A DNA stretch of 64,000 nucleotides, taken from the IMG/VR virus record IMGVR_UViG_3300029993_000005, positions 124,001 to 188,000 of that record. One strand, 5' to 3'. The DNA comes from a virus. Position numbers and translations under genes: made by a program. The number at the start of each line of letters is the position of its first letter. Within the stretch, counting starts at the first letter, position 1. Shown here piece after piece: positions 1 through 64,000 of this stretch. Under the pieces are notes generated by a model. It saw only the letters and a list, made by a program, of their open reading frames with translations, was not told where the DNA came from and did no database searches.

Positions 1-507
1 ATGAGTACACCAAATGTATCAACCGTTCCAATTACTCCAATCCCTCCTAAACTACCACTAACTGCGGCCGAAATAAAGGCTGTTGTTATTCAGTATTGCT
101 TAGACAAGAATATGGCGGTTAACGCAGAAGTAGGGTTGTGCAAATATGGAAAACTAAGGGCTGACATACTAGCCCTGACCTTTGCTGGTGACACTACGGT
201 AATAGAAATTAAAAGCTCAGTTTCTGATTTCAAATCAGACAAGAAATGGCATAACTACTTGCCATTCGCAAATAAATTTTATTTTGCAATGAGTCCTGAG
301 GTCTACGCCAAAGTGCAGGACTCAATACCAAAAGAAGATGGTATTGGTGTCATGTTGATTACACAAGCAACTCATACTTACGGCAAACCTAGATTGCATA
401 TAGAACGCAAATCCAAGCATAAAGAAATAGAAGCTAGCATCAATATTGAGCTGATAATTAGACTGGCGTTCCGCAATGCTATGTTCAATCGCCTACACCG
501 GAAATAG
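1..507 (+). CDS. MmcB-like PD-(D/E)xK nuclease
   Basis: A 168-aa protein that resembles the MmcB family of DNA-repair-associated putative nucleases. A PD-(D/E)xK core is visible: Asp55 in KLRADIL, then Glu69 and Lys71 in VIEIKSS, followed by the family-typical segment SDFKSDKKWHNYL and FYFAM. Length is close to that of bacterial MmcB proteins. It lies directly upstream of a homing endonuclease and the portal gene. The window begins exactly at this ATG, so an upstream start cannot be excluded. The family assignment is by motif; its role in the phage (DNA repair or DNA processing) is inference. Confidence 0.7.
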   Translation: MSTPNVSTVPITPIPPKLPLTAAEIKAVVIQYCLDKNMAVNAEVGLCKYGKLRADILALTFAGDTTVIEIKSSVSDFKSDKKWHNYLPFANKFYFAMSPEVYAKVQDSIPKEDGIGVMLITQATHTYGKPRLHIERKSKHKEIEASINIELIIRLAFRNAMFNRLHRK

Positions 508-522
508 AGGACTCAAATATTC

Positions 523-2133
523 ATGAGTACCAAGCCAGAGGCTTATGCGCGTGATCTAACCTGTGTCTATTGTGGTGGATCCTTGCCGGAAACTCATTCA
601 GCCTATTCTAAGTTGAGCAAGTACACCAAGGTAAAGACTGGTAACAAGTTGGCATTTTGTTGTTTGAGTCATGCTACGTTGTTCAACAATGCAAAGCGAA
701 CTCCTGAACAATTAGCCGATATTGGTGCAAAGACAAGTGCTGCACGTAGCAAACCAATACCAGCACACGATCTAAAATGTAATCATTGCGGCACCCCTAT
801 ACATCTAGGTCACAAAGCCTACAAAACAATAGGTGCCTATAACAAAGCAAAGGCTGGATTAATCAACGTCTTTTGCAGTCTTAATCATGCTCAGCTTTAT
901 ATCAATGAGCATCGTACCCACCAACAGAAACTCAAACGTAGGTCCACCATTTCTACTGGCTGTGTACAAAATGATAGTTCTAGCCAACGCCATGAGACAA
1001 TGAAGAACCGGGGTTCTTATAACCAGAGCAAGCCTGAACTAAGAATTTTTCATAAGCTGCGTCGAGTATTGCCGAACTTAGAATATCAGTATAGGAAGCG
1101 TGAGGGCTATCCCTATGCCGCTGATTTTTACGACCCCGACTCAGATACTATATTTGAGTATCAGGGCTTCATGACGCACGGTGGTGCTCCCTATGACTCT
1201 CAATCGTCCGAACATGCGTTAAGGGTCAAGCAGTTAAAACTCAGGGCCAAGACCGATAAATGGCTTGCTAAATTAACCTTAAAGATATGGACTAGTAGCG
1301 ATCCGCAGAAACGAGCGGCTATTCGTAAATCCAATATCAACTTTGTTGAATGGTTTACTGAGGAACAGTTTGAGACCTGGTATTCGACATTCCTTGCTCA
1401 ACACCTTGGCTCCGATAAATCAAAAGGACTGGCCTACAAATTTGGATCTCAAGTACTGTGTGCTTACGACGAGCTATTACGTGCCCGCCTATTGAATAAG
1501 TACCCTGATCTTATAACATTCTATCCCTGGGAAGACGTCAACAAGGTGGCTAAACTTCTGCTACCAAAAGACGTAATGTACGCTCGTAAATTAGAGGTGT
1601 GCGTAATACCCAACGATATAGCTGATCAATTCTGTGCCAAATATCACGTGCAGGGTAAATGTCGGGGAACTACTCTATCTATAGCTTTGGTTCAAGGACA
1701 TAGAATAATTGGGGCCATGACCTTTGGGACCCCTCGGTATAACAAGAATTTCGACTATGAATTATTACGCTTGTGTTTCAGCTCAGCCATAGTCGGCGGG
1801 TCCTCTAGAATGTGGAAACTCGCAGTCTCCAAATTAGGCAACCCTTCAGTAATATCCTATTGTGATCTCTCCAAATTTAACGGTAACGTTTATAGACAAT
1901 TAGGTTTCAAGCTCAAGAGAACCCCAATCCCAGGTCTTCATTGGTATAACCCGCTAAATGGACGCCATGTAACTGATAACCTATTACGTCAACGAGGATT
2001 TGATCAACTCGTGGGTTCTAAAATAAATACTGTCTATGGAAAAGGCACTAATAACGCTGAGCTCATGACCAGTCACGGATTTATACCTGTATATGATGAG
2101 GGGCAGGCTACCTTTATCTATAACCCAATTTAG
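523..2133 (+). CDS. Free-standing homing endonuclease, Vsr-like nuclease with Hef-like C-terminus
   Basis: A 536-aa protein. Two treble-clef or zinc-ribbon-like units stand at the N-terminus (CVYC...FCCLSH near residues 14-50 and CNHC...FCSLNH near 86-125). A Vsr-like/EDxHD nuclease core follows (AADFYDPDSDTIFEYQG, then THG, YD and TLKIWT, about residues 200-260). The C-terminal ~190 residues match the Hef-like domain of phage homing endonucleases (FCAKYHVQGKCRG, MTFGTPRYNK, YELLRLCFSS, VISYCDLSKFNG). It is clearly paralogous to the endonuclease at 3603-5564. It fits between two genes that both have normal ends, so it is free-standing. It probably cuts an allele of a nearby gene lacking the element; this is inference. 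Confidence 0.85.
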   Translation: MSTKPEAYARDLTCVYCGGSLPETHSAYSKLSKYTKVKTGNKLAFCCLSHATLFNNAKRTPEQLADIGAKTSAARSKPIPAHDLKCNHCGTPIHLGHKAYKTIGAYNKAKAGLINVFCSLNHAQLYINEHRTHQQKLKRRSTISTGCVQNDSSSQRHETMKNRGSYNQSKPELRIFHKLRRVLPNLEYQYRKREGYPYAADFYDPDSDTIFEYQGFMTHGGAPYDSQSSEHALRVKQLKLRAKTDKWLAKLTLKIWTSSDPQKRAAIRKSNINFVEWFTEEQFETWYSTFLAQHLGSDKSKGLAYKFGSQVLCAYDELLRARLLNKYPDLITFYPWEDVNKVAKLLLPKDVMYARKLEVCVIPNDIADQFCAKYHVQGKCRGTTLSIALVQGHRIIGAMTFGTPRYNKNFDYELLRLCFSSAIVGGSSRMWKLAVSKLGNPSVISYCDLSKFNGNVYRQLGFKLKRTPIPGLHWYNPLNGRHVTDNLLRQRGFDQLVGSKINTVYGKGTNNAELMTSHGFIPVYDEGQATFIYNPI

Positions 2134-2143
2134 TAGGACTACT

Positions 2144-3628
2144 ATGTTCACAAATAATAGATTGTTGGGGGTCAATGGAAAGACCATCAACATGAGTCAT
2201 CAGGTGTTTGGTAATAACGGAGCCTCTGTAGCCATGCGTAGTTATAAAGGCCGTGATGATGGCTCAAAAGTAAAGTTGAGTGCCAATGTAGTGGGGAGTA
2301 GTGGCGGTGGTGGAGCCTCTATGTCTGTTAATGGTTTCTGGCAATCTAATTACCAGTACTACATGACAGGGATTATCCCGGCAGACCCCCATCTTATTGA
2401 TACCTCAACGTTAGCTCTGTTCTACAGAGATATTTATATGTTCGATAGTGTCGGCGGGTCAGTAGTTGACATATTGTCGCATTTCCCATTCTCCAGTTGG
2501 GAACTCAGAGGCCTGGATGCTCAAGATTTAAAACCTTTCAATGACGCATTAGAAAGGTTGAATATTCAGACGATGCTACCCTTAATCAGCACCGCCCATT
2601 TAACTGATGGTTTCTTTTGTGGCTCCTTAGTATTCGATCCTAAGTCCAAACAGTTTATAGACACGATGTTGCACGATGCCTTGTCCTGTGCAGTTATTCC
2701 CTCACCGTTCTTTGGAATTGACCCTACGATTAATGTGCGGGTTGGCCAAGCAACACAGCAGTTCATGCACGATACATCAGAATACGCACGTCGATATCTG
2801 CAGCAAATGCCTCATCAGTTTGTCGACATGTTGAAAAGCGGTGCATTTACATTAGATCCAGTGACCACGATGTTTATTCCACGTCGATCCACAACGGATA
2901 GAGCTTATACATCGTTTCTACACCGTATTCTTCCGATGTATTTGATTGAGAAGACTCTGTTTCGTGGAACCTTAGTTGAGACTCAAAGACGTCAACGGGC
3001 AATGACACATTTGACGGCCGGTGACGATACATGGACTCCTACATCAGAAGAATTGAATCAATTGGTACAGTCTTTTCAACAGGCTGAATATGATCCTTTA
3101 GGTGGTTGGATATCTACACGTAACGCAGTGCAAGCAGTTGATCTCAGGCCTGGCGGAGATTTTTTTAAGTTTTCTGATATGGCTGATATATTTGTTCCCT
3201 ATAAGTTAAGGGCTTTAGGTGCCAGTGAATCATTCATGAGTCAGGAAGCCTGTTTGATAGGCTCTACCCAAATTAAACTTCAGAATGGTACGACCACGAG
3301 TATAGAGAGCCTAAGTCCTATCCATGGTCTAGCACCTCATGAACTAAAGAAAGGTCAGTGGTTTCCTCTAAATTTAGAACTACCCAATCGAATTTCGAAT
3401 TCTGCTAAAACTGAAGCTTGGTCATATCAAGGTTATAGGGAAACTTTTACGGTAACCACGGAAGATGGTAAACAAGTCACAGGGACTGAAAATCATCCAT
3501 TTTTTGTTTTATGTGAAGACGGAACTACTAAATGGAAACGTCTAGACGAGCTAAAAGAAGGTGATTTAATTGCGGTAGACGAAGAAGAACAGGAAGTTAA
3601 TAATGCCCAGACCACCGTCAGCAGCTAG
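2144..3628 (+). CDS. Portal protein, N-terminal part fused to split-intein N-half
   Basis: The ATG at 2144 follows the upstream stop by 10 bases and has AGGA just ahead. The first 369 residues are an N-extein that reads like a phage portal protein (MFDSVGGSVVDILSHFPFSSW near the N-terminus, a long alpha/beta body, then FKFSDMADIFVPYKLRALG and ESFMSQEA). The reading then switches at TGT 3251 into an intein N-terminal half of 125 residues that ends at a stop, so the portal is incomplete here. The rest of the portal is encoded at 5564-6469. The portal is the dodecameric channel through which DNA enters the head. The joined protein would be 369 + 262 = 631 residues. Portal identity rests on protein features and neighbourhood. 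Confidence 0.85.
   Translation: MFTNNRLLGVNGKTINMSHQVFGNNGASVAMRSYKGRDDGSKVKLSANVVGSSGGGGASMSVNGFWQSNYQYYMTGIIPADPHLIDTSTLALFYRDIYMFDSVGGSVVDILSHFPFSSWELRGLDAQDLKPFNDALERLNIQTMLPLISTAHLTDGFFCGSLVFDPKSKQFIDTMLHDALSCAVIPSPFFGIDPTINVRVGQATQQFMHDTSEYARRYLQQMPHQFVDMLKSGAFTLDPVTTMFIPRRSTTDRAYTSFLHRILPMYLIEKTLFRGTLVETQRRQRAMTHLTAGDDTWTPTSEELNQLVQSFQQAEYDPLGGWISTRNAVQAVDLRPGGDFFKFSDMADIFVPYKLRALGASESFMSQEACLIGSTQIKLQNGTTTSIESLSPIHGLAPHELKKGQWFPLNLELPNRISNSAKTEAWSYQGYRETFTVTTEDGKQVTGTENHPFFVLCEDGTTKWKRLDELKEGDLIAVDEEEQEVNNAQTTVSS
3251..3625 (+). other. Split intein N-half (IntN) in the portal gene
   Basis: The segment starts at Cys1 in block A (CLIGSTQIKLQNG) and contains block B with the T-x-x-H motif (GTENHPFFVL) and an N4-like block (WKRLDELKEGDLIAV). 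It finishes with a very acidic tail (DEEEQEV) and a stop codon, with no endonuclease or C-terminal splicing block in the same frame. These are the elements of the HINT fold of an intein N-half. The partner half is at 5564-5680. Confidence 0.9.
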
Positions 3629-5564
3629 AATAAAAACTTTAAAATGTTCTTACTGCAATGAAATCATTTCAGAGACTCACGAAATATATAAGACTAGACG
3701 GGACTACGATGAAGCTACAGCTGGACTACGCACTGTGTTTTGCTGTAAAGGGCATAGTGTGTCTTATCGCCATGATAATTTAAGCCCGGAAGATAAATTT
3801 GCATATCATGAAAAGATAGCGACGTCCCGTAAAAATCGTAGTCCTGAAGAGAAACATTTGTCAGGGACTAAACTTAGAGACACCAAAGCTAATTTCTCGG
3901 AGGAGAAAAAAGCAGATATTCGAAGTAGAATCCAGGCAACGGCTAAAGCTAATGATTCCTATGCAAAGGCTGCATTGAAACGTGAGATCACCCTAATTGA
4001 GACTCATGGTCTGGACTACGGCAAGAAACGTCAGGTCAAAGCCCGAGAGACTATGCTGAGGGAGCATGGAATTCCATGCTCCCTAGTTAGCGGTAGTGTT
4101 TTTAGGGCCAAAGCTGAGGCTACAAATGTGGAACTTTATGGTTTTCATAACGCTACAATGAACCCACAAATTGCAGCGAAAACCGTAGCTACTTATACTG
4201 AACGTCATGGCGGTATGGGAAGAGCAAGTCCTAGCGCTAATGCTGAGTATAAGAAAACCATGATAAAAGAATATGGTACTGATCAACCAATGCAAGTTAA
4301 AGAGTTTGTAGACAAGGCTAGGGAAAAGTTTAGGCAAATAGGGCGTCTAAAGTCCAACGCTACTAAAATAAAAAATAATACGACGCCTAAAGAGGTTGCT
4401 TGGAAAGGCCATGCAACTAAAAAACTTAATGGCACGTACACAACTAATAAACAAGAGCAATACATCCTCCACTGTCTTAGATCTTTACTGGGGTGTCAGG
4501 TAGAATACTTGTATAGAGACCACCCGGATTACCCATGGGAAGCTGATTTCTATGATCCCGACTCAGATACTATATTTGAATACCAGGGTTACTTTACACA
4601 TGGTGACGAAGCTTATGACAAAAACAATAAACAGCATAAGCTAAAAGTTGCTGACTTAAGTACAAAAGAAGGCTGGGCTCCAGCTCTGACATTGAAAATA
4701 TGGACTAAACTAGATCCGTTAAAAAGAAAAACTGCTAAAAACAAAAACCTATCTTTTGTAGAGTGGTTTAATATCGAGCAATTTCATGTTTGGTTCTATA
4801 CTCAAATAGCCAAACTGTTTAACGCTAAACATAGCAGGGTCAAGAGTGGATGGTTTAAATTAGCTCCTGACTATTATTTAGCATCCCACTGTGCATTAGC
4901 TAACGTTAGACTTCCGAAAGGTAGAATTATTGTATTTTACCCATGGGACGATTTGAAAAAGCTTTCTCTTATAATTTCGAAAGAAAAAGAAATAATTTAT
5001 GCTAGAAAAACTAAAATATCAATCATAACCAAAGAAACAGCGGATAAATTCTGTGAGAAATATCATATGCAGGGATCCTGCCGAGGAACCGATTTAGCTT
5101 TAGGACTTTATGTTACAACAGCAGAAAATAATAATCGACTAGTTGGAGTCATGACATTTGGGAATCCTCGTTATAACAAGAAATTTGATTATGAACTATT
5201 ACGTTTATGTTTTTCTTCTTTAGTTGTTGGTGGCTCTCAAAAATTGTGGTCCGCAGCTAATAAGTATTTAACAGGTTCAGTAATAAGCTATTGTGATTTA
5301 TCCAAATTTTCTGGGGCTATCTACACTAAATTAGGATTTATCCAGAAAAATAAACCCAAATCTTCAATTGTTTGGTACAACCCGGAATCAGGAATTCGCA
5401 TCACGGATAACCTATTGCGCCAACGAGGATTCGATCAATTAATTGGTAAAAAATTGGGAATCATATATGGCAAGGGTGAATCTAATAATGCACTTATGAA
5501 AAAATATGGTTTTATTCCTGTTCAAGACCAAGGGCAGTCCGTGTACATTACGGAGTTAAAATAA
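3603..5564 (+). CDS. Homing endonuclease inside the fractured portal gene
   Basis: A 653-aa protein. It has one N-terminal Cys unit (CSYC...FCCKGH, residues 14-50), a long basic linker rich in Lys and Glu, and a Vsr-like nuclease core (EADFYDPDSDTIFEYQG, FTHG, YD, TLKIWTKLD). The C-terminus is Hef-like (KYHMQGSCRG, VMTFGNPRYNKKFDYELLRL, ISYCDLSKFSG, DNLLRQRGFDQLIG). It starts 26 bases before the IntN stop and its TAA overlaps the ATG of the IntC frame (TAATG), so translation of the three frames is coupled. This is the arrangement known as a fractured gene, seen in metagenomic phage DNA with split inteins. Its DNA looks richer in A and T than the portal frames on either side. Confidence 0.9.
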   Translation: MPRPPSAARIKTLKCSYCNEIISETHEIYKTRRDYDEATAGLRTVFCCKGHSVSYRHDNLSPEDKFAYHEKIATSRKNRSPEEKHLSGTKLRDTKANFSEEKKADIRSRIQATAKANDSYAKAALKREITLIETHGLDYGKKRQVKARETMLREHGIPCSLVSGSVFRAKAEATNVELYGFHNATMNPQIAAKTVATYTERHGGMGRASPSANAEYKKTMIKEYGTDQPMQVKEFVDKAREKFRQIGRLKSNATKIKNNTTPKEVAWKGHATKKLNGTYTTNKQEQYILHCLRSLLGCQVEYLYRDHPDYPWEADFYDPDSDTIFEYQGYFTHGDEAYDKNNKQHKLKVADLSTKEGWAPALTLKIWTKLDPLKRKTAKNKNLSFVEWFNIEQFHVWFYTQIAKLFNAKHSRVKSGWFKLAPDYYLASHCALANVRLPKGRIIVFYPWDDLKKLSLIISKEKEIIYARKTKISIITKETADKFCEKYHMQGSCRGTDLALGLYVTTAENNNRLVGVMTFGNPRYNKKFDYELLRLCFSSLVVGGSQKLWSAANKYLTGSVISYCDLSKFSGAIYTKLGFIQKNKPKSSIVWYNPESGIRITDNLLRQRGFDQLIGKKLGIIYGKGESNNALMKKYGFIPVQDQGQSVYITELK

Positions 5565-5680
5565 TGAAGTTTGTAAAAATAGTTTCAATTGAGGCCTCTG
5601 GTAAAAACCATGTATATGATATAGCCATGGCTAAAGACGAGGATCCCTCATTTATTGCAAATGGTATTATTGTGCATAAT
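5564..5680 (+). other. Split intein C-half (IntC)
   Basis: A 39-residue C-half with a basic start (MKFVKIVSIEASGKNH), block F (VYDIAMAKDEDPSF) and block G ending in His-Asn before Thr+1 (ANGIIVHN|T). The His-Asn pair and a +1 Thr are the residues needed for Asn cyclization and transesterification. Its length is typical of a natural split-intein C-half. Confidence 0.9.
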
Positions 5681-6469
5681 ACCTATGCCAGCCAAGAAGC
5701 GGGGTATAGCCTATTCTTGGAAACAACTAATAGCTATCGGACAGACTTAACCGAACGTATTTTCAACTCAAAATTATTTCCGTTGATAGCCGTTGTTAAT
5801 AATCTGTATAAAGATCCTAGTAAAGGTAGAGCCAAGGGTGGTCAGCTACTTGATTTTTTGTTTAACAGAAACAATCGTAACAACTTGAAAATGCCACAAC
5901 TTCACTGGCATAAGGAGTTGGAAGCCAAGGGTGAAGACAACATGGCTGAACTCCTGGAATTAGCCTCTGACAAGGGTGTACCTATTCCATTGAAGATGTG
6001 GATGGCTGCTTCCAAAATTGATCCAGAATCATTGTTACGTGACCTATCTGAGGACCAAGCCTTACGCGATAAATTAGCTCAGTACACGGGTAAGGACACT
6101 AGCCATGAGGGTGAGGACGATCATGAGTTCTCTGATGAAGACGATAACGCGCATGATGGTCGGGGTGTAGACGTCAGAGGCTCGGTTCCAGGTGAACGTT
6201 TAACTACTCAACGCCTAAGTCAAATGATTCAAAGTCCACGTGTTCCGCTATTAGCCCGCGAGTTTGGGGACTCTGGTGACTCATGGACCTTCACAAAGAC
6301 GGGTAAGGTCAAACATGTTCCTTCAATAGCTAAGGCTGACCGTAATGCTAAGGCCAATGACACGATATTGAAAATTGCCAAACAGGCGGACAGGGATCCT
6401 CATTATCGTGAAGAATTAAAGAAAAGGAATCAGGCCAAACTCGGGCGTACAAAAGTTAAAGACATGTAA
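5564..6469 (+). CDS. Split-intein C-half fused to portal protein, C-terminal part
   Basis: A 301-aa protein. Residues 1-39 are an intein C-half (blocks F and G: HVYDIAM, then DPSFIANGIIVHN) and residues 40-301 are the C-extein, beginning with Thr at the +1 nucleophile position (TYASQEAGYSLFLE). The extein continues the portal: YRTDLTERIFNSKLFPL, then helices and an acidic segment (GEDDHEFSDEDDN). Joining ...SFMSQEA to TYASQEAG... restores an uninterrupted portal reading. The ATG overlaps the endonuclease stop. The protein needs IntN in trans to become a functional portal. Confidence 0.87.
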   Translation: MKFVKIVSIEASGKNHVYDIAMAKDEDPSFIANGIIVHNTYASQEAGYSLFLETTNSYRTDLTERIFNSKLFPLIAVVNNLYKDPSKGRAKGGQLLDFLFNRNNRNNLKMPQLHWHKELEAKGEDNMAELLELASDKGVPIPLKMWMAASKIDPESLLRDLSEDQALRDKLAQYTGKDTSHEGEDDHEFSDEDDNAHDGRGVDVRGSVPGERLTTQRLSQMIQSPRVPLLAREFGDSGDSWTFTKTGKVKHVPSIAKADRNAKANDTILKIAKQADRDPHYREELKKRNQAKLGRTKVKDM

Positions 6470-6477
6470 GGACCACT

Positions 6478-6735
6478 ATGTATTCGTTCCTAGTAAAGGA
6501 AGTTCCTGTGTCAGTAAGTCTTGAACCAGAATACCAGTGGTTTACCTATCACGGACGTTCACCCGTTCTAATTAAGTTCCAAGGTAAGTCACTGGCTATT
6601 GGAAAGGGAAAACGTTTTGGTGTTCGGCCCTCGACTTCGGGCACTGAAATTCGTTTAGTTTTTCCCGAGGATAAGTCAAAGGTATTAACCATTAGCAGAG
6701 AACAGGCTGAAAGTTTAGCCAAAGGAGTGAAGTAA
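6478..6735 (+). CDS. Small protein of unknown function
   Basis: An 85-aa protein, rich in beta-type residues (WFTYHGRSPVLIKFQGKSLAIG), with no motif I can name. The start is supported by AAGGA just upstream (TAAGGACCACTATG), the same spacing style as the portal start. Its stop overlaps the next ATG (TAATG), so it is co-translated with the following gene. It sits immediately after the portal, where head-assembly genes are common, but nothing in the sequence proves such a role. Confidence 0.75.
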   Translation: MYSFLVKEVPVSVSLEPEYQWFTYHGRSPVLIKFQGKSLAIGKGKRFGVRPSTSGTEIRLVFPEDKSKVLTISREQAESLAKGVK

Positions 6736-7575
6736 TGGACACGCATTCTTCAGAAACCGGGGTCGACATAGAACCCGATAAAGAGTCCACTATTAAATAC
6801 TACGGTATTTTATTTGACGACTATACACCTCCAGTCGAGGGTCAAATTCTCAGGGACTGCTTAGCTCTGCAGAACATTGCGGGGCACTCAGTTGATGAAT
6901 TAGTTATTGTTTGTGAAAGTGAGGCCCCCGATTCTTTACTAAAAGCCTTGGGCTTACGCAGAGTAGGGGACCCATCTTTAACCGATGACTGGATTGTTTA
7001 TCGCACTCAAGAAGAGTGGCCCGAACCTCCTGATAATGCCACAACAGTAACGCAAAGAGACTTGTGGGTACAGCTAGGAAAAGAGAATCTGACGGTCATG
7101 GACGAGCAACATACTAATGGCTACTATTTGCCGCCTTTTTACCTGGGGCCGCTTAGCAGTAATGTTAAGTGATAAGGTTTTGAATTGCTGGAAACCCCTT
7201 AGAGCTTCTTGAACCACAACGCGTAACCACCAAATGGTTAGATGGTTAGATCGTGAAGGTTTGAAAATCAAGAAGATTGGGCAATCAGCAGCGAAGCTCG
7301 AAAGAGAACGTTCAACGACTAGGCCGTAAGGCCGTACCTACCAAGTGGTGGGGAAGTGGAGCCCTCCTAGAAATTTAGGATGAAGATATAGTCTGAACAT
7401 CTGGTGAAAGCCAGAGCAGCTACTCGATGGTAAGACGAGCAAGCGCCTTTAGCCTAACGAGCTGAGGGGAACATAAATGCAAGGAAGACTTAGTCCAGAT
7501 ACGATTAGTTTGTTACGTCCGGCACCAAATGGCTACGTTCCAACTGACCCCTCTCTTATATTGATTTGGTCCTAA
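6735..7575 (+). CDS. Unknown protein; gene interrupted near its 3' end by a group I intron
   Basis: Exon 1 runs from 6735 to 7157 or 7166 and encodes an acidic protein with no recognised family (DDYTPPVEGQILRDCLALQN, WIVYRTQEEWPEPPDNATT). Unspliced mRNA meets TGA at 7170-7172, giving a 145-aa product. If the intron ending at 7479 is removed, translation continues in the same frame into exon 2 (7480-7575) and adds 31 residues (QGRLSPDTISLLRPAPNGY and on to IWS, then TAA). That gives a protein of 172 or 175 residues depending on which 5' splice site is used; both candidates fall on codon boundaries. The gene is coupled to the preceding one and precedes a terminator. Function unknown. Confidence 0.65.
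7167..7479 (+). ncRNA. Group I self-splicing intron without an ORF
   Basis: Core elements can be read off. P4 is GCTG/CAGC, around GGAAA on the 5' side and CAAT on the 3' side. P5 is CCC/GGG, extended by CTTCTTGA/TCAAGAAG. P7 is GTTCA(AC)GACTA near 7310-7321, paired with TAGTCTGAAC at 7389-7398. P7.1 is a GGCC-GTAA-GGCC hairpin. P8 is TCCTA/TAGGA. P9-type hairpins include CTGG/CCAG and CTCG/CGAG. The 3' end GGGGAACATAAATG closely resembles that of the T4 td intron. A P1-like hairpin at 7150-7171 (CGCTTAGC/GTTAAGTG) contains the exon end, so the 5' boundary may be 7158 instead of 7167. About 313 nt long, with no endonuclease inside. Resembles subgroup IA introns. Confidence 0.85.
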
Positions 7576-7697
7576 CCCGTTTTTTAATTAAGCATAATTC
7601 TAAGTCCCAATTTAATAGTATCTCGAACTTGATGTCCGAATCGTTTTGTTTGCGCTTTGACGATTAGCTCTGTGGGAAGGGTCGGGCACTAAGTCTT

Positions 7698-7738
7698 GGG
7701 AGGGCCTACGGCTTCGAGGCTTGCCCTCCCTCTTTTTT
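7698..7738 (+). terminator. Rho-independent terminator
   Basis: GGGAGGGC at 7698-7705 pairs with GCCCTCCC at 7723-7730, followed by TCTTTTTT. It ends the portal/intron transcription block ahead of the tail genes. Confidence 0.85.
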
Positions 7739-7784
7739 ATTTAATTTAAGTCTAATCCCTAATCCCTAATCTTTACCTTTACCC

Positions 7785-7828
7785 AAGAGACGGCTAGCTC
7801 TTGAGGTTCCAAACTTCAGCCGTCTCTT
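7785..7828 (+). promoter_or_regulatory. Perfect 11-bp hairpin upstream of the tail operon
   Basis: AAGAGACGGCT at 7785-7795 pairs perfectly with AGCCGTCTCTT at 7818-7828 around a 22-nt loop. No T-run follows, so a simple terminator is less likely. It lies 34 bases before the ATG at 7863, in what would be the 5' leader of the tail genes. Just upstream is a short CCTAAT triplicate (7752-7771). An mRNA-stability or regulatory role is inference. Confidence 0.5.
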
Positions 7829-7862
7829 CGGTGTTCATTAGCTTCAACAGGGCACCAAAATC

Positions 7863-9026
7863 ATGAGTGGATTAACATCGGCTATCAGCCAAGCAGTATC
7901 CCAAATTCAGGCTAATACCACGGGCAGCGTCAATGGTGCAATTCAGGGCCTAACTGGTGCTCAGGCTAACGCACGTAACGCCATTGCCTCAGGTATTAGC
8001 GGTGCAGTAAATAATACAGTGAAGGCCCTAAGCAGCACCGTAATAGGATCAGTTGGAAGCCTAATTCAAGGTAATGTGAGCGGAGCCTTGTCCAATCTGA
8101 CAAATGCCCCAGGTAACATCATCAGTTCGGCGTTAGCGGGCTTAGGTGGTCAAGCTAATGTCGCACTAAGCGGTGCTGGCTCCCTAGGCTCTATGGTCGG
8201 TATAGGCGGTGCTAATCCAGGTAATAGTTTGGGCGGTGCCAATGCAAGGCCTGATCCTTTATTGAGTTTCTGCTGGTATGCTCAGCTACCGGTAATTAGT
8301 CCGGGTTCCACCCAGAACGCAGCATCGGCTAGCACCACGTCAATTCTCAATAATTTAAGTTCGACGTTACTAACTGGTTTGTCCTCGTCTGTTGGCGGTG
8401 CCGTATCCACGTCTAATGCATCGTCCTTGCCCTGGTATTACGTTGAGGAAGCTGCATTACCTTTTCGTAACTACAGCCTCAAGTCTATTTTCAGAGAAGG
8501 TAGAGAACGTCATTACCCAGATCGCTACAACGTAGATCAGCTCAAGCTCGCAATTTATGCTGATTCGGATAACACCAGCACTCAGTATCTGCAAGCTTGG
8601 AACAACGCAATTATTACACCCTTTAGTTCGGCAACAGCAGCAACTCTAGCCGGTGGGTGGGGTAGACCCTCCGACTACAAGAAATCGATCTTTATCTACA
8701 TGCTTGACGTTACAAAAAACGTGCTGGCCATCATTGAGTACATCGAGTGCTGGCCTGTTACCATTGCCGAATACAACATGGATAGTGGAACATCGACGCG
8801 TATTGTTAACCACGTGAGTTTTAGTGTGGGTGACGTTTTCATTAACTTGATACCCGTACCCTCGACTTTCACCCAGAGCATAACCTCAAGTCTAAGTAAC
8901 AACGCAATAACTTCAGTGATTAACGGGTTTGCCAATTCTGGAATTTCAGGTGCTATTCAATCAGTGCAATCCTCAATTTCTAGTTTAGCACCAGCTGTTG
9001 GTTCGGCAATTAACGCAATATTTTAA
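7863..9026 (+). CDS. Tail tube-like protein (T4 gp19/gp54 type)
   Basis: A 387-aa protein. The first ~180 residues are low-complexity Gly/Ala/Asn/Ser-rich, helical or coiled (SGAVNNTVKALSSTVIGS). The middle ~150 residues look like the tail-tube fold: LPFRNYSLKSIFREGRERHYPDRYNVDQLKLAIYA in outline, then SKSIFIYMLD-like and IIEYIECWPVTIAEYNMDSG with a closing beta strand VNHVSFSVGD. This fits the tube/tube-initiator superfamily (T4 gp19, gp54). A second member may be 14012-14941. Its position before hub genes favours a tube initiator over the main tube. Family level is reasonably sure; exact role is not. Confidence 0.6.
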   Translation: MSGLTSAISQAVSQIQANTTGSVNGAIQGLTGAQANARNAIASGISGAVNNTVKALSSTVIGSVGSLIQGNVSGALSNLTNAPGNIISSALAGLGGQANVALSGAGSLGSMVGIGGANPGNSLGGANARPDPLLSFCWYAQLPVISPGSTQNAASASTTSILNNLSSTLLTGLSSSVGGAVSTSNASSLPWYYVEEAALPFRNYSLKSIFREGRERHYPDRYNVDQLKLAIYADSDNTSTQYLQAWNNAIITPFSSATAATLAGGWGRPSDYKKSIFIYMLDVTKNVLAIIEYIECWPVTIAEYNMDSGTSTRIVNHVSFSVGDVFINLIPVPSTFTQSITSSLSNNAITSVINGFANSGISGAIQSVQSSISSLAPAVGSAINAIF

Positions 9027-9066
9027 ACAATAAAATTTATTAAATCCTTTCCCTAGGAGTTTAGCT

Positions 9067-10332
9067 ATGAGCGGTAATAACAACCAAGGGGTTCCTGGTG
9101 GTCCTCCGGTCGTGCATCAGGTAACAACCATGGAATTTCCGAAAGAGAAACAGTTGGCACTGCAGGCCCGAAGCCAAGCAAAGAATACGTCTACTGCCCA
9201 TTTTCCTAATCAAAAAGGACAACCTGGATACAACAAACCTAATGTTCCAGTAATGCAGCCTGTGGCAAATAGTGAGTTGCAACGTTCGCATCAAGGACCA
9301 AGTCCGGCAGTGATTAATCATCAAGCATTAGTTGATCCAGGACTTCATGGTCTAGCACCAGTACAACGTGCGACACCAGCACCAGCACCAACACCTCTAC
9401 CTGAATCGGATACGAAAGTAGTTAGCCCAGAGTTGCAAGTTGAATCAACGTTGCCTGGATTCAGCACTGCCGTGGCTGATGGTGAATTTGTATCATTGGC
9501 ACTACCTTCGCGTTTTGCCTACTACGGTTTCAAAGATATTTATATCAAGCCCTTTGTGGCCAGACATTTGAGTAAGCTCCAACGGGCACACACAGAACGC
9601 TCACTTTTGCATATGGTAGAAGCTGTGTCTGACGTTATGTACACTTCGGATCCTGCCTATGGTGGTCAACCAATGGCCTTCTATTTGACGTTACCTGATT
9701 TCTTCTTTGCTCTGTATTGGCTGCGTATCAATGGCTTCACCAAGTCTAACTATACTCACACTACGGTCTGTAACAATCAAGACCATATTGATCAGGTAGA
9801 GATTCATGAACAACTTGCTGAGTTTAAGAAGGCTGTGGCGGCCGGAGAAATGACGCCAGAGCGTTATGCTGAACTCGAAGCACAGGCCAAGGCCCCAGAA
9901 ACACTGAAGATTAGTGAACTGATTCGCAACACTAATATTAAGGTTCGTCAGTTGGAGACCATTCCAGATCCGGAGGTCTTCCACTTCAGTGATACATCAG
10001 ATATGTACTTTAGACCACCAACCATGAAAGACGTGTTGGAAATGGCTGACCATCCTGACATGCGAGACAAGGATAAGCGTGTGGAGTTTGGATTCCTATC
10101 TGGTCTGGCCTCACACATCCAACATCGGGAATACGTATTGACCTTGGACCAAAGGCTATCTATTGTCGGTGAAGCATCTATGGACCAAGTGCAATTGATA
10201 AAAGATTTTGAAGAAGAACTCGCCCATTATGGCGTCGTCGAAACGGTAACTGTTACTTGCAAAGGGTGTGGCGCATCGAGGGTAAGCAAACTTACTCTCG
10301 GTGCGCACTCATTTCTTCCCCCTTACAAGTGA
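9067..10332 (+). CDS. Baseplate hub/tail assembly protein, possibly T4 gp26-like
   Basis: A 421-aa protein with strong SD (AGGAG). The first ~135 residues are Pro/Gln-rich and probably disordered. The body is alpha-helical with SRFAYYGFKDIYIKPFVARH, LTLPDFFFALYWLRINGF, and a Cys pair near the C-terminus (CKGCGASRV) plus an earlier Cys (TTVCNNQDH) that could bind metal. This layout resembles the gp26-like baseplate hub/assembly proteins placed just before the tape-measure gene in T4-related phages. The last 30 bases overlap an open frame at +1 (see finding). Assignment is tentative. Confidence 0.5.
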   Translation: MSGNNNQGVPGGPPVVHQVTTMEFPKEKQLALQARSQAKNTSTAHFPNQKGQPGYNKPNVPVMQPVANSELQRSHQGPSPAVINHQALVDPGLHGLAPVQRATPAPAPTPLPESDTKVVSPELQVESTLPGFSTAVADGEFVSLALPSRFAYYGFKDIYIKPFVARHLSKLQRAHTERSLLHMVEAVSDVMYTSDPAYGGQPMAFYLTLPDFFFALYWLRINGFTKSNYTHTTVCNNQDHIDQVEIHEQLAEFKKAVAAGEMTPERYAELEAQAKAPETLKISELIRNTNIKVRQLETIPDPEVFHFSDTSDMYFRPPTMKDVLEMADHPDMRDKDKRVEFGFLSGLASHIQHREYVLTLDQRLSIVGEASMDQVQLIKDFEEELAHYGVVETVTVTCKGCGASRVSKLTLGAHSFLPPYK

Positions 10333-10342
10333 TAAAGACATA

Positions 10343-10495
10343 ATGGACCGCTACATCTTGTTGGCTTCTGAGTTCAATATTTATCCTCCCGACACAATAC
10401 CTATCTACCGATTGCAACAACTGTCGGAAGCTGCGGCTGCGCGTAGGGACAGACGCATTGAGGCTGCACAACAAGGTCTAGTTTTCACTGGTTAA
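10343..10495 (+). CDS. Small protein before the tape-measure gene
   Basis: A 50-aa helical protein (MDRYILLASEFNIYPPDTIP, then QQLSEAAAARRDRRIEAAQQ) directly after the gp26-like gene. The same frame is open back to GTG 10301, so it overlaps the upstream gene and could also be reached by a +1 frameshift at CCC-C near 10318. Similar small proteins follow gp26-type genes in other large phages and are thought to help tail assembly. Start choice is uncertain. Confidence 0.5.
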   Translation: MDRYILLASEFNIYPPDTIPIYRLQQLSEAAAARRDRRIEAAQQGLVFTG

Positions 10496-10519
10496 TACTT
10501 AAATAGAGGCTGGACGGCT

Positions 10520-12412
10520 ATGCCACAATTCAGATCGGAAACAGAAAGAAAGAAGTGGGATAGCCTTCAAACCAGTGCGGGCGCTAGCTTGGCCAACATC
10601 ATTAAAGGCCAAGCTAGTGCCGCTGATTTTCAGAAAGTAAGTTCAGTGTTAAGTGGACTAAATACCCTGGCCCAGAATGTATTTGACGAGGCGATTAACG
10701 CAGCGTCAGTGCAGGCCCGTGTGTTCCAAGGTTACTATGAACGAGCGGTAGCCGAACGTAAAGTAGGTGACCTAACCGCATTTGAACTGGCGTTAAACGA
10801 AGCCTTGAAAGGTCAGGCCTCAGAATTAATAGAACAAATCCATGATGCAATAACACTGGAGTTGTTTCAACAGTCTGACGTTCTTGAAAAGTCGATGGGT
10901 GGTCGTTTTGATCATCTCCAGGAAATGCTACCTAAAGATGCGCCGTCAGTCAATGACCTGCTCTCAGCTAACGAATTGTTGGCCGAGAGGTTAGAAGCGA
11001 CCGATGATAGGAAGTGGGATGCGCGTCAAGGTGGGCTGGTTGACCGCATCCAGGACATGTTTAAGAGCGTGCTGTCTGACATTGCCGAGCAAGTGCAGAG
11101 GGCAAAGGCTAGACCCCAGTATTCCCAAAAATTGTTGACCCACGATCCTGATTCTGGACGTACCGTTGACATGGATACTGGGGCCTTAGTTAAAGCTCAG
11201 TCTTTAGTCAACGGGGGTCATCAGCTTGTTCCTTACACTGGGGATGATCCACAGCACACTGGAGATATAAACACTCGTGCTTCTTCTGCGTCTTCGATAA
11301 CAAATCAAGCACCACCTGTTATACAGCTATCACAGAAAGCCGAGCACCAGATAACCACAGCCGCCGACAATCAGACTTCGCTCTATAAGCAATTGATGGA
11401 CTTCTTAAAAAATCCATCAGCAAACAAAGGCCGAGGCTCAATGTTTGGTGGCCCAAGTATTCCAGATGCAGCTGAAGAGAATAACGAACAGGATAAGGCA
11501 GATACGTGGTGGCGTTCATTCAAGAACACGATGGGCGACAGTTTTAAAAAGGCAAAGGACTGGAGCAAAGATAATAAGGGCTGGGTAGCTGGGCTAGGTG
11601 ATACCTTAGCCGCAATGATTTTAGACCCAACATTGTTCCAGACTCTGGCTGACGACCTAGAGAAGTATCTGACATGGGACAAGCTCAAAGACGCAGCCGA
11701 GACCAGCTGGAACTACATTAAGAACAACGGTGTAGCCGCAGTAGACTGGGTACTGAAGAAATTAGGTTTAGGAAGCATTGAAGAAGCCAACAAAAATGTG
11801 ACAGAAAAAGGTCCGTTGGCCTCGACTATAGCTGCAGTCAAAGATAAGAATTCCAGTACATTGACCAAGATCGGTAATGCGCTGGTTTCACCTGACGAGC
11901 AGAAATGGATTAAGAAAAACGTTGTTGAGCCGATCACTAATCCTAAATCGACGGATTCAAAGACTGTAGGTCCCCCGAAATCGTCGATGAATGTTAAGTC
12001 TGATGTTAGCAATGCCTATAGTACGGCTTGGAATCTTTTGAAGTCCCCCTTCCAAAGTGATGCACAAGCCAGCAGTTCGTCGACTAGCAATCCAAGCGCA
12101 ATTCCAACGTCTAGTGCTTCGGGAACTGCTGCAAACACGACGGTAAACGGCAATAACAGGTCGACGGTGGTCAATTCAAACCTGACTGTAAGTCCCCCGA
12201 CTACGGGCACCTCATCAGTTCCAGCCAAACCCGTGGTCATGACGCCAGGATCTGCTAATCCAGCACCTGGAACAATGCCACAAACCGCCAATGGATCAAC
12301 AGCTAATAGACCTGCTGCGGGTACTCCACAAATAAGCTTGTCTACATTTGGTTTTACCTCTGGTGTTGACGACAGCTTGGCAATGATGAACACCACGTTC
12401 TTTACTAATTGA
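10520..12412 (+). CDS. Tape-measure/hub-like tail protein
   Basis: A 630-aa protein. The first ~200 residues are helical (ETERKKWDSLQTSAGASLAN, ALNEALKGQASELIEQIHDA). The middle has several Trp-rich helices (DTWWRSFKNTMGDSFKKAKD, WNYIKNNGVAAVDWVLKK). The C-terminal ~150 residues are Ser/Thr/Pro/Asn-rich low complexity. Position between the gp26-like gene and a tail lysin, overall length and helical character suggest a tape-measure or T4 gp29-like protein. No catalytic motif seen. Assigned mainly by synteny. Confidence 0.5.
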   Translation: MPQFRSETERKKWDSLQTSAGASLANIIKGQASAADFQKVSSVLSGLNTLAQNVFDEAINAASVQARVFQGYYERAVAERKVGDLTAFELALNEALKGQASELIEQIHDAITLELFQQSDVLEKSMGGRFDHLQEMLPKDAPSVNDLLSANELLAERLEATDDRKWDARQGGLVDRIQDMFKSVLSDIAEQVQRAKARPQYSQKLLTHDPDSGRTVDMDTGALVKAQSLVNGGHQLVPYTGDDPQHTGDINTRASSASSITNQAPPVIQLSQKAEHQITTAADNQTSLYKQLMDFLKNPSANKGRGSMFGGPSIPDAAEENNEQDKADTWWRSFKNTMGDSFKKAKDWSKDNKGWVAGLGDTLAAMILDPTLFQTLADDLEKYLTWDKLKDAAETSWNYIKNNGVAAVDWVLKKLGLGSIEEANKNVTEKGPLASTIAAVKDKNSSTLTKIGNALVSPDEQKWIKKNVVEPITNPKSTDSKTVGPPKSSMNVKSDVSNAYSTAWNLLKSPFQSDAQASSSSTSNPSAIPTSSASGTAANTTVNGNNRSTVVNSNLTVSPPTTGTSSVPAKPVVMTPGSANPAPGTMPQTANGSTANRPAAGTPQISLSTFGFTSGVDDSLAMMNTTFFTN

Positions 12413-12421
12413 GGACTATAC

Positions 12422-13999
12422 ATGGCCTACTCTATGATGGACGCGGCTCAACTCGTCCCACTTAGGGATGATCATGAAGCTGAACACTCTATGGGCGAAG
12501 CCTTGCTTCTCAAGCTAACAACAATGCCATTGGAGGATATGCTGAGTACTTTGGTGGTCCCTGTAAACCAGGTGAAGGACGACATCGTTTCTACCTGGCA
12601 GGGCCTAACCGAAATGTTCATGCAGAAACATGAAGACGAGGATGTGACTGCGTTCATTAGCAGAGGCGCTGCCGAAGCCCTAATTCAGTTTCAGGACGTA
12701 CACGAAACTGCAGTTACACAGGCCAAGCACAAGGATAAAAAGAAGCATCATTTCCTAGAGCGCCTGATCAAGCGTTGGATAAAAAAGGTTCTTAAGAAAA
12801 TAGCCAAAAAATTATTGAAAGAAGTTATTAAGCTAGGACGCTGGGTGATAGAGAAGATTTTCAAGAAGGCCTTTTCTGCCGTCATAGACTGGTTCGTTCG
12901 TCCAGTGTTGGTAGAAGTCTTAGAATTCATTGGTTTAAACCCCGAATTATGGCCCTTCGTTGCCGTGGCTGGTGGACTAGCTCTGTTGGGTGGTGGACTC
13001 TACGAACTGTTCTTTAAGTCGGGTGGTTCTGCCCCTCCTAGCGATGTCGGACCAGCCAATATTCCGGCTGTTAATGAGCAACATGGAGCCTCCACTTCAT
13101 TGACTGCGCCAGCTCCTTCTACTGTGTCACCCTCAGCAAAAACTGCTGCTCCTGCTCGTCCTTATGGCGGGGCCGTAGCTTCAATGGCCCCGGCTAGTTC
13201 TCGTGTGTCAGTAAGTGCGCCAGAAACAACTGAAACTTTATTGTCCAAGGGCAATCAGCTTTTAGGTAAGGAAAGCCTGACAGTTCAGCAGGCTATTGAG
13301 GAAGCTTCGAAAAGGGTTGGTGTTGACGCCGGTATTCTAACCGCGTTCGCGTACAAGGAATCAACGTTTGAGGCCGGAGCTAAGGCATCAACTTCTAGTG
13401 CTGCTGGTCTTTTTCAGTTTTTAAAAGGCACTTGGAAGCAGGTAGTTGGGGCTTACGGTGATATGTACGGAGTATCCCAGGATGCCTCACCCCTAGATCC
13501 TCTTGCAGCTGCAATCATGGGTGCTGCTTTCATTAAGCATGAAATCTATCCGTCGATCTCCAAAGTAGTTCCTAATCCAACAGTGACCGATTTGTATCTA
13601 GGTCATTTTATGGGACCCTCAGCGGGTGCTCATTGGCTTAAGAATTACAAAGATAATCCAAATGCTTTAGCCTATTTGGACTGGCCTGACGCAGCTGCTT
13701 CAAATCAATGGGTGTATTACGACAAAGGCGGTAATCCACGGACCTATGCAGAGATCTATTCTATTTTTACAGGGTCTATGTCTGCAGTTGAAGCAGCTTA
13801 CGACGCTAGAGCGAAAGTTAATACTACGACCAATTCCACGAGTATTAAGACGACGCCTAGCACTGCCACACCTGTAGCGCCTATCACAGGAACAGCCCCT
13901 GCGGGCACCGCGCAGGCTACAGGAGGACCTGTAGGATCGGATGCACCACCAAAAACATTAATCAATACGAAAGCTGGAATATACGCAGTTAATTCGTAA
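12422..13999 (+). CDS. Tail-associated lytic transglycosylase with cationic amphipathic region and membrane segment
   Basis: A 525-aa protein. Residues ~115-151 form a Lys/Leu/Ile-rich amphipathic helix (LIKRWIKKVLKKIAKKLLKE), and residues ~176-198 a hydrophobic segment (LWPFVAVAGGLALLGGGLYE). A Pro/Ala/Ser linker follows, then a soluble-lytic-transglycosylase-like domain (~285-450). Glu313 in FAYKESTFEAGAKASTSSAA is the likely catalytic residue, with the SAAGLFQFL motif after it. The domain would cut peptidoglycan during DNA injection. It follows the tape-measure-like gene by 9 bases and has SD GAGGA. The family of the lysozyme domain is confident; the role of the basic helix is inference. 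Confidence 0.8.
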   Translation: MAYSMMDAAQLVPLRDDHEAEHSMGEALLLKLTTMPLEDMLSTLVVPVNQVKDDIVSTWQGLTEMFMQKHEDEDVTAFISRGAAEALIQFQDVHETAVTQAKHKDKKKHHFLERLIKRWIKKVLKKIAKKLLKEVIKLGRWVIEKIFKKAFSAVIDWFVRPVLVEVLEFIGLNPELWPFVAVAGGLALLGGGLYELFFKSGGSAPPSDVGPANIPAVNEQHGASTSLTAPAPSTVSPSAKTAAPARPYGGAVASMAPASSRVSVSAPETTETLLSKGNQLLGKESLTVQQAIEEASKRVGVDAGILTAFAYKESTFEAGAKASTSSAAGLFQFLKGTWKQVVGAYGDMYGVSQDASPLDPLAAAIMGAAFIKHEIYPSISKVVPNPTVTDLYLGHFMGPSAGAHWLKNYKDNPNALAYLDWPDAAASNQWVYYDKGGNPRTYAEIYSIFTGSMSAVEAAYDARAKVNTTTNSTSIKTTPSTATPVAPITGTAPAGTAQATGGPVGSDAPPKTLINTKAGIYAVNS

Positions 14000-14011
14000 T
14001 AAGGTTTAATC

Positions 14012-14941
14012 ATGGCGAACTCAGCATATACCGTTTTGATCCAACAAATGGCAAACCCCAACGGGGCACCCACTATTTCTGTGCAGGCACCTATGCCAGA
14101 GACCGTGGCCTTTGATGTTGGAGCTACCTATGACCAACCTCTACTCCCAGGTTCCTCAGACAAGGGTGGTGTTATATCAAAGATAATGAAGGCTATGGGT
14201 GTCAGAGGTGCAGTTCAGGCGATGTCCGTCCAATTGTGGTCAGGTAATACGGAAACCGAACTCACTATTGAAATGGACTTCCATACTGAAAGTGATCCTA
14301 TAGCTGACGTCAGAACACCTATTTTGAATTTAATGAAGTTAGTGGTTCCTGGTATCGGCGATAAGTCAGGACTACTGTCTAGTCCTGGACCCTATGTTAA
14401 TTTTACGGTCCTAGGTGCCGCAATTGCTAATAGCGCATCAACCGTTGGAGCCGTAGCCGGGGGACTAGCCGGTTCAGCCGTGAGTGTAGGTAAGAACATT
14501 GTATCTGGTGCTTTAGGTACTGCCAATGGCACACCCCCGACTACAGGTTCGTTAAATAACACAGCACTTCAGACGAATGACGGGGCTAATAATTCGCAGG
14601 CAGCAACACCCACGGCTAATAATCTTATTGGGACTTCAGCATTTTGGAAATCTCAGATCAAGAATCAGATATCAATACGCATCGGTAATTACTTGTATTT
14701 CGACTCGGTAGTTGTTACCCGAGTCTCAAAAACTTACACCTCGAATTTTGATGCCCAGACAGGTCTTCCTCACCATGCAAGAGTAGCTGTTACGTTTAAG
14801 CCTCTCTTTATGTTGTGCCAATCTGACCTAGAGTCCTTGTACATTAATCCGACGGGTACTGCGGCACCCAGCACCAATAGCTTTACTATGCCTGGGGCTA
14901 ATGTAGGACCCTCGTCGAATAGTTTTAACTTTACCTTGTAG
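14012..14941 (+). CDS. Baseplate tube-cap-like protein (T4 gp48-like)
   Basis: A 309-aa protein with beta-rich body: AMSVQLWSGNTETELTIEMD and DFHTESDPIADVRTPILNLM near residues 70-110, a Gly/Ala/Ser-rich middle, then IGNYLYFDSVVVTRVSKTYT and ARVAVTFKPLFMLCQSDLES near 225-275. The pattern (LWSGN...DFHTESDP...VRTPI) resembles gp48/gp54-type tube cap and initiator proteins. It sits before the LysM-like wedge protein as in T4-like baseplate clusters. Moderate confidence. Confidence 0.55.
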   Translation: MANSAYTVLIQQMANPNGAPTISVQAPMPETVAFDVGATYDQPLLPGSSDKGGVISKIMKAMGVRGAVQAMSVQLWSGNTETELTIEMDFHTESDPIADVRTPILNLMKLVVPGIGDKSGLLSSPGPYVNFTVLGAAIANSASTVGAVAGGLAGSAVSVGKNIVSGALGTANGTPPTTGSLNNTALQTNDGANNSQAATPTANNLIGTSAFWKSQIKNQISIRIGNYLYFDSVVVTRVSKTYTSNFDAQTGLPHHARVAVTFKPLFMLCQSDLESLYINPTGTAAPSTNSFTMPGANVGPSSNSFNFTL

Positions 14942-14949
14942 GCTAAACC

Positions 14950-15300
14950 ATGGCTCTAGAAAATTATACAGGTGACTACGATTGGTCAGCCTATACACCT
15001 TTGGACTCGACGGGCACCAATTACGATATCTTTAGTTCTGCCTACAAAAATGTACGATTCAATGTCCAGGTCCAGACTCAATATACAATTAAAACTAAGG
15101 ATATAGCTAACTTTCCGGGCTTAGCTTATACCTTGTACGGAGATACGTCGTTGTGGAGGGCCCTGCTAGCCTATAACGGGCTGTCTGACCCGATATCGGA
15201 CCTTGCCATAGGTATGGTTATCAATATCCCGGCCAAGGCCAGTCTAAGTGCCTATCTATCGCAGCAATCCACCAATAAACAGGTGACGATTAATATCTGA
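14950..15300 (+). CDS. Baseplate wedge protein with LysM-like domain (gp53-like)
   Basis: A 116-aa protein. The centre shows a LysM-like fold: YTIKTKDIANFPGLAYTLYG followed by DTSLWRALLAYNGLSDPISD and GMVINIPAK. T4 gp53 and related baseplate wedge proteins carry such a domain. Position between the tube-cap-like gene and the hub gene agrees. It most likely links wedge and hub in the baseplate. Confidence 0.7.
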   Translation: MALENYTGDYDWSAYTPLDSTGTNYDIFSSAYKNVRFNVQVQTQYTIKTKDIANFPGLAYTLYGDTSLWRALLAYNGLSDPISDLAIGMVINIPAKASLSAYLSQQSTNKQVTINI

Positions 15301-15315
15301 AGTGAAGGACTGATC

Positions 15316-16440
15316 ATGGCCTACGCGGTCCAGAACATATTAGAGGTATCGCTGTATATCAACAATATTGAATTCCCGTTAGACACAATCAACACGCTTA
15401 ATTTTCTATGGTTGGGTATGAGTGCTCGTAAGGCCCTGCTACCAACGTTTCATCTTTCGATATCCGATGTTAGACATAGTTTAGACAACATTGGTGTACC
15501 CGATGGAATTCCTATTAGGATTGTGGTGAAGCCCCAAGCATCGTCCACCATTATTTATAATTTTCGACAGTTCCATCACAAGAAACAGTTCAACGGAAGT
15601 TTCTTTAGCTACGAAATTGACGGCTATCTAGATTTTCCAAAATACTGGATGGGGACTTCTAATGTAGGAATTCAAGGAACGTCTAGCAGTGCTCTAGCAT
15701 CAATTGCCAATACCTGCGGCTTGCAGTTTAACGGTGCGTCCACCAACGATGCTCAGCTCTGGCTACCTAGGAACCAGACCTACGCTGAATTCGCATGTAG
15801 CATAGCCGACAGAGGTTACATCACGGATAGTTCTTACGTTGAATTGGGAGTGGACTTCACAGGCACTCTAATCTACAAGGACGTGAATAATCTCCCTACC
15901 TCACAGTACACAATAACTCTAGGCCAACTAGACCCGAGTAGTTTCACGGCATCAGACTATGAGCCTGTAGCGCGCTCAGGAATCGTCAATAAAATGACGG
16001 GTTACCAGAATACGAAATACGGACAGAGCATTAGTTCACAGACGGCTAGTACTAGCTTTGCTCAATTGGCGTTCACTCCGGACACGACGGCCCCGCTTTA
16101 TAACACGGCAATGGTGGGACAAATTGATAGAGGTTACTTATCGTATGGGGGCCTAGACGTTGGTAATACACATGAAAACTATGACAAAGCAAAATACCAG
16201 AATTTAAGATACAGCAATCTCTATAGTTTGGACGTCAAATTCTTGATGCGTATGCCCACAGGACTGAACCTATTCGACACCTTTACATTCAGTGTCGATA
16301 GCGAGGCAACAAAACAGGATAAAGCGTATGCCGGTACCTATATTGTGAGTGCCCGTTCACAGTTTATGACTGGTGCCAATTTCGCAGAGATGATACTGGG
16401 TACCAGGACCGGAACCAACGGCACGTATATTAGCGGATAA
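15316..16440 (+). CDS. Baseplate hub protein (gp27/gpD-like)
   Basis: A 374-aa beta-rich protein. N-terminal strands (LEVSLYINNIEFPLDTINTL), a Phe/Tyr-rich core (FFSYEIDGYLDFPKYWMGTS), then NQTYAEFACSIADRGYITDS, a motif region seen in gpD/gp27/VgrG-N-type hub proteins, and a closing beta domain (DTFTFSVDSEATKQDKAYAG). It precedes the OB-fold spike and the PAAR protein, so it would form the trimeric hub that carries the spike. Confidence 0.65.
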   Translation: MAYAVQNILEVSLYINNIEFPLDTINTLNFLWLGMSARKALLPTFHLSISDVRHSLDNIGVPDGIPIRIVVKPQASSTIIYNFRQFHHKKQFNGSFFSYEIDGYLDFPKYWMGTSNVGIQGTSSSALASIANTCGLQFNGASTNDAQLWLPRNQTYAEFACSIADRGYITDSSYVELGVDFTGTLIYKDVNNLPTSQYTITLGQLDPSSFTASDYEPVARSGIVNKMTGYQNTKYGQSISSQTASTSFAQLAFTPDTTAPLYNTAMVGQIDRGYLSYGGLDVGNTHENYDKAKYQNLRYSNLYSLDVKFLMRMPTGLNLFDTFTFSVDSEATKQDKAYAGTYIVSARSQFMTGANFAEMILGTRTGTNGTYISG

Positions 16441-16444
16441 GATC

Positions 16445-16774
16445 ATGACTCCAATGAACTTTGTTAAGCGCTTCAAGAAAGAATTAATTGAAGTGTCAAA
16501 CGTCTTTGGCCATTTGAAAAGTTCTTACGTTGATGAATCATTGGCTCGTGGCTATGGATTCCGCACCTACGCAGCACTTGTAGCTAGGCTTAAAGACGAG
16601 CCCTTATGTGAGCTTCACCCTGAGCTGTTTGATTATCAGGCATTTAGTGAACGGTTTATTGAACTCGATGGACATAAGCTCAAGGCACAGGTAGCGACAG
16701 AAACAGCAAGAACTATTTTGCCAGTATTATCTAGGACATATCATGAGCTTCAAAGCACACAACGAAACAATTAA
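16445..16774 (+). CDS. Small protein of unknown function
   Basis: A 109-aa, mainly alpha-helical protein containing GYGFRTYAALVARLKDEP, a helix-turn segment seen in several small phage and plasmid proteins of unknown role. It starts 4 bases after the hub gene and its last 32 bases overlap the spike gene. No enzyme motif recognised. Confidence 0.65.
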   Translation: MTPMNFVKRFKKELIEVSNVFGHLKSSYVDESLARGYGFRTYAALVARLKDEPLCELHPELFDYQAFSERFIELDGHKLKAQVATETARTILPVLSRTYHELQSTQRNN

Positions 16775-17354
16775 TAGCCGTGAAGACTATGGTCAAGGTT
16801 ATTACGCTGGAACAGTAACCGCAAACCAGGATCCCAAAGGTTTAGGTATGGTTCAAGTCAACGTACCGGGACTTTTTGATACCTCTAGTGGACCAGTTCC
16901 TTGGGTAGGTGCCTTAAAAGACTCTCCCTTTGGTTTTGGAACTGGACCCAAAGGACAATATGGCTGGTACGGCAGTCCACAGGTAGGCTCCAAGGTCAAG
17001 GTTGAGCTTCAGGGTGGTGACCCACACAGGCCGCTCTATACAACGCTGTACACAGCACCTGACGCTAATTCGGTATTTGCACAGCCATATACCTGGGGTT
17101 TTCAAGATCCCTCAGGTAACAGCCTTGTAGTCAATATGCAAACAGGAACTTGGACTTTTACTCATTCATCTGGTGACCAAGTAGCCTATGACGCTACCGG
17201 TGATCGCGTGACTCTTATTCAGGGTAACGAAAATCTGAATGTGCAAAAGGCTATGACCGTAATCGTTCAAGGTAACTGTCAAGTTTATAGCAATACCCGC
17301 ATAGACATTCAGGCTCCGCTTACTACACTAAACTCAATTCCTCCGGCACCTTAA
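16743..17354 (+). CDS. Baseplate spike protein with OB-fold (gp5/gpV-like)
   Basis: A 203-aa protein. Residues ~15-100 form a gp5/VgrG-type OB domain (YYAGTVTANQDPKGLGMVQV, GLFDTSSGPVPWVGAL, PQVGSKVKVELQGGDPHRPL). A short beta-helix-like region follows (DQVAYDATGDRVTLIQGNEN, VQGNCQVYSNTRIDI). It contains no lysozyme domain, unlike T4 gp5; the lysozyme is a separate gene (12422-13999). It overlaps the previous gene by 32 bases and its ATG has AGGA upstream. The next gene encodes the tip. Confidence 0.8.
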   Translation: MSFKAHNETINSREDYGQGYYAGTVTANQDPKGLGMVQVNVPGLFDTSSGPVPWVGALKDSPFGFGTGPKGQYGWYGSPQVGSKVKVELQGGDPHRPLYTTLYTAPDANSVFAQPYTWGFQDPSGNSLVVNMQTGTWTFTHSSGDQVAYDATGDRVTLIQGNENLNVQKAMTVIVQGNCQVYSNTRIDIQAPLTTLNSIPPAP

Positions 17355-17356
17355 TC

Positions 17357-17617
17357 ATGGGACAAACTGCACGTCAAATGGATACACATAGTCATGGCGG
17401 CTATATTCTAACTGGTAGCCCAGATACCTATGCCAATGGTATTCGGGTTGCACGTCAAGGTGACTTAGCTATTTGCAATATACATGGAGTAGTGACCTTA
17501 ATTCAGGGTTCGGCTACCGTTTATGCTAATGGGGAACGAGTTACACGCGTACAGGACATGCTCTCGTGCGGTGCTTTCATAATTACAGGTAGTCCGGATG
17601 TTTATACGGGTGATTAA
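17357..17617 (+). CDS. PAAR-motif spike tip protein
   Basis: An 86-aa protein built of PAAR repeats: DTHSHGGYILTGSPDTYANG, VARQGDLAICNIHGVVTLIQ, GSATVYANGERVTRVQD, CGAFIITGSPDVYTG. His and Cys residues (DTHSHGG, CNIHG, SCGA) are placed to bind the metal ion at the tip. It would cap the spike encoded immediately upstream (2-base gap), as gp5.4 does in T4. Confidence 0.9.
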   Translation: MGQTARQMDTHSHGGYILTGSPDTYANGIRVARQGDLAICNIHGVVTLIQGSATVYANGERVTRVQDMLSCGAFIITGSPDVYTGD

Positions 17618-17620
17618 ATC

Positions 17621-18544
17621 ATGACTTTTGCACTTCCTCCTCTAACACTACCCGCAGATATTATTGCCAAACAAGCAGCAATACAAACACCTCCAGGTGT
17701 TGACGCTGGATTCTACAACACCATTTTAGGTCTCTCAGATGCTGGCGGTTTATTTACAAATCCGTTTGCTGTTCACATCGCTGGATTAAACACAATCACC
17801 TCACAGCTGACGTCTATAGAGGGTGTTGCTGGGTCCGTTGGTGGTGCAGCAGACTTGTCCACTATCATGGGCCATGTATCAGATATGACCACGATATTTA
17901 GTAACATAGCTACCAATATTGTGCCAACACCTCTACCCATGTCTAGTGTTCTGTCAGCTGCTGTTACTTCAAGCTGTGGGTCGCTGCCCGATATCAATCC
18001 TAATGACTCGCAATGTCTAGCCCCGTTCGTCACGGCCCTAGGTGTTCCCCAACTAGGGCAGATAATGAATTTATCTCTGTCTCAGTATTCATTAGCGCAA
18101 TTGTGTGGAACGGTTAGTCCTACAAATCCTGTGCCTCTGTTAAATCAGTTTTCATCTATGTTGACTAATATGACAGCTGGTGCAACATCCTTTCTGTCTT
18201 CTACGGCTTCGATGGTTACTGGTTTGTTGGAGTCCTCAGTAGAGGACTTGGCTGGAGCCTTGGGAAGCGGGGTATCCTCTATTGAGAGTGCACTAGGTTC
18301 TTGTTTTGGCTCGCCTATAGCTAGTTTTGGCTCCAGCATGTTTAGTGCTATTAAGGACCAAATGTCTACAGGTCTAGCCTCGTCTATGCGCCACATGGTT
18401 GAAACTAATTATGCTATGAAGTTCATGATCACAGGTACGGACAGCACGGGTGGCGGAAGTTTTGGAGGCATTCTTGGATCAGGTGTTGCCTCAGCTATTA
18501 CGGACTACCCAAGTAACATAAATGTTGGACACATAATTCCGTAA
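17621..18544 (+). CDS. Structural protein of unknown function in the baseplate cluster
   Basis: A 307-aa Ser/Thr/Ala/Gly-rich helical protein (SMVTGLLESSVEDLAGALGS, GSSMFSAIKDQMSTGLASSM). The N-terminal ~50 residues are FALPPLTLPADIIAKQAAIQ and a Pro-rich stretch. It lies between the PAAR tip and gp25, with a 3-base gap, which suggests a baseplate role. No fold recognised. Confidence 0.65.
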   Translation: MTFALPPLTLPADIIAKQAAIQTPPGVDAGFYNTILGLSDAGGLFTNPFAVHIAGLNTITSQLTSIEGVAGSVGGAADLSTIMGHVSDMTTIFSNIATNIVPTPLPMSSVLSAAVTSSCGSLPDINPNDSQCLAPFVTALGVPQLGQIMNLSLSQYSLAQLCGTVSPTNPVPLLNQFSSMLTNMTAGATSFLSSTASMVTGLLESSVEDLAGALGSGVSSIESALGSCFGSPIASFGSSMFSAIKDQMSTGLASSMRHMVETNYAMKFMITGTDSTGGGSFGGILGSGVASAITDYPSNINVGHIIP

Positions 18545-18575
18545 GCCAGACCGAATTTTATAATAAGGATTAGTC

Positions 18576-18995
18576 ATGGCTACACCCCAGATAACTAACT
18601 TTGCTTTGAACCTGACAGGTGCAACCTGGATTGACGCAAATTCTCAGTTCACCGTCAATGGAATGCCTGATCGATTGCCCGATGTACTGGCTGTGCAAAA
18701 TTCTTTGTACAACATTTTTAACTGCGCAATAGGTGCAAGGGCTCGTATATTTCAGCCGGAATACGGCTCGATGTGGTACGAGTTTTTGCAAGAACCTATT
18801 GACCAGACAACGGCCAACAAAATGCAGATAGCCCAGATACAGGCTATTGCCAGATGGGAACCACGAATCACCGTTGATTTCTCTAACTCATACATCAATC
18901 CGAATCTGTCACTCCCTGGCTACGACGTAAGAATTGCCTTCTCTCTGAACTTGACATCAACCAAACAAAATATAACTTTTCAGGTGGTGGTTTAA
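18576..18995 (+). CDS. Baseplate wedge protein gp25-like
   Basis: A 139-aa protein of the gp25/GpW family. DVLAVQNSLYNIFNCAIGAR, PEYGSMWYEFLQEPID and the conserved ARWEPRITVD segment are the typical landmarks, followed by a C-terminal beta hairpin (DVRIAFSLNLTSTKQNITFQ). It would form the inner wedge core with the gp6-like protein encoded 3 bases downstream. Confidence 0.85.
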   Translation: MATPQITNFALNLTGATWIDANSQFTVNGMPDRLPDVLAVQNSLYNIFNCAIGARARIFQPEYGSMWYEFLQEPIDQTTANKMQIAQIQAIARWEPRITVDFSNSYINPNLSLPGYDVRIAFSLNLTSTKQNITFQVVV

Positions 18996-18997
18996 AT

Positions 18998-20815
18998 ATG
19001 TCCACGACTTCAACAAGCTCTAGTTTAAATAGCCCTACGATGTTTCTAACGCTAAGTAATCTAACGGCGGATGTGGAACAATTCGTAACTCAGTTTCAGC
19101 AGTATCTTTTGACTCAGCCTACTTGGGCCGGGAACTTAACGACTCAAACGTCAGAGACTCTGGTTGAACTGATATCTACCATTGGTGTTTTTGCGCAGGC
19201 TCGTATCATACGTGAGGCTGAGGACGTGTTCTCAGAAACTGCTGAATCTGATTCAGCTATTTTAGCCATCACCCAAATGCAAGGCCTACGTATTGCACGC
19301 TATCTGCCTGCTGGTATGACGTGCACTATCACTTCGCCGGTAACAGTTACGCTGGCCCCCTTGACTCAATTTAGTTGCGCTGGAAATAATTTCTTTAACA
19401 GAGATGCACTCCAGCTTTTAGCCAATACTCCGCTGCTTACTACATTGTTCGAGGGTCAGATTTTCAGTTACTCGATGAACGGTTTGGGTACAGAGCATCA
19501 GACCTTTGTTTCCAGTCAGGATGGATTTGTTGTCTCCGACCAAGATACGATGGTGCAAGTAAATAATACAGTGGTACCCAAGTCTTATGGCGGACTGTGG
19601 AACTTTGACGGGCTTCCTGGATTTGCTGATATCACAATGAGCGATGGGCGCTTACTTATACAGTTCGGCAGCCTAGGTGGTATCAACGGTCAGTTCGCAA
19701 CTATTCCTCAGACCAATGATGTAGTTGTAGTTTCGTTTCCCGTAACTCAGGGTGCTAGCGGCAACTCGATTGTCAGTAACGGAAAGACATTAACAGTAAC
19801 TGGGTTTCCTTTGATTACTGGGACCGCTACGGCTAACCCAAGTGGCGGTGCAAACGATAAACCGGTAATTGCGTACAAGAACGTAGCAGCCGGTGGATTC
19901 GGTACCTATAGTTCGGCTGTCACCAAATCGCAATATGTAGCAACTATTGGAACCTATCCAGGAATTATTGATGCAGTAACGCAGGCTCAGCGTGAAATAG
20001 ATCCTTCGGACTACAGATGGATGAACGTCATCAGAGTTTCGGGCTTAACAACTAGCCCTTGGACACAGGCTCAGATTCAGACGTTCACGAATTACTGTCA
20101 GACTGTCACGATGTACTCCACGTATTTCCTGTGGCAGGATCCGATAGCGGTCCCCCGTGATGTCGCATTGGAAATTTATGTCTTTAACTCTGCCTTGTTA
20201 GAACAAGTAGAAGCAGCCTGTACTGTGGCTATCAATAATTTGTTTGCCCCGCGTCCCGGTATATTGATGACCAACTTCTACATCAGTGATTTGATAGCCG
20301 TGTGCAAGCAGGCTAACCCCGGACTTATTTCGTATATTATTCCGCAGGCACCTACAGGGTCCATGATTGTGACTGCGCCAGAAAGCCCGCAAATCACATA
20401 TGAAACGGTTCCTGGTGGGGGCACCCTGGGGCCATTAGTTTACGCCTACAGTATCAGCACCACGTTAACAAATGGTCAGGTCGGTATTCCTCAGAACTGG
20501 GTGTTTCCTCAGATCATTACAGAGATTGATAGCTATGCTGTGGTTCTGAACTGGCCTGCCGTATATGGTGCTGCTTCCTATCAAGTTTGGGGACGAGCAC
20601 CGGGTACATCTGAACTAGGGTTGTTAGCTACAGTCTCTGCATCCACCTTAACCTTCACTGATACAGGGGCTATTACACCTACGGGTACTGTTCCTACTAG
20701 CTTAGACTTTCCGATTCAGTACAATAGTTTGAATAGCTTAACCCTGACTGTTAATTACTCAGATCGTCAACAAAAGTTAATTAATTCATTACCTTCAAGA
20801 CTGTCCAACGGTTAA
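18998..20815 (+). CDS. Baseplate J-like wedge protein (gp6-like)
   Basis: A 605-aa protein. N-terminal helices (TSETLVELISTIGVFAQARI, REAEDVFSETAESDSAILAI) and the ARYLPAG entry to the beta domain are typical of baseplate J/gp6. The middle contains VVSFPVTQGASGNSIVSNGK. The C-terminal ~150 residues add a fibronectin-type-III-like beta domain (YAYSISTTLTNGQVGIPQNW, AASYQVWGRAPGTSELGLLA). It follows gp25 as in most contractile systems and would dimerise to form the baseplate ring. Confidence 0.82.
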   Translation: MSTTSTSSSLNSPTMFLTLSNLTADVEQFVTQFQQYLLTQPTWAGNLTTQTSETLVELISTIGVFAQARIIREAEDVFSETAESDSAILAITQMQGLRIARYLPAGMTCTITSPVTVTLAPLTQFSCAGNNFFNRDALQLLANTPLLTTLFEGQIFSYSMNGLGTEHQTFVSSQDGFVVSDQDTMVQVNNTVVPKSYGGLWNFDGLPGFADITMSDGRLLIQFGSLGGINGQFATIPQTNDVVVVSFPVTQGASGNSIVSNGKTLTVTGFPLITGTATANPSGGANDKPVIAYKNVAAGGFGTYSSAVTKSQYVATIGTYPGIIDAVTQAQREIDPSDYRWMNVIRVSGLTTSPWTQAQIQTFTNYCQTVTMYSTYFLWQDPIAVPRDVALEIYVFNSALLEQVEAACTVAINNLFAPRPGILMTNFYISDLIAVCKQANPGLISYIIPQAPTGSMIVTAPESPQITYETVPGGGTLGPLVYAYSISTTLTNGQVGIPQNWVFPQIITEIDSYAVVLNWPAVYGAASYQVWGRAPGTSELGLLATVSASTLTFTDTGAITPTGTVPTSLDFPIQYNSLNSLTLTVNYSDRQQKLINSLPSRLSNG

Positions 20816-20833
20816 TCTAAGGACAACTAATAA

Positions 20834-22093
20834 ATGACTCAATATCTGTACACCGTAGATCCGCCTGGCATGAACACTCCGGCGGAGAACAAGAGACTGG
20901 GTTACAGAACACCCAGGTCAATATTGCTGCCACCCTATCTGCAGATAAACAACGATTACTACACCGAGTTTGTGAACGCAATCGATGTGGTGTTCGAGGC
21001 CGCAATTGATATTCCAACAGAGACTCTAGGTAACCTACGCAACATGTGGGTCACTAATCCGCTGCTCGAACAGCAACAGATATATGACTCGCAGATGATC
21101 GACTTTGGGGCCTGGTCTCAACCCGAACGCGATCTTTTGGTCAAGCAGGTTAATGCACTGGGTATGAAGTTGATGAATGCCGGTATCGTCACCAATGACA
21201 GCTATCAGGTCATTAGCCGATGGGTTGGTATGTACTGGTTTGGTAAGGGTACAGAGGCCTTCATCAGCTTCATTAACTACTGTCTCAGTTCATCGCTTGT
21301 TGTTACTACGTTGTGGACTCAGGACTACGTTAATTTTACACCAGCGGGTGACCCTACAATTGGCACCCCCATTTGGGAAGGTGGCCCTTGGTATCCGACG
21401 ACCCACGTTGAGATTGTTGCCCAAGGGGGCCTTCAGGGTCTTGACCTAGCAACTCTCATTTCATTCTTCTACGAGATTGCTAACTATAATTTAGTGCTCT
21501 ACGCAGTAGATCAAAGTTTTGATATGTGGATTGTTGATCATATAGCGCCTGACTACACATTAGCAACAATTGTTGCTGTTGGACTCTGGGCTAATAATTC
21601 GTTGGTTATGTCTAATGTACTGAGCTATGGTGCAGATGGTCCACCCACATTTAGCACTGCTCCACAGATGCCGACTGCTGCCTACTCGGTTGAACCAACA
21701 TTAGATAATTTTAGTGAAGTATATCTGTTAGCCCAACCTACGGGCTGGATTCAGAATACAAATGGACAGACCGTACCTGTCTATAATTTCCATGATCAAC
21801 CAGCAACTCTGGGGCCTATTGTCAGCCCAACGTTCATGGGCAATCAACCGGCTACTAATCAAGAAATTATTATGATTTTGGGACCCTTCTCCTGGATTGA
21901 GGTCCCAGGTGACACGCGAGGTAACGAGCGTATACCAGGTTTCGCCATGATACCTGTGCCCCGAACAGTTGCTTTGAACGAGCTTCCTGACCAGATCGTA
22001 GGAACGACCCGAAATAATTTATTGTGTAATCCAGATGGGTGGACCGAAATGGTTGCCGGTTCTGGACTCTATACACCTTACTGGAATACGTAA
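20834..22093 (+). CDS. Tail protein I/gp7-like baseplate wedge protein
   Basis: A 419-aa protein. The central part (RWVGMYWFGKGTEAFISFIN, YWYPTTHVEIVAQGG-like segment and DLATLISFFYEIANYNLVLY) resembles tail protein I (P2 gpI) modules that link the baseplate J protein to fibres. It directly follows the J-like gene. The N-terminus is Pro/Tyr-rich. The C-terminal ~130 residues are beta-rich and may hold a fibre-binding domain. Assignment from order plus partial motif. Confidence 0.55.
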   Translation: MTQYLYTVDPPGMNTPAENKRLGYRTPRSILLPPYLQINNDYYTEFVNAIDVVFEAAIDIPTETLGNLRNMWVTNPLLEQQQIYDSQMIDFGAWSQPERDLLVKQVNALGMKLMNAGIVTNDSYQVISRWVGMYWFGKGTEAFISFINYCLSSSLVVTTLWTQDYVNFTPAGDPTIGTPIWEGGPWYPTTHVEIVAQGGLQGLDLATLISFFYEIANYNLVLYAVDQSFDMWIVDHIAPDYTLATIVAVGLWANNSLVMSNVLSYGADGPPTFSTAPQMPTAAYSVEPTLDNFSEVYLLAQPTGWIQNTNGQTVPVYNFHDQPATLGPIVSPTFMGNQPATNQEIIMILGPFSWIEVPGDTRGNERIPGFAMIPVPRTVALNELPDQIVGTTRNNLLCNPDGWTEMVAGSGLYTPYWNT

Positions 22094-23221
22094 ATGCCGT
22101 ACACTCAAGAAAGTCCAATCTTTTATGACCCTGTAGAACTGGTGTTCCGACCAATGGACGGCAATACTATCTTCACACCAGCATTGCTGCCCATCAGTGC
22201 TGCAATAGGCAATACGATTCAGATTTACGGTGATGGCATTTACGTGGGTCAGCAGTCAACACCTACTGATTACGTATCTTATTTTGTCAACACTAGTACT
22301 GGCAGTAATTTAAACCCTGGAACCAAGGCCCTGCCTTTTCAGTCTTTCGAATATGCTGCCTCCTATGTGCAGGCGCTGTTCCCCAATGGTTTATATAATG
22401 GTTACATAGTGATTCTTTTGCAAGCGGGGCAGACATTCCCCATGATTGCCGATTTCAACACCTATGGCGGAAATCTGAAGATCGCGTTTTACGGTGATCC
22501 TCAGTACGGTGATTATAATTCGGCACCTATAGGCACAGGTGCTGATCCCTCAATGATGAGTGACCTTGAGCGTCCAATCTTGGCTCCCGCAAGTTCTAGC
22601 CTTAATGCACAGTGGAAGATTGCAGGGTTCAACAAGTACGGTGGTTCTATTGACTTCATAGGTATCAGTATTCAACTCCCGGCAGCACCTGCTAGTCCTA
22701 GCCCAGGACCCACATTGTATGGTCCTCAATCAGATGTAGTTCGATGCCCCAATCATGATCAATCGGGTTACGCAACACTGATTGGATCCTTAGTCAATAT
22801 GACTGATCCAACTGCTTATTGGGGGCTCATCGGTGTACAGGCGCGCTCAAGTGGAACTACCTTTGTGCAATACGGTTCGCAGTTCTTGATCAATGGTCTG
22901 CAAATGAGTGCGGCTAATAGTCCAACTATTGCTCAGTTAAATGCTAGGAAATATTTCATCAAGTTCTATGCAGATTACGCGGGCAACAATCAACAATTGA
23001 TATTGGTTGGCAACACCACAGCTAATTCCTCATTTGCCTCAGGTCAGCTTAGAGTGAATTGGGCGGATGTTCAGTCAATGACCGTTGCCTCAGGTAAGAC
23101 CAACCAAGCATCTTATCCAATAGCATTTGACCTGACTTATGGCTTACGTACTTATGTCTACAACATAATTTATGACCAGCAGCAACGGCCTATCAACTTC
23201 TTGTGTGCAGAAGCCATCTAG
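22094..23221 (+). CDS. Putative tail spike/baseplate fibre protein with beta-helix-like region
   Basis: A 375-aa protein starting on the base after the previous stop. The middle is a repetitive beta structure (YFVNTSTGSNLNPGTKALPF, QSFEYAASYVQALFPNG, GGSIDFIGISIQLPAAP) that suggests a right-handed beta-helix as in spikes. The tail end contains FDLTYGLRTYVYNIIYDQQ. No catalytic motif. Placement between the gpI-like gene and a fibre gene supports a tail-tip structural role. Confidence 0.6.
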   Translation: MPYTQESPIFYDPVELVFRPMDGNTIFTPALLPISAAIGNTIQIYGDGIYVGQQSTPTDYVSYFVNTSTGSNLNPGTKALPFQSFEYAASYVQALFPNGLYNGYIVILLQAGQTFPMIADFNTYGGNLKIAFYGDPQYGDYNSAPIGTGADPSMMSDLERPILAPASSSLNAQWKIAGFNKYGGSIDFIGISIQLPAAPASPSPGPTLYGPQSDVVRCPNHDQSGYATLIGSLVNMTDPTAYWGLIGVQARSSGTTFVQYGSQFLINGLQMSAANSPTIAQLNARKYFIKFYADYAGNNQQLILVGNTTANSSFASGQLRVNWADVQSMTVASGKTNQASYPIAFDLTYGLRTYVYNIIYDQQQRPINFLCAEAI

Positions 23222-23348
23222 CGATTCAGGTGCAACCAAATCAAGAACTGATGTGTATGTGTCATTCATATACGTGATACCGGAAAATAAAATTCCAAGT
23301 TGAGGGCTGACTTGAAACTCTTACAAACAATTATTAGAGGCTACTGAT

Positions 23349-25067
23349 ATGTCAGGTGGAACACCAGTTTTTGTCATAACCGATCTAGGATTAGCAGTAG
23401 CCTCGACTGCTGCTCCTACTGGCCCATTTATTTCGTTAACTTCCTTCGCTATTGGTAGTGCTTTTGGTTATACCCCAGAGCCTACTGACACAGGATTGAA
23501 TGGAACGCTTTTATACACAGGTGTTCCAACATCATATGAAAATATAGGCAACAATACGCTCAACATTATTTGTAATTTACCTCCGGGTACGGGTCCCTTT
23601 CAATTTGGTGAGGTGGCCCTGTACCTGGCTGGTGGCACAATGTTTGCGAAAGCTGTATTCGACACGCCCCAACAGCAATATAGTTCTCTAGGTTCAAATG
23701 TAATATCGTCCTACACCTTCAACTGTTTGATCAAGCTTCAACAATCAACGGCCGTGTTCCAGATCGATACTATCTGTGCCCCACCCACACTTTGGAATGC
23801 TTATCAATGGTCTGATATTTATCCACCCGAACTATCGGCCAACCCTGATATTCCATTGGTTATGTGTGCTGAGCTGAGTGAGCGTGGTGATTCAACGTTG
23901 TTGTCAAACACGAGTGCTTCCTTGTGGACTATTGACTCAACCTATGACTACTACAACATAGGGACGACCATCAATTTATTCCCGGTCGAGAATTCAACCA
24001 CCTCATGGGTGCAGGTACCGGCATCCGACTGCAATCCAGCAGATTTAACGGCACCCAATCGAAGATTCGTTATCAGAACTTACGAGGGTTATTTCCGATC
24101 AGTTTCAAGTGTGGTCACCGCCGGTTCTAATTATCAATTTAATTTGAATGTGACGAATGACGGAACCTACAATAATATCCCGTTGCCCGTAGCACCTGCT
24201 ATTGGTTCTAACATTGCGATCTTTAGAGACGATGGTGCGGTATTCGCAGATCAGATTGCAGGCGGTGGGACTCTAGCTACTGTAGGCAATCCTGGATTAG
24301 CTTACGGTGGATCAGGACTGGTCATGCCCACTGCCGGGGAAATAACAGCCTACGGTTTGCTCCATGGTCCTGCTGATGGCTCAACCTGGCCGGGTATGGG
24401 ACGCAAGCTTACCTCAGCTGATGACCTCAACGATACGACTTTGCCTTCCGGTTGTTACGATACTGCCATTGGGGCTTCTGGTGTTCCGGCTAATTGGCCC
24501 CCCGTAAGTTGGGATGGTATTCTGCAGATCGTGAACTACGGGACGATCACTCAGTTCTATAACCCTGAGGGCTATGGGGGGTCCAACACTGGTGGTATTA
24601 CTGGCGTGCCTATGTACTACCGCTCGTATAGCAACCAAGCAAGTGCCTGGTCTGATTGGTTCTCTGTTGCAGTGGTTGGAAAATCGTCACCAACAAGCTA
24701 TAATTTTGCACCTCAACTGGCGTCGACAAACTATATACCAAGCCCCTCTAGTGTGGAGACCTTGAATTTAAGTTTCACGGCTCCCTGTACTGGATACGTG
24801 CTGGCCTTTGGTACTGAAAACAAATCACAATTTGAATCCAACACAATAGGTCAAGGTTCAACCTTAATGGTAGTTTCTATCACTACTAGCGATAGTCTTA
24901 GTGCCTCAGGTCAGGACCATACGCAGTTGTCAAAGACGGATTATGCAAATCTTTTGGTCAATATGGGGACCACTATTACTATTGATTTAACAGTGACCGC
25001 TGATGCTGCAGGGAATTTCCCTCAAGCCTCATTGATTTTAGGCTACACATTCTACCCTGCATGGTAA
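23349..25067 (+). CDS. Tail fibre protein (attachment domain shared with two minus-strand fibres)
   Basis: A 572-aa protein. Its N-terminal ~130 residues (AIGSAFGYTPEPTDTGLNGT, GPFQFGEVALYLAGGTMFAK) match the N-termini of the fibres at 46777-48651 and 44083-46755, so they are a common baseplate-attachment module. The middle and C-terminus are beta-rich (PSGCYDTAIGASGVPANWPP, YYRSYSNQASAWSDWFSVA), and the C-terminal domain NLSFTAPCTGYVLAFGTENK to LGYTFYPAW likely binds the receptor. It closes the plus-strand tail block before a bidirectional terminator. Confidence 0.8.
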   Translation: MSGGTPVFVITDLGLAVASTAAPTGPFISLTSFAIGSAFGYTPEPTDTGLNGTLLYTGVPTSYENIGNNTLNIICNLPPGTGPFQFGEVALYLAGGTMFAKAVFDTPQQQYSSLGSNVISSYTFNCLIKLQQSTAVFQIDTICAPPTLWNAYQWSDIYPPELSANPDIPLVMCAELSERGDSTLLSNTSASLWTIDSTYDYYNIGTTINLFPVENSTTSWVQVPASDCNPADLTAPNRRFVIRTYEGYFRSVSSVVTAGSNYQFNLNVTNDGTYNNIPLPVAPAIGSNIAIFRDDGAVFADQIAGGGTLATVGNPGLAYGGSGLVMPTAGEITAYGLLHGPADGSTWPGMGRKLTSADDLNDTTLPSGCYDTAIGASGVPANWPPVSWDGILQIVNYGTITQFYNPEGYGGSNTGGITGVPMYYRSYSNQASAWSDWFSVAVVGKSSPTSYNFAPQLASTNYIPSPSSVETLNLSFTAPCTGYVLAFGTENKSQFESNTIGQGSTLMVVSITTSDSLSASGQDHTQLSKTDYANLLVNMGTTITIDLTVTADAAGNFPQASLILGYTFYPAW

Positions 25068-25108
25068 GTAGATTGAGGTGAGTAATTAGACTTTTGCTAG
25101 ATAAAAAT

Positions 25109-25143
25109 AAAGGCCAGATTCCACGGTTAGGAATCTGGCCTTT
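25109..25143. terminator. Bidirectional terminator between converging operons
   Basis: AAAGGCCAGATTCC (25109-25122) and GGAATCTGGCCTTT (25130-25143) form a perfect 14-bp stem with a 7-base loop, with T-runs in both directions. It lies between the convergent genes ending at 25067 and 25162. Confidence 0.95.
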
Positions 25144-25161
25144 TTCACCTTTTAAATCATT

Positions 25162-25572
25162 TCACAACGGAGTATTTGGTACATAGTACAGTCGCCCCGT
25201 TATTGCTGCACCGCCCGACAAATTAGTATTAGTGAGTACAACGGTAGTAGTTGCCTGGTCCAACACCAACAAGCTATTAACGATGAACGTGTTGGTTACC
25301 GTGGAGGGCGGGCTAACGACAGTCACCGTTGTTACAACAGTTAAAGGAGCAGTTGTCTGAAGAATTAGTCCCGCAGTACCTTGACTCAGGGTTAGGCTAG
25401 ACGCAGCAGGGATGTTGAAGGCTTCGACTACTGATCCATTCGTAGCATCGAATGCAACCTGCGCAGTAGCTAGATTTCGTGTCACATGATTCTGACCTAG
25501 CCAGGCCCTAACCTCAGCGACCAGAGTATTCAATGGCGCGTTAGGCAGACTTGTTATGCAATTGTTTGTCAT
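25162..25572 (-). CDS. Small structural-type protein of unknown function
   Basis: A 136-aa protein, Thr/Val-rich and beta-type (VVTTVTVVSPPSTVTNTFIV, ATTTVVLTNTNLSGGAAITG), with a helical start (NAPLNTLVAEVRAWLGQNHV). Its ATG overlaps the TGA of the gene upstream (ATGA). It is the last gene of the minus-strand fibre operon and may be a virion or fibre accessory protein. No family recognised. Confidence 0.7.
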   Translation of the reverse strand: MTNNCITSLPNAPLNTLVAEVRAWLGQNHVTRNLATAQVAFDATNGSVVEAFNIPAASSLTLSQGTAGLILQTTAPLTVVTTVTVVSPPSTVTNTFIVNSLLVLDQATTTVVLTNTNLSGGAAITGRLYYVPNTPL

Positions 25573-25748
25573 TTGAAACCTCTCGGGGCCTTAATAAACT
25601 GGGTGTTTCGGGCAACCCCGGGTCCGCCTGTACCTGATCGGAAGCCCATATTAAATGTAGATCGAATGCCTGTATTAATGGTAGAATTGGTCGGTCTGGG
25701 AACTGCTGTAGTGACTGACATCCTCATATTGCGTTCGGCTCTTGGCAT
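25569..25748 (-). CDS. Short basic protein of unknown function
   Basis: A 59-aa, Arg/Thr/Asn-rich protein (MPRAERNMRMSVTTAVPRPT). The start at 25748 is supported by AGGA 8 bases upstream and lies just after the fibre stop at 25757. Its stop overlaps the next ATG. A longer reading in the same frame would run back into the fibre gene and is less likely. Function unknown. Confidence 0.55.
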   Translation of the reverse strand: MPRAERNMRMSVTTAVPRPTNSTINTGIRSTFNMGFRSGTGGPGVARNTQFIKAPRGFK

Positions 25749-25756
25749 CTTGAATC

Positions 25757-27160
25757 CTATGTTGTGGGTAATTCTGCCACTACTTCTAAATTGAAATTGA
25801 TCGTACACAAGGCACCTAACAATTGATTGCATGTAGGCAACGTCAATCTAGATACCTGATTCGATTGTTCTGTAGTTGTAATCGTGGTGTTAGTCAAATT
25901 AGTTTCGGTGACATTCAAGAAATTTAGGGTTGGTGCACCTAATCTCTTGAAGGCGTAATTCACCATCATCTGGGCCGCATCTCCGTCAGATAGTCGGCCA
26001 GCCCAACCCAGTGAATTATTGTTAAACATCTCATAGTAGAACAGACATCTAGCCGTTGTAATACTCAGGTCCTCGTACTCGTAACCTGTGTACGAGGGTC
26101 CTAGTTCCCATTGAACCTCTGTTAAATTCAGTGTAAAGGTCCCTGGTGTTAAAGCCGTTGCTAGCTGTATCCTACAATAATTATTAGCACCAATGGTCTT
26201 ACCCTGGACTGATGGAACATTTATGGTCTGTGTGTAAAGGGTCCAAGCCCCGGATGTCAACGTAATTGCTGAGCCCGCAGTAGTCACCGTTGTTGAACCT
26301 GAGGTCCCGAAATTTTGATAACTCGTTGGTGTTAGGGTCATCGCTTTAGACGGGTTAGCCCAGAAACTAATAGTCGCAGTCTGTCCTGAATACGTCGTTA
26401 CATCGTTCACGGACTGACTGATATAGGGTGTGCCTGTACCCGCCGTTTCTTGCCACACAAAATAGGTTGAACTGCCAACAGGAAACGTCGTAGCGCTCCC
26501 TGTGCTTACCGTGGACCCATTGCTAAACATGTACCAGCGGTCAGCAATGAAGCCAGCCTGAGCCCCTGCAGCGGGCACTGATCGCTGCCAGACAATGAAG
26601 CGCCCGTTTATGATTTTGTTCTTTGGTTCATTGACGATGAAATTACCACTAGTATTAGGACTCACACCATTGATCGTCTTTACCAACTGTGTAGTCGTGT
26701 TCAATGGTGTGTAGGCCGCAACCCAAATGGACCATGCACCACTCACGTACTGACGTACATAAATAGAGCCGTCAAACGTGCCACCCAAGGCCGTAAACAA
26801 TTGAGTAACCGCTGATGTTGTGCCATTATTAGTAACCAACAACGTTGCATTGAGGGCTCCCGTATTTGTGGGGAACGTTCCTGATGCTGTTGATGGTGCA
26901 TAATAAAATCCAGTACTGAATGAGGTATCGAGATTTGTTATTGTGGCACCAACCCCAGTTATGCCGTATGTAGAGGCTACAGTAGTTGTGAGCGTTGTAG
27001 CCAGAATAGAAGCACTAGCCAATTCTTTAACTATCCCCGAACTATTTAAGGTCCATAAAGTACCGTCTGCGTAATTTATGGCTAACTGGCCTGCTGTTAA
27101 GTTATCTGCTGCTGGGGCAAGTCCCGGTGTTGAGTTACGAAGATGCAGGAGTTTTGTCAT
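25757..27160 (-). CDS. Tail fibre protein with carbohydrate-binding-like C-terminus
   Basis: A 467-aa protein. The N-terminus (HLRNSTPGLAPAADNLTAGQ) is the short attachment motif also found at 27591-28832 and 32131-34206. A Thr/Ala-rich shaft follows (residues ~50-180). From about residue 185 comes a domain common to phage fibres (KNKIINGRFIVWQRSVPAAG, FIADRWYMFSNG) with beta-sandwich features (SFWANPSKAMTLTPTSYQNF, WELGPSYTGYEYEDLSITTA). It likely recognises a surface glycan; this last point is inference. Confidence 0.75.
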   Translation of the reverse strand: MTKLLHLRNSTPGLAPAADNLTAGQLAINYADGTLWTLNSSGIVKELASASILATTLTTTVASTYGITGVGATITNLDTSFSTGFYYAPSTASGTFPTNTGALNATLLVTNNGTTSAVTQLFTALGGTFDGSIYVRQYVSGAWSIWVAAYTPLNTTTQLVKTINGVSPNTSGNFIVNEPKNKIINGRFIVWQRSVPAAGAQAGFIADRWYMFSNGSTVSTGSATTFPVGSSTYFVWQETAGTGTPYISQSVNDVTTYSGQTATISFWANPSKAMTLTPTSYQNFGTSGSTTVTTAGSAITLTSGAWTLYTQTINVPSVQGKTIGANNYCRIQLATALTPGTFTLNLTEVQWELGPSYTGYEYEDLSITTARCLFYYEMFNNNSLGWAGRLSDGDAAQMMVNYAFKRLGAPTLNFLNVTETNLTNTTITTTEQSNQVSRLTLPTCNQLLGALCTINFNLEVVAELPTT

Positions 27161-27212
27161 ATTTTATATAGCGGGATCCTAAATCCCCACATCTCCTAAC
27201 TAAATTCTCTAT

Positions 27213-27440
27213 CTAGGTGCTCGTGCCTCGTCCGTTCATCCTCAGTAGTCGCTGTTCTTGTTCCCAATCATCGCGGCATTCTGTATTGCAGAATACGTGA
27301 GGCGATTTGACTGGCGTATCACAATAATAGCAGCTACCAGAGAATAATAACGTGCTTGACCTAGCACGATTACGAACGGCCTGTATTGCGCGAGCCATGT
27401 TTTCTGCCTCTGCGTCTTGAACAAAATCTAAATCATCCAT
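27213..27440 (-). CDS. Small zinc-finger protein (DksA/DUF2116-like)
   Basis: A 75-aa protein with an N-terminal helix (DFVQDAEAENMARAIQAVRN) and a C-terminal four-Cys site: CYYC...FCNTEC in SCYYCDTPVKSPHVFC and NTECRDDWEQEQRLL. The pattern resembles small C4 zinc-finger phage proteins of the DksA/TraR or DUF2116 type that may bind RNA polymerase. It sits between two fibre genes. A regulatory role is inference. Confidence 0.7.
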   Translation of the reverse strand: MDDLDFVQDAEAENMARAIQAVRNRARSSTLLFSGSCYYCDTPVKSPHVFCNTECRDDWEQEQRLLRMNGRGTST

Positions 27441-27506
27441 GAGCCTAAGTCCTGTTTTAGTGATATTTTTATTGTTACCGTTGCCACTATATAAAATTAA
27501 CAGGGC

Positions 27507-27526
27507 ACGATACTAACTTGTATCGT
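27507..27526. promoter_or_regulatory. Inverted repeat, possible operator
   Basis: ACGATAC-TAACTT-GTATCGT is a perfect 7-bp inverted repeat with a 6-base spacer. It lies in the only sizeable gap of the distal fibre operon, upstream of the zinc-finger gene, next to an A/T-rich ATTTTATATAG stretch on the minus strand. Confidence 0.4.
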
Positions 27527-27544
27527 TCACCAATTTATAAAACT

Positions 27545-27569
27545 AAGGCCCCCTGTACAAGCGGGCCTT
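27545..27569 (-). terminator. Terminator after the fibre gene at 27591
   Basis: AAGGCCC (27545-27551) pairs with GGGCCTT (27563-27569), followed on the minus strand by AGTTTTA. It also has a short T-run on the plus strand. It separates the fibre gene from the zinc-finger gene. Confidence 0.7.
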
Positions 27570-27590
27570 TTGTTAATTACTAACTTTGAA

Positions 27591-28832
27591 TTACGTACCT
27601 GTGTAAGTACCTTCATCCAGGGTCAATGCACTCGTATTGACCGAGAACACACCCGCGGACACAGACAGACCGGAACCAGCTTCGGCCAAGCCCAATGCCG
27701 ATGCAGTAGCCACCGGAAGATTTGCTGTAGGCACGGTTGCAACCCAGGTGGATACACCCGAGCCATTGGTAGACAAAATCAGGGAATCGCCAGATGAGGC
27801 ACCGACTTGAGCAGCAGATATGGTAGCAACCCAAGTAGGAGCACCTGCACCGCTGGTTGTGAGTACTAAATTATCACCAGCTGAGGCCCCCAATTGAGCA
27901 GCTGCAAACGTACCTGATGTAATAGACGCAGCGGTGAGCACAACAGCGCCAGTCTGACCATTAACTGAGGTAACAGCACCTTGTGTTGATATAGTGCTCC
28001 AAGCTGTACCGTTGGAGATTAAATAGTCACCACCGGCAAAGGTCAGCAACGTTCCTGAGGGTGGCGTGTACGTGCCCGCCGTACTAGCGATGTAGTACCA
28101 GCCCTTATTACCCGTAGCAGCCGCAGGAAGGGTAGTTGTACCCGGAATAAACGGTGCTTGATAGTCCACAGCACCAATCAGGGACGCCGGAATATTGGCC
28201 AAAGGCACTAAGCCACTCGAGTCCAGTGGCGCAACACCATTTGCCACGTTAATTTCTGACGTCGAAATACCACCCAAATAAGACAAAGCGGCAGCAGTCG
28301 TGGTCTCTGTGAATAACGTAGCACCAACGGTAGATGCACCAATTGCTGTTTGAGCCGCAGCTGTTGAGGCTGCGGTAAATACAGCAGCACCCACTGTCGT
28401 ACCGCCAAGACTAGTCACAGCCGCAGTTGCGCTGGCCGTGGTAAACAATGCTGCACCCAAAGTCGAGGCCCCGATAGCCGTCTGTGCAGCGCCGGTCGAA
28501 GCAGCGGTGAAAACTGCTGAACCTACGGTAGTACCGCCCAAGGCCGTGACTGCAGCAGCTGCGGTACTGGCCGTAAATACAGCGTTACCAACAGTAGAAG
28601 CTCCAAGATTGGTGGGGGTTAATGTCACGTTGCCTGAAACCGGACTTACGCTATTAACCGAAGTAACGGTCCCGCCACCCGCACCACCCAGCGAAACTAC
28701 AACGCCACTGGAATTTAGTGCATACAACTTTTCATCTGCCGTGTTAATTGCTAATTGACCGGCAACCAATTCATCAGCACCTGGAATTAATCCTGGTGTG
28801 GAACTACGTTTCATTTGGACAACTGCAGCCAT
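27591..28832 (-). CDS. Tail fibre protein with short-motif repeats
   Basis: A 413-aa protein. The N-terminus carries the attachment motif KRSSTPGLIPGADELVAGQL. The shaft is made of ~17-residue repeats alternating AQTAIGASTVGAALFTTA and AVTSLGGTTVGAAVFTAA (about residues 70-190). A beta-rich distal part follows (VDYQAPFIPGTTTLPAAATG, GWYYIASTAGTYTPPSGTLL) ending with three SGSTW-VAT type blocks. The repeats suggest a long thin trimeric rod. Confidence 0.75.
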   Translation of the reverse strand: MAAVVQMKRSSTPGLIPGADELVAGQLAINTADEKLYALNSSGVVVSLGGAGGGTVTSVNSVSPVSGNVTLTPTNLGASTVGNAVFTASTAAAAVTALGGTTVGSAVFTAASTGAAQTAIGASTLGAALFTTASATAAVTSLGGTTVGAAVFTAASTAAAQTAIGASTVGATLFTETTTAAALSYLGGISTSEINVANGVAPLDSSGLVPLANIPASLIGAVDYQAPFIPGTTTLPAAATGNKGWYYIASTAGTYTPPSGTLLTFAGGDYLISNGTAWSTISTQGAVTSVNGQTGAVVLTAASITSGTFAAAQLGASAGDNLVLTTSGAGAPTWVATISAAQVGASSGDSLILSTNGSGVSTWVATVPTANLPVATASALGLAEAGSGLSVSAGVFSVNTSALTLDEGTYTGT

Positions 28833-28853
28833 GATAGACTACTCCTTAAAATA

Positions 28854-29402
28854 TTAACCAACGAATGCACCCGCATCAAGAAAGTCTTGCAACGGTTCCC
28901 ACGTACCGTCAACCCTGACAAAAGGTTCGTCAGGTACTACCGGAGCTTCCGGTACCGCTGCCGACGCCGGAGTCATAGTAGAAGTTTGTACTACTAAATA
29001 CACATCATTCGCAGAAGCTGGAGATTCTAAGGTAAGTCCTGTTTCACCTACGGTGTAATTAACAACTTGTACGCCGTATCTGTAGACCAGAATATTCGCG
29101 GTTCCTGATGGACCTACCTGAAGCAAAGTTGAACCTTGATTGGGAAAACAAATAAAGGTGGAACTGACAGTGAATAATTGATCACAGAACACAGCGAATG
29201 GTGCCATGTACCTCCATTGTCCACCTTGAGAGTTAATAACCCATTGATAAATACCTGCAATAGCACTACCGTTGTTCTGTGTCAGAATCACACTTAAACT
29301 TTCAGATGGTTCTAAGGGTAGACTATCAACCGTCGGTGATTGACTAGGCACCAAGGTACCATTTGACTGGACAACTGTGTAGGGGAAAAATATTAAACTC
29401 AT
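28854..29402 (-). CDS. Fibre-associated protein sharing the N-terminal domain of the large fibre
   Basis: A 182-aa protein. The first ~100 residues (AGIYQWVINSQGGQWRYMAP, FAVFCDQLF, ANILVYRYGVQV) match the N-terminal domain of the 1054-aa fibre at 36590-39754 (MYLFDGSQWRFVLPYTFVCE). It ends with a Pro/Val linker and a short WEPLQDFLDAGAFVG tail. It looks like a short or truncated fibre or an adaptor. Role inferred from the shared domain. Confidence 0.6.
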   Translation of the reverse strand: MSLIFFPYTVVQSNGTLVPSQSPTVDSLPLEPSESLSVILTQNNGSAIAGIYQWVINSQGGQWRYMAPFAVFCDQLFTVSSTFICFPNQGSTLLQVGPSGTANILVYRYGVQVVNYTVGETGLTLESPASANDVYLVVQTSTMTPASAAVPEAPVVPDEPFVRVDGTWEPLQDFLDAGAFVG

Positions 29403-29445
29403 GGTCTACCTCGGTGACTAGTCGTTGATTTTATACAGTGGTTAG

Positions 29446-30093
29446 TTATTCCCCACCTTCTTTATTTTCTGTTGGTGCTTCTAATTGATACGTATTCGGA
29501 CTCAAGAGTTCCAATCCATCCATTGCTGTTGCGGCAGTGAGCTTAAGTCTTGCCTGATAGACATTTTTAATATGCGGAACAATCCGTGTATGGAACTCCG
29601 GATGACAGCGCATGGTGTTCAGGTGATCGGCCGGAATCGATCCTTGGCTAATCATGTAGTTCTCGACTCTGGCTTGAAGTTCAAGTAACCATTCCTCTTG
29701 CTGACAAGCTTCAGTAGCTTCAAGCAAGGGAAGGTGAGCGTATTTGCGATGAGGCTCAAGCTTATCCATGTTTTCTTGGATATCTACGAGTTCCATCTTA
29801 GCTGCTTGCAAATTCATTTCCCATGTAGGGACATCAGCCAAGGCTTCAGCAATATCGGCTCTAGCATAAAGTTTCTCGCTAGGCTTTGCCTTTGGATCAT
29901 CCAATACCTCTTCAGCAGCCATGATCTTGGCATCACGTTTGAGTTTCTGTGCTTCAGCATGCCTAAGCTTGCCCTCGATATCTATCTTCTGCCCGTACAT
30001 CAAGGACCATGCACCATCTGCGGTTTTGCAATCACCGGCCATGAAATACGTTAATTGGAATTTGGAGTTCTGACGATGTGGTTTTGAGTTCAA
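29446..30093 (-). CDS. Helical protein of unknown function
   Basis: A 215-aa protein, mostly charged alpha-helix and coiled coil (KLRHAEAQKLKRDAKIMAAE, EPHRKYAHLPLLEATEACQQ). The start is TTG at 30093, which keeps the segment RQNSKFQLTYFMAGDCKTAD that precedes the helices; the next ATG (30042) lacks a good SD. Similar coiled-coil proteins occur among phage fibre genes. No enzyme motif. Confidence 0.65.
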   Translation of the reverse strand: MNSKPHRQNSKFQLTYFMAGDCKTADGAWSLMYGQKIDIEGKLRHAEAQKLKRDAKIMAAEEVLDDPKAKPSEKLYARADIAEALADVPTWEMNLQAAKMELVDIQENMDKLEPHRKYAHLPLLEATEACQQEEWLLELQARVENYMISQGSIPADHLNTMRCHPEFHTRIVPHIKNVYQARLKLTAATAMDGLELLSPNTYQLEAPTENKEGGE

Positions 30094-30151
30094 TTTGGTA
30101 CCTATATTTGTAGGAAGGGGTTTTGACTTTATTGTTTTGGACTACTAATTT

Positions 30152-30508
30152 CTATTCTTCCCATTCAGGAATTTCTACGGTTTGTCCTGCTAACTTATGC
30201 GTGCAGTCATTCAAGAATTGAATCATCCCATCCTTAATAAACGAGTGACACACCATAGCCTTCTTTTCCTGCACTATCTCGCCGCTCTTAATCTTTGACC
30301 TAATCTCTGGATTAGACGCGGACGGAAACCACTGGTCCCATTTAACTAATACACTAGGGCTAACAGTTGGAAAGAATACATTGCCATTAAACGTCCAGAC
30401 AGGGTGGCCGGTTCCCGCCACATGCACCATGTGCATGGACTCACAACCAGGACACTCAAACAACATAGATTTTGTTCCGTTTGGTTTGTCTTTGGTATAA
30501 AATTTCAT
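30152..30508 (-). CDS. DUF6527-type phage protein
   Basis: A 118-aa protein with the landmarks of the DUF6527 family: CPGCESMHMVHV, the WTFNGNVFFPTVSPSVLV block, CHSFIKDGMIQFLNDCTHKL and the ending AGQTVEIPEW. The Cys and His residues suggest a metal site. Function of the family is unknown; it is common among phage tail and lysis-region genes. Confidence 0.8.
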   Translation of the reverse strand: MKFYTKDKPNGTKSMLFECPGCESMHMVHVAGTGHPVWTFNGNVFFPTVSPSVLVKWDQWFPSASNPEIRSKIKSGEIVQEKKAMVCHSFIKDGMIQFLNDCTHKLAGQTVEIPEWEE

Positions 30509-30535
30509 GGCTTAACCTGTCTGGGATTTTAGTTA

Positions 30536-31144
30536 CTAGGGAGCAACCCAAACGATTGCTTGAATTTCATCAATCGCACTATCGGTTGACGTTGTGATAG
30601 CCAAGATCGAAGCAGCTAGTGTCAAATTCTGATTGATAATTGCTTGTTTATTAGTTTCGCTATCAGTCAATACTTGCTGAATTTGTGCAGCTGTATGGGC
30701 AACCATAGCACCGACACCACTTGAATTGGTACAATAGAGTTGCGTCGTCCAACCCCCAACTTGTCCTGCTGCGGTAAACGAAAGTGCAGAAGCACCTAGG
30801 ATATTTAGTTGATCCTGTACTTGAGACGGATAGGTATAAGCCGAACCCAAGGCACTAGAGGTAAAACCAGCAACCAATGCCGCTTGATACCCGGTAGCCA
30901 CGATTGCAATCTGTTGAGACTGAATACCGGATAGACCATATAGAAGAACTTCAACCTCTTCAAGCGTCAGAGTACCAGCAGTGTCCACCCAATATTGAGT
31001 GCGATCCGCTGCATTCGTGGAATACGGATTCCATGTTGGTGTGGTAGCGTACAGCGATACAAACGTCGAGGGTAATGTCGGTTCCGAATAACCTTCGCCT
31101 TCAGGGGTCAACGGATACACCAACGGTGAGTACATGGTTGTCAT
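30536..31144 (-). CDS. Tail fibre assembly-like protein, copy 1
   Basis: A 202-aa protein. A first half with NPYSTNAADRTQYWVDTAGT and a second half with AGFTSSALGSAYTYPSQVQD and VAHTAAQIQQVLTDSETNKQ. The second half resembles the fibre-assembly module of the DUF4376 type. It is paralogous to the gene at 31500-32117, with identical starts (MTTMYS, LVYPLTPEG). It probably chaperones one of the neighbouring fibres. Confidence 0.65.
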   Translation of the reverse strand: MTTMYSPLVYPLTPEGEGYSEPTLPSTFVSLYATTPTWNPYSTNAADRTQYWVDTAGTLTLEEVEVLLYGLSGIQSQQIAIVATGYQAALVAGFTSSALGSAYTYPSQVQDQLNILGASALSFTAAGQVGGWTTQLYCTNSSGVGAMVAHTAAQIQQVLTDSETNKQAIINQNLTLAASILAITTSTDSAIDEIQAIVWVAP

Positions 31145-31169
31145 CTTATTTCCTTAGTTACGATTACGG

Positions 31170-31493
31170 TCAGTAAGGTACAACAAACCCAGCCGGAACC
31201 GGGATCGTTGCATTAGATAGGCAATGGCCCTTGCCCATTAGGTGATCGATCATTGGGCCGATAATCTGTGCCCAACGTTTGCCTTGAATCAAAGCGTTAC
31301 CGGTCCTAGCACTTATGGTCTGAATAGGAGGACCACCGAACAAGGAGTTGCCTTCTTCACCCTCAGCGATTTCCATATTCTTGGCCCTGTTCTTCGACCC
31401 AAACAGTGCTTGAGCTACCAAGAACAGGGCCAGAAATGGCATGAAGACGATGCATATTACGGCTAGGCCAAACAGCTGAAGTCTAGTCATCAT
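31170..31493 (-). CDS. Small membrane protein of unknown function
   Basis: A 107-aa protein with one N-terminal hydrophobic helix (LFGLAVICIVFMPFLALFLV, residues ~6-30) and a soluble tail (RTGNALIQGKRWAQIIGPMI). It lies between the two assembly-like paralogues. No function seen; it could insert in the host membrane. Confidence 0.6.
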   Translation of the reverse strand: MMTRLQLFGLAVICIVFMPFLALFLVAQALFGSKNRAKNMEIAEGEEGNSLFGGPPIQTISARTGNALIQGKRWAQIIGPMIDHLMGKGHCLSNATIPVPAGFVVPY

Positions 31494-31499
31494 CGTTCC

Positions 31500-32117
31500 T
31501 TACGCGACAGAAGGTGCAGCCCACACAATGGCTTGAACTGCGTCCACTGGATTAGGCGTAGCGTTGGTAACGGCCATGATCTGACCTGCTAACACAATGT
31601 TCTGCTGGATATTAGCCAATTTCGAAGCTACGAAGTCAGAGCCTACCTGTTGGATTTGTGCAGCCGTGTGGGCACGCATTTCCCAGTTACCGGTGGAGTC
31701 TGCGCACCAGAACGTAGTAGTCCATCCTGCCGCCTGACTAGCAGCCAACTGCGACAGGGTGATTTCCCCGTTAAGATTCAGTTGATCTTGTAGCTGAGAC
31801 GGGTATGTGTAGGCCTCACCTAATGCACTGGATGTAAAGCCTGCGAAGATCGCGGCCTGACATCCGGCACTAACCAATGCTACCTGTGCGGTCTGAATAC
31901 CCGTTAGGCCGATCAGCAGAATCTCTACTTCTTCGACGGTGAGAGTGCCCGCTGTATCCGCCCAGTATTCCGTGCGGTCGGCCACATTAGCCGAATAGGG
32001 ATTCCATGTTGGGCTGATACCGTATTGGCTAACGAATGTCGACGGCAGCTCAGGTCTGGAATAACCTTGTCCTTCTGGGGTCAGTGGGTAGACTAAAGCT
32101 GAATACATGGTTGTCAT
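31500..32117 (-). CDS. Tail fibre assembly-like protein, copy 2
   Basis: A 205-aa paralogue of 30536-31144 (NPYSANVADRTEYWADTAGT, AGFTSSALGEAYTYPSQLQD, RAHTAAQIQQVGSDF). It follows the 693-residue fibre reading by 13 bases, so it is the likely assembly partner of that fibre. The two copies are roughly half identical by eye. Confidence 0.65.
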   Translation of the reverse strand: MTTMYSALVYPLTPEGQGYSRPELPSTFVSQYGISPTWNPYSANVADRTEYWADTAGTLTVEEVEILLIGLTGIQTAQVALVSAGCQAAIFAGFTSSALGEAYTYPSQLQDQLNLNGEITLSQLAASQAAGWTTTFWCADSTGNWEMRAHTAAQIQQVGSDFVASKLANIQQNIVLAGQIMAVTNATPNPVDAVQAIVWAAPSVA

Positions 32118-32130
32118 TTCATTTCCTTAA

Positions 32131-34206
32131 TTACATGTTGACGCCGAGATTGCCATTGTTGACCGAAGCGCCTGCGAAGAGGGTGGCCGTTAGAACCGTA
32201 CCTGCGACCACCGTATCACCACTGTAGGTTATGACGTTGGTTGTCGTCGACGTGTTACCTATTGCAAAGATACCAGTCATAGAATTGCCAGCGGCATTAC
32301 CGAAAGACGTTGTGGTCGTTAGGCCCGTACCAGCGACAACTGTTGCACCAGAATACGTAAAGGTGTTTGTCGTCGAAGTGCTGTTACCTAAAGCGAAGAT
32401 ACCTATGTTGCCGTTACCTGCGGCCATACCGCGATAAGCACTGGTACTCAGAGACGTGCTGGAGGCAACAGTGTTTCCGCTGTATGTGTAAGCATCTGTG
32501 GCGGCCGACGTGTTCGAAATCGCAAAGATACCGGTTGTCGAATTACCTGCTGCCGTACCTGCAATCATGTTGCCCGTCAACCCCGTACCTGCCGCAGTGG
32601 TATCACCGCTATAGGTTAGGATGTTGGTTGTGGTCGAAGAGTTACCCATTGCAAATATACCGACCGTGGTATTACCAGCAGCCCCACCACCACCCAACAC
32701 AGCGGTTAATGCGGTCGATGCCACCACACCAGCCGTCGCAAACGTAAACGCGTTCATCGTTGTGCTACCAGACGATCCGCCTAATGCCAGATAACCTATT
32801 GAGCTTGTACCCGCACCCGCACCACTGCTAACGTTGGCCGTCATTGCTGTCGAGGCTGCAACCAAGTTACCGCTATACGTGTATTTGTTTGATGTCGTAG
32901 TGGTGTTACCAGTGGCAAATATTGAGTACGTACCATCTGGGTTTTTGAACTGCGTGAGCGATGCGAGTAACGTGTAGGTCGCGCTTGCTGTTTTAAGAAT
33001 CGTGAATGTGTACTGGTCTACACCATTCTGATTACCCGTGCTCGGGGTTATACCACCCAACCACCGGGGAGTTATTGCTGTACCGTCTATCTCGAACGCA
33101 TTAGCAACATATGCGGTAGTACCCTGGGTAGCCATCAGCACGGCCGTCATCGAATCACCAACAGACATCGCAGTGTTCAGCGAGGTCGACGACGAGAACG
33201 CAAAGTTTATAGTCCAGTTGTTTGCTGCGTTGGTGGTGTAATACTGAACCTTACCACTTGCCAGATATAGATTCTGCGTTGAGCTAGGAGCTGCACCTAC
33301 CACATCTGCAAGGTCCGTGGTGTTAGTAAGCTTGATTGCCTGAGCTGTTGCTGAACCATTGAATATCTGTGTAGTTGAATAAGGACTACCTGAACCACCG
33401 CTTGGTGCCGTCGACTGCCAAGTTGTACCGTTGGATGTTAATACGTTTCCAGAAGTACCTGGAGCTACAGTTTGTAGTGCTGACGTTCCATTACCTAACA
33501 ATACATCATTGGCTGCTAGCGTTGCAGCCCCCGTACCGCCCGATGCTACACCTAAAGCGGTTCCAATATTCAGCGCACCTCCGATACCCACACCGCCCGT
33601 AACAACTAAGGCCCCAGTGGAACTAGACGTTGAGGCTGTCGAAGCCGTGACAGTCGTTGCCCCATTGGACGTCAGGGTCGTGAAGGCCCCCGTACTCGGT
33701 GTAGTCGAGCCAACGGGAGTCCCATTCAAGGCTGCAATAGTTAATGAATTAGCATTAATTGCACCGCTTACACCTAGGCCTCCAGTAATAACCAAGGTGC
33801 CTGTCGTTGTGGACGACGAAGCAGTGCCAGCGGTCATTGTTACTGCCCCCGATGCAGCCAAAGTGGTGAATGAAGCAGTGGATGCGGTAGAACTACCGAT
33901 TGGAGTATTTTGCAAAGAACCTGCGTACACAGCACCACTAATACCTAGGCCCCCAGTAATAACTAGAGTTCCTGTCGTAGTGCTAGTGCTTGCTGTTCCT
34001 GCTGTTAAAGTCGAGGCACCTGAGGCCGTCAACGTAGTAAATGATGCAGCACTTCCATTACCCGTAATTTGGATGATAGCCGATCCAGTACCCACATAAA
34101 GCAAACCTGAAGACAAATTAACAGCTAGTTGCCCGGCTACCAATTCATCTGATCCAGGTACTAGTCCCGGACTTGAACTTCTTTTTAACTGGACAACTGC
34201 AGTCAT
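32131..34206 (-). CDS. Tail fibre protein with six-unit propeller-like repeat domain
   Basis: A 691-aa protein started at the ATG at 34206 (AAGGGG just upstream; a GTG two codons earlier is also possible). The N-terminus has the motif KRSSSPGLVPGSDELVAGQL. The shaft uses repeats of TLTAGTASTSTTTGTLVITG type. The C-terminal ~280 residues hold six ~43-residue repeats with the signature GNSTTGIFAISN, YTYSGNTVASST, ending with a partial strand (NNGNLGVNM). The repeats match two stand-alone proteins (35713-36588, 43208-44080). A beta-propeller receptor-binding head is the inferred fold. Confidence 0.75.
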   Translation of the reverse strand: MTAVVQLKRSSSPGLVPGSDELVAGQLAVNLSSGLLYVGTGSAIIQITGNGSAASFTTLTASGASTLTAGTASTSTTTGTLVITGGLGISGAVYAGSLQNTPIGSSTASTASFTTLAASGAVTMTAGTASSSTTTGTLVITGGLGVSGAINANSLTIAALNGTPVGSTTPSTGAFTTLTSNGATTVTASTASTSSSTGALVVTGGVGIGGALNIGTALGVASGGTGAATLAANDVLLGNGTSALQTVAPGTSGNVLTSNGTTWQSTAPSGGSGSPYSTTQIFNGSATAQAIKLTNTTDLADVVGAAPSSTQNLYLASGKVQYYTTNAANNWTINFAFSSSTSLNTAMSVGDSMTAVLMATQGTTAYVANAFEIDGTAITPRWLGGITPSTGNQNGVDQYTFTILKTASATYTLLASLTQFKNPDGTYSIFATGNTTTTSNKYTYSGNLVAASTAMTANVSSGAGAGTSSIGYLALGGSSGSTTMNAFTFATAGVVASTALTAVLGGGGAAGNTTVGIFAMGNSSTTTNILTYSGDTTAAGTGLTGNMIAGTAAGNSTTGIFAISNTSAATDAYTYSGNTVASSTSLSTSAYRGMAAGNGNIGIFALGNSTSTTNTFTYSGATVVAGTGLTTTTSFGNAAGNSMTGIFAIGNTSTTTNVITYSGDTVVAGTVLTATLFAGASVNNGNLGVNM

Positions 34207-34257
34207 GATCACCCCTTAGTATTTTGCTTGTTCCTCACCCTGTCATAAAATTGCACC

Positions 34258-35061
34258 TTACTTATATAGGCCTTTCAGGATTTCTTTTGCTTTTTCATAC
34301 TTAGATTTATCCTTGGCCGATGCATTGCCGCCCTGGCGATTAACGTAGAAATTTAACCTTTCCATGGCTTTAGCTTCACTATCGGATGCACGTTTCAAGG
34401 TCTTTGCTATGTGATCAGCGCTCTTTGTGAACGTACCTTCTGGAACAACTCCGTGTTCAGGTTTCACGTCTTTAATCCATTTATCCGCCTCAACTTCTAC
34501 ACTACCTATAGACGTGCTGTTACCTGGGTTTTGCAATGAGTTATAAATAGAGGCCTCAAGTTTTTCGACCTCAACTAAGCGTAGAGCTGCTTTGATACTT
34601 AATTTATCATTCGGCATTTGCAAATCCTTTAATTGATCTTCTAGGATTCCTAAGCCACCACCTACAGGATCATCTAGGTTATGACCTGGTGGCAGTGCGT
34701 ATAAAGGGTATCCAGCGCTAGCAGTTTCTGCAGGTTGCCCATAGGCTTGTCGTAATGCGTTCTTTGCATCGTAGAGACGGGCTTTATCCCCACCTTGAAG
34801 ATTACGCCCCTGGCTGTTTATATACCCAGAAAGTTTTGACATCGCCTGCTTGTAGTCCGTCGAATGCTGCTTCAATACATGAGCAATTTCAGAAGCACTT
34901 TTTGTGTACGTACCCTCAGGCAACACCTGATCTGGTTTTCGGGCCTTACCTTTGTAGCCCTGCTTCATTTCCCGCTGCCACTGGTAGTTCTTATTATTGT
35001 TTGGCGGATCAGTTACCTGAGTTTCAGCCAAGAGACGATGCACAGCTTTGCTGAGGTTCAT
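34258..35061 (-). CDS. Protein with two DUF3175-like units
   Basis: A 267-aa protein. An internal duplication is clear: EGTYTKSASEIAHVLKQHST with AMSKLSGYINSQGRNLQGGD (residues ~48-105), and EGTFTKSADHIAKTLKRASD with AMERLNFYVNRQGGNASAKD (~205-265). Each matches the DUF3175 pattern (xFYINRxGxNL then a helical end). The linker holds a Pro/Gly stretch. Function unknown. Confidence 0.7.
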   Translation of the reverse strand: MNLSKAVHRLLAETQVTDPPNNNKNYQWQREMKQGYKGKARKPDQVLPEGTYTKSASEIAHVLKQHSTDYKQAMSKLSGYINSQGRNLQGGDKARLYDAKNALRQAYGQPAETASAGYPLYALPPGHNLDDPVGGGLGILEDQLKDLQMPNDKLSIKAALRLVEVEKLEASIYNSLQNPGNSTSIGSVEVEADKWIKDVKPEHGVVPEGTFTKSADHIAKTLKRASDSEAKAMERLNFYVNRQGGNASAKDKSKYEKAKEILKGLYK

Positions 35062-35075
35062 TTAGCAGTCCTATA

Positions 35076-35675
35076 TTAGATAGAAGTTTTAGAGAGCCAC
35101 CCAGTCGTCACATCGTAGGCTTCCCACTGTTCAACTGTAGTGAGCTTAACTATTGCTTCGTGATGAACTTTCTCATTAGAGAAATTCTGTTGAATAACAG
35201 ATGTCACGGCCGTACACAACTTGTTAGCTTGTTGAGGATTAATAGTTAGCCATACATTGTTTGGGGCCTTGAAGTCAATTGAGGATCCGGACCCATAATT
35301 AGCTAAGTCTCTAAGATAAAGCCACGTAGTGTTATCGACTACTAGTGAGGCCCCGTTCATAGCGATTTCAATATCCTGACAAGCTAGCCAACGTTTATTT
35401 GCTACCTTGGTCAGAAGAATTTTCTGCCCTTCTGTTACTGTTACTGGCGTCTGAATCCAAGTCTTGACATAGGAAATTCCTTGTTCCTCAGGTACGCCTT
35501 CTACAGTAGTTATAAACATTGAGGCTTGCGGCTTTGGTGTAGCTATTAACTCTGCAACGTCAAAACCTTGAAGGTGATGTGCTTTTAATTCTGCCGGAAA
35601 TGATACTAATGGGTGTCTTAATCGAAGTTCCGTTTCAGACATTACTGTTTTTGTTTTACGATCAATCAACAACAT
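35076..35675 (-). CDS. Tail fibre assembly protein (DUF4376-like)
   Basis: A 199-aa protein. The N-terminal part ends with a proline-rich linker (ELIATPKPQ). The C-terminal ~100 residues fit DUF4376: WLACQDIEIAMNGASLVVDN, WLYLRDLANYGSGSSIDF, LTTVEQWEAYDVTTGW. Such proteins are fibre-tip chaperones encoded next to the fibre. It lies between the stand-alone propeller-like gene and the DUF3175-like gene. Confidence 0.75.
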   Translation of the reverse strand: MLLIDRKTKTVMSETELRLRHPLVSFPAELKAHHLQGFDVAELIATPKPQASMFITTVEGVPEEQGISYVKTWIQTPVTVTEGQKILLTKVANKRWLACQDIEIAMNGASLVVDNTTWLYLRDLANYGSGSSIDFKAPNNVWLTINPQQANKLCTAVTSVIQQNFSNEKVHHEAIVKLTTVEQWEAYDVTTGWLSKTSI

Positions 35676-35712
35676 TGTTCCCCCTAGCTACCGATGTTTT
35701 GAGTGCAGGCCA

Positions 35713-36588
35713 TTAGGTACCATTTACATTATAGACTCCGTTAGAACAGGCTTCCGTCAGGTTTAAAGCTGCGGTTAAAGAGGTACCTGTAGCCACAGCA
35801 CTAGTTGAATAGTTGTAAGTGTTCGTGCCTGCTGTGGAGGCACCTCTAGCTATAACACCCAAACTTGAATTACCTGCCGCTGCTCCCGCTTGGACATCCG
35901 CCGTTGCAGTACCCGCAGTTACTGCATCAGACGAATAAGTGTAAACACGAGACACACCATTGTTACTTGCAAAAAACACACCAAACGTAGAGTTTCCACA
36001 TGCACATCCATTACCTGATGAAACCACGCCCAAGCCCGTACCCGAGGCAACGGTTGCTGCCCCATACTGGTACTTAGAAGTAGTAGCATTACCTGCTCCA
36101 GCACCCGCAGAGAATACGCCCTGTGTTGAGTTACCCGCAGCACCCCCTGTGTTATTGAATGATGATAGATTCAAAGATGTAGCAGCTGCGGTAACTGCAC
36201 TACTATAAGTGTAGGAATTGGTGATGTCCGTGCCACCACCCCTAGCAAAAATCCCAATAGTAGAATTACCTGCAGCCAAGCCTTCACTTACATTATTAAT
36301 AAATGAAGTGCCAGCAGCTATTGAACTACTACTCCAGGTATAAGTGTTGGATATCTTCCCACCACCAATGGAAAATATGCCAACGTTATAGGTGCCAGCC
36401 GCAGACATCCCAGAGTTGCCCACAGTTGCAGTTAATGAAGCACCCGTGGCAACCCCGTTAGTGCTAAAAGTATAGACGTCGGTCACACCGCCTACAGTCA
36501 ATGCAAATACCCCATAGGTACCATCAGGAGGACCCGGCGGTACATACGGAGTTTTCTTGCTAGCTAACAAAAAGGTAAAGTTTGCCAT
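35713..36588 (-). CDS. Stand-alone propeller-like repeat protein A
   Basis: A 291-aa protein made almost entirely of six ~45-residue repeats after a short N-terminus (MANFTFLLASKKTPYVPPG). Signature of each unit: GNSTIGIFARGG, NSYTYSS, AAATSLNLSS. It ends with a partial unit (ACSNGVYNVNGT). It starts 1 base after the stop of the 1054-aa fibre, so it probably binds that fibre's tip as an adhesin. The start has no strong SD, consistent with translational coupling. Confidence 0.7.
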   Translation of the reverse strand: MANFTFLLASKKTPYVPPGPPDGTYGVFALTVGGVTDVYTFSTNGVATGASLTATVGNSGMSAAGTYNVGIFSIGGGKISNTYTWSSSSIAAGTSFINNVSEGLAAGNSTIGIFARGGGTDITNSYTYSSAVTAAATSLNLSSFNNTGGAAGNSTQGVFSAGAGAGNATTSKYQYGAATVASGTGLGVVSSGNGCACGNSTFGVFFASNNGVSRVYTYSSDAVTAGTATADVQAGAAAGNSSLGVIARGASTAGTNTYNYSTSAVATGTSLTAALNLTEACSNGVYNVNGT

Positions 36589-36589
36589 T

Positions 36590-39500
36590 TTATGTTTCCA
36601 TGTTCAAACCGATCACAAACACCATGTAGTAGCCACCGACCGTATCCCACATAATGCCTAACACATCATTACCCGAGGCTGTTAAGGCTGGTGCTGTTCC
36701 ACCGGCAAACTGAGTACCCGAGGGCCAATTAATAGTTTGTGATCCGCCATTACCTATGCGAAGGAAAGCCACTTGTCCCGTTGAAGCCCCCAAAGTATTA
36801 GTGAAAGCAAACGTCGTTGTCCCGGTAACTGAAATTACCCACTCGCTTGCTAATCCTAAGTTCAATGTTTGTGTCCCGGACGTGGCTCCCAAATTAACTA
36901 CGCTGTAGCTGTATGCGGGACTCTGAACACGACCGGTAAATGACGGGCTGCTTAAGCTGGCCGGAGTGTATGTTAATGCTGTTGTAACATCAGAACTAGT
37001 CAGTGTAACAGCACCTGTTCTGGAATTAAAACTAGTTACACCAGCACCACTAACCGCAGCAGTAACAAAAGCCGTCGTTGCTACCTGAGTTGTGTTGGTA
37101 CCCGACGTAGCTGTTGGCGCTGTTGGAACTCCGGTTAACGCCGGACTAGCTAGAAGTGCACCGCCAGCGCCTGTGATGTCAGCACTACTCAGAGTTACTG
37201 TTCCTGAACGCGTATTGAACGATGTCACTGCAGATGCGCTTACTTGAGCCTGGACAAATGCTGTGGTTGCCAACTGGGTTGTATTCGTGCCTGTCGTGGC
37301 CGTCGGTGCGGTCGGCACACCTAATATACCTGGGCTTGTTGTTGGCAACGGTGTATAACCCAATGCGGTTATTACGTCACCCGAGACCAGACTTACAGCA
37401 CCAGTGCGCGTGTTGAAACTAGTTACTACACCAGAACTAATTGCAGCCTGGACAAAGGCCGTAGACGCAGCTTGTGTTGTTGACGTTCCTGTTGTTGCTG
37501 TAGGAACTGCTGGAACACCCGTGAATGTAGGACTAGCCAGTGGTGCTGTGGTTGCCGCATTAGCCGCTGTGTACCCTAGAGCTGATGCAATATCCGAACT
37601 AGTTAAGGTAACAGCACCAGTACGAGAATTAAAACTGGTAACTGCATTGCTAGAAAACGCACTGATCGAGGCATTCACAAAAGCCGTTGTTGCAAGCTGC
37701 GTCGTATTAACTCCAGTCGTAGCTGTCGGTGCCGTTGGTGTGCCAGTAAATGCGGGACTAGCTAATGGAGCAGTTGTTGCAGCATTTGCAGCGGTGTAGG
37801 TTAATGCGGTATTAACATCACTGGCAGTTAATACCACTGCACCAGTACGAGAATTAAAACTAGTTACACCACTAGCACTTGCGGCCACGACGGCATGAAC
37901 AAAAGCGGTTGTTGCCAATTGAGTGCTAGATGTTCCTGTACTAGCGGTTGGTGCCGATGGAACGCCCGTGAAAGTGGGTCCAGCCAATAGGGCACCGCCA
38001 GCATTTGAAATATCTGTGCTAGTTAGAGTTACAGCACCAGTACGAGAATTAAAGCTGGTGACTCCCGCAGGAATATCCGCAATTTGCGTATTTACATAGG
38101 ACTGCGTAGCATAGTTTGCATCATTAGTGAAGGCACTGACATTTGATGGAACAGTGGGGATCGTCGGTTTATTGCTAAGATCTGTGTATGACCCAGTTGA
38201 CGCAACGGTAGCCAAGCCCCCAATATCCGAAGTTGTTAAAACAACGGTTCCAACGCGTCCTGCAACCGACGTCACATCCGAAGTAGTGCCAGAGATGTGT
38301 TGCCATTGACCGCCATTGAACAGCGCTACATCGTTGACACTCCAGTCTGAGTTCCCGTCCAGATCGGTGGTGCCTGCAACACTTACTTTATAGAATTCAC
38401 CTAGAGTCCCTACACCTGAGGTCAAAGTCGGTGTGTTAGTCGCCGCGTTCCACACACCTTCGTAAGTTAGTCCGCCGGTAACACCTGAGAGTGCAGCTTC
38501 AACAAACGCAGTGGTAGCTAATTGGGTTGTGTTCGTGCCGTTTGCTGCCGTAGGACCAGAAGGAATTCCAGTGAATGTAGGACTAGAAATAGGTGCCACC
38601 AGCGATTGGTTGGCCGCCGTGTAACCCAGAGCCGTTGTTATGTCACCAGTGGTAAGAGTTACCGCGCCGGTCCGCCCGTTAAACGACAATACGTTGGCGG
38701 ACACACTAATTGTCCCATCGCTAGCGATAGTCGTACCAAAACCCTGTTTAACACCACCCAATACTGACGAGGTGGCGATGGGTAAACTATAGGGAGCACC
38801 AACACTAATTTCTCCGTTCAAAACAGAAATATTGGCACCAATGGTTACTCCACCCAGAACGGTGGACGTTGCTTCAGGTAATGTGTAGGGGTCATCAACG
38901 GAGATAACTCCATCATTTACTTGAATATTTTGACCAATAACTACACCACCTAGCGTAGACGTAGTGGCTTCCACTAGTTCATAAGGCGCACCAACACTAA
39001 TTGTTCCATCGCCAGCAACACTGACGTTGGCCCCAATCTTTACACCACCTAAAACAGAAGAAGTACTGACCGGAAGTGTATAAGAATTAACGCCTGAGAT
39101 CGTCCCGTCTGAGGCAATCTCAATATTGGCACCTTGTTTAACACCGCCAAGAACTACTGCGGTTGCAACAGGCAACGTGTAGCTAGCTGCATTGGCGCTT
39201 AGTACACCCTCGGCGGTGATCGTCAGGTTGTTCCCCACTATTACTTGACCCAATTGAACAGTGGTCGCAATAACCGGAGTCACAGCCGCTTCTAGTCCTG
39301 GAATATTTGCAATATTAATTTCAACATTGCCAAAACCGTCAGGCGTTTGGTCATTCACTGACGTTATGGTGCTATTCGAAGCAGTGATCGGATAAGCAGC
39401 CCACACTAAGCCTAGTCCCGGTTCAATAATTGAACCCGAAGTCCACAGGGTTCCGTTGCGCCAGAGTTTAGTTGTTGACGGAACAGTCACAGGTACACTT

Positions 39501-39754
39501 ACATCGAAATAAAGTTCTAATGGCGCACCGAAAACAATTCCTTCACATACGAATGTGTAGGGAAGTACGAACCGCCATTGAGAACCATCAAACAAATACA
39601 TACCCTGATCTTGACTACCTGAGGCAACAGGAAGCACTGCTACTTGGTCGGTGACTTGCTGAGGACTTGGCAGGCTAACGACCCATGGAGCATTAACAAT
39701 TGCCTGCTGGGTCCCCATATTGAGCGTTACTTGGTAATAGAAATTGCTTTCCAT
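36590..39754 (-). CDS. Large tail fibre protein
   Basis: A 1054-aa protein. N-terminal attachment domain (MYLFDGSQWRFVLPYTFVCE). Then five ~33-residue repeats (LPVATAVVLGGVKQGANIEI type, residues ~200-350). Then seven or eight ~75-residue repeats built from VTSFNSRTGAVTLTSSDI, PTFTGVPTAPTATTGT and TTQLATTAFVxAAV blocks. The C-terminal domain (EWVISVTGTTTFAFTNTLGA, SQTINWPSGTQFAGG, YMVFVIGLN) is shared with the fibre at 44083-46755. A 167-bp segment is identical to that gene. It likely forms a long trimeric fibre. Confidence 0.8.
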   Translation of the reverse strand: MESNFYYQVTLNMGTQQAIVNAPWVVSLPSPQQVTDQVAVLPVASGSQDQGMYLFDGSQWRFVLPYTFVCEGIVFGAPLELYFDVSVPVTVPSTTKLWRNGTLWTSGSIIEPGLGLVWAAYPITASNSTITSVNDQTPDGFGNVEINIANIPGLEAAVTPVIATTVQLGQVIVGNNLTITAEGVLSANAASYTLPVATAVVLGGVKQGANIEIASDGTISGVNSYTLPVSTSSVLGGVKIGANVSVAGDGTISVGAPYELVEATTSTLGGVVIGQNIQVNDGVISVDDPYTLPEATSTVLGGVTIGANISVLNGEISVGAPYSLPIATSSVLGGVKQGFGTTIASDGTISVSANVLSFNGRTGAVTLTTGDITTALGYTAANQSLVAPISSPTFTGIPSGPTAANGTNTTQLATTAFVEAALSGVTGGLTYEGVWNAATNTPTLTSGVGTLGEFYKVSVAGTTDLDGNSDWSVNDVALFNGGQWQHISGTTSDVTSVAGRVGTVVLTTSDIGGLATVASTGSYTDLSNKPTIPTVPSNVSAFTNDANYATQSYVNTQIADIPAGVTSFNSRTGAVTLTSTDISNAGGALLAGPTFTGVPSAPTASTGTSSTQLATTAFVHAVVAASASGVTSFNSRTGAVVLTASDVNTALTYTAANAATTAPLASPAFTGTPTAPTATTGVNTTQLATTAFVNASISAFSSNAVTSFNSRTGAVTLTSSDIASALGYTAANAATTAPLASPTFTGVPAVPTATTGTSTTQAASTAFVQAAISSGVVTSFNTRTGAVSLVSGDVITALGYTPLPTTSPGILGVPTAPTATTGTNTTQLATTAFVQAQVSASAVTSFNTRSGTVTLSSADITGAGGALLASPALTGVPTAPTATSGTNTTQVATTAFVTAAVSGAGVTSFNSRTGAVTLTSSDVTTALTYTPASLSSPSFTGRVQSPAYSYSVVNLGATSGTQTLNLGLASEWVISVTGTTTFAFTNTLGASTGQVAFLRIGNGGSQTINWPSGTQFAGGTAPALTASGNDVLGIMWDTVGGYYMVFVIGLNMET

Positions 39755-39798
39755 GTCATGTCCTTAACTTTTATTTTGATTGATTTTTAATCACGATT

Positions 39799-40473
39799 TC
39801 ACCACTGCAGGCACGCATTCACTGCATTTAATACAGGTAGACGCAAAGGAACTGTGGAAGTACTGCCATTGATAATGTTTGTGGTGACCGTGAATTCATC
39901 AGCATCTGCATGCGCGTTCAGTCCATTAATATCCCAGAACCAACCGGCGCTTAAGAACGCATCAGTAGGCTGACCAACTAATTCTGGATTAGCTACAATA
40001 TGCCCATCGCCATACACCGATTTATCGTAAGCCGCATAATTGTTTCTGAACGTTAGATGGAAGCCACCGTGTCCACGGAAAGCCCAGCCATCACCAGAAT
40101 CAGCATCACCGTTGCCATTACGATTAGCATAGACAAGATTTGCCAGCTTCTGAGGATTGTTAATATAGTCAGGCGCGTAAGCATAATTTGTATGTGTAGG
40201 GTCCATAGTAAATCTGGAAGGCCAAACAGTAACCAAACGTTCAGGAGTGGTGTAATTCAAATTCTCCGACCAGAAGGTAAAACCTTGAGTTTCGTAAAGC
40301 GATTGAGCTACGAAATAACGGACACGTCGTGGCTCCTGATCAATTTGGAATCGGGCCATCGTCGCGTTGATAGCATCAGTTAGGGCTTGAACTTGATTCG
40401 GGTCCTGAGCTTGCTCCTGACCCACTTTCGGGGCTAGCTGTTGAAGTTGTATCGTTGTTATCGAAAACGGCAT
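39799..40473 (-). CDS. Endolysin, GH19 chitinase-like
   Basis: A 224-aa protein from the ATG at 40473 (GGAGG six bases upstream). It shows the GH19-type phage endolysin pattern: ITTIQLQQLAPKV, YFVAQSLYETQGFTFWSENL, NYTTPERLVTVWPSRF, NRNGNGDADSGDGWAFRGHG and GFHLTFRNNY. The Glu in SLYETQGF is the likely catalytic acid; the usual His before it (HES) is Tyr here. It cuts peptidoglycan at lysis. Its first 98 bases overlap the upstream gene in another frame. Confidence 0.88.
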   Translation of the reverse strand: MPFSITTIQLQQLAPKVGQEQAQDPNQVQALTDAINATMARFQIDQEPRRVRYFVAQSLYETQGFTFWSENLNYTTPERLVTVWPSRFTMDPTHTNYAYAPDYINNPQKLANLVYANRNGNGDADSGDGWAFRGHGGFHLTFRNNYAAYDKSVYGDGHIVANPELVGQPTDAFLSAGWFWDINGLNAHADADEFTVTTNIINGSTSTVPLRLPVLNAVNACLQW

Positions 40474-40897
40474 TGTGACCTCCATCAATATATAAAAGAG
40501 CAATCGTGAAAGATTGCTCTGTGTAACGTATTGGATTTAATTTGTATTGAACAATCAGCGATACTGTGTACAGTCCATCCTCTAGGTCACCTGGAACCGT
40601 CACCTCATAGGCCATGTCTTTTACATCGTCTATGAGGAGTTCCGGGGACACAAGTTTATATTTTTTATTTTCAGATTGAATTATGGACCGCACGTACAAA
40701 GGTCCTGGTAAATCTTGAAGAGCAGGTGTCGGAATATAATTTTCCACTCCACCCTTGAACCTAACCATGGCTGATGGCTCTATATCTAACTGCGGTTGTT
40801 CTCTTATCCAATAGACAGTTGTCCCACCTATTGCTCCTAGCACGCTACATATTAAGGCCAGTGCCAGACTCAATAGAAACCCCTTACGTCTATTCAT
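40376..40897 (-). CDS. Membrane-anchored beta-domain protein B of the lysis cassette
   Basis: A 173-aa protein. It has a positively charged start followed by a hydrophobic helix (MNRRKGFLLSLALALICSVL), then a beta-sandwich-like domain (GLYTVSLIVQYKLNPIRYTE) and a Ser/Gly/Pro-rich tail. The shared stretch VQYKLNPI with the neighbour 40890-41411 shows the two are paralogues. Position between holin and endolysin suggests a lysis role, perhaps a spanin-like or regulatory protein. No lipobox seen. Function is inference. Confidence 0.6.
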   Translation of the reverse strand: MNRRKGFLLSLALALICSVLGAIGGTTVYWIREQPQLDIEPSAMVRFKGGVENYIPTPALQDLPGPLYVRSIIQSENKKYKLVSPELLIDDVKDMAYEVTVPGDLEDGLYTVSLIVQYKLNPIRYTEQSFTIALLYIDGGHNAVFDNNDTTSTASPESGSGASSGPESSSSPN

Positions 40898-41411
40898 TGC
40901 GCTGTACCTCAGTAACTTGAGGACTTGGACTTGACGTCACGAGTATTCGAGCTAATTGAATTCGTACATTGGCGGTTTTGATTGGATTTAATTTGTATTG
41001 AACATCAACACTAACGCTGTAAGTTCCTGGAGCTAGACTAGAAGGTATCCTAACTGATTGGGCACCCAAGTCCATATGTTGAGGATCTTTGACCCTAACA
41101 TCCGGATACACATAAGCGGTATCCCCGTAAGCATCAACCAACGTTACATGATAGACAGCCATAGACGTATCGGCTGTCAAATGAAAAGGATCAGCCAATT
41201 TTGCTGTTGCTCCGGCAGGAACATCTAGCGTAGTGACTGATCTTCGATCCAAATTATTTAGTGTTGGCTTCTGGGTGTACCAGAAAACACTGATGGCCAT
41301 CGCCGCCGGGACTATACACATAGAGGATACTGCAAAGGCTGTGTCTGCTATGTGGAAAGCTTTGACCACCAACGCATGTTTAGCTACTTTTGATGCGAGC
41401 GTGATTAACAC
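40890..41411 (-). CDS. Membrane-anchored beta-domain protein A of the lysis cassette
   Basis: A 173-aa protein starting at GTG 41411, which has a full AGGAGG SD seven bases upstream. A hydrophobic segment (FAVSSMCIVPAAMAISVFW, residues ~26-44) is followed by a beta-sandwich-like domain (GTYSVSVDVQYKLNPIKTAN, VRIQLARILV). It is a paralogue of 40376-40897 and overlaps it by 8 bases. It lies directly after the holin gene. Function unknown. Confidence 0.6.
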   Translation of the reverse strand: MLITLASKVAKHALVVKAFHIADTAFAVSSMCIVPAAMAISVFWYTQKPTLNNLDRRSVTTLDVPAGATAKLADPFHLTADTSMAVYHVTLVDAYGDTAYVYPDVRVKDPQHMDLGAQSVRIPSSLAPGTYSVSVDVQYKLNPIKTANVRIQLARILVTSSPSPQVTEVQRNE

Positions 41412-41426
41412 GATTGCTCCTCCTTG

Positions 41427-41822
41427 CTATTCTATCTTTGGCGGTTCATTGCTGTTAATGATGATTGTGGTGTTTGCCGTAGCATTTGACTTGGAATTAG
41501 ACTTAGAGCTTGATCCATCCTCATCTTCAATGCCTAATCTTCTCTTGATGATGTTTTCAAATTCTTTCCAGGCTCTGTTGCCCATTAGGCCAGCAACCGC
41601 AATCAAAACCCCCATCAACGGACCCGTTGTGTTCGTCCATTCACAGAGCCAGAAAGTAACTAGTCCTGTGAATCCGCTTGTAACCACGTCTCGTGCAAAA
41701 CTAGCAGGGCTAAATTTGGAAGCACTATTTAAATACTTCACTGCCCCACCAGCACATGCAACACCAATTACCCATATATAAGTGACGAGACTGTAGCCGA
41801 ATGGGTCTTTGTCGCCAACCAT
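41427..41822 (-). CDS. Holin
   Basis: A 131-aa protein with three hydrophobic segments (YSLVTYIWVIGVACAGGAVK, DVVTSGFTGLVTFWLCEW, GPLMGVLIAVAGLMGNRAWK) and a hydrophilic Ser/Asn/Lys tail. The order and the W-rich middle segment resemble the LydA/phage-holin group. It is the first gene of the lysis cassette, with AGGGG upstream. It would form membrane pores that release the endolysin. Confidence 0.75.
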   Translation of the reverse strand: MVGDKDPFGYSLVTYIWVIGVACAGGAVKYLNSASKFSPASFARDVVTSGFTGLVTFWLCEWTNTTGPLMGVLIAVAGLMGNRAWKEFENIIKRRLGIEDEDGSSSKSNSKSNATANTTIIINSNEPPKIE

Positions 41823-41910
41823 AGGAACCCCTATTCGTTAACTGCTGCTATTTTGAGTTTTCGGATTTCTATTCTGCTGTAATTAAATTGGGGATTAGCC
41901 TAATTTTAGA

Positions 41911-41926
41911 TAGTAAATAAGGGATA
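41911..41926 (+). promoter_or_regulatory. AGTAAATA-type promoter candidate
   Basis: TAGTAAATAAGGGATA lies 33 bases before the ATG at 41944, in the divergent gap with the holin gene. It matches the elements at 55771, 60389, 62544 and 63568. Confidence 0.45.
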
Positions 41927-41943
41927 CAAATGGAGAACCGCAA

Positions 41944-42252
41944 ATGAAATTCAACACTAACCAAGCCTCTATTTCCTGCTTGGTATCGGCTTCAGCCCAA
42001 GCTCAGAACACAGATGAAACATTGCTTCCAGTATTCAATCGAATACTTACGGAGGAAATTAAGTTTGCGACCGAAAACACAGAGTTAGACCAGTTGCTAC
42101 ATAGCGTCAATAAGAGAGTGGCTATTAGATTTGGACCTAGATTTTATGTGTGGACGGCTGACGCAGATACAGAACAACGAGCGTGCGACAATTCACAAGA
42201 ATTAGTATTGATCTTGGACTCGGTGAATCCCACCTCTTTTACCCTTCAGTGA
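41944..42252 (+). CDS. Small protein of unknown function
   Basis: A 102-aa protein with GGAG seven bases upstream. Sequence features: ETLLPVFNRILTEEIKFATE and AIRFGPRFYVWTADADTEQR. It is the first gene of a two-gene plus-strand island with the 5'-3' exonuclease. No family recognised. Confidence 0.65.
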   Translation: MKFNTNQASISCLVSASAQAQNTDETLLPVFNRILTEEIKFATENTELDQLLHSVNKRVAIRFGPRFYVWTADADTEQRACDNSQELVLILDSVNPTSFTLQ

Positions 42253-42283
42253 TCACTGACCAGTAACTACTGTTGATAAATTT

Positions 42284-43207
42284 ATGACCAATATAAAAAG
42301 AGAACGTCTGTTTGTAGTGGACGGTAATTGGGCCCTACACAAAGCAGCATCCACACTCCACACAAATCGTCCGATTGAGGATGCGCTCCCCTATCACCTG
42401 TTAGGTATCATAATTAAAGATGCACTGGCATTGCGCGCACCTTACTTGTGTGTTGCATTTGATGGACCCGATGTATTCAGGTACAAGGTCTATCCTGGAT
42501 ACAAGGCGAGCCGCAAATTAGGAAAGGCTAAGCGCAAGGCTGAAACAACCAAAAATAGTTCAGCTAGTGACAGAGCCGTCAACGAACTCTACAGTTATTT
42601 GCCATGTATCTATAAATTGTTTGACGAATTAGGCATCGTCTACTATCAACCGCCAACATTCGAAGCTGATGATGTACTGGCGTCTGTAGCTTTTAAATAT
42701 GGCGGCGTCCATGAGGTATTGATTGGCACCAAAGACAAAGATGCTAATCAATATTTGATGCCCCATGTACGATTGACCTACACGTACAGGGATAAAGATA
42801 AAAATACAAAACGGGTGTTTATTACGCATGACGATGTTGAAGCTAAATTTGGGTTACGCGCTGACCAAATGGTGGACTATCAAACATTGATTGGGGACAA
42901 GGGTGATGATGTTCCTGCAATCAAAGGCTTTAGTCCAGCTAGGGCAAAGAAAGTGCTGACCGAGTTCGGAACATTGTCCAACTGGTATAAGAAATCTACA
43001 GGTGACGAAAAAGCGTTCATCACGTCTCAATTAGAGAATTTGAGACGCAATAGAAAACTCGTTCATCTGGTGACTAATTGTCCACCACCGAACGAATTGA
43101 ACGAATGGAAAATCCCGAAGATTAAGCCAACAAATAAATGGTTAAGTCGCACCTATCACGAGTTCCATGCTATGTGCTGGCCTAAGTCTAAGGGACTCTT
43201 TGGTTGA
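42284..43207 (+). CDS. 5'-3' exonuclease/flap endonuclease (T5 D15-like)
   Basis: A 307-aa protein of the PIN-like 5' nuclease family. Acidic and basic landmarks: FVVDGN near the start, AFDGPDVFRYKVYPGYKASR, FEADDVLAS, GTKDKDANQYL and the helix-hairpin-helix LIGDKGDDVPAIKGFSPARA. These bind the two metal ions and the flap junction. It would remove RNA primers or process 5' flaps in replication. Its stop abuts the stop of the convergent gene at 43208. It is the only recognisable replication gene in this part of the window. Confidence 0.9.
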   Translation: MTNIKRERLFVVDGNWALHKAASTLHTNRPIEDALPYHLLGIIIKDALALRAPYLCVAFDGPDVFRYKVYPGYKASRKLGKAKRKAETTKNSSASDRAVNELYSYLPCIYKLFDELGIVYYQPPTFEADDVLASVAFKYGGVHEVLIGTKDKDANQYLMPHVRLTYTYRDKDKNTKRVFITHDDVEAKFGLRADQMVDYQTLIGDKGDDVPAIKGFSPARAKKVLTEFGTLSNWYKKSTGDEKAFITSQLENLRRNRKLVHLVTNCPPPNELNEWKIPKIKPTNKWLSRTYHEFHAMCWPKSKGLFG

Positions 43208-44080
43208 TTACATATTGACACCCGAGCAGCCATCGCTAGCACCGGCACCCGCACGCAAGTTCCCAACCAGCGAACCTCCAACTGTAGTCACCCCGCTGGA
43301 GTAGGTGTAAGTAGATGTTGCTTGTGTGCCGGATGAGATGTTTCCTAAAGCAAATATACCTAATGTCGAATTACCGGCAGCAGCCCCTTCGTTACTTGTT
43401 GAACTTAGCGCTGTTCCCGCACCTACAGTATTGCCTGAGTAGGTGTATTTGTACGTAGTAGTGAGTGAGTCACCTCGCGCAAATATGCCGAACGTAGAAT
43501 CCCCAACAGCAGTACCGCTATCAACGAATAAGGTAAGTGCGGTACCTGTCGCCACAGTGTTACCTGAATAGGTGTACACATCGGTAGAGGTGAACGTACC
43601 ACCCTGAGCAAACACACCCAAAGTTGCGTTACCCGCTGCACCTCCGTAGTTAGCAGCAAATGTTAGATTTGTGCCAGCCGTCGTCGCGTTAGTACCCCAC
43701 GTGTACGTATTGGTTACATGCCCGGAGCTACCTAAAGAAAACACTCCAACAGTAGAATTTCCTGCAGCGGCACCCCCGTTCACTGTGGCGGTAAGAGATG
43801 TTGCTGGACTGACTATAGAAGCATAGTAGCTGTAGTTATAGCTAACGGTGCTTAAAGCAAATATACCGTTCGTGCTAGTACCTGCCGCCGCACCAGCGGT
43901 GCCCCCAGGACTTAAGGAACCACCGACAGCAGTTGTAGCTCCTGAGTAGAAATAGACATTGGTAACACTAGGTGCCTCAGTGCCCATTGCAAATACTGCC
44001 ATGGTTTGTGGAACACCACGGTCTCCAGGGAGAAGCGAAGCACTAGCACTTGCCAACAAAAGAAGCATTATGTCATTCAT
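43208..44080 (-). CDS. Stand-alone propeller-like repeat protein B
   Basis: A 290-aa protein from the ATG at 44080, two bases after the fibre stop; GAGG lies upstream. After a short N-terminus it has six ~45-residue repeats (GNSTVGVFSLGSSGH, NTYTWGTNATTAGTNL type) and ends with a partial unit (ASDGCSGVNM). Matches 35713-36588 and the tip of 32131-34206. Like copy A it follows a fibre that shares the same C-terminal domain, so it probably is that fibre's adhesin. Confidence 0.72.
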   Translation of the reverse strand: MNDIMLLLLASASASLLPGDRGVPQTMAVFAMGTEAPSVTNVYFYSGATTAVGGSLSPGGTAGAAAGTSTNGIFALSTVSYNYSYYASIVSPATSLTATVNGGAAAGNSTVGVFSLGSSGHVTNTYTWGTNATTAGTNLTFAANYGGAAGNATLGVFAQGGTFTSTDVYTYSGNTVATGTALTLFVDSGTAVGDSTFGIFARGDSLTTTYKYTYSGNTVGAGTALSSTSNEGAAAGNSTLGIFALGNISSGTQATSTYTYSSGVTTVGGSLVGNLRAGAGASDGCSGVNM

Positions 44081-44082
44081 GT

Positions 44083-46755
44083 TCAAGCCTCGATGTTCAG
44101 ACCAATTACAAATACCATATAGGTCGAACTAGTCGTGTCGTAACGGACGGCCACCAAATCAACACCCGACGCGGTGAAAGTAGGTGCTGTTCCTCCATTT
44201 GCGAACTGAGTACCCGACGGCCAACTGATGGTCGACGAACCCCCGTTAGTTATCCGCAAGCAGATGATCTGTGATAGACCGGCAGCCAGCGTATTAGTGA
44301 AGGCAAAAGTCAAAGCCCCAGTCACAGTCAACGTCCATTCGGTAGCGGATACTAAGTTCAACGTCTGTGTACCCGACACTGAACCTAGAGCAACCACAGT
44401 GTAGCTGGAGGCCACCGTCTCTACACGTCCCGTAAACTGTGGGCTAGCAATTGGCGCACCGCCTACACCAGTCACGTCAGAAAGTTGCAACGTAACGGCA
44501 CCTGTACGAGTATTGAAGCTTGTAACAGAAGCTGAACTAAGTTCATTCAGAACAAACGCGCAGGTTGCTAATTGGGTGCTATTGGTTCCATTTGCTGCGG
44601 TTGGTGCCTGTGGAATTCCCGTGAATGTTGGGCTAATTAAGTTAGCAGGCGTATAAGTCAGTGCACCAGTTACGTCCGTAAAACTTAGGTTCACCGCACC
44701 TGTTCTGGAATTAAAACTAGTTACACCAGCACCACTAACCGCAGCAGTAACAAAAGCCGTCGTTGCTACCTGAGTTGTGTTGGTACCCGACGTAGCTGTT
44801 GGCGCTGTTGGAACTCCGGTTAACGCCGGACTAGCTAGAAGTGCACCGCCAGCGCCTGTGATATCTGAAGCTTCAAAAGTAATGGCCCCGGTTCTTGAGT
44901 TAAAACTTGTTACTCCAGCTGATGCAGCAATAGCGGAAGTAACAAAAGCTGTGGTCGCCAACTGAGTATTGTTGGTGCCCACCGTTGCCGTTGGTGCCGT
45001 AGGCGTACCTGTGAACGCTGGACTAGCAATGTTGGCCGGAGTGTACGTTAGAGCCGTCGTTATATCTGAATTGGTTAGAGTTACTGCCCCTGTTCTCCCA
45101 TTAAATGAAGTGACACCGGAACCGGCAATAGCAGAAGCAACAAAAGCAGTGGTTGCTAATTGATTCGTTGACGTGCCAGGCGTAGCCGTTGGAGCCGAAG
45201 GAACACCTGTAAATGTAGGGCTGGCTAGCAGTGCTCCACCTACACCAGAAATATCCGAGGCTAAAAAGGTGATAGCCCCTGTTCTTGAATTAAAAGAAGT
45301 AACAACACCTGAGGCTAATGTGGCCTCGACAAAAGCGGTTGTTGCTATTTGTGTGGTCGAGGTACCCAGGCTTGCTGTCGGAGCTGTCGGTACACCAGTC
45401 AACGAAGGATTAGCCAACGGAGCATAACTGTTGGAAATAAATGCCGTCGTTGCTAGTTGCGTAGTGGACGTACCTGGACTAGCAGTTGGTGCCGTAGGAA
45501 TCCCTGTAAATGCAGGACTAGCCAACAAGGCTCCACCAACACCCGTTAAATCGGAAACCAAGAAAGTCACTGCACCCGTTCTGGAATTGAAAGATGTGAC
45601 TGTATTTAATCCCAATTCAGCTAGGACAAAGGCTGTGGTTGCGATCTGGGTATTGTTGGTGCCTAGACTTGCTGTAGGGGCCGCAGGAACGCCTGTAAAT
45701 GTAGGGCTGGCTAACGGTGCGGGATTAAAACCCAAGGCCGTTGTGACGTCTCCTGACGCTAATACTATGGCCCCCGTTCTTGAATTAAAAGAAGTCACTG
45801 GCGAACTGGAAGCCGCTACATTCAACAGACCGCCAGAAGTAATGGTCAAGGTGTCACCAATCTGGACAACACCTAATTGCGTGGTTGTCGCTATTTGGGG
45901 ACTAGGTGCCACACTAGTTGCGGTTCTTTCAAAGACCGAGAACAGGTCTCCAACAATTGGAGGACTCATTAAAGGGTTGACGAAACCCAGAGTCACGAAA
46001 TTTCCACTGATCACCGTTGTCTGAACATAGCGACAAATACTGTACAAGTTCCCGGTCACAAATTCCAGAATGACCTGACCTAGATACGAAGGGGTCATTG
46101 CTTCAACGTAGTCGGACAGGGCAATAGTCACCGACTGTGTGTCGAACGAAGTGATGGTCGCCGTTGCTTGGTTAGCAAAATTGTAGGCATCGAAATTCCA
46201 CAGGCCCGTCTGATTTGTGTAGGCTAGAAATGACGATTGATAATTCGTTATTCCGCTGATCACATAAGCATTAGGAGTTGCCTGGTTGCTCGGCGGTAAA
46301 TAGTCAGGACTACCTAGAACAGCCATGCGGAACGCGTTATCGGACTCAGCGAATTGCAACCACATCGCGTAGTTTTGTCCCACCATCGATAGATAGCAGT
46401 CGATCCGGATAGAATTACCTGGCGGTGTAATTGCAGCTGCTAATTTGACTACCAATTCGTTACCAGCACCCAAAGCGAATAGTGTGCCGTCCTCAGTGAA
46501 CAGTCCTACTTCACCGAAAGAGAAAGGTCCGAGTTCAGCATTCAGGAACAAAGAATAAACAACTATGTTGGCTGTGACCGGTGTTGGCAAACTCGGTGTC
46601 ATTGAGAATACCAAGGATCCATGAATGTTGGTATCTGTTGCTTCAGGCACGTAATTAAAGGCAGATCCTAATTCGGCAGTAGTAATAGTGATAGGACCTG
46701 TATCCGCGTTTAGAAGAGCGGCACCCGCGTCCGTCAGTTGAAATAGAAAGCTCAT
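44083..46755 (-). CDS. Large tail fibre protein
   Basis: An 890-aa protein. N-terminal attachment domain (ELGSAFNYVPEATDTNIHGS, LGPFSFGEVGLFTEDGTLFA), a beta-rich stem (residues ~130-290), then seven repeats built from VTSFNSRTGAITFLASDI, PAFTGIPTAPTASPGT and TTQLATTAF. The C-terminal domain (EWTLTVTGALTFAFTNTLAA, YMVFVIGLNIEA) is that of the 1054-aa fibre. Contains the 167-bp segment identical to it. Confidence 0.8.
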   Translation of the reverse strand: MSFLFQLTDAGAALLNADTGPITITTAELGSAFNYVPEATDTNIHGSLVFSMTPSLPTPVTANIVVYSLFLNAELGPFSFGEVGLFTEDGTLFALGAGNELVVKLAAAITPPGNSIRIDCYLSMVGQNYAMWLQFAESDNAFRMAVLGSPDYLPPSNQATPNAYVISGITNYQSSFLAYTNQTGLWNFDAYNFANQATATITSFDTQSVTIALSDYVEAMTPSYLGQVILEFVTGNLYSICRYVQTTVISGNFVTLGFVNPLMSPPIVGDLFSVFERTATSVAPSPQIATTTQLGVVQIGDTLTITSGGLLNVAASSSPVTSFNSRTGAIVLASGDVTTALGFNPAPLASPTFTGVPAAPTASLGTNNTQIATTAFVLAELGLNTVTSFNSRTGAVTFLVSDLTGVGGALLASPAFTGIPTAPTASPGTSTTQLATTAFISNSYAPLANPSLTGVPTAPTASLGTSTTQIATTAFVEATLASGVVTSFNSRTGAITFLASDISGVGGALLASPTFTGVPSAPTATPGTSTNQLATTAFVASAIAGSGVTSFNGRTGAVTLTNSDITTALTYTPANIASPAFTGTPTAPTATVGTNNTQLATTAFVTSAIAASAGVTSFNSRTGAITFEASDITGAGGALLASPALTGVPTAPTATSGTNTTQVATTAFVTAAVSGAGVTSFNSRTGAVNLSFTDVTGALTYTPANLISPTFTGIPQAPTAANGTNSTQLATCAFVLNELSSASVTSFNTRTGAVTLQLSDVTGVGGAPIASPQFTGRVETVASSYTVVALGSVSGTQTLNLVSATEWTLTVTGALTFAFTNTLAAGLSQIICLRITNGGSSTISWPSGTQFANGGTAPTFTASGVDLVAVRYDTTSSTYMVFVIGLNIEA

Positions 46756-46776
46756 TGCCTATCCTTTTAATTTATT

Positions 46777-48651
46777 TTAATAGCCGATGACAATCCAGGT
46801 GCAGTCTACAACGGCGTGTGGCTCTATGGCCCCAGTAGTGCAGCTATATGGCGCTGTATAGACACCGATCTGCACAAGCGGATTACCGGATGTATATGCT
46901 GATACCGAACAGGAGAAACCAGATACTCCAACGTCGGAGGCGACCCCACCCAAGTAAGCTGTTGTGAACGCTATAGGAAGCGTCTGCACCACGACGTTCA
47001 CACCAGCCGCTATAGTTGTCACACCCCACTGAATGATGAATGATTTACTGGAACCGCCTATCGGTATCTCGAAATACCCAGGATTACCAAACGAGCCGGT
47101 GAAGTCAGCCAAGGGCGCAAAGTTGCCGGAGATGGCAGCCAATGCAGCTGCGACAAAAGCAGTACTAGCAAGTTGAGTTGAATTTGTACCTGGATTTGCT
47201 GTTGGTGCTGACGGAACGCCCGTGAACGTAGGGCTGGCCAGTAGTGCTCCACCAGCACCCGTAATATCAGAACCAGTCAATGTCACAGCACCTGTGCGTG
47301 AATTAAAACTAGTCACAGCTCCACTAACACTCAAAACACCAGCGCCAGTCACAGCTAGTCCTGAACCAACAGAAACAATTCCGGGGACACTAGTTGTAGC
47401 AATCGGAGGTAGCGGAACGACAACATTCCCTGAACCATCAGCGGCCACGCTGTTGACTTTTAATACAGGGCTAAAGCCAATATCTAATGTTCCGTCACCG
47501 GCAACCGTAATATGTCCATTCGATGAGGCCTTGACTCCACCCAACACAGACGTTGTGGCTATGGGCAAAACATAAGTTCCGGGCGCACCAATCAAACTAG
47601 AATATAGACCCGTGGTTGCTACCGTAGCTAGACCCGGAATATCCGAGGCTACAAGTGCAACATTACCAACCTGACCGTTGACGGATATAACGGGGCACGA
47701 ACTAGGGTTAATGTTTAACAGGCCCTGGCTAGTGACAATCAATGAAGTTCCGATCTGTACGGCCCCCAAGGAACTCGTGGTCGCAATCGGTAAATTAGGA
47801 ATTGTGGTGGATAGTTGTTGACGTCCAAATACTGTAATTTGGTCACCCACTATTGGATAAATCATGAGTGGATTCACGAAACCCAGAGTCACGAAGTTTC
47901 CACTAATAACAGCCGACGAAACATAACGACAAATACTATAGAGCGCACCTGTCACGAATTCAAGAATGACCTCACCTAAATATTCCGGATTCATGCCCGA
48001 TACATAGGAGGCCAAAGGAATTGTTACACTAAAAGCATCGAAAGAAGTGATAGCTGCTGATGCTTGATTAGCGTAGGCATAGGCATCGAAATTCCACAGT
48101 CCAGTTTGATTTGTGTATGCTAGAAACGAGGACTGTGAACTGGTGACACCACTAATTATGTACGCATTGGGAGTAGCTTTATTGGACGGTGGCAAATAAT
48201 CAGGACTACCAAGAACCGCCATCTGAAATTGATTATTTGACTCTCCTAGCTGTAGCCACATTTCGTAGTTCTGACCCACCATCGATAGATAACAATCAAT
48301 GCGAATTGAATTCCCAGGAAATCCTACGGACTGTGCTAATTTATAAATTAGAAGATTGGAAGCACCTAGTGCAAATAAGGTTCCATCACCAGTAAAGAAT
48401 CCAACCTCACCAAAGTCAAATGGACCAACCTCGTAGTCCAAGTAAATAGAATAGCGAACAACGTTTGCTGTTGCAGCTACGGGCAAGCTAGGGGTAGTCT
48501 CGAAAATTAGTGATCCATGAATGTTGGTATCCGAGGGCTGCGGAATGTAGTTAAAGGCCGATCCCAGTTCACAATTGGTAAGTACAATAGGTCCAGTATT
48601 AGCATTTAGAAGCGCGGCACCTGCCGTTGTAAGCTGAAGAACAAAACTCAT
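46777..48651 (-). CDS. Tail fibre protein with gp53-like receptor-binding C-terminus
   Basis: A 624-aa protein. The N-terminal ~290 residues closely match 44083-46755 (ELGSAFNYIPQPSDTNIHGS, GPFDFGEVGFFTGDGTLFAL), so one was copied from the other. It then has one VTSFNSRTGAVTLTGSDI repeat. The distal domain (FEIPIGGSSKSFIIQWGVTT, TLPIAFTTAY, VVDCTWIVIGY) is the type found at the tips of many phage fibres, unlike the propeller-bearing relatives. It is first in the minus-strand fibre block. Confidence 0.8.
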   Translation of the reverse strand: MSFVLQLTTAGAALLNANTGPIVLTNCELGSAFNYIPQPSDTNIHGSLIFETTPSLPVAATANVVRYSIYLDYEVGPFDFGEVGFFTGDGTLFALGASNLLIYKLAQSVGFPGNSIRIDCYLSMVGQNYEMWLQLGESNNQFQMAVLGSPDYLPPSNKATPNAYIISGVTSSQSSFLAYTNQTGLWNFDAYAYANQASAAITSFDAFSVTIPLASYVSGMNPEYLGEVILEFVTGALYSICRYVSSAVISGNFVTLGFVNPLMIYPIVGDQITVFGRQQLSTTIPNLPIATTSSLGAVQIGTSLIVTSQGLLNINPSSCPVISVNGQVGNVALVASDIPGLATVATTGLYSSLIGAPGTYVLPIATTSVLGGVKASSNGHITVAGDGTLDIGFSPVLKVNSVAADGSGNVVVPLPPIATTSVPGIVSVGSGLAVTGAGVLSVSGAVTSFNSRTGAVTLTGSDITGAGGALLASPTFTGVPSAPTANPGTNSTQLASTAFVAAALAAISGNFAPLADFTGSFGNPGYFEIPIGGSSKSFIIQWGVTTIAAGVNVVVQTLPIAFTTAYLGGVASDVGVSGFSCSVSAYTSGNPLVQIGVYTAPYSCTTGAIEPHAVVDCTWIVIGY

Positions 48652-48722
48652 GATTTGGCCTCGGGTTGAAATTTAATATTGCTTATATCCGTAAAATTGC
48701 GCATTTTCCTCAAAGGCTTTTA
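48652..48722. promoter_or_regulatory. Divergent intergenic region
   Basis: A 71-base gap between the first fibre gene of the minus block and the Cas4-like exonuclease gene. It must hold promoters in both directions or read-through. It is A/T-rich (AAATTTAATATTGCTTATAT) but no consensus I can fix. Confidence 0.35.
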
Positions 48723-49622
48723 ATGACCCGTATACGCCCCCTATCATCACATTCAATTGGTTCTGACTTCGTTCAGGTCTACCGAGAGGCTATGGCTGAA
48801 CAACTAGTAACCGACAAAAATACACCGCACAGGGTCTTGAACTTGCGTCCCTCACAAATGCCGTTCTGTCCTCTAAATTTCTTTATTCAGCATGCAGTTC
48901 GCGGCCTCTATAGAGACCTGGACATGAAGGGCACTTTCTATACGTCTGTAGGGACCACTGTTCATGAAGTACTTCAGAATTTTCTGTGCAGAAGCGGAAG
49001 ACTACTAGCCGACTACTATTGTCGTGAATGTGATACCTGGCACCGCTTTTCATACGTCCATGAATGCTGTGAGTTTCCAACCGCGTACCATGAAGTCTCA
49101 ATAAAGTGGGGAGGTGTGCAGGGGCACATCGATGCTGTCTACCAAGATAGAAAAGGGAAACTTTGGGTATTAGATTTCAAAACAACATCAATTGACGGAG
49201 CTGAGGCCAAGAAAAAAGATCCAGGGGTAGCCTACAGAGAGCAGATCGAGACTTACGCTGTATTGTTCGAACTTCAGTACGGCTTGCAAATCGAAGGAAT
49301 CATGGATGCCTTTATTATTCGTGACAATCCAGAAAAAGATCCCGTGATATGGGCACGTCCACTAACCGATGCACTAAGGTCCAAGGTAAAGACCCGGCTG
49401 AACAAATACAAACGTATGCACAGAGATGCGCTGGATGCAGAGACTGGCCCAGAAGTAGTAGCTTTGTTGAATTATGGACGTTGTGTTGATCCTTATTGCA
49501 AGGTCTGCAAGCTTAGCGATGCATCGTTGAGGACTCGTCTTAAGCACGCGTATCGAATGGGTAAAGCCAATGGCAACGTGCCGATCCGGGCAATGGCTAA
49601 CCGTGCATTGTCTAGTAAATAA
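48723..49622 (+). CDS. RecB/Cas4-like exonuclease with Fe-S-type cysteines
   Basis: A 299-aa protein. The start at the ATG 48723 has AAAGG upstream. The PD-(D/E)xK core is GVQGHIDAVY, then WVLDFKTTS and YREQIETYAVLF. Cys residues at the two ends (PFCPLNFF and CVDPYCKVCK) are placed like the four 4Fe-4S ligands of Cas4 and AddB nucleases, with a zinc-finger-like insert (YCRECDTWHRFSYVHECC) between. It would resect DNA ends for recombination. It leads the plus-strand replication block. Confidence 0.82.
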   Translation: MTRIRPLSSHSIGSDFVQVYREAMAEQLVTDKNTPHRVLNLRPSQMPFCPLNFFIQHAVRGLYRDLDMKGTFYTSVGTTVHEVLQNFLCRSGRLLADYYCRECDTWHRFSYVHECCEFPTAYHEVSIKWGGVQGHIDAVYQDRKGKLWVLDFKTTSIDGAEAKKKDPGVAYREQIETYAVLFELQYGLQIEGIMDAFIIRDNPEKDPVIWARPLTDALRSKVKTRLNKYKRMHRDALDAETGPEVVALLNYGRCVDPYCKVCKLSDASLRTRLKHAYRMGKANGNVPIRAMANRALSSK

Positions 49623-49674
49623 AGAGTGAGTTAATGATTGACACGTACACGTAAGATAGACTACGGAGAATGTC

Positions 49675-49863
49675 TTGGAACTACGCGAATTCATATTGCA
49701 GGAAAAGGAATTGCTAGACGGCTTTGCTTGGACCTACGCACAGCACATAAAGAAAGGAAAGGCCTTGACCAATATAAGGCCTGCAGAAGAATGGACCATA
49801 TTATTAACCGAATATTTGGAGACCCGAAAAGATGGCAATCAAAGACAAAGTGAAGCTGCCTGA
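49675..49863 (+). CDS. Small protein of unknown function
   Basis: A 62-aa helical protein (ELREFILQEKELLDGFAWTY). The start is TTG at 49675 with GGAGA seven bases upstream. The frame overlaps the next gene by 32 bases. Its pattern resembles small conserved phage proteins with a REFxxxExELLDxF start. An overlapping frame (49638-49853) is less protein-like. Confidence 0.6.
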   Translation: MELREFILQEKELLDGFAWTYAQHIKKGKALTNIRPAEEWTILLTEYLETRKDGNQRQSEAA

Positions 49864-50080
49864 ACGTCAGCCTGAAAGCCTCACTGTAACAGTTTCAAGA
49901 ACAGCTCAGATTCGGCAATTCGAACCTGTTCATGTGTCAGTGACTCAGGTCTATACCGTGGGCGACAGCATAAGTATTAGTTCATTGCGACGGACGGCCC
50001 TAGAGGCTATCGGCTCAGCAGTTGAGCAGGCAATTGACAAGGAGATTGACCGATACTCAACGCACGTAAGAGACGATTAA
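49832..50080 (+). CDS. Small conserved phage protein
   Basis: An 82-aa protein (ESLTVTVSRTAQIRQFEPVH, TALEAIGSAVEQAIDKEID). The first half is a beta pair and the second a helix, a layout seen in small phage proteins near recombination genes. No assigned function. Overlaps the previous gene. Confidence 0.6.
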   Translation: MAIKDKVKLPERQPESLTVTVSRTAQIRQFEPVHVSVTQVYTVGDSISISSLRRTALEAIGSAVEQAIDKEIDRYSTHVRDD

Positions 50081-50081
50081 C

Positions 50082-50321
50082 ATGGGTCGCTACGATACGG
50101 TGTACTTTAATTGCCCCGCGTGCTCGGACCTCAATTCTGAGCAAACGAAAGTCGGAGCCTGCAAATTCGACGGTTATCCAATAACTGAAGTTCCAGCTGA
50201 AATTGCTAAATCCATTCTCAATGATTGGACCACCTGTTACTGCCAACACTGTGGAACCCACATCGTGTTCGGTCACATAGACAATCAAATAATCCCATTA
50301 GTTTGTAGAGAGCACGCATGA
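50082..50321 (+). CDS. Small zinc-ribbon protein
   Basis: A 79-aa protein with two Cys pairs (FNCPACSDL and YCQHCGTHI) that fit a zinc ribbon. One base after the previous gene; its stop overlaps the next ATG. Function unknown; placement before the clamp loader is the only clue. Confidence 0.7.
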   Translation: MGRYDTVYFNCPACSDLNSEQTKVGACKFDGYPITEVPAEIAKSILNDWTTCYCQHCGTHIVFGHIDNQIIPLVCREHA

Positions 50322-51472
50322 CCACAAAAAAAGTAGAAGACGTAGACTCCACAGATAATTCTAATAGACTGGCCCTCAAGTACAGGCCTCGCACGTTCGC
50401 ACGAGTCCTAGGCCATGAGACGGTCGTGACCCGTCTTAGGGGCATGGTTGCCAAAGGCACACTGCCCTCTGTTATTGCATTCTTTGGGCCACCGTCAGCA
50501 GGCAAGACAACGCTAGCCCGTGTTCTAGCCGCAGAATTCAATGGACGACCAGTCGAACAACAACCGTCGTTCAAAGAGTTAAATGCGGCAACTCAGCGTG
50601 GAATTGATGATGTACGTGATCTAGAAAAACTCTCCAAGTTTAGACCCATGGACTGCAAGCAACGATTCATCGTTATCGATGAGGCCCAGCAGTTCATGAG
50701 CAATGCTGTGGCAGCGCAGGGATTGCTCAAGCCTATGGAGGAACCGGGGAAAAGCACAACTTGGATTATTTGTTCCATGGAGCCTGATAAGTTTCAGGGT
50801 TCTAAAGTCGGGCGTGCAATCCTTAGTAGAGCTACACAATTTGTGCTTAATCCACCTACAGCCTCGGACATGCTGAAACAGGCATTACGCATAGCCAAGG
50901 GTGAGTCCATGGACTATGTATTGACTGAAGACCGATCTATTCTGAAGGCTATCGTAAAGGCTAGCAATCAAGAACTGCGAGTAGTCGCCAACTTAATGGC
51001 CGACCTTCAGAATTACTACGATGGACTGGGGGTCAAGCCTAAGTTTCTTTCAGCCGAGAATGTCTCTGACGTCTTGGCCTCAACCGAAAGCTCAGATGAC
51101 GAAGTAGCGTTGAAGTTCATGGTTGCTTTGTATTCTCTAAACTATAAGAAACTACAGCGAGCACTTTTAGACGTTACAGATGGTTTTGGTTTCATAAAAA
51201 AGATTTGTTGGTTATCCTCATTTATTCTAAATACTGAAGTCCTGGACGGTGTACGACATTCGAAAGTTTGGTCCTCACCCTTAAATAAGAAACTGCATGT
51301 TCAAGTAAAGGCCATGAACACGAGTTTTGATTTGATAGCCCAAGTGAATGCAAAGCTGATCCAGGTCCAGGGTCTGTCCATGCAATTCCAGGTCCAGGCC
51401 ACCGAGCTTTTATCCTCCGAATTGTATGGGTTTATTAAGAGTGTTTGCTATCGTGATCGTGAAGTTAAATAA
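50318..51472 (+). CDS. Clamp loader AAA+ subunit (RFC/gp44-like)
   Basis: A 384-aa protein. Near the N-terminus LALKYRPRTFARVLGHETVV, then Walker A FGPPSAGKTTLARV (~residues 56-70), Walker B RFIVIDEAQQF, sensor-1-type TTWIICSMEPDKFQG and the arginine-finger-like SRATQF. It lacks the zinc Cys of bacterial DnaX and is closer to RFC small subunits and T4 gp44. It loads the sliding clamp encoded at 55813-56883. Starts overlapping the zinc-ribbon gene (ATGA). Confidence 0.85.
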   Translation: MTTKKVEDVDSTDNSNRLALKYRPRTFARVLGHETVVTRLRGMVAKGTLPSVIAFFGPPSAGKTTLARVLAAEFNGRPVEQQPSFKELNAATQRGIDDVRDLEKLSKFRPMDCKQRFIVIDEAQQFMSNAVAAQGLLKPMEEPGKSTTWIICSMEPDKFQGSKVGRAILSRATQFVLNPPTASDMLKQALRIAKGESMDYVLTEDRSILKAIVKASNQELRVVANLMADLQNYYDGLGVKPKFLSAENVSDVLASTESSDDEVALKFMVALYSLNYKKLQRALLDVTDGFGFIKKICWLSSFILNTEVLDGVRHSKVWSSPLNKKLHVQVKAMNTSFDLIAQVNAKLIQVQGLSMQFQVQATELLSSELYGFIKSVCYRDREVK

Positions 51473-51488
51473 CAGCAATAGGTAACAT

Positions 51489-53750
51489 ATGAACGTAGTC
51501 CACAGTATCAGACTAAAAGACGTAGGTGTTTTTAAAGACGTCGAGCTTAAGGTAGAGCCTGGCATTACAGTTCTGTACGGACTGAACCGAAGTGGTGGAC
51601 GAGCCTCAAAGAACTCGAATGGTGTGGGCAAGTCCCTGATTACCAGTTCTTTGGCTGATCTCTTGTACGAGGAGCCTATTGTTGGTGAAAAGTCTGATCG
51701 TATGCGTGTCGGTAGCCGTTATACGTCGTTCACCGATTATAGGGGACGTAAAGTAGACTTGAGTCGAGTTATGAACGGGCGTTCCGAAAAGATTGGAATT
51801 TCTGTTGATGATAAAGAATTAAAGCTTAGGACGTCTACCTACAACAGACAGACCCTGAAAAAGCTGTGGCCTATTAGTCAAGAAGAATATCAGACCTACG
51901 TTCATATAGATGGTCGAATTCCACACCCCTTGGTCATGGGAAAAAGCGTTGAACGCAAAGCATTCTTTACTGCGTTCTTCGGCTTGGACAAAATGGATGC
52001 TGAACGCAAACTCTACACTGCTGAATTATCCAAATTATCCAAGATAAAATCTGCGTTCCAAGAATTAAGGACTGCTTACACTAAAGCAAAATTAGATTTA
52101 TTGGACACCGAGGCAGAGACTCAAGTCACTGAGCTGGTCACCAAGTACAGACAGCAACTAAAGAACGTACAGCAACGGTTCAATAAGGCACAAGACATAT
52201 TGCGTTTACTGAACTTTGCGACATCCGCAAAGTCCCATATCTCTACATTGGCCAAGGCCTGTGGGGGGACTATAACGGAGGAAGAGGTTGAACGCTGTGT
52301 GTCAGATAATAAATGGGAATTGAAGAAAGCTACTTCCGACCTAGAAGACGCTGAGAACTGGACGCTATACCAACGCGAAACTTCGAACTACACAAAGGCT
52401 ATCGAGAAATTAAGTAAGAGCACGAGAGCTAGGATAGAAAAATATGGAGTCAAGAAGGCCTTGACCCTGGCTAAAGCGAAGACCAAAGAGCGACGCGAAC
52501 TTCTTCATAAATCAGAAGAACTAAGAGAAGAAATAGGCACCGCCAAATATGCATTAGACCGATTAAAACTCGAACGCGTGATGAGACCTCAAGGGGAATT
52601 AGCTGATCTTGAAACAGCGCTTAGGTCCTACGTGCATCAGTTGGAACATGCCTTACAGTTCAAGTCGGGTACGTGTGAAACTTGTGGGCAATCTGTGACA
52701 GTAAAAGACCCGAGGACCCTAGAGTCCAAGGTCACTAAATTGAGGTCGCAAATTGAACAGCATAGGACCTACACTGAGTTCAAGAAGGCCCAGGCAGAGA
52801 GAACTAAACTAACAGAGATTTTTACATCGGCTAGTGCTGAACTTGAAGAGGTAAAAGCTAAAAGTTTAGCATTAACTACATGGTCTTCTGTCTACGAAGA
52901 ACTGATTGATCTTCCGTCCAAACCTTCTCCGTTTGAAGGCAAGAAATTGCAGGCTGAGGTCATGCGCAGGGTCATGGCTGAATTAGTTGAGCGCAGATCC
53001 TTGTTCGATTATTTAGTGCCCCATCTAGAAACTATTCTTGAGTTCCAGGCATTGACCAAAGACGACTTGGAGTTGGCTACCCAAGTTGATGATATGTCAG
53101 AACGCATGAATCGGGTTCAAGAGCGGTTGGCTAAGGTTCAGGTCAAGCTTGAAGTGCATAAAACGGTGAAGACTCGTATCTCTGAAATGAGAACCCGTCT
53201 TGTATCAATGAAGCACGAATTAAAAGACGAACCGGCACTTAAGTTATTAGTCCAAGGTTTCCAAGATAAGGTCATGAAGAAGATGGCTGTCGAGGCTATT
53301 GGTCAACGCTTAATGGCATTAGTCAACACTTATGCGGCAGCAGCCTTTCCTGAGAACTATAGGTTCGAGATTCAATGGGGTTCACAAGTCGATATCTTGG
53401 TTCATCGAAAATATGGCAAGCGTGTATTGACGTCAGATGTTCGAAAACTCTCTGGTGCCGAATCTACAATATTTACACTGATATTGGTATGTGCACTTTT
53501 TGCTTTCGTTCCGTCACACAAACGCTGCAATCTTTTGATACTGGATGAACCGAGTGCTCGTCTATCGAAAGAAATGACTGACGTACTGCAACACTTGCTT
53601 AAGGTCCTCAACAAATTCATACCTTCAATCATTGTTGTGACGCCTAAAAACGATGAAATTTTTGAGGGTGCCCGAGCACTCACAATTGTCAAACAGAATG
53701 GTTACGCAACAATTAGATCGGGTTTCCCTCATCAACAAACTAGCAATTGA
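51489..53750 (+). CDS. Rad50/SbcC-like ATPase (T4 gp46-like)
   Basis: A 753-aa protein. Walker A NSNGVGKSLI (~residues 41-50), two long coiled-coil arms (~200-390 and ~405-580) separated by a zinc hook CETCGQ at Cys396/Cys399, and a C-terminal half with the signature KLSGAEST and Walker B LLILDEPSARLS (~683). It would work with an Mre11/gp47-like nuclease in end resection and recombination-dependent replication. No gp47-like nuclease gene is seen next to it in this window. Confidence 0.9.
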   Translation: MNVVHSIRLKDVGVFKDVELKVEPGITVLYGLNRSGGRASKNSNGVGKSLITSSLADLLYEEPIVGEKSDRMRVGSRYTSFTDYRGRKVDLSRVMNGRSEKIGISVDDKELKLRTSTYNRQTLKKLWPISQEEYQTYVHIDGRIPHPLVMGKSVERKAFFTAFFGLDKMDAERKLYTAELSKLSKIKSAFQELRTAYTKAKLDLLDTEAETQVTELVTKYRQQLKNVQQRFNKAQDILRLLNFATSAKSHISTLAKACGGTITEEEVERCVSDNKWELKKATSDLEDAENWTLYQRETSNYTKAIEKLSKSTRARIEKYGVKKALTLAKAKTKERRELLHKSEELREEIGTAKYALDRLKLERVMRPQGELADLETALRSYVHQLEHALQFKSGTCETCGQSVTVKDPRTLESKVTKLRSQIEQHRTYTEFKKAQAERTKLTEIFTSASAELEEVKAKSLALTTWSSVYEELIDLPSKPSPFEGKKLQAEVMRRVMAELVERRSLFDYLVPHLETILEFQALTKDDLELATQVDDMSERMNRVQERLAKVQVKLEVHKTVKTRISEMRTRLVSMKHELKDEPALKLLVQGFQDKVMKKMAVEAIGQRLMALVNTYAAAAFPENYRFEIQWGSQVDILVHRKYGKRVLTSDVRKLSGAESTIFTLILVCALFAFVPSHKRCNLLILDEPSARLSKEMTDVLQHLLKVLNKFIPSIIVVTPKNDEIFEGARALTIVKQNGYATIRSGFPHQQTSN

Positions 53751-53755
53751 AAACT

Positions 53756-54487
53756 ATGACTATACTTGGAGCATTCGGAGTTGTTCATCTATCACCATTA
53801 GAGGTGGTTCAGGCCCTAACCGAATTAAGAACCTCATATACGTTGGTCAGCCGTGAACGTAATTTGAAGGTCCATACTTCAGATGGACTATGCGAGGCAC
53901 AACCGGCATGGCCTATTGTCATTGACTCATTAAAGGCTCTCAATAAAGTCAGAGGTGTTCCTCATGATCGGCATGTCTACCTGATAGTTGATAGCAGGGC
54001 TGCACTTTCACATACCAACGTTGATAAAACGCTGTGGCCCGAATCAGGGACTCAAGCTGAGTTCAGGACTAATCTTAAAAAAGCGTTGAGATTAGCGGCT
54101 AAGTCTACATATGAATGGCGGCTAGTCAACAGTGAACCCTCGATTACGGAGTATGTGAATTCAGCGACGAAGCCCTCATTCTTGAACTTCATTCAGACAG
54201 AGCTATACAAGATCACGAACTATCAATTGCGTAAAGAGGTACAGGGGCTAACCATTGCCTATTTGGCGGGGGCACTGCCTATCTCTGTACTGAGGCGTCG
54301 TATCAAGAGCAGTCATAAATTAACTGCTCTTGGGACCTATGTTCTTTCTGACAAGGCCAAACAGTTGAAGGACGCAATAGCTATGCTGAAGACCACGTCT
54401 ATGGAACAGGTAGTCAAATCCACGGGTTTCCAGCAGTTTGAACTAATGTATGTGACAACCAGTCACGCTAAGTCCAGTTTGAAATAG
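53756..54487 (+). CDS. Protein of unknown function after the Rad50-like gene
   Basis: A 243-aa protein from the ATG at 53756 (a TTG at 53747 overlaps the upstream stop and is an alternative). Features: MTILGAFGVVHLSPLEVVQA, DRHVYLIVDSRAALSHTNV and a helical second half (LAGALPISVLRRRIKSSHKL). The alternating core could be an alpha/beta domain. Its place between ATPase and clamp genes suggests a replication or clamp-loader accessory role, but no motif proves it. Confidence 0.6.
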   Translation: MTILGAFGVVHLSPLEVVQALTELRTSYTLVSRERNLKVHTSDGLCEAQPAWPIVIDSLKALNKVRGVPHDRHVYLIVDSRAALSHTNVDKTLWPESGTQAEFRTNLKKALRLAAKSTYEWRLVNSEPSITEYVNSATKPSFLNFIQTELYKITNYQLRKEVQGLTIAYLAGALPISVLRRRIKSSHKLTALGTYVLSDKAKQLKDAIAMLKTTSMEQVVKSTGFQQFELMYVTTSHAKSSLK

Positions 54488-54534
54488 ACAATTTTATAAA
54501 GTAAGTCGACAATTCAATCTGGAGTTATAAAAGC

Positions 54535-54909
54535 ATGACTTCCTATATCCGGCTGTACTTGGTTCCCACACAACCGACAGCTACTCAGCAAGTGATAGAC
54601 GTAGATTCAACCCTATTGGTCTTGTCCCAAGGTCAGTTTTTACCTGTTCAAAGTGCACCTACTTTGACTCTAGTAGGGACACCTACCAGTTCTAGTTTTG
54701 ATCCGTTCACCAGTGCGCAACTAGCTTTAACAATTAGTACGGAGCAGACTCAAGAAATAAAAGTATGTTGGCGAGAACCTGTAGGCACCGATCAGTTTCC
54801 TAATGAAGATGTGATCACAGAAGTTGACCCGAGTGGTGGAACCTGTGTTTGCGGCATAACCTGCAACGGCACTGACTTGGCCTATGTTATGGTCCAAAAC
54901 GTAGCCTAA
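54535..54909 (+). CDS. Small beta-rich protein of unknown function
   Basis: A 124-aa protein (YIRLYLVPTQPTATQQVIDV, ALTISTEQTQEIKVCWREPV). It reads like a small beta-sandwich or virion-type protein, unlike the replication proteins around it. GGAG precedes the start. Confidence 0.6.
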   Translation: MTSYIRLYLVPTQPTATQQVIDVDSTLLVLSQGQFLPVQSAPTLTLVGTPTSSSFDPFTSAQLALTISTEQTQEIKVCWREPVGTDQFPNEDVITEVDPSGGTCVCGITCNGTDLAYVMVQNVA

Positions 54910-54927
54910 ATTTAAAAGGATTTTCAA

Positions 54928-55770
54928 ATGTCGAGTAATCAATATGGGCTTCCCTTGGCTAAGCCTATTACCCAGTCAATACTTCCCATCGTTATGCCTG
55001 ATGGTCGGCTTTACGGGTTTTATCCAATTAGCGAGCACACATTCACAGGTACTGAAACTTCATTTGCACTAAGTCAAGGCTCGGTTCCTATCACCACTGT
55101 AACGTTGGCACCAAAAGTTTATACCAATGTTTATGATGAACAGCGTGTTGAACAATACATGGCAGCTCAATGGCCGTCCAATACTGAAGGTGTGTTCCCT
55201 TGGCGCGGTTACGAAGAACTGGTAACCGTTGACCAGCCACAGAATATTGGGACTTATAGCTGGTGGTCAATGCCTGTCAATCACATCATGAAGCACTTCG
55301 GGCGCGGTATCCTGTGGAACGCCTTAATGTTCAACATGAATCAAACACCGTTTGTGCCTACACCTCCGGAGCCGCCTGTCGTGACTACACCCCAAGTTCT
55401 CCAATGGGCGACGTCCCTTAATCAACAGGCTTTTAGTCAAGACTGTGCGTTTATCGACTTTAACTGGGTGAATCTGTTTCAAGCCGTGATTGTGAGCGAT
55501 CCAAGCCAAGAAGGTAACGGCGTGGTGCCCATGTCTATCTCGACGGTTAGCAACCCCACTGGCGGCTATTTTAAGGCCTCTGTGGTGACCGGGGCGACCG
55601 TAGGTCAAACTATTTATCCGGGTGGTGGCGCGGTCTTTAATACCGTGCGTATTTTGCGCCTTCAAGATCCACCGGCTGGCACCTACACGTTCAACTTCAA
55701 CATCACGTACACGTTGAACGGCAGCAACACAATGAACGTGCCAGCAGTCTTGACCTTAACTGTTGTGTAA
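54928..55770 (+). CDS. Putative structural protein with Ig-like C-terminus
   Basis: A 280-aa protein. The N-terminal ~140 residues (PIVMPDGRLYGFYPISEHTF, YGEYEELVTVDQP-like region, MKHFGRGILWNALMFNMNQT) and a Pro linker are followed by a C-terminal Ig-like beta domain (AGTYTFNFNITYTLNGSNTM). It lies just upstream of the clamp gene. This looks like a virion or surface protein placed in the replication module. No known family. Confidence 0.6.
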   Translation: MSSNQYGLPLAKPITQSILPIVMPDGRLYGFYPISEHTFTGTETSFALSQGSVPITTVTLAPKVYTNVYDEQRVEQYMAAQWPSNTEGVFPWRGYEELVTVDQPQNIGTYSWWSMPVNHIMKHFGRGILWNALMFNMNQTPFVPTPPEPPVVTTPQVLQWATSLNQQAFSQDCAFIDFNWVNLFQAVIVSDPSQEGNGVVPMSISTVSNPTGGYFKASVVTGATVGQTIYPGGGAVFNTVRILRLQDPPAGTYTFNFNITYTLNGSNTMNVPAVLTLTVV

Positions 55771-55786
55771 CTAGTAAATAGACTAT
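55771..55786 (+). promoter_or_regulatory. AGTAAATA-type promoter candidate
   Basis: CTAGTAAATAGACTAT lies 42 bases before the ATG of the sliding clamp at 55813. One of five similar elements upstream of starts in the replication blocks. Confidence 0.5.
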
Positions 55787-55812
55787 AACGAAAACAACAA
55801 AGCCCCTTCCCG

Positions 55813-56883
55813 ATGAACGCAACTATAGATTCAGATCTGATTCAAGAAGCACTGAGGGTAGCTCTACGTTTGAGTCCTCCAAGCTCAGGTAACGTAACCC
55901 TAAATTCGGATGGCACCAAACTATTTCTAATCTCTAGTGCTGAACTCAGCCGGTGCCGAGTTCTAGTTCCATGCGTCCTTGAGGGTGAAGCCTTATTCGC
56001 GATTCCAACAGCCGCGATTCAAGCTTCGGTCAAGGGCCGCAAGGAACTGTCAATTGTCTACGACAAGACTGTGCTCAATATAAAAAGTGGGCGATACAAA
56101 GCACAGTTGGCAACCGTAGACGCCATTCAAATGGACGAGGGTGACGAGAAAGCAGCCGACATTAAGACGTGGGTCATTACAGCGGAACAGCTTGAATGGT
56201 TAAGAACTGCTGTTGCTGCTGTAGCATTAAAGCCAACGGCTAATGTCACGGCATTCATGCCGGTCTCCATCAAGTTGGGCCCCAAATATGCGTTTGTTGC
56301 GTGCTACGATGAACAACACATGGCATTTGCTTTTGATCGATCAATGAAAGGTGACTTGGAAGTTACTATTCCATTGGATACGTTGACCGCTGTCTTAGAC
56401 ACATTCAAGAACCTAAGTTGTAAACTGCAGGTCACGCCATCGGCCCTCCACGTTCGAAATAAATTGGTTAGCGTCCAACTAGCACTTCCGTCTATGGAAG
56501 ATCAGAAGATCAACGGGTCTGATGTATTAGAGAAGTCAAAAGAAGTACTCAAGGTTGATGGACAGTCCATTATATTCGTCAAGAAAGACGTTTTGATATT
56601 CTTGGATAATGCCAGAGCCGTTGCAGAAAAAAGTCGAATGGAACTTAAGGTTAGTACCGAAGTTGGAAAACTAGGACTATCCGTTACAACAGGTCAGGGG
56701 CGCGCACAGGCTACGATCAAGGCTAACACAAAGGCAGAAACCAGTTTCAAAGTAGACTTTGAATTCTTCGAGGAAGCGGTCCGCAAGTGCACGGATGATA
56801 TCCAGATGAAGGTAGTAGGTTCAGACTTTCTTTCGTTTGTGGGCAAGAACGCTACCATCCTTGTAGCCTTAAACGAGGACTAA
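55813..56883 (+). CDS. Sliding clamp (beta-clamp-like)
   Basis: A 356-aa protein, the length of three beta-clamp domains. It shows the clamp pattern of alternating helix and sheet: LIQEALRVALRLSPPSSGNV, ELSRCRVLVPCVLEGEALFA and AIPTAAIQASVKGRKELSI in the first domain, ADIKTWVITAEQLEWLRTAV in the second, and a closing LSFVGKNATILVALNED. It would encircle DNA and hold the polymerase. Paired here with an RFC-like loader. The similarity to known clamps is only at fold-pattern level by eye. Confidence 0.75.
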   Translation: MNATIDSDLIQEALRVALRLSPPSSGNVTLNSDGTKLFLISSAELSRCRVLVPCVLEGEALFAIPTAAIQASVKGRKELSIVYDKTVLNIKSGRYKAQLATVDAIQMDEGDEKAADIKTWVITAEQLEWLRTAVAAVALKPTANVTAFMPVSIKLGPKYAFVACYDEQHMAFAFDRSMKGDLEVTIPLDTLTAVLDTFKNLSCKLQVTPSALHVRNKLVSVQLALPSMEDQKINGSDVLEKSKEVLKVDGQSIIFVKKDVLIFLDNARAVAEKSRMELKVSTEVGKLGLSVTTGQGRAQATIKANTKAETSFKVDFEFFEEAVRKCTDDIQMKVVGSDFLSFVGKNATILVALNED

Positions 56884-56888
56884 TTGAC

Positions 56889-57302
56889 ATGGCGCGAACT
56901 AAAGTTAAGGACGAAGAACCGACAGTCCCCATCAAGATGTTGCTGGATGTTGAGCCTGGGCTTTTCTACGAAGTTGGGGATGCCCATCTAACGTTCTTCA
57001 GAGAAGAGAAGGCAACTACATTTTGGTTGGGTCCTAAAATTCCATTAGCCTGTATGTTCGAGGCCCATTGGATTGTTCTGGACGGTGAACGAGTGGGTTT
57101 GCACTTTGTTACCCAGTTCCAGGTAACCAATGGTGGAGGCTATCTTTTAGGATACCTGAATAAAGGACGAGGAAAGGCCTCCAAAGTAGAAGTGCTCTTG
57201 AAGTCTAAGAACATCGTCATCTACTCGTTTCCCAATAGAGGGGCGCTAATTATTGCCTGCAAGATTGGGCCTGATGTACTTACAATCTTCGAAGAGCAGT
57301 AA
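56889..57302 (+). CDS. Protein of unknown function
   Basis: A 137-aa beta-rich protein (PGLFYEVGDAHLTFFREEKA, AHWIVLDGERVGLHFVTQFQ). No family recognised. It follows the clamp by 5 bases in a tight operon. Confidence 0.65.
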   Translation: MARTKVKDEEPTVPIKMLLDVEPGLFYEVGDAHLTFFREEKATTFWLGPKIPLACMFEAHWIVLDGERVGLHFVTQFQVTNGGGYLLGYLNKGRGKASKVEVLLKSKNIVIYSFPNRGALIIACKIGPDVLTIFEEQ

Positions 57303-57321
57303 TTCTAAACTGGAATTAATA

Positions 57322-57870
57322 ATGGCTAAGACCGAAGAATTCGATCTGCAAGACTTACTAGCTGAAATTCGTAACGATCCAAGTTTTACCAAGTTCAAGC
57401 GTGTGGTCAGAATTACAGGCACGCGCCTGAACCTAGAAAAAGATAGAGAAGAAGCACTAGCTAGTCATGCAGCACGGACCAGCAGAACATTACACGGTTC
57501 AAAACGATATTCCCCAAAAGACTTGATTGATGCAACGCTTACTGATGGACGGACACGTAGTCGATTAGTAGAAATCAGGGTGAAGGCCTCAAATCATATT
57601 GAGCTTTTAGAAGATGCCTGTGATGCAATCAAACATCATTTGTTCACCGAGTACCACGAACAGTTAAAAGCGTTTTCTACTGTTGATCAACGATCAGCTC
57701 TAGTCAAAAGAGTCCAACGAGTAGCCCTAAACATGGTGGCTGAAGGTCGGACCCTGCTCGATCTATTGGACCAGATCATCAAGGACATCGACCAGAACGG
57801 ACATAGCTTACGTAATTCTATGGAGCTTTTAAAGTTGCTCGACGGGGCTAAGAGTGGAGTCGTTATATGA
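57322..57870 (+). CDS. Helical protein of unknown function
   Basis: A 182-aa, mostly helical, charged protein (FDLQDLLAEIRNDPSFTKFK, RVALNMVAEGRTLLDLLDQI). The ATG at 57322 fits after the upstream stop; an earlier in-frame Met overlaps the preceding gene and is less likely. No enzyme motif. Confidence 0.65.
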   Translation: MAKTEEFDLQDLLAEIRNDPSFTKFKRVVRITGTRLNLEKDREEALASHAARTSRTLHGSKRYSPKDLIDATLTDGRTRSRLVEIRVKASNHIELLEDACDAIKHHLFTEYHEQLKAFSTVDQRSALVKRVQRVALNMVAEGRTLLDLLDQIIKDIDQNGHSLRNSMELLKLLDGAKSGVVI

Positions 57871-58343
57871 CAACAGAAACGATAAGAGTTCCTGATCTAC
57901 GAAACTTCTTCAATGACATGGGGTATCTAGGAATTAGTCAGGAAGTTTCTAGTTTGTGGACCTATTATGAACGGGCAGTAAACGACGTAACTTATCAAGA
58001 ATTGCGATTGGTGGGTAACTCTGTAATTATCCAACAGGCGTCCGATCAATTTGGACTATCCGTTCTAGCCTTACAAACAAATGAGTTACGAGTCTACGAG
58101 CATGCAGCATTTATGCTGGCTCAGGCCCTACCCTATTTCGTGCGTGGCTCCTCTGTTCTGCACCTTCATTTTCTAGGCACCGGTTACCAAGCATTTATAG
58201 GATTGGACCTGAGTCTATTAGGCCTGCAAGCAGAATTGATAAAGTTGGAAGGATCGTTAGAACTAGTAAATAGACATGGAGTACCCTACGACAAAGAAAT
58301 ATCCAAAGTCACAGGTGCTCTAGTTAAGGTAAAAGGAAAATAA
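57867..58343 (+). CDS. Protein of unknown function
   Basis: A 158-aa protein starting in an ATGA overlap. Mixed alpha/beta (LSVLALQTNELRVYEHAAFM, LGTGYQAFIGLDLSLLGLQA). An AGTAAATA sequence (58264) lies inside its 3' end and might be a chance match. No family recognised. Confidence 0.6.
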   Translation: MTTETIRVPDLRNFFNDMGYLGISQEVSSLWTYYERAVNDVTYQELRLVGNSVIIQQASDQFGLSVLALQTNELRVYEHAAFMLAQALPYFVRGSSVLHLHFLGTGYQAFIGLDLSLLGLQAELIKLEGSLELVNRHGVPYDKEISKVTGALVKVKGK

Positions 58344-58344
58344 A

Positions 58345-58839
58345 ATGAACAATAATTATTTGGTAGCTACAGCACCTTCATTGTCATCAGCTACGGTTGA
58401 TGCCTCGGGATCTCGCCATTTCGTTTTGATAGACCTGGGTGAGTTAGGTCCCTGGTCCCTTGCTTCTTTAGCTGTCAATCAAAAATTGAATATCCGGACC
58501 TTGTCACTAAACCCTAAATACGACTATTCAACTGATATTTCCGCAGACGAAGGTTCAGCTATCGTTAAATTTCTCGTGTCTATGGTTGCTCAATTCGGTA
58601 AAGCCCCGTTGATTATTACCGGCAGTCCGGCCGTGACCCTAGCCTTGGCACTAACTGTGCAGTATGCAACAAACAACCCAGACTTGAAGAACCTGAACAT
58701 CGTATTAACGGCCGAAGTCGATCCTCAGTCCCAGTCAAATGTGGCGGTCAACCGTGTATCCTTGAGTAATAGTGAAATATCTGGAATATCTGCTTTGGGG
58801 TCGCCCACGAGTTTAAATCTAGCTTTCACCAGCGTTTGA
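58345..58839 (+). CDS. Protein of unknown function
   Basis: A 164-aa protein (FVLIDLGELGPWSLASLAVN, IITGSPAVTLALALTVQYAT), alternating hydrophobic strands and helices that could be a Rossmann-like alpha/beta fold. One base after the previous stop. No motif seen. It precedes the UvsW-like helicase gene. Confidence 0.6.
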   Translation: MNNNYLVATAPSLSSATVDASGSRHFVLIDLGELGPWSLASLAVNQKLNIRTLSLNPKYDYSTDISADEGSAIVKFLVSMVAQFGKAPLIITGSPAVTLALALTVQYATNNPDLKNLNIVLTAEVDPQSQSNVAVNRVSLSNSEISGISALGSPTSLNLAFTSV

Positions 58840-58845
58840 TGTGAT

Positions 58846-60381
58846 ATGACAGGCACTATCACCATCCATGCACGAGAGGCATTCTTCATCAAGAAACAGG
58901 ATATTAGTCCTAAAATAAGATCAACGTTGATCGACAAATATCGTCACATGTTTTATGAGGTTAAAGCCTGCAAAAAATGCGAGTTCTATGAAGAAAGATT
59001 GGCTGACGAGAAACAGCATCTTGAGGTCTGTGACAATTGTGCAGCTTTCAAGGGTGGCGCGGAACTGGCAACAGAAGTTAAGGTAGGTAAGAATTCGTAT
59101 ATCCGAACACCTCTGGGCAATCCTGGGCCTTTAAAATCGGTGCTGGACCATCAAGAAATTAAGTACAAGTTCAAGTCCCATTTTCCGGATAAAAAGTTTA
59201 GTACCCCTATTAAGTTCACTGGGACTTTGAGAGACTATCAACCAGAGGCCGTTGAGGCCATGGTTAAAAAGAAGCGAGGCGTAGTAAAATCCAGGGCGCG
59301 TACAGGGAAGACGGTAATGAGTTGTGCCGCCATTTGTAGAATTGGCAAAAAAACAATTATCATGGCGTCTCAACGTGAATGGCTTTTAGGTTTTCAAGAA
59401 ACATTCATCGGGTCAAAAACACAGAAAGCCTTAACTGACTGCAACCCCGATAAGATAGGTTTTGCACGCAAGATCGAGGACTTCAAAAAATACGACGTTT
59501 GTTTGGTAACGGTTCAGACTTTCTACAGTGAAGGTGGACAGCGCTTGCTAAGAAAGATTCGTGACATGTTTTCAGTTTTAGTCTGTGACGAGGTACACAC
59601 AGCAGCTGCCTCCAAATATGCCTCAGTTATTTCCAAACTTAATTGTGGCTGGAAGATAGGTCTTTCTGCGACACCCTCAAGGAAAGATTTTAAATTTTCG
59701 TTGGTACGTGATTTGATGGGGCCAAATATCGCCGACCTTAAGGTTGCGCGGTTAAGGCCCCATGTTCGTTTGATACGTACCGAATATGTGAAGAAAGGGA
59801 AGGGACAACAATTGTGGCCTTATATTGTTGGATCCTTAGAAAAAGATCCGAAACGTTTAAAGCTTATTGCCAAATGGGCCTTGCAGGACGTCAAGAACGG
59901 GCACATGGTACTCATACCTTTTGCCCAAGTAGCGCCCATTAAAGCCCTCGTAGCGGCTATCAACACGATGGCTGGTAAGACCGTGGCCTACCCATTCTAT
60001 GGGGGCCTTAAAAAGGCGGATAGGGATAAGTACATTGAAGGTGCGCGTCGGTACACTCACAAAATATTGGTGGGTAACATCAAACTCCTGTCCACCGGTA
60101 CCAACATTCCCAGGGCCAGTTGTTTGTATGAGTCTACACTTTCTAGTAATATGGAAAATGCTGAACAGCGGGTGTCTCGTATTCTCACACCTATGGACGG
60201 CAAGATCACACCTATTCTCCGTATCTTTTTGGATGATGCTCATGTTAGACGTGCGTGCTTAAGGACCGAATGGTTTGGGTGTATCAAGCCCATGTTCAAG
60301 CCCGTCATTTCAGAAAAAGACACAGAAATCCTGAAGGCTTATTTTGCTGACAAAGACCGGGTCCCCAAGGTGGAATGGTAG
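58846..60381 (+). CDS. SF2 DNA helicase, UvsW-like
   Basis: A 511-aa protein. An N-terminal four-Cys site (CKKCEFYE...CDNC, ~residues 42-65) precedes a helicase core: motif Q-like LRDYQPEAVEAM, motif I SRARTGKTVMS (~150), motif II CDEVHTAA (~248), motif III GLSATPSRKD (~274), and C-terminal motif VI-type NAEQRVSRIL. Motifs fit the UvsW/RecG-like group that remodels forks and recombination intermediates in T4-type phages. It is the last gene of its operon before a promoter candidate. Confidence 0.85.
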   Translation: MTGTITIHAREAFFIKKQDISPKIRSTLIDKYRHMFYEVKACKKCEFYEERLADEKQHLEVCDNCAAFKGGAELATEVKVGKNSYIRTPLGNPGPLKSVLDHQEIKYKFKSHFPDKKFSTPIKFTGTLRDYQPEAVEAMVKKKRGVVKSRARTGKTVMSCAAICRIGKKTIIMASQREWLLGFQETFIGSKTQKALTDCNPDKIGFARKIEDFKKYDVCLVTVQTFYSEGGQRLLRKIRDMFSVLVCDEVHTAAASKYASVISKLNCGWKIGLSATPSRKDFKFSLVRDLMGPNIADLKVARLRPHVRLIRTEYVKKGKGQQLWPYIVGSLEKDPKRLKLIAKWALQDVKNGHMVLIPFAQVAPIKALVAAINTMAGKTVAYPFYGGLKKADRDKYIEGARRYTHKILVGNIKLLSTGTNIPRASCLYESTLSSNMENAEQRVSRILTPMDGKITPILRIFLDDAHVRRACLRTEWFGCIKPMFKPVISEKDTEILKAYFADKDRVPKVEW

Positions 60382-60388
60382 CTTACGG

Positions 60389-60406
60389 CTAGTAAATAAG
60401 TATAGA
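60389..60406 (+). promoter_or_regulatory. AGTAAATA-type promoter candidate
   Basis: CTAGTAAATAAGTATAGA lies 37 bases before the ATG at 60426, at the head of the small-gene chain. Confidence 0.55.
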
Positions 60407-60425
60407 ACTATCAACGAGACGAACT

Positions 60426-60587
60426 ATGTTTTTTACAACTGTCCAATCGCCTATTACGTACAACCCAACTGAGGCCTCCCTATCTTTGTTAAAAGGCCTT
60501 CATCTTCTGTACCCACATATGATGAATGAAGATCAAACTATGTTCTACGCACCTAATGGACATAGTTTGGAGGTGAGGCTTCAATGA
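60426..60587 (+). CDS. Small protein of unknown function (53 aa)
   Basis: Reads MFFTTVQSPITYNPTEASLS and on to ...HSLEVRLQ. It starts 37 bases after the promoter candidate and its stop overlaps the next gene's start (ATGA). These contexts support it being real despite its size. No family recognised. Confidence 0.65.
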   Translation: MFFTTVQSPITYNPTEASLSLLKGLHLLYPHMMNEDQTMFYAPNGHSLEVRLQ

Positions 60588-61369
60588 ACGAGATCAATGG
60601 TGGTTCGTCCAGGGCTAAGGTCCCCTATGCTAGGGGCTCTACTTACACTAGGTCCGGGTCTAAGTCAGGGTCTCCCGTCTATGATCCTAAAGACGAGGCC
60701 TCGGTAGAAGACCTTCAGAGTATCAATAAAAAAATAGTTAAAAAACAAGAATTAGCTAAATCAGAATCCAAATCTAGTAGTACTCGTATTATGGTGAAAC
60801 AAGGAATAGCTATCAAACAGGTGGTGCCTTCATCTGTCTGGCGCTGTGCTCCATTTAAATGGGACCCCTTACCTTTTTCTGTAGAGAATGAAAAACTTAA
60901 TGACAGAATTATTGAGGCCGAGGTCCAGAACCAAGGCTTATCCATGTTTCTGGACGATGTAAGAATTCCCATTGTTTATGGTGTGTCAGGCAACCCCGAT
61001 GACGTACAGGCCCGTTATTTCGCGGCCTTCCTAGTCGACGCTCATCTACAGGCCCTAGGATCAAAAGCAAATGTAGTGTGGCATACCTTGTACGGTGGAT
61101 TTGACAATCCGTTACTCAAGTCCCACACGGATAACGATTTAATAGAAAAACCCTCATTATTGGTTCTCACCAATTTGAGCCCCGCTAGTACAGGGGTGAA
61201 ACTGGATAAGGCTAAAGATCTGCTGGAGAAGTTTCAAGACATTCCACGTATAGTGGTCATGGCCGGTGAAGACCCTTTGTCATTCCTGTCCTGCAGACTA
61301 TACAGTGAAGTAAATGCTTTAGCCTATTTCTGTCAAAGCTTGGTCAAACGAAAAATGGATATTATATGA
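60584..61369 (+). CDS. Protein with P-loop-like pattern, unknown function
   Basis: A 261-aa protein. N-terminal ~70 residues are Ser/Lys-rich and probably disordered. The second half has an alpha/beta pattern: IVYGVSGNPDDVQARYFAAF where a Walker A would be, then KPSLLVLTNLSP and IPRIVVMAGEDPLSFLS. It resembles a helicase-loader/AAA+ scaffold with a lost Walker A, near a DnaB-like helicase gene. Suggestion only. Confidence 0.6.
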   Translation: MNEINGGSSRAKVPYARGSTYTRSGSKSGSPVYDPKDEASVEDLQSINKKIVKKQELAKSESKSSSTRIMVKQGIAIKQVVPSSVWRCAPFKWDPLPFSVENEKLNDRIIEAEVQNQGLSMFLDDVRIPIVYGVSGNPDDVQARYFAAFLVDAHLQALGSKANVVWHTLYGGFDNPLLKSHTDNDLIEKPSLLVLTNLSPASTGVKLDKAKDLLEKFQDIPRIVVMAGEDPLSFLSCRLYSEVNALAYFCQSLVKRKMDII

Positions 61370-61710
61370 AGGACCCTCAAGTTGTTATTCAGTTATCAAC
61401 GTTTTCGTTAGCTAAGACTTGGAGACCAGGAGTCCGTAAGTCAAAACCTATTGCTACTCTGACCGGCGTTATTCATAACGGTGGCGGGTTTAACTGCAAA
61501 TTCAGTTTCAACTTTGGACATAGATCACAATTGGTGTTTGAGGACGCTCGTATATTTGATGGTTCCGAGCCTAAGACACTAGCTTTGTTAGTAAAGAATC
61601 GATTACTGGATTGGGCAAAGGCAACTGATTCCATACCTGAAGAACTAAGATCCGAGCTGGTTCAAAGCATATTGAAACATGATCAAGGTCAAGGTCACGG
61701 CTCGTCATGA
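61366..61710 (+). CDS. Small protein of unknown function
   Basis: A 114-aa protein starting in an ATGA overlap. Beta-rich first half (IATLTGVIHNGGGFNCKFSF) and a helical end (EELRSELVQSILKHDQG). No motif seen. Confidence 0.65.
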   Translation: MKDPQVVIQLSTFSLAKTWRPGVRKSKPIATLTGVIHNGGGFNCKFSFNFGHRSQLVFEDARIFDGSEPKTLALLVKNRLLDWAKATDSIPEELRSELVQSILKHDQGQGHGSS

Positions 61711-61913
61711 AATGGTCAACCAATGAAAAAGTTGATAAAACGTTGCAGGACTATGCTCAAAGAGTTATTGATACTGAGGACGACAAAGAAAGATTTGCTG
61801 TAGCCCTAGGTTATATTGGTGCGGCCTGTACTTTGTACAGAGGAGAGCCATTGTTGAATAATTATATTTGTATATTAGCCCAATTAGCTTTATTTCCATT
61901 GGACATTAAATGA
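61707..61913 (+). CDS. Small protein of unknown function
   Basis: A 68-aa helical protein (KTLQDYAQRVIDTEDDKERF, LNNYICILAQLALFPLDI) starting in an ATGA overlap. The C-terminal half is hydrophobic. No motif seen. Confidence 0.65.
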   Translation: MKWSTNEKVDKTLQDYAQRVIDTEDDKERFAVALGYIGAACTLYRGEPLLNNYICILAQLALFPLDIK

Positions 61914-62236
61914 ACAGCGATTACACCAAGTTAGTTAAAGATTTGCGGCTCCTGTATTTCACTACGGTAGTGCAAGAGCTAAATGATGAACAAACCCGTC
62001 GTTCACTAAGAATCCTGTTTCTAGAACACTGCTACTCAAGTCCCGGAATAACTAGCGCCCAAATACAATGTGATAAATCCAATAACCCACCGTCCGTTGT
62101 TGAGGCTAAGGACTTGGCGATTCGAGTTAAAGTTCAATGGTCTGCTGGTGATCAGACAATGATTTATATGTCGGTATATAAAGTCAGCGTGTTCCACAAT
62201 TTAAAAGAAGTACCAAATGGGTTGAATCCAGAATGA
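61910..62236 (+). CDS. Small protein of unknown function
   Basis: A 108-aa protein starting in an ATGA overlap (YTKLVKDLRLLYFTTVVQEL, KVQWSAGDQTMIYMSVYKVS). No motif seen. Confidence 0.65.
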   Translation: MNSDYTKLVKDLRLLYFTTVVQELNDEQTRRSLRILFLEHCYSSPGITSAQIQCDKSNNPPSVVEAKDLAIRVKVQWSAGDQTMIYMSVYKVSVFHNLKEVPNGLNPE

Positions 62237-62358
62237 GAAGTAAGTTAAGGCGCAAATGCGCTATCTGTTGGTGGCTAGTCCTAGTATTTGTGGTTGTCCC
62301 AATATCGACTTATTTATATGTAGCAGCGGTCTTAACCGAGGGTTCTCAATATGAATAG
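62233..62358 (+). CDS. Small membrane protein (41 aa)
   Basis: Reads MRSKLRRKCAICWWLVLVFV followed by VVPISTYLYVAAVL. Basic start plus one hydrophobic helix. Starts in an ATGA overlap with the previous gene and ends inside the next, which supports expression. Confidence 0.65.
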   Translation: MRSKLRRKCAICWWLVLVFVVVPISTYLYVAAVLTEGSQYE

Positions 62359-62524
62359 TCGACAACGTAGGGTTAACCGCCGAGCTGATCTAAGAAAACC
62401 TTATTGCTTTGTTCTTGAGCCAGAACACGATTTCTATGAAAGACTAGTGGCTGACTATATTGAACCCGACGAACCTATAGCTAAGGACAGACCGCTATTA
62501 AAAGGCGAGTTAGGAACGATCTAG
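62351..62524 (+). CDS. Small basic/acidic protein of unknown function (57 aa)
   Basis: Starts MNSRQRRVNRRADLRKPYCF and is acidic later (EPEHDFYERLVADYIEPDE). The ATG overlaps the last codons of the upstream gene by 8 bases. It is the last gene of the chain before a promoter candidate. Confidence 0.65.
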   Translation: MNSRQRRVNRRADLRKPYCFVLEPEHDFYERLVADYIEPDEPIAKDRPLLKGELGTI

Positions 62525-62543
62525 GTTATCAGGTTATCTATTA

Positions 62544-62558
62544 AACTAAATAAATATA
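62544..62558 (+). promoter_or_regulatory. AGTAAATA-like promoter candidate
   Basis: AACTAAATAAATATA lies 25 bases before the ATG of the methylase gene at 62569. Weaker match to the other elements. Confidence 0.4.
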
Positions 62559-62568
62559 GGTTTCAGCT

Positions 62569-63438
62569 ATGATTTATATGGGAAGTAAAGCGAGTTTCGG
62601 CAAAGAAATAATGAGGACTATGCTGTCCAGCAGACCAGATGCTACAGTTTATGTAGAGCCATTTGCCGGTGGTATGAACATGATGAAATATGCTCCACCA
62701 ACAATGAAAAGAATCGGGAATGACATTAATGAATTCCTGATTGCCATGTGGAGAGCATTGGATAAGGGCTGGACCCCACCTAAGTTCGTTAGTCGTGCAC
62801 TCTAAGTAGAGTGCAAAGCTAATCACTATGCACGGTCAGCGGCCCTAACCAGCTACATTGGGTTTGGTTGTACTTTTGGTAGTGCATGGTTTAGTAGTTA
62901 TTTAGACAAAGGTAAATTCAAAGACGGTAGTGTACGTAACTATCAAGCTGAGGCCTTAAAAAGTATACTCAAACAACTTCCGGCCCTAACGGATGTTGAG
63001 TTCTTAAACAAAAGTTACTCGGATTTGGAAATACCTGACGGTGCTTTAGTATATTGTGATCCCCCCTATGAAGGAACTGCAGGTTATAAAGATGCATTTG
63101 ACAACTCCAAGTTCTGGACCTGGGTTAGAAAACTTTCATTAAGATGTACTGTCTTTGTCTCTGAATATAAGGCTCCACCAGATTTTAATTGTGTTTGGAG
63201 TAAAAATAGAAAAGTGACTCTGCATAATGCTTCTAACAAAATATCCAAACAAAGAGTAGAAAAACTATTTGTCTGGAGCGGAGCATCAATCAGAAAAGAG
63301 GAGAATGCTATTTTGATTCTGTGGACTGAACCCTTAGTTGAGACTAAAGCTTTCTTAATTGAGCCTAAGTCCGATAAGCAACGTCAGAAACTTTTATCTT
63401 TGAATAATCGATTCGTCAATGACTCAAATCTAGATTAA
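62569..63438 (+). pseudogene. DNA adenine methylase (Dam/D12 type) with in-frame stop
   Basis: The frame starts IYMGSKASFGKEIMRTML and YVEPFAGGMN (the SAM-binding FxGG motif), and the catalytic DPPY motif is at LVYCDPPYEGTAGYKDAF in the same frame downstream, ending KLFVWSG and on to 63438. A single TAA at 62803-62805 interrupts the otherwise open 289-codon frame. Comparison with other D12 methylases suggests the stop replaces a conserved Tyr after SRAL. The DNA around the stop is a perfect 8-bp inverted repeat (see finding). Either a nonsense mutation, a sequencing error or readthrough; the gene seems otherwise intact. Confidence 0.8.
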
Positions 63439-63567
63439 AAGCATCTGGTCTACCAGTTGAATGAAAGAGTTCAAGATCAAGATCCAACACTGAATAAATA
63501 CAGGGTTGATTATCCCTTGGCTTTAAACCAACCATTAACTGTTGTCCATTGTGGAATTATTGACTAG

Positions 63568-63584
63568 CAGTAAATAAGAGTAGA
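63568..63584 (+). promoter_or_regulatory. AGTAAATA-type promoter candidate
   Basis: CAGTAAATAAGAGTAGA lies 38 bases before the ATG of the DnaB-like gene at 63606, in a 167-base gap that otherwise shows no gene. Confidence 0.5.
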
Positions 63585-63605
63585 GCAACATAAAAGGATT
63601 AAGGT

Positions 63606-64000
63606 ATGGCCCGATTAGTTAGCCTGAAAGCAGAGTTAGCAGTGCTTAGAGGTATGTGTAGCAAGAATAAAAAGATAGCGGGGGCCCTACTCTCAAATAC
63701 AGACGAATCATATTTTTACTCAGAAGAAAGTGTAGAACTCTACCAGGCAATCAAGCGGCATATGCATGAATCGGGGACAGCCCCCAGCTACAGACTGCTT
63801 ATTGAAGACCCGGAAATCAGTGAAGACGCAAGATCCCACATGCGGGATAGCCAGGCATCAGTGCTAACTGTTGAAGACGCTGATAAAGCTGCACGCATCC
63901 TCAACCGTTATCGTCAGACACGTGGACTCTTCAACTTAGCCTCCCACATCAATGATGCGATGAAGGGTTCCCGTCTCAATATTGATAACCTGTTAGAGGA
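63606..64000 (+). CDS. Replicative DNA helicase, DnaB-like, N-terminal part (runs off window)
   Basis: 131 whole codons are visible. The N-terminal pattern LKAELAVLRGMCSKNKKIAG, LLSNTDESYFYSEESVELYQ and KRHMHESGTAPSYRLLIED is that of the DnaB/gp41 helicase N-terminal domain. The ATPase domain would lie beyond 64000. It would drive fork unwinding and recruit primase. Partial 3'. Confidence 0.75.
   Translation, partial: MARLVSLKAELAVLRGMCSKNKKIAGALLSNTDESYFYSEESVELYQAIKRHMHESGTAPSYRLLIEDPEISEDARSHMRDSQASVLTVEDADKAARILNRYRQTRGLFNLASHINDAMKGSRLNIDNLLE

What the first reader, a model, noticed from the sequence alone, without database searches (positions are those of the whole stretch)
2144..6469. 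Fractured portal gene: split intein with a homing endonuclease gene in the gap
Three separate, translationally coupled frames are read in order: portal N-extein plus IntN (Cys1 at 3251), a Vsr-like/Hef-like endonuclease, then IntC plus the portal C-extein starting with Thr. All splicing blocks are present (Cys1, TxxH, terminal HN, +1 Thr). Fractured genes of this kind are known from marine metagenomic phage DNA (Dassa and co-workers, 2009) in genes such as helicases, polymerases, nrdA and IMPDH. I do not recall a portal host. If active, head assembly would depend on protein trans-splicing.
Basis: partly seen in the sequence, partly recalled or inferred. Interest (0 to 1): 0.93.

Follow-up and report, generated by a model that had tools for sequence, protein, structure and literature searches.

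The report
Phage portal gene broken by intein
In a large phage, the gene for the ring protein through which DNA enters the head is broken in two by a DNA-cutting mobile gene, and the two protein halves carry matching self-joining ends that should stitch them back together after they are made.

Summary
The finding is real. In a 230-kb phage record related to Burkholderia phage BcepSauron, the portal gene is split into two frames (2144-3628, 5564-6469). They carry complementary halves of a class-1 intein: 125-aa IntN with Cys1 at 3251, and 39-aa IntC ending His-Asn, with +1 Thr. A 653-aa homing-endonuclease-like gene (3603-5564) lies between. Twenty related portals are unbroken ORFs across the site; the joined exteins align to them with no residue gained or lost. 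The locus recurs, identical, in three further metagenome assemblies. A second, diverged example (IMG/VR 3300013296_000018) has the same arrangement in an orthologous portal, but 18 bp downstream and with a shorter endonuclease. The endonuclease family profile matches EDxHD enzyme I-Bth0305I (PDB 3R3P, E=9e-9); its C-terminal domain resembles phage Mu Mom. This fits the known 'fractured gene' class (Dassa 2009; PolB in jumbo phage MIJ3), here with a virion structural protein as host. Portal inteins are already known from mycobacteriophages; I found no report of a split one. Trans-splicing and homing are inferred, not shown. In passing: a free-standing paralogous endonuclease gene upstream and a group I intron downstream.

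The parts
2144..3250 (+). Portal N-extein, 369 residues, ending ...ESFMSQEA
   Evidence: phrog_16240 portal 27-377, E 2.9e-129; 66% identical to BcepSauron portal
3251..3628 (+). IntN, 125 residues: Cys1 (3251-3253), block B TENH, tail ending in the start of the endonuclease gene
   Evidence: TIGR01445 33.2 bits over cut-off 24.5; 55% identical to L057 IntN over 111 aa
3603..5564 (+). Putative EDxHD (Vsr-like) homing endonuclease, 653 aa: N-terminal Cys-rich putative zinc finger, DUF7487 match 146-243, nuclease domain about 278-400 (conserved D315, E326, G329, H333), Mom/GNAT-like C-terminal domain about 460-650
5564..5680 (+). IntC, 39 residues: block F (NHVYDIAM), block G (GIIVHN)
   Evidence: TIGR01443 26.5 bits over cut-off 15.6; 72% identical to L057 IntC; codon-position divergence 23/8/59%
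5681..6469 (+). Portal C-extein, 262 residues, +1 residue Thr
   Evidence: phrog_16240 portal 377-638, E 4.6e-61; empty-site alignment
523..2133 (+). Free-standing paralogue of the endonuclease (536 aa), inserted between the MmcB-like gene and the portal; associated with, not shown to act on, the portal
   Evidence: 44% identical overall, 49% over residues 261-649; in relatives the MmcB-like gene lies just upstream of the portal without it

Best explanation
A mobile 'fractured gene' cassette (IntN end, free-standing EDxHD homing endonuclease gene, IntC start) sits inside the portal gene of a jumbo phage. The three frames are translated separately from one region. IntN and IntC associate and carry out class-1 protein trans-splicing: Cys1 acyl shift, transfer to +1 Thr, Asn cyclisation. 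The two portal halves become one 631-residue portal without a scar. The endonuclease, no longer tied to the intein reading frame, would cut portal alleles that lack the insertion and copy the cassette into them during co-infection. Shown here: the gene order, intact intein signature residues, exact empty sites, a second homologous cassette, codon-level constraint on both intein halves, and the nuclease family. Inferred: that splicing occurs, that the endonuclease is active, and that homing spread the cassette.
For: Intein models hit both halves above curated cut-offs and the two hits are complementary in Pfam Intein_splicing. Joined exteins align gap-free at the junction with unbroken portals (A|S) in 20 relatives. 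Independent homologous cassette in L057, with Cys1, TDNH, HN and +1 Ser all present. IntC and IntN diverge mainly at third codon positions between the two cassettes (IntC 23/8/59%, IntN 30/27/62%). Endonuclease family profile hits I-Bth0305I 3R3P at E 8.6e-9; D315, E326, G329 and H333 are invariant in 55 homologues. Identical sequence in three other assemblies. No intron model in the portal region.
Against: No direct evidence of splicing or cleavage. The endonuclease is a metagenome prediction and its DNA target is unknown. The C-terminal Mom-like domain is not part of the classical homing-endonuclease plan, and L057 lacks it. Only two lineages carry the arrangement in the data searched.
Confidence: 0.87

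Rival explanations
1. The intein is dead or inefficient. The two halves stay separate (with intein tails) and co-assemble in the portal ring as a two-chain subunit.
For: Split proteins can sometimes complement without ligation; no splicing data exist (inference).
Against: All catalytic residues are kept in both cassettes and the intein halves are under codon-level constraint. The break lies in one of the most conserved motifs of the portal family, an unlikely place for tolerated separate chains with 125- and 39-residue tails.
Confidence: 0.06
2. One continuous intein-plus-endonuclease precursor is made by ribosomal frameshifting and spliced in cis.
For: The frames overlap or nearly abut, and IntN and IntC happen to be in the same frame relative to 2144 in the window (direct count from coordinates).
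Against: Each internal frame has its own ATG with RBS-like sequence. In L057 a stop follows IntN, the endonuclease's homologous start (6001) lies about 50 nt beyond it, and the frame relations differ.
Confidence: 0.04
3. The interruption is removed at RNA level by a self-splicing intron.
For: A group I intron is present 0.7 kb downstream in another gene.
Against: No Rfam intron within 2144-6469. Intein halves are coded on both sides and would be pointless with RNA splicing.
Confidence: 0.01
4. Assembly chimera or sequencing artefact.
For: Metagenomic record.
Against: Identical sequence in three other assemblies (7.6-13 kb, 0 mismatches) and a diverged homologue of the whole arrangement at 70% portal identity.
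Confidence: 0.01

Closest known systems
Fractured genes (Dassa et al. 2009, NAR 37:2560; text not held here, recalled from memory)
   Same: Host gene broken in two, split intein halves at the break, free-standing endonuclease gene in the gap, often of the Vsr-related (EDxHD) family, mainly in phage.
   Different: As I recall, the hosts reported there were DNA synthesis and repair enzymes; here the host is a virion structural protein. The endonuclease has an extra Mom-like C-terminal domain.
Split DNA polymerase B of Pseudomonas jumbo phage MIJ3 (PMC6892783)
   Same: Jumbo phage; split intein with a homing endonuclease ORF in the gap.
   Different: Host is PolB and the paper calls the endonuclease HNH. 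The MIJ3 gene found as our relative (MIJ3_00181) is another HEG of that phage, not flanked by PolB.
Portal inteins of cluster C1 mycobacteriophages (Kelley 2016, PMC5050341)
   Same: Intein in a gene annotated as portal.
   Different: 'split intein' does not occur in that paper; insertion site and portal family were not compared here.
GOS-TerL natural split intein (cited in PMC7090010)
   Same: Naturally split intein in a phage DNA-packaging gene.
   Different: Host is the large terminase; as I recall the split site is atypical, whereas here it is the canonical endonuclease position.
EDxHD homing endonuclease I-Bth0305I (PDB 3R3P)
   Same: Nuclease core detected by family profile, E 8.6e-9.
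   Different: I-Bth0305I is intron-encoded ('Mobile intron protein'); the enzyme here lies between intein halves and carries Cys-rich, DUF7487 and Mom-like regions.

Membership tests
Fractured gene | Conserved gene broken in two, each half complete at the break | tested here: met
   Exteins align gap-free with unbroken portals in 20 relatives; PHROG halves meet at position 377
Fractured gene | Complementary split-intein halves at the break | tested here: met
   TIGR01445 and TIGR01443 over cut-offs; Pfam 37-99 and 120-155
Fractured gene | Free-standing endonuclease gene in the gap | tested here: met
   ORF 3603-5564, PHROG homing endonuclease family 3339 E 1.4e-35
Fractured gene | Trans-splicing gives the joined protein | not testable with these tools
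   Needs co-expression or virion proteomics
Class-1 intein | Cys/Ser1, block B TxxH, block F Asp, penultimate His, terminal Asn, +1 Cys/Ser/Thr | tested here: met
   C1, TENH, YD, HN, +1 T in window; C1, TDNH, YD, HN, +1 S in L057
EDxHD homing endonuclease | Sequence homology to the I-Bth0305I catalytic domain with conserved acidic and His residues | tested here: met
   Profile A8 to 3R3P E 8.6e-9; D315, E326, H333 invariant in 55. The window protein alone found no PDB hit, and Foldseek's listed matches were to the C-terminal domain only
EDxHD homing endonuclease | Site-specific cleavage of the intein-less portal allele and homing | not testable with these tools
   No biochemical data
Portal protein | Membership of an annotated portal family next to terL | tested here: met
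   phrog_16240; RefSeq portal of BcepSauron, Motura, PaBG and others, terL just upstream in most
Portal protein | Homology to a solved or Pfam portal fold | tested here: inconclusive
   No PDB or Pfam hit; no match to T4 gp20; AlphaFold model poor, pLDDT 40

The most novel reading that the evidence does not exclude
Trans-splicing is the timing step of head assembly: the portal ring can nucleate only after two separately made halves find each other, so the parasite's splicing rate sets when and how many heads start. The cassette has also entered orthologous portals at two sites 18 bp apart, the latter directly seen.
Probability: 0.12. Interest if true: 0.8.

Novelty: new member of a known kind. 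Interest (0 to 1): 0.6.

Why it matters
If it splices, formation of a virus head would depend on joining two separately made chains of an essential ring protein, which I have not found reported for any virion structural protein. The pair of related cassettes 18 bp apart, with many closely related unbroken portals, is a ready natural experiment on how split inteins move and choose sites. Both cassettes also add candidate natural split inteins with a canonical split (125/39 and 111/39 residues) for protein ligation work.

Tried and rejected
AlphaFold of the portal (A3, 11 sequences) gave pLDDT 40 and was not used; PDB sequence searches and T4 gp20 comparison failed to tie this portal family to a solved portal, so the break could not be placed on a portal structure. 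Pfam on 11 portals gave nothing. A genome-contig scan for the endonuclease found no relative. Viral scans with IntN and IntC profiles found no third portal case; weak IntN relatives checked were ordinary cis inteins in terminase-like or other ORFs. Of 79 Hef-like loci only the window phage's contigs and L057's contig showed intein halves on both sides by a regular-expression test, which is crude and could miss divergent inteins. The free-standing paralogue at 523-2133 was considered as the mobiliser of the cassette; no evidence for or against. The tree groups window and L057 with the unsplit L023 (97/93), so one gain with loss and site shift cannot be told from two gains. Dassa 2009 and the I-Bth0305I paper could not be read here (searches were failed look-ups).

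Full report
Observation. The window is bases 124001-188000 of a 230,110-bp virus record. Three same-strand frames lie at 2144-3628, 3603-5564 and 5564-6469. The first encodes 369 portal residues then 125 residues starting with Cys (codon 3251). The second is a 653-aa endonuclease-like protein. The third encodes 39 residues ending His-Asn, then 262 portal residues starting with Thr. PHROG portal family 16240 is covered 27-377 by the first and 377-638 by the third frame. NCBIfam IntN and IntC models exceed their cut-offs, and the Pfam intein model is covered in two complementary pieces, leaving the gap at the usual endonuclease position. RBS-like sequence precedes both internal ATGs.

Empty sites. 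Portals of BcepSauron (66% identity in the N part), Motura and IMG/VR relatives are single ORFs; joined window exteins align with no gap at A|T against A|S. With eight more distant annotated phages the set is 20 unbroken portals, and the junction lies in the strongly conserved stretch GISESFLSGDA-SY. No annotated phage record among 50,697 had a portal match extending over at least 80% of the N frame. The listed IntN relatives in phages lie in helicase, terminase, RecA or unnamed genes, none named portal (40 of 69 records seen).

Not an artefact. Three other metagenome assemblies carry 7.6-13 kb of this locus with no mismatch.

Second case. Scanning with the endonuclease alignment found IMG/VR 3300013296_000018 (L057): portal N plus IntN 4457-5950, endonuclease 5953-7386 (homologous start at 6001), IntC plus portal C 7383-8279. 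IntN is 55% identical over 111 residues, IntC 72%, exteins 65%, endonuclease 49% over 455 residues; the Mom-like domain is absent. The break is six residues (18 bp) downstream: ASFASAE|SAYS, against SQEA|TYASQEAGYS in the window. Divergence is concentrated at third codon positions in all parts, most clearly IntC (23/8/59%). The portal tree puts window, L057 and the unsplit L023 in one supported clade (97/93), so gain and loss order is open. Further scans with IntN and IntC profiles found no third case.

Endonuclease. A profile of 55 relatives hits the catalytic domain of I-Bth0305I (3R3P, E 8.6e-9) and, in the C-terminal part, a GNAT acetyltransferase (E 0.006). D315, E326, G329 and H333 are invariant. 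The AlphaFold model of residues 278-653 is good (pLDDT 84); Foldseek's top match is phage Mu Mom (8bv8, E 7e-8), with the nuclease part giving no listed match. Most relatives appear free-standing. A paralogue (523-2133) lies just upstream of the portal, where relatives have the MmcB-like gene close to the portal with no such gene between.

Mechanism. Most likely the halves trans-splice into one portal and the endonuclease spreads the cassette into empty portals. The gene anatomy, constraint and nuclease family are shown; splicing, cleavage and homing are inferred.

Known or new. Fractured genes are an established kind (Dassa 2009, from memory; MIJ3 PolB). Inteins in portal genes are reported in mycobacteriophages. 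I found no report of a split intein in a portal in the library searched, which lacks most subscription papers. The thing is therefore a new member of a known kind, notable for its host protein, the paired sites and the Mom-like extension. The portal label rests on PHROG and RefSeq annotation and gene order, not on a structural match.

Noticed in passing
window 7137-7479: Group I intron (Rfam RF00028, 81 bits at 7128-7416) splits the gene that starts at 6735. Joining 7136 to 7480 restores the homologous sequence NGYYLPP|QGRLSPDT found unbroken in L057 9441-9932. No ORF of note inside.
   Followed up: yes
window 523-2133: Free-standing paralogue of the portal endonuclease, with two Cys-rich N-terminal repeats, between the MmcB-like gene and the portal; absent there in relatives.
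   Followed up: partly
window 4980-5561 and 1540-2130 (approximate): C-terminal Mom/GNAT-like domain fused to an EDxHD nuclease. A base-modifying or decayed DNA-binding role is open; the L057 endonuclease lacks it.
   Followed up: partly
L048:1923-4946 (G000 about 38.4-41.4 kb, minus strand): GyrB-like (topoisomerase) ORF with two apparent mini-inteins: VSIG|C...N|THGIG and DPDPDG|P...N|CHINS. The second starts with Pro and may be class-3-like.
   Followed up: no
L077 / Xanthomonas phages PhiXhv-12 and -16: Related jumbo phages show an intein C-terminal-like match inside the annotated large terminase.
   Followed up: no
L002:7151-7900: BcepSauron has a GIY-YIG-like ORF near its portal, so this neighbourhood attracts endonuclease genes; assignment by eye only.
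   Followed up: no
window 3239-3250 and 5690-5701: SQEA is coded on both sides of the insertion (agtcaggaagcc before, agccaagaagcg after), an imperfect 12-nt repeat not seen in the unbroken relatives listed.
   Followed up: no
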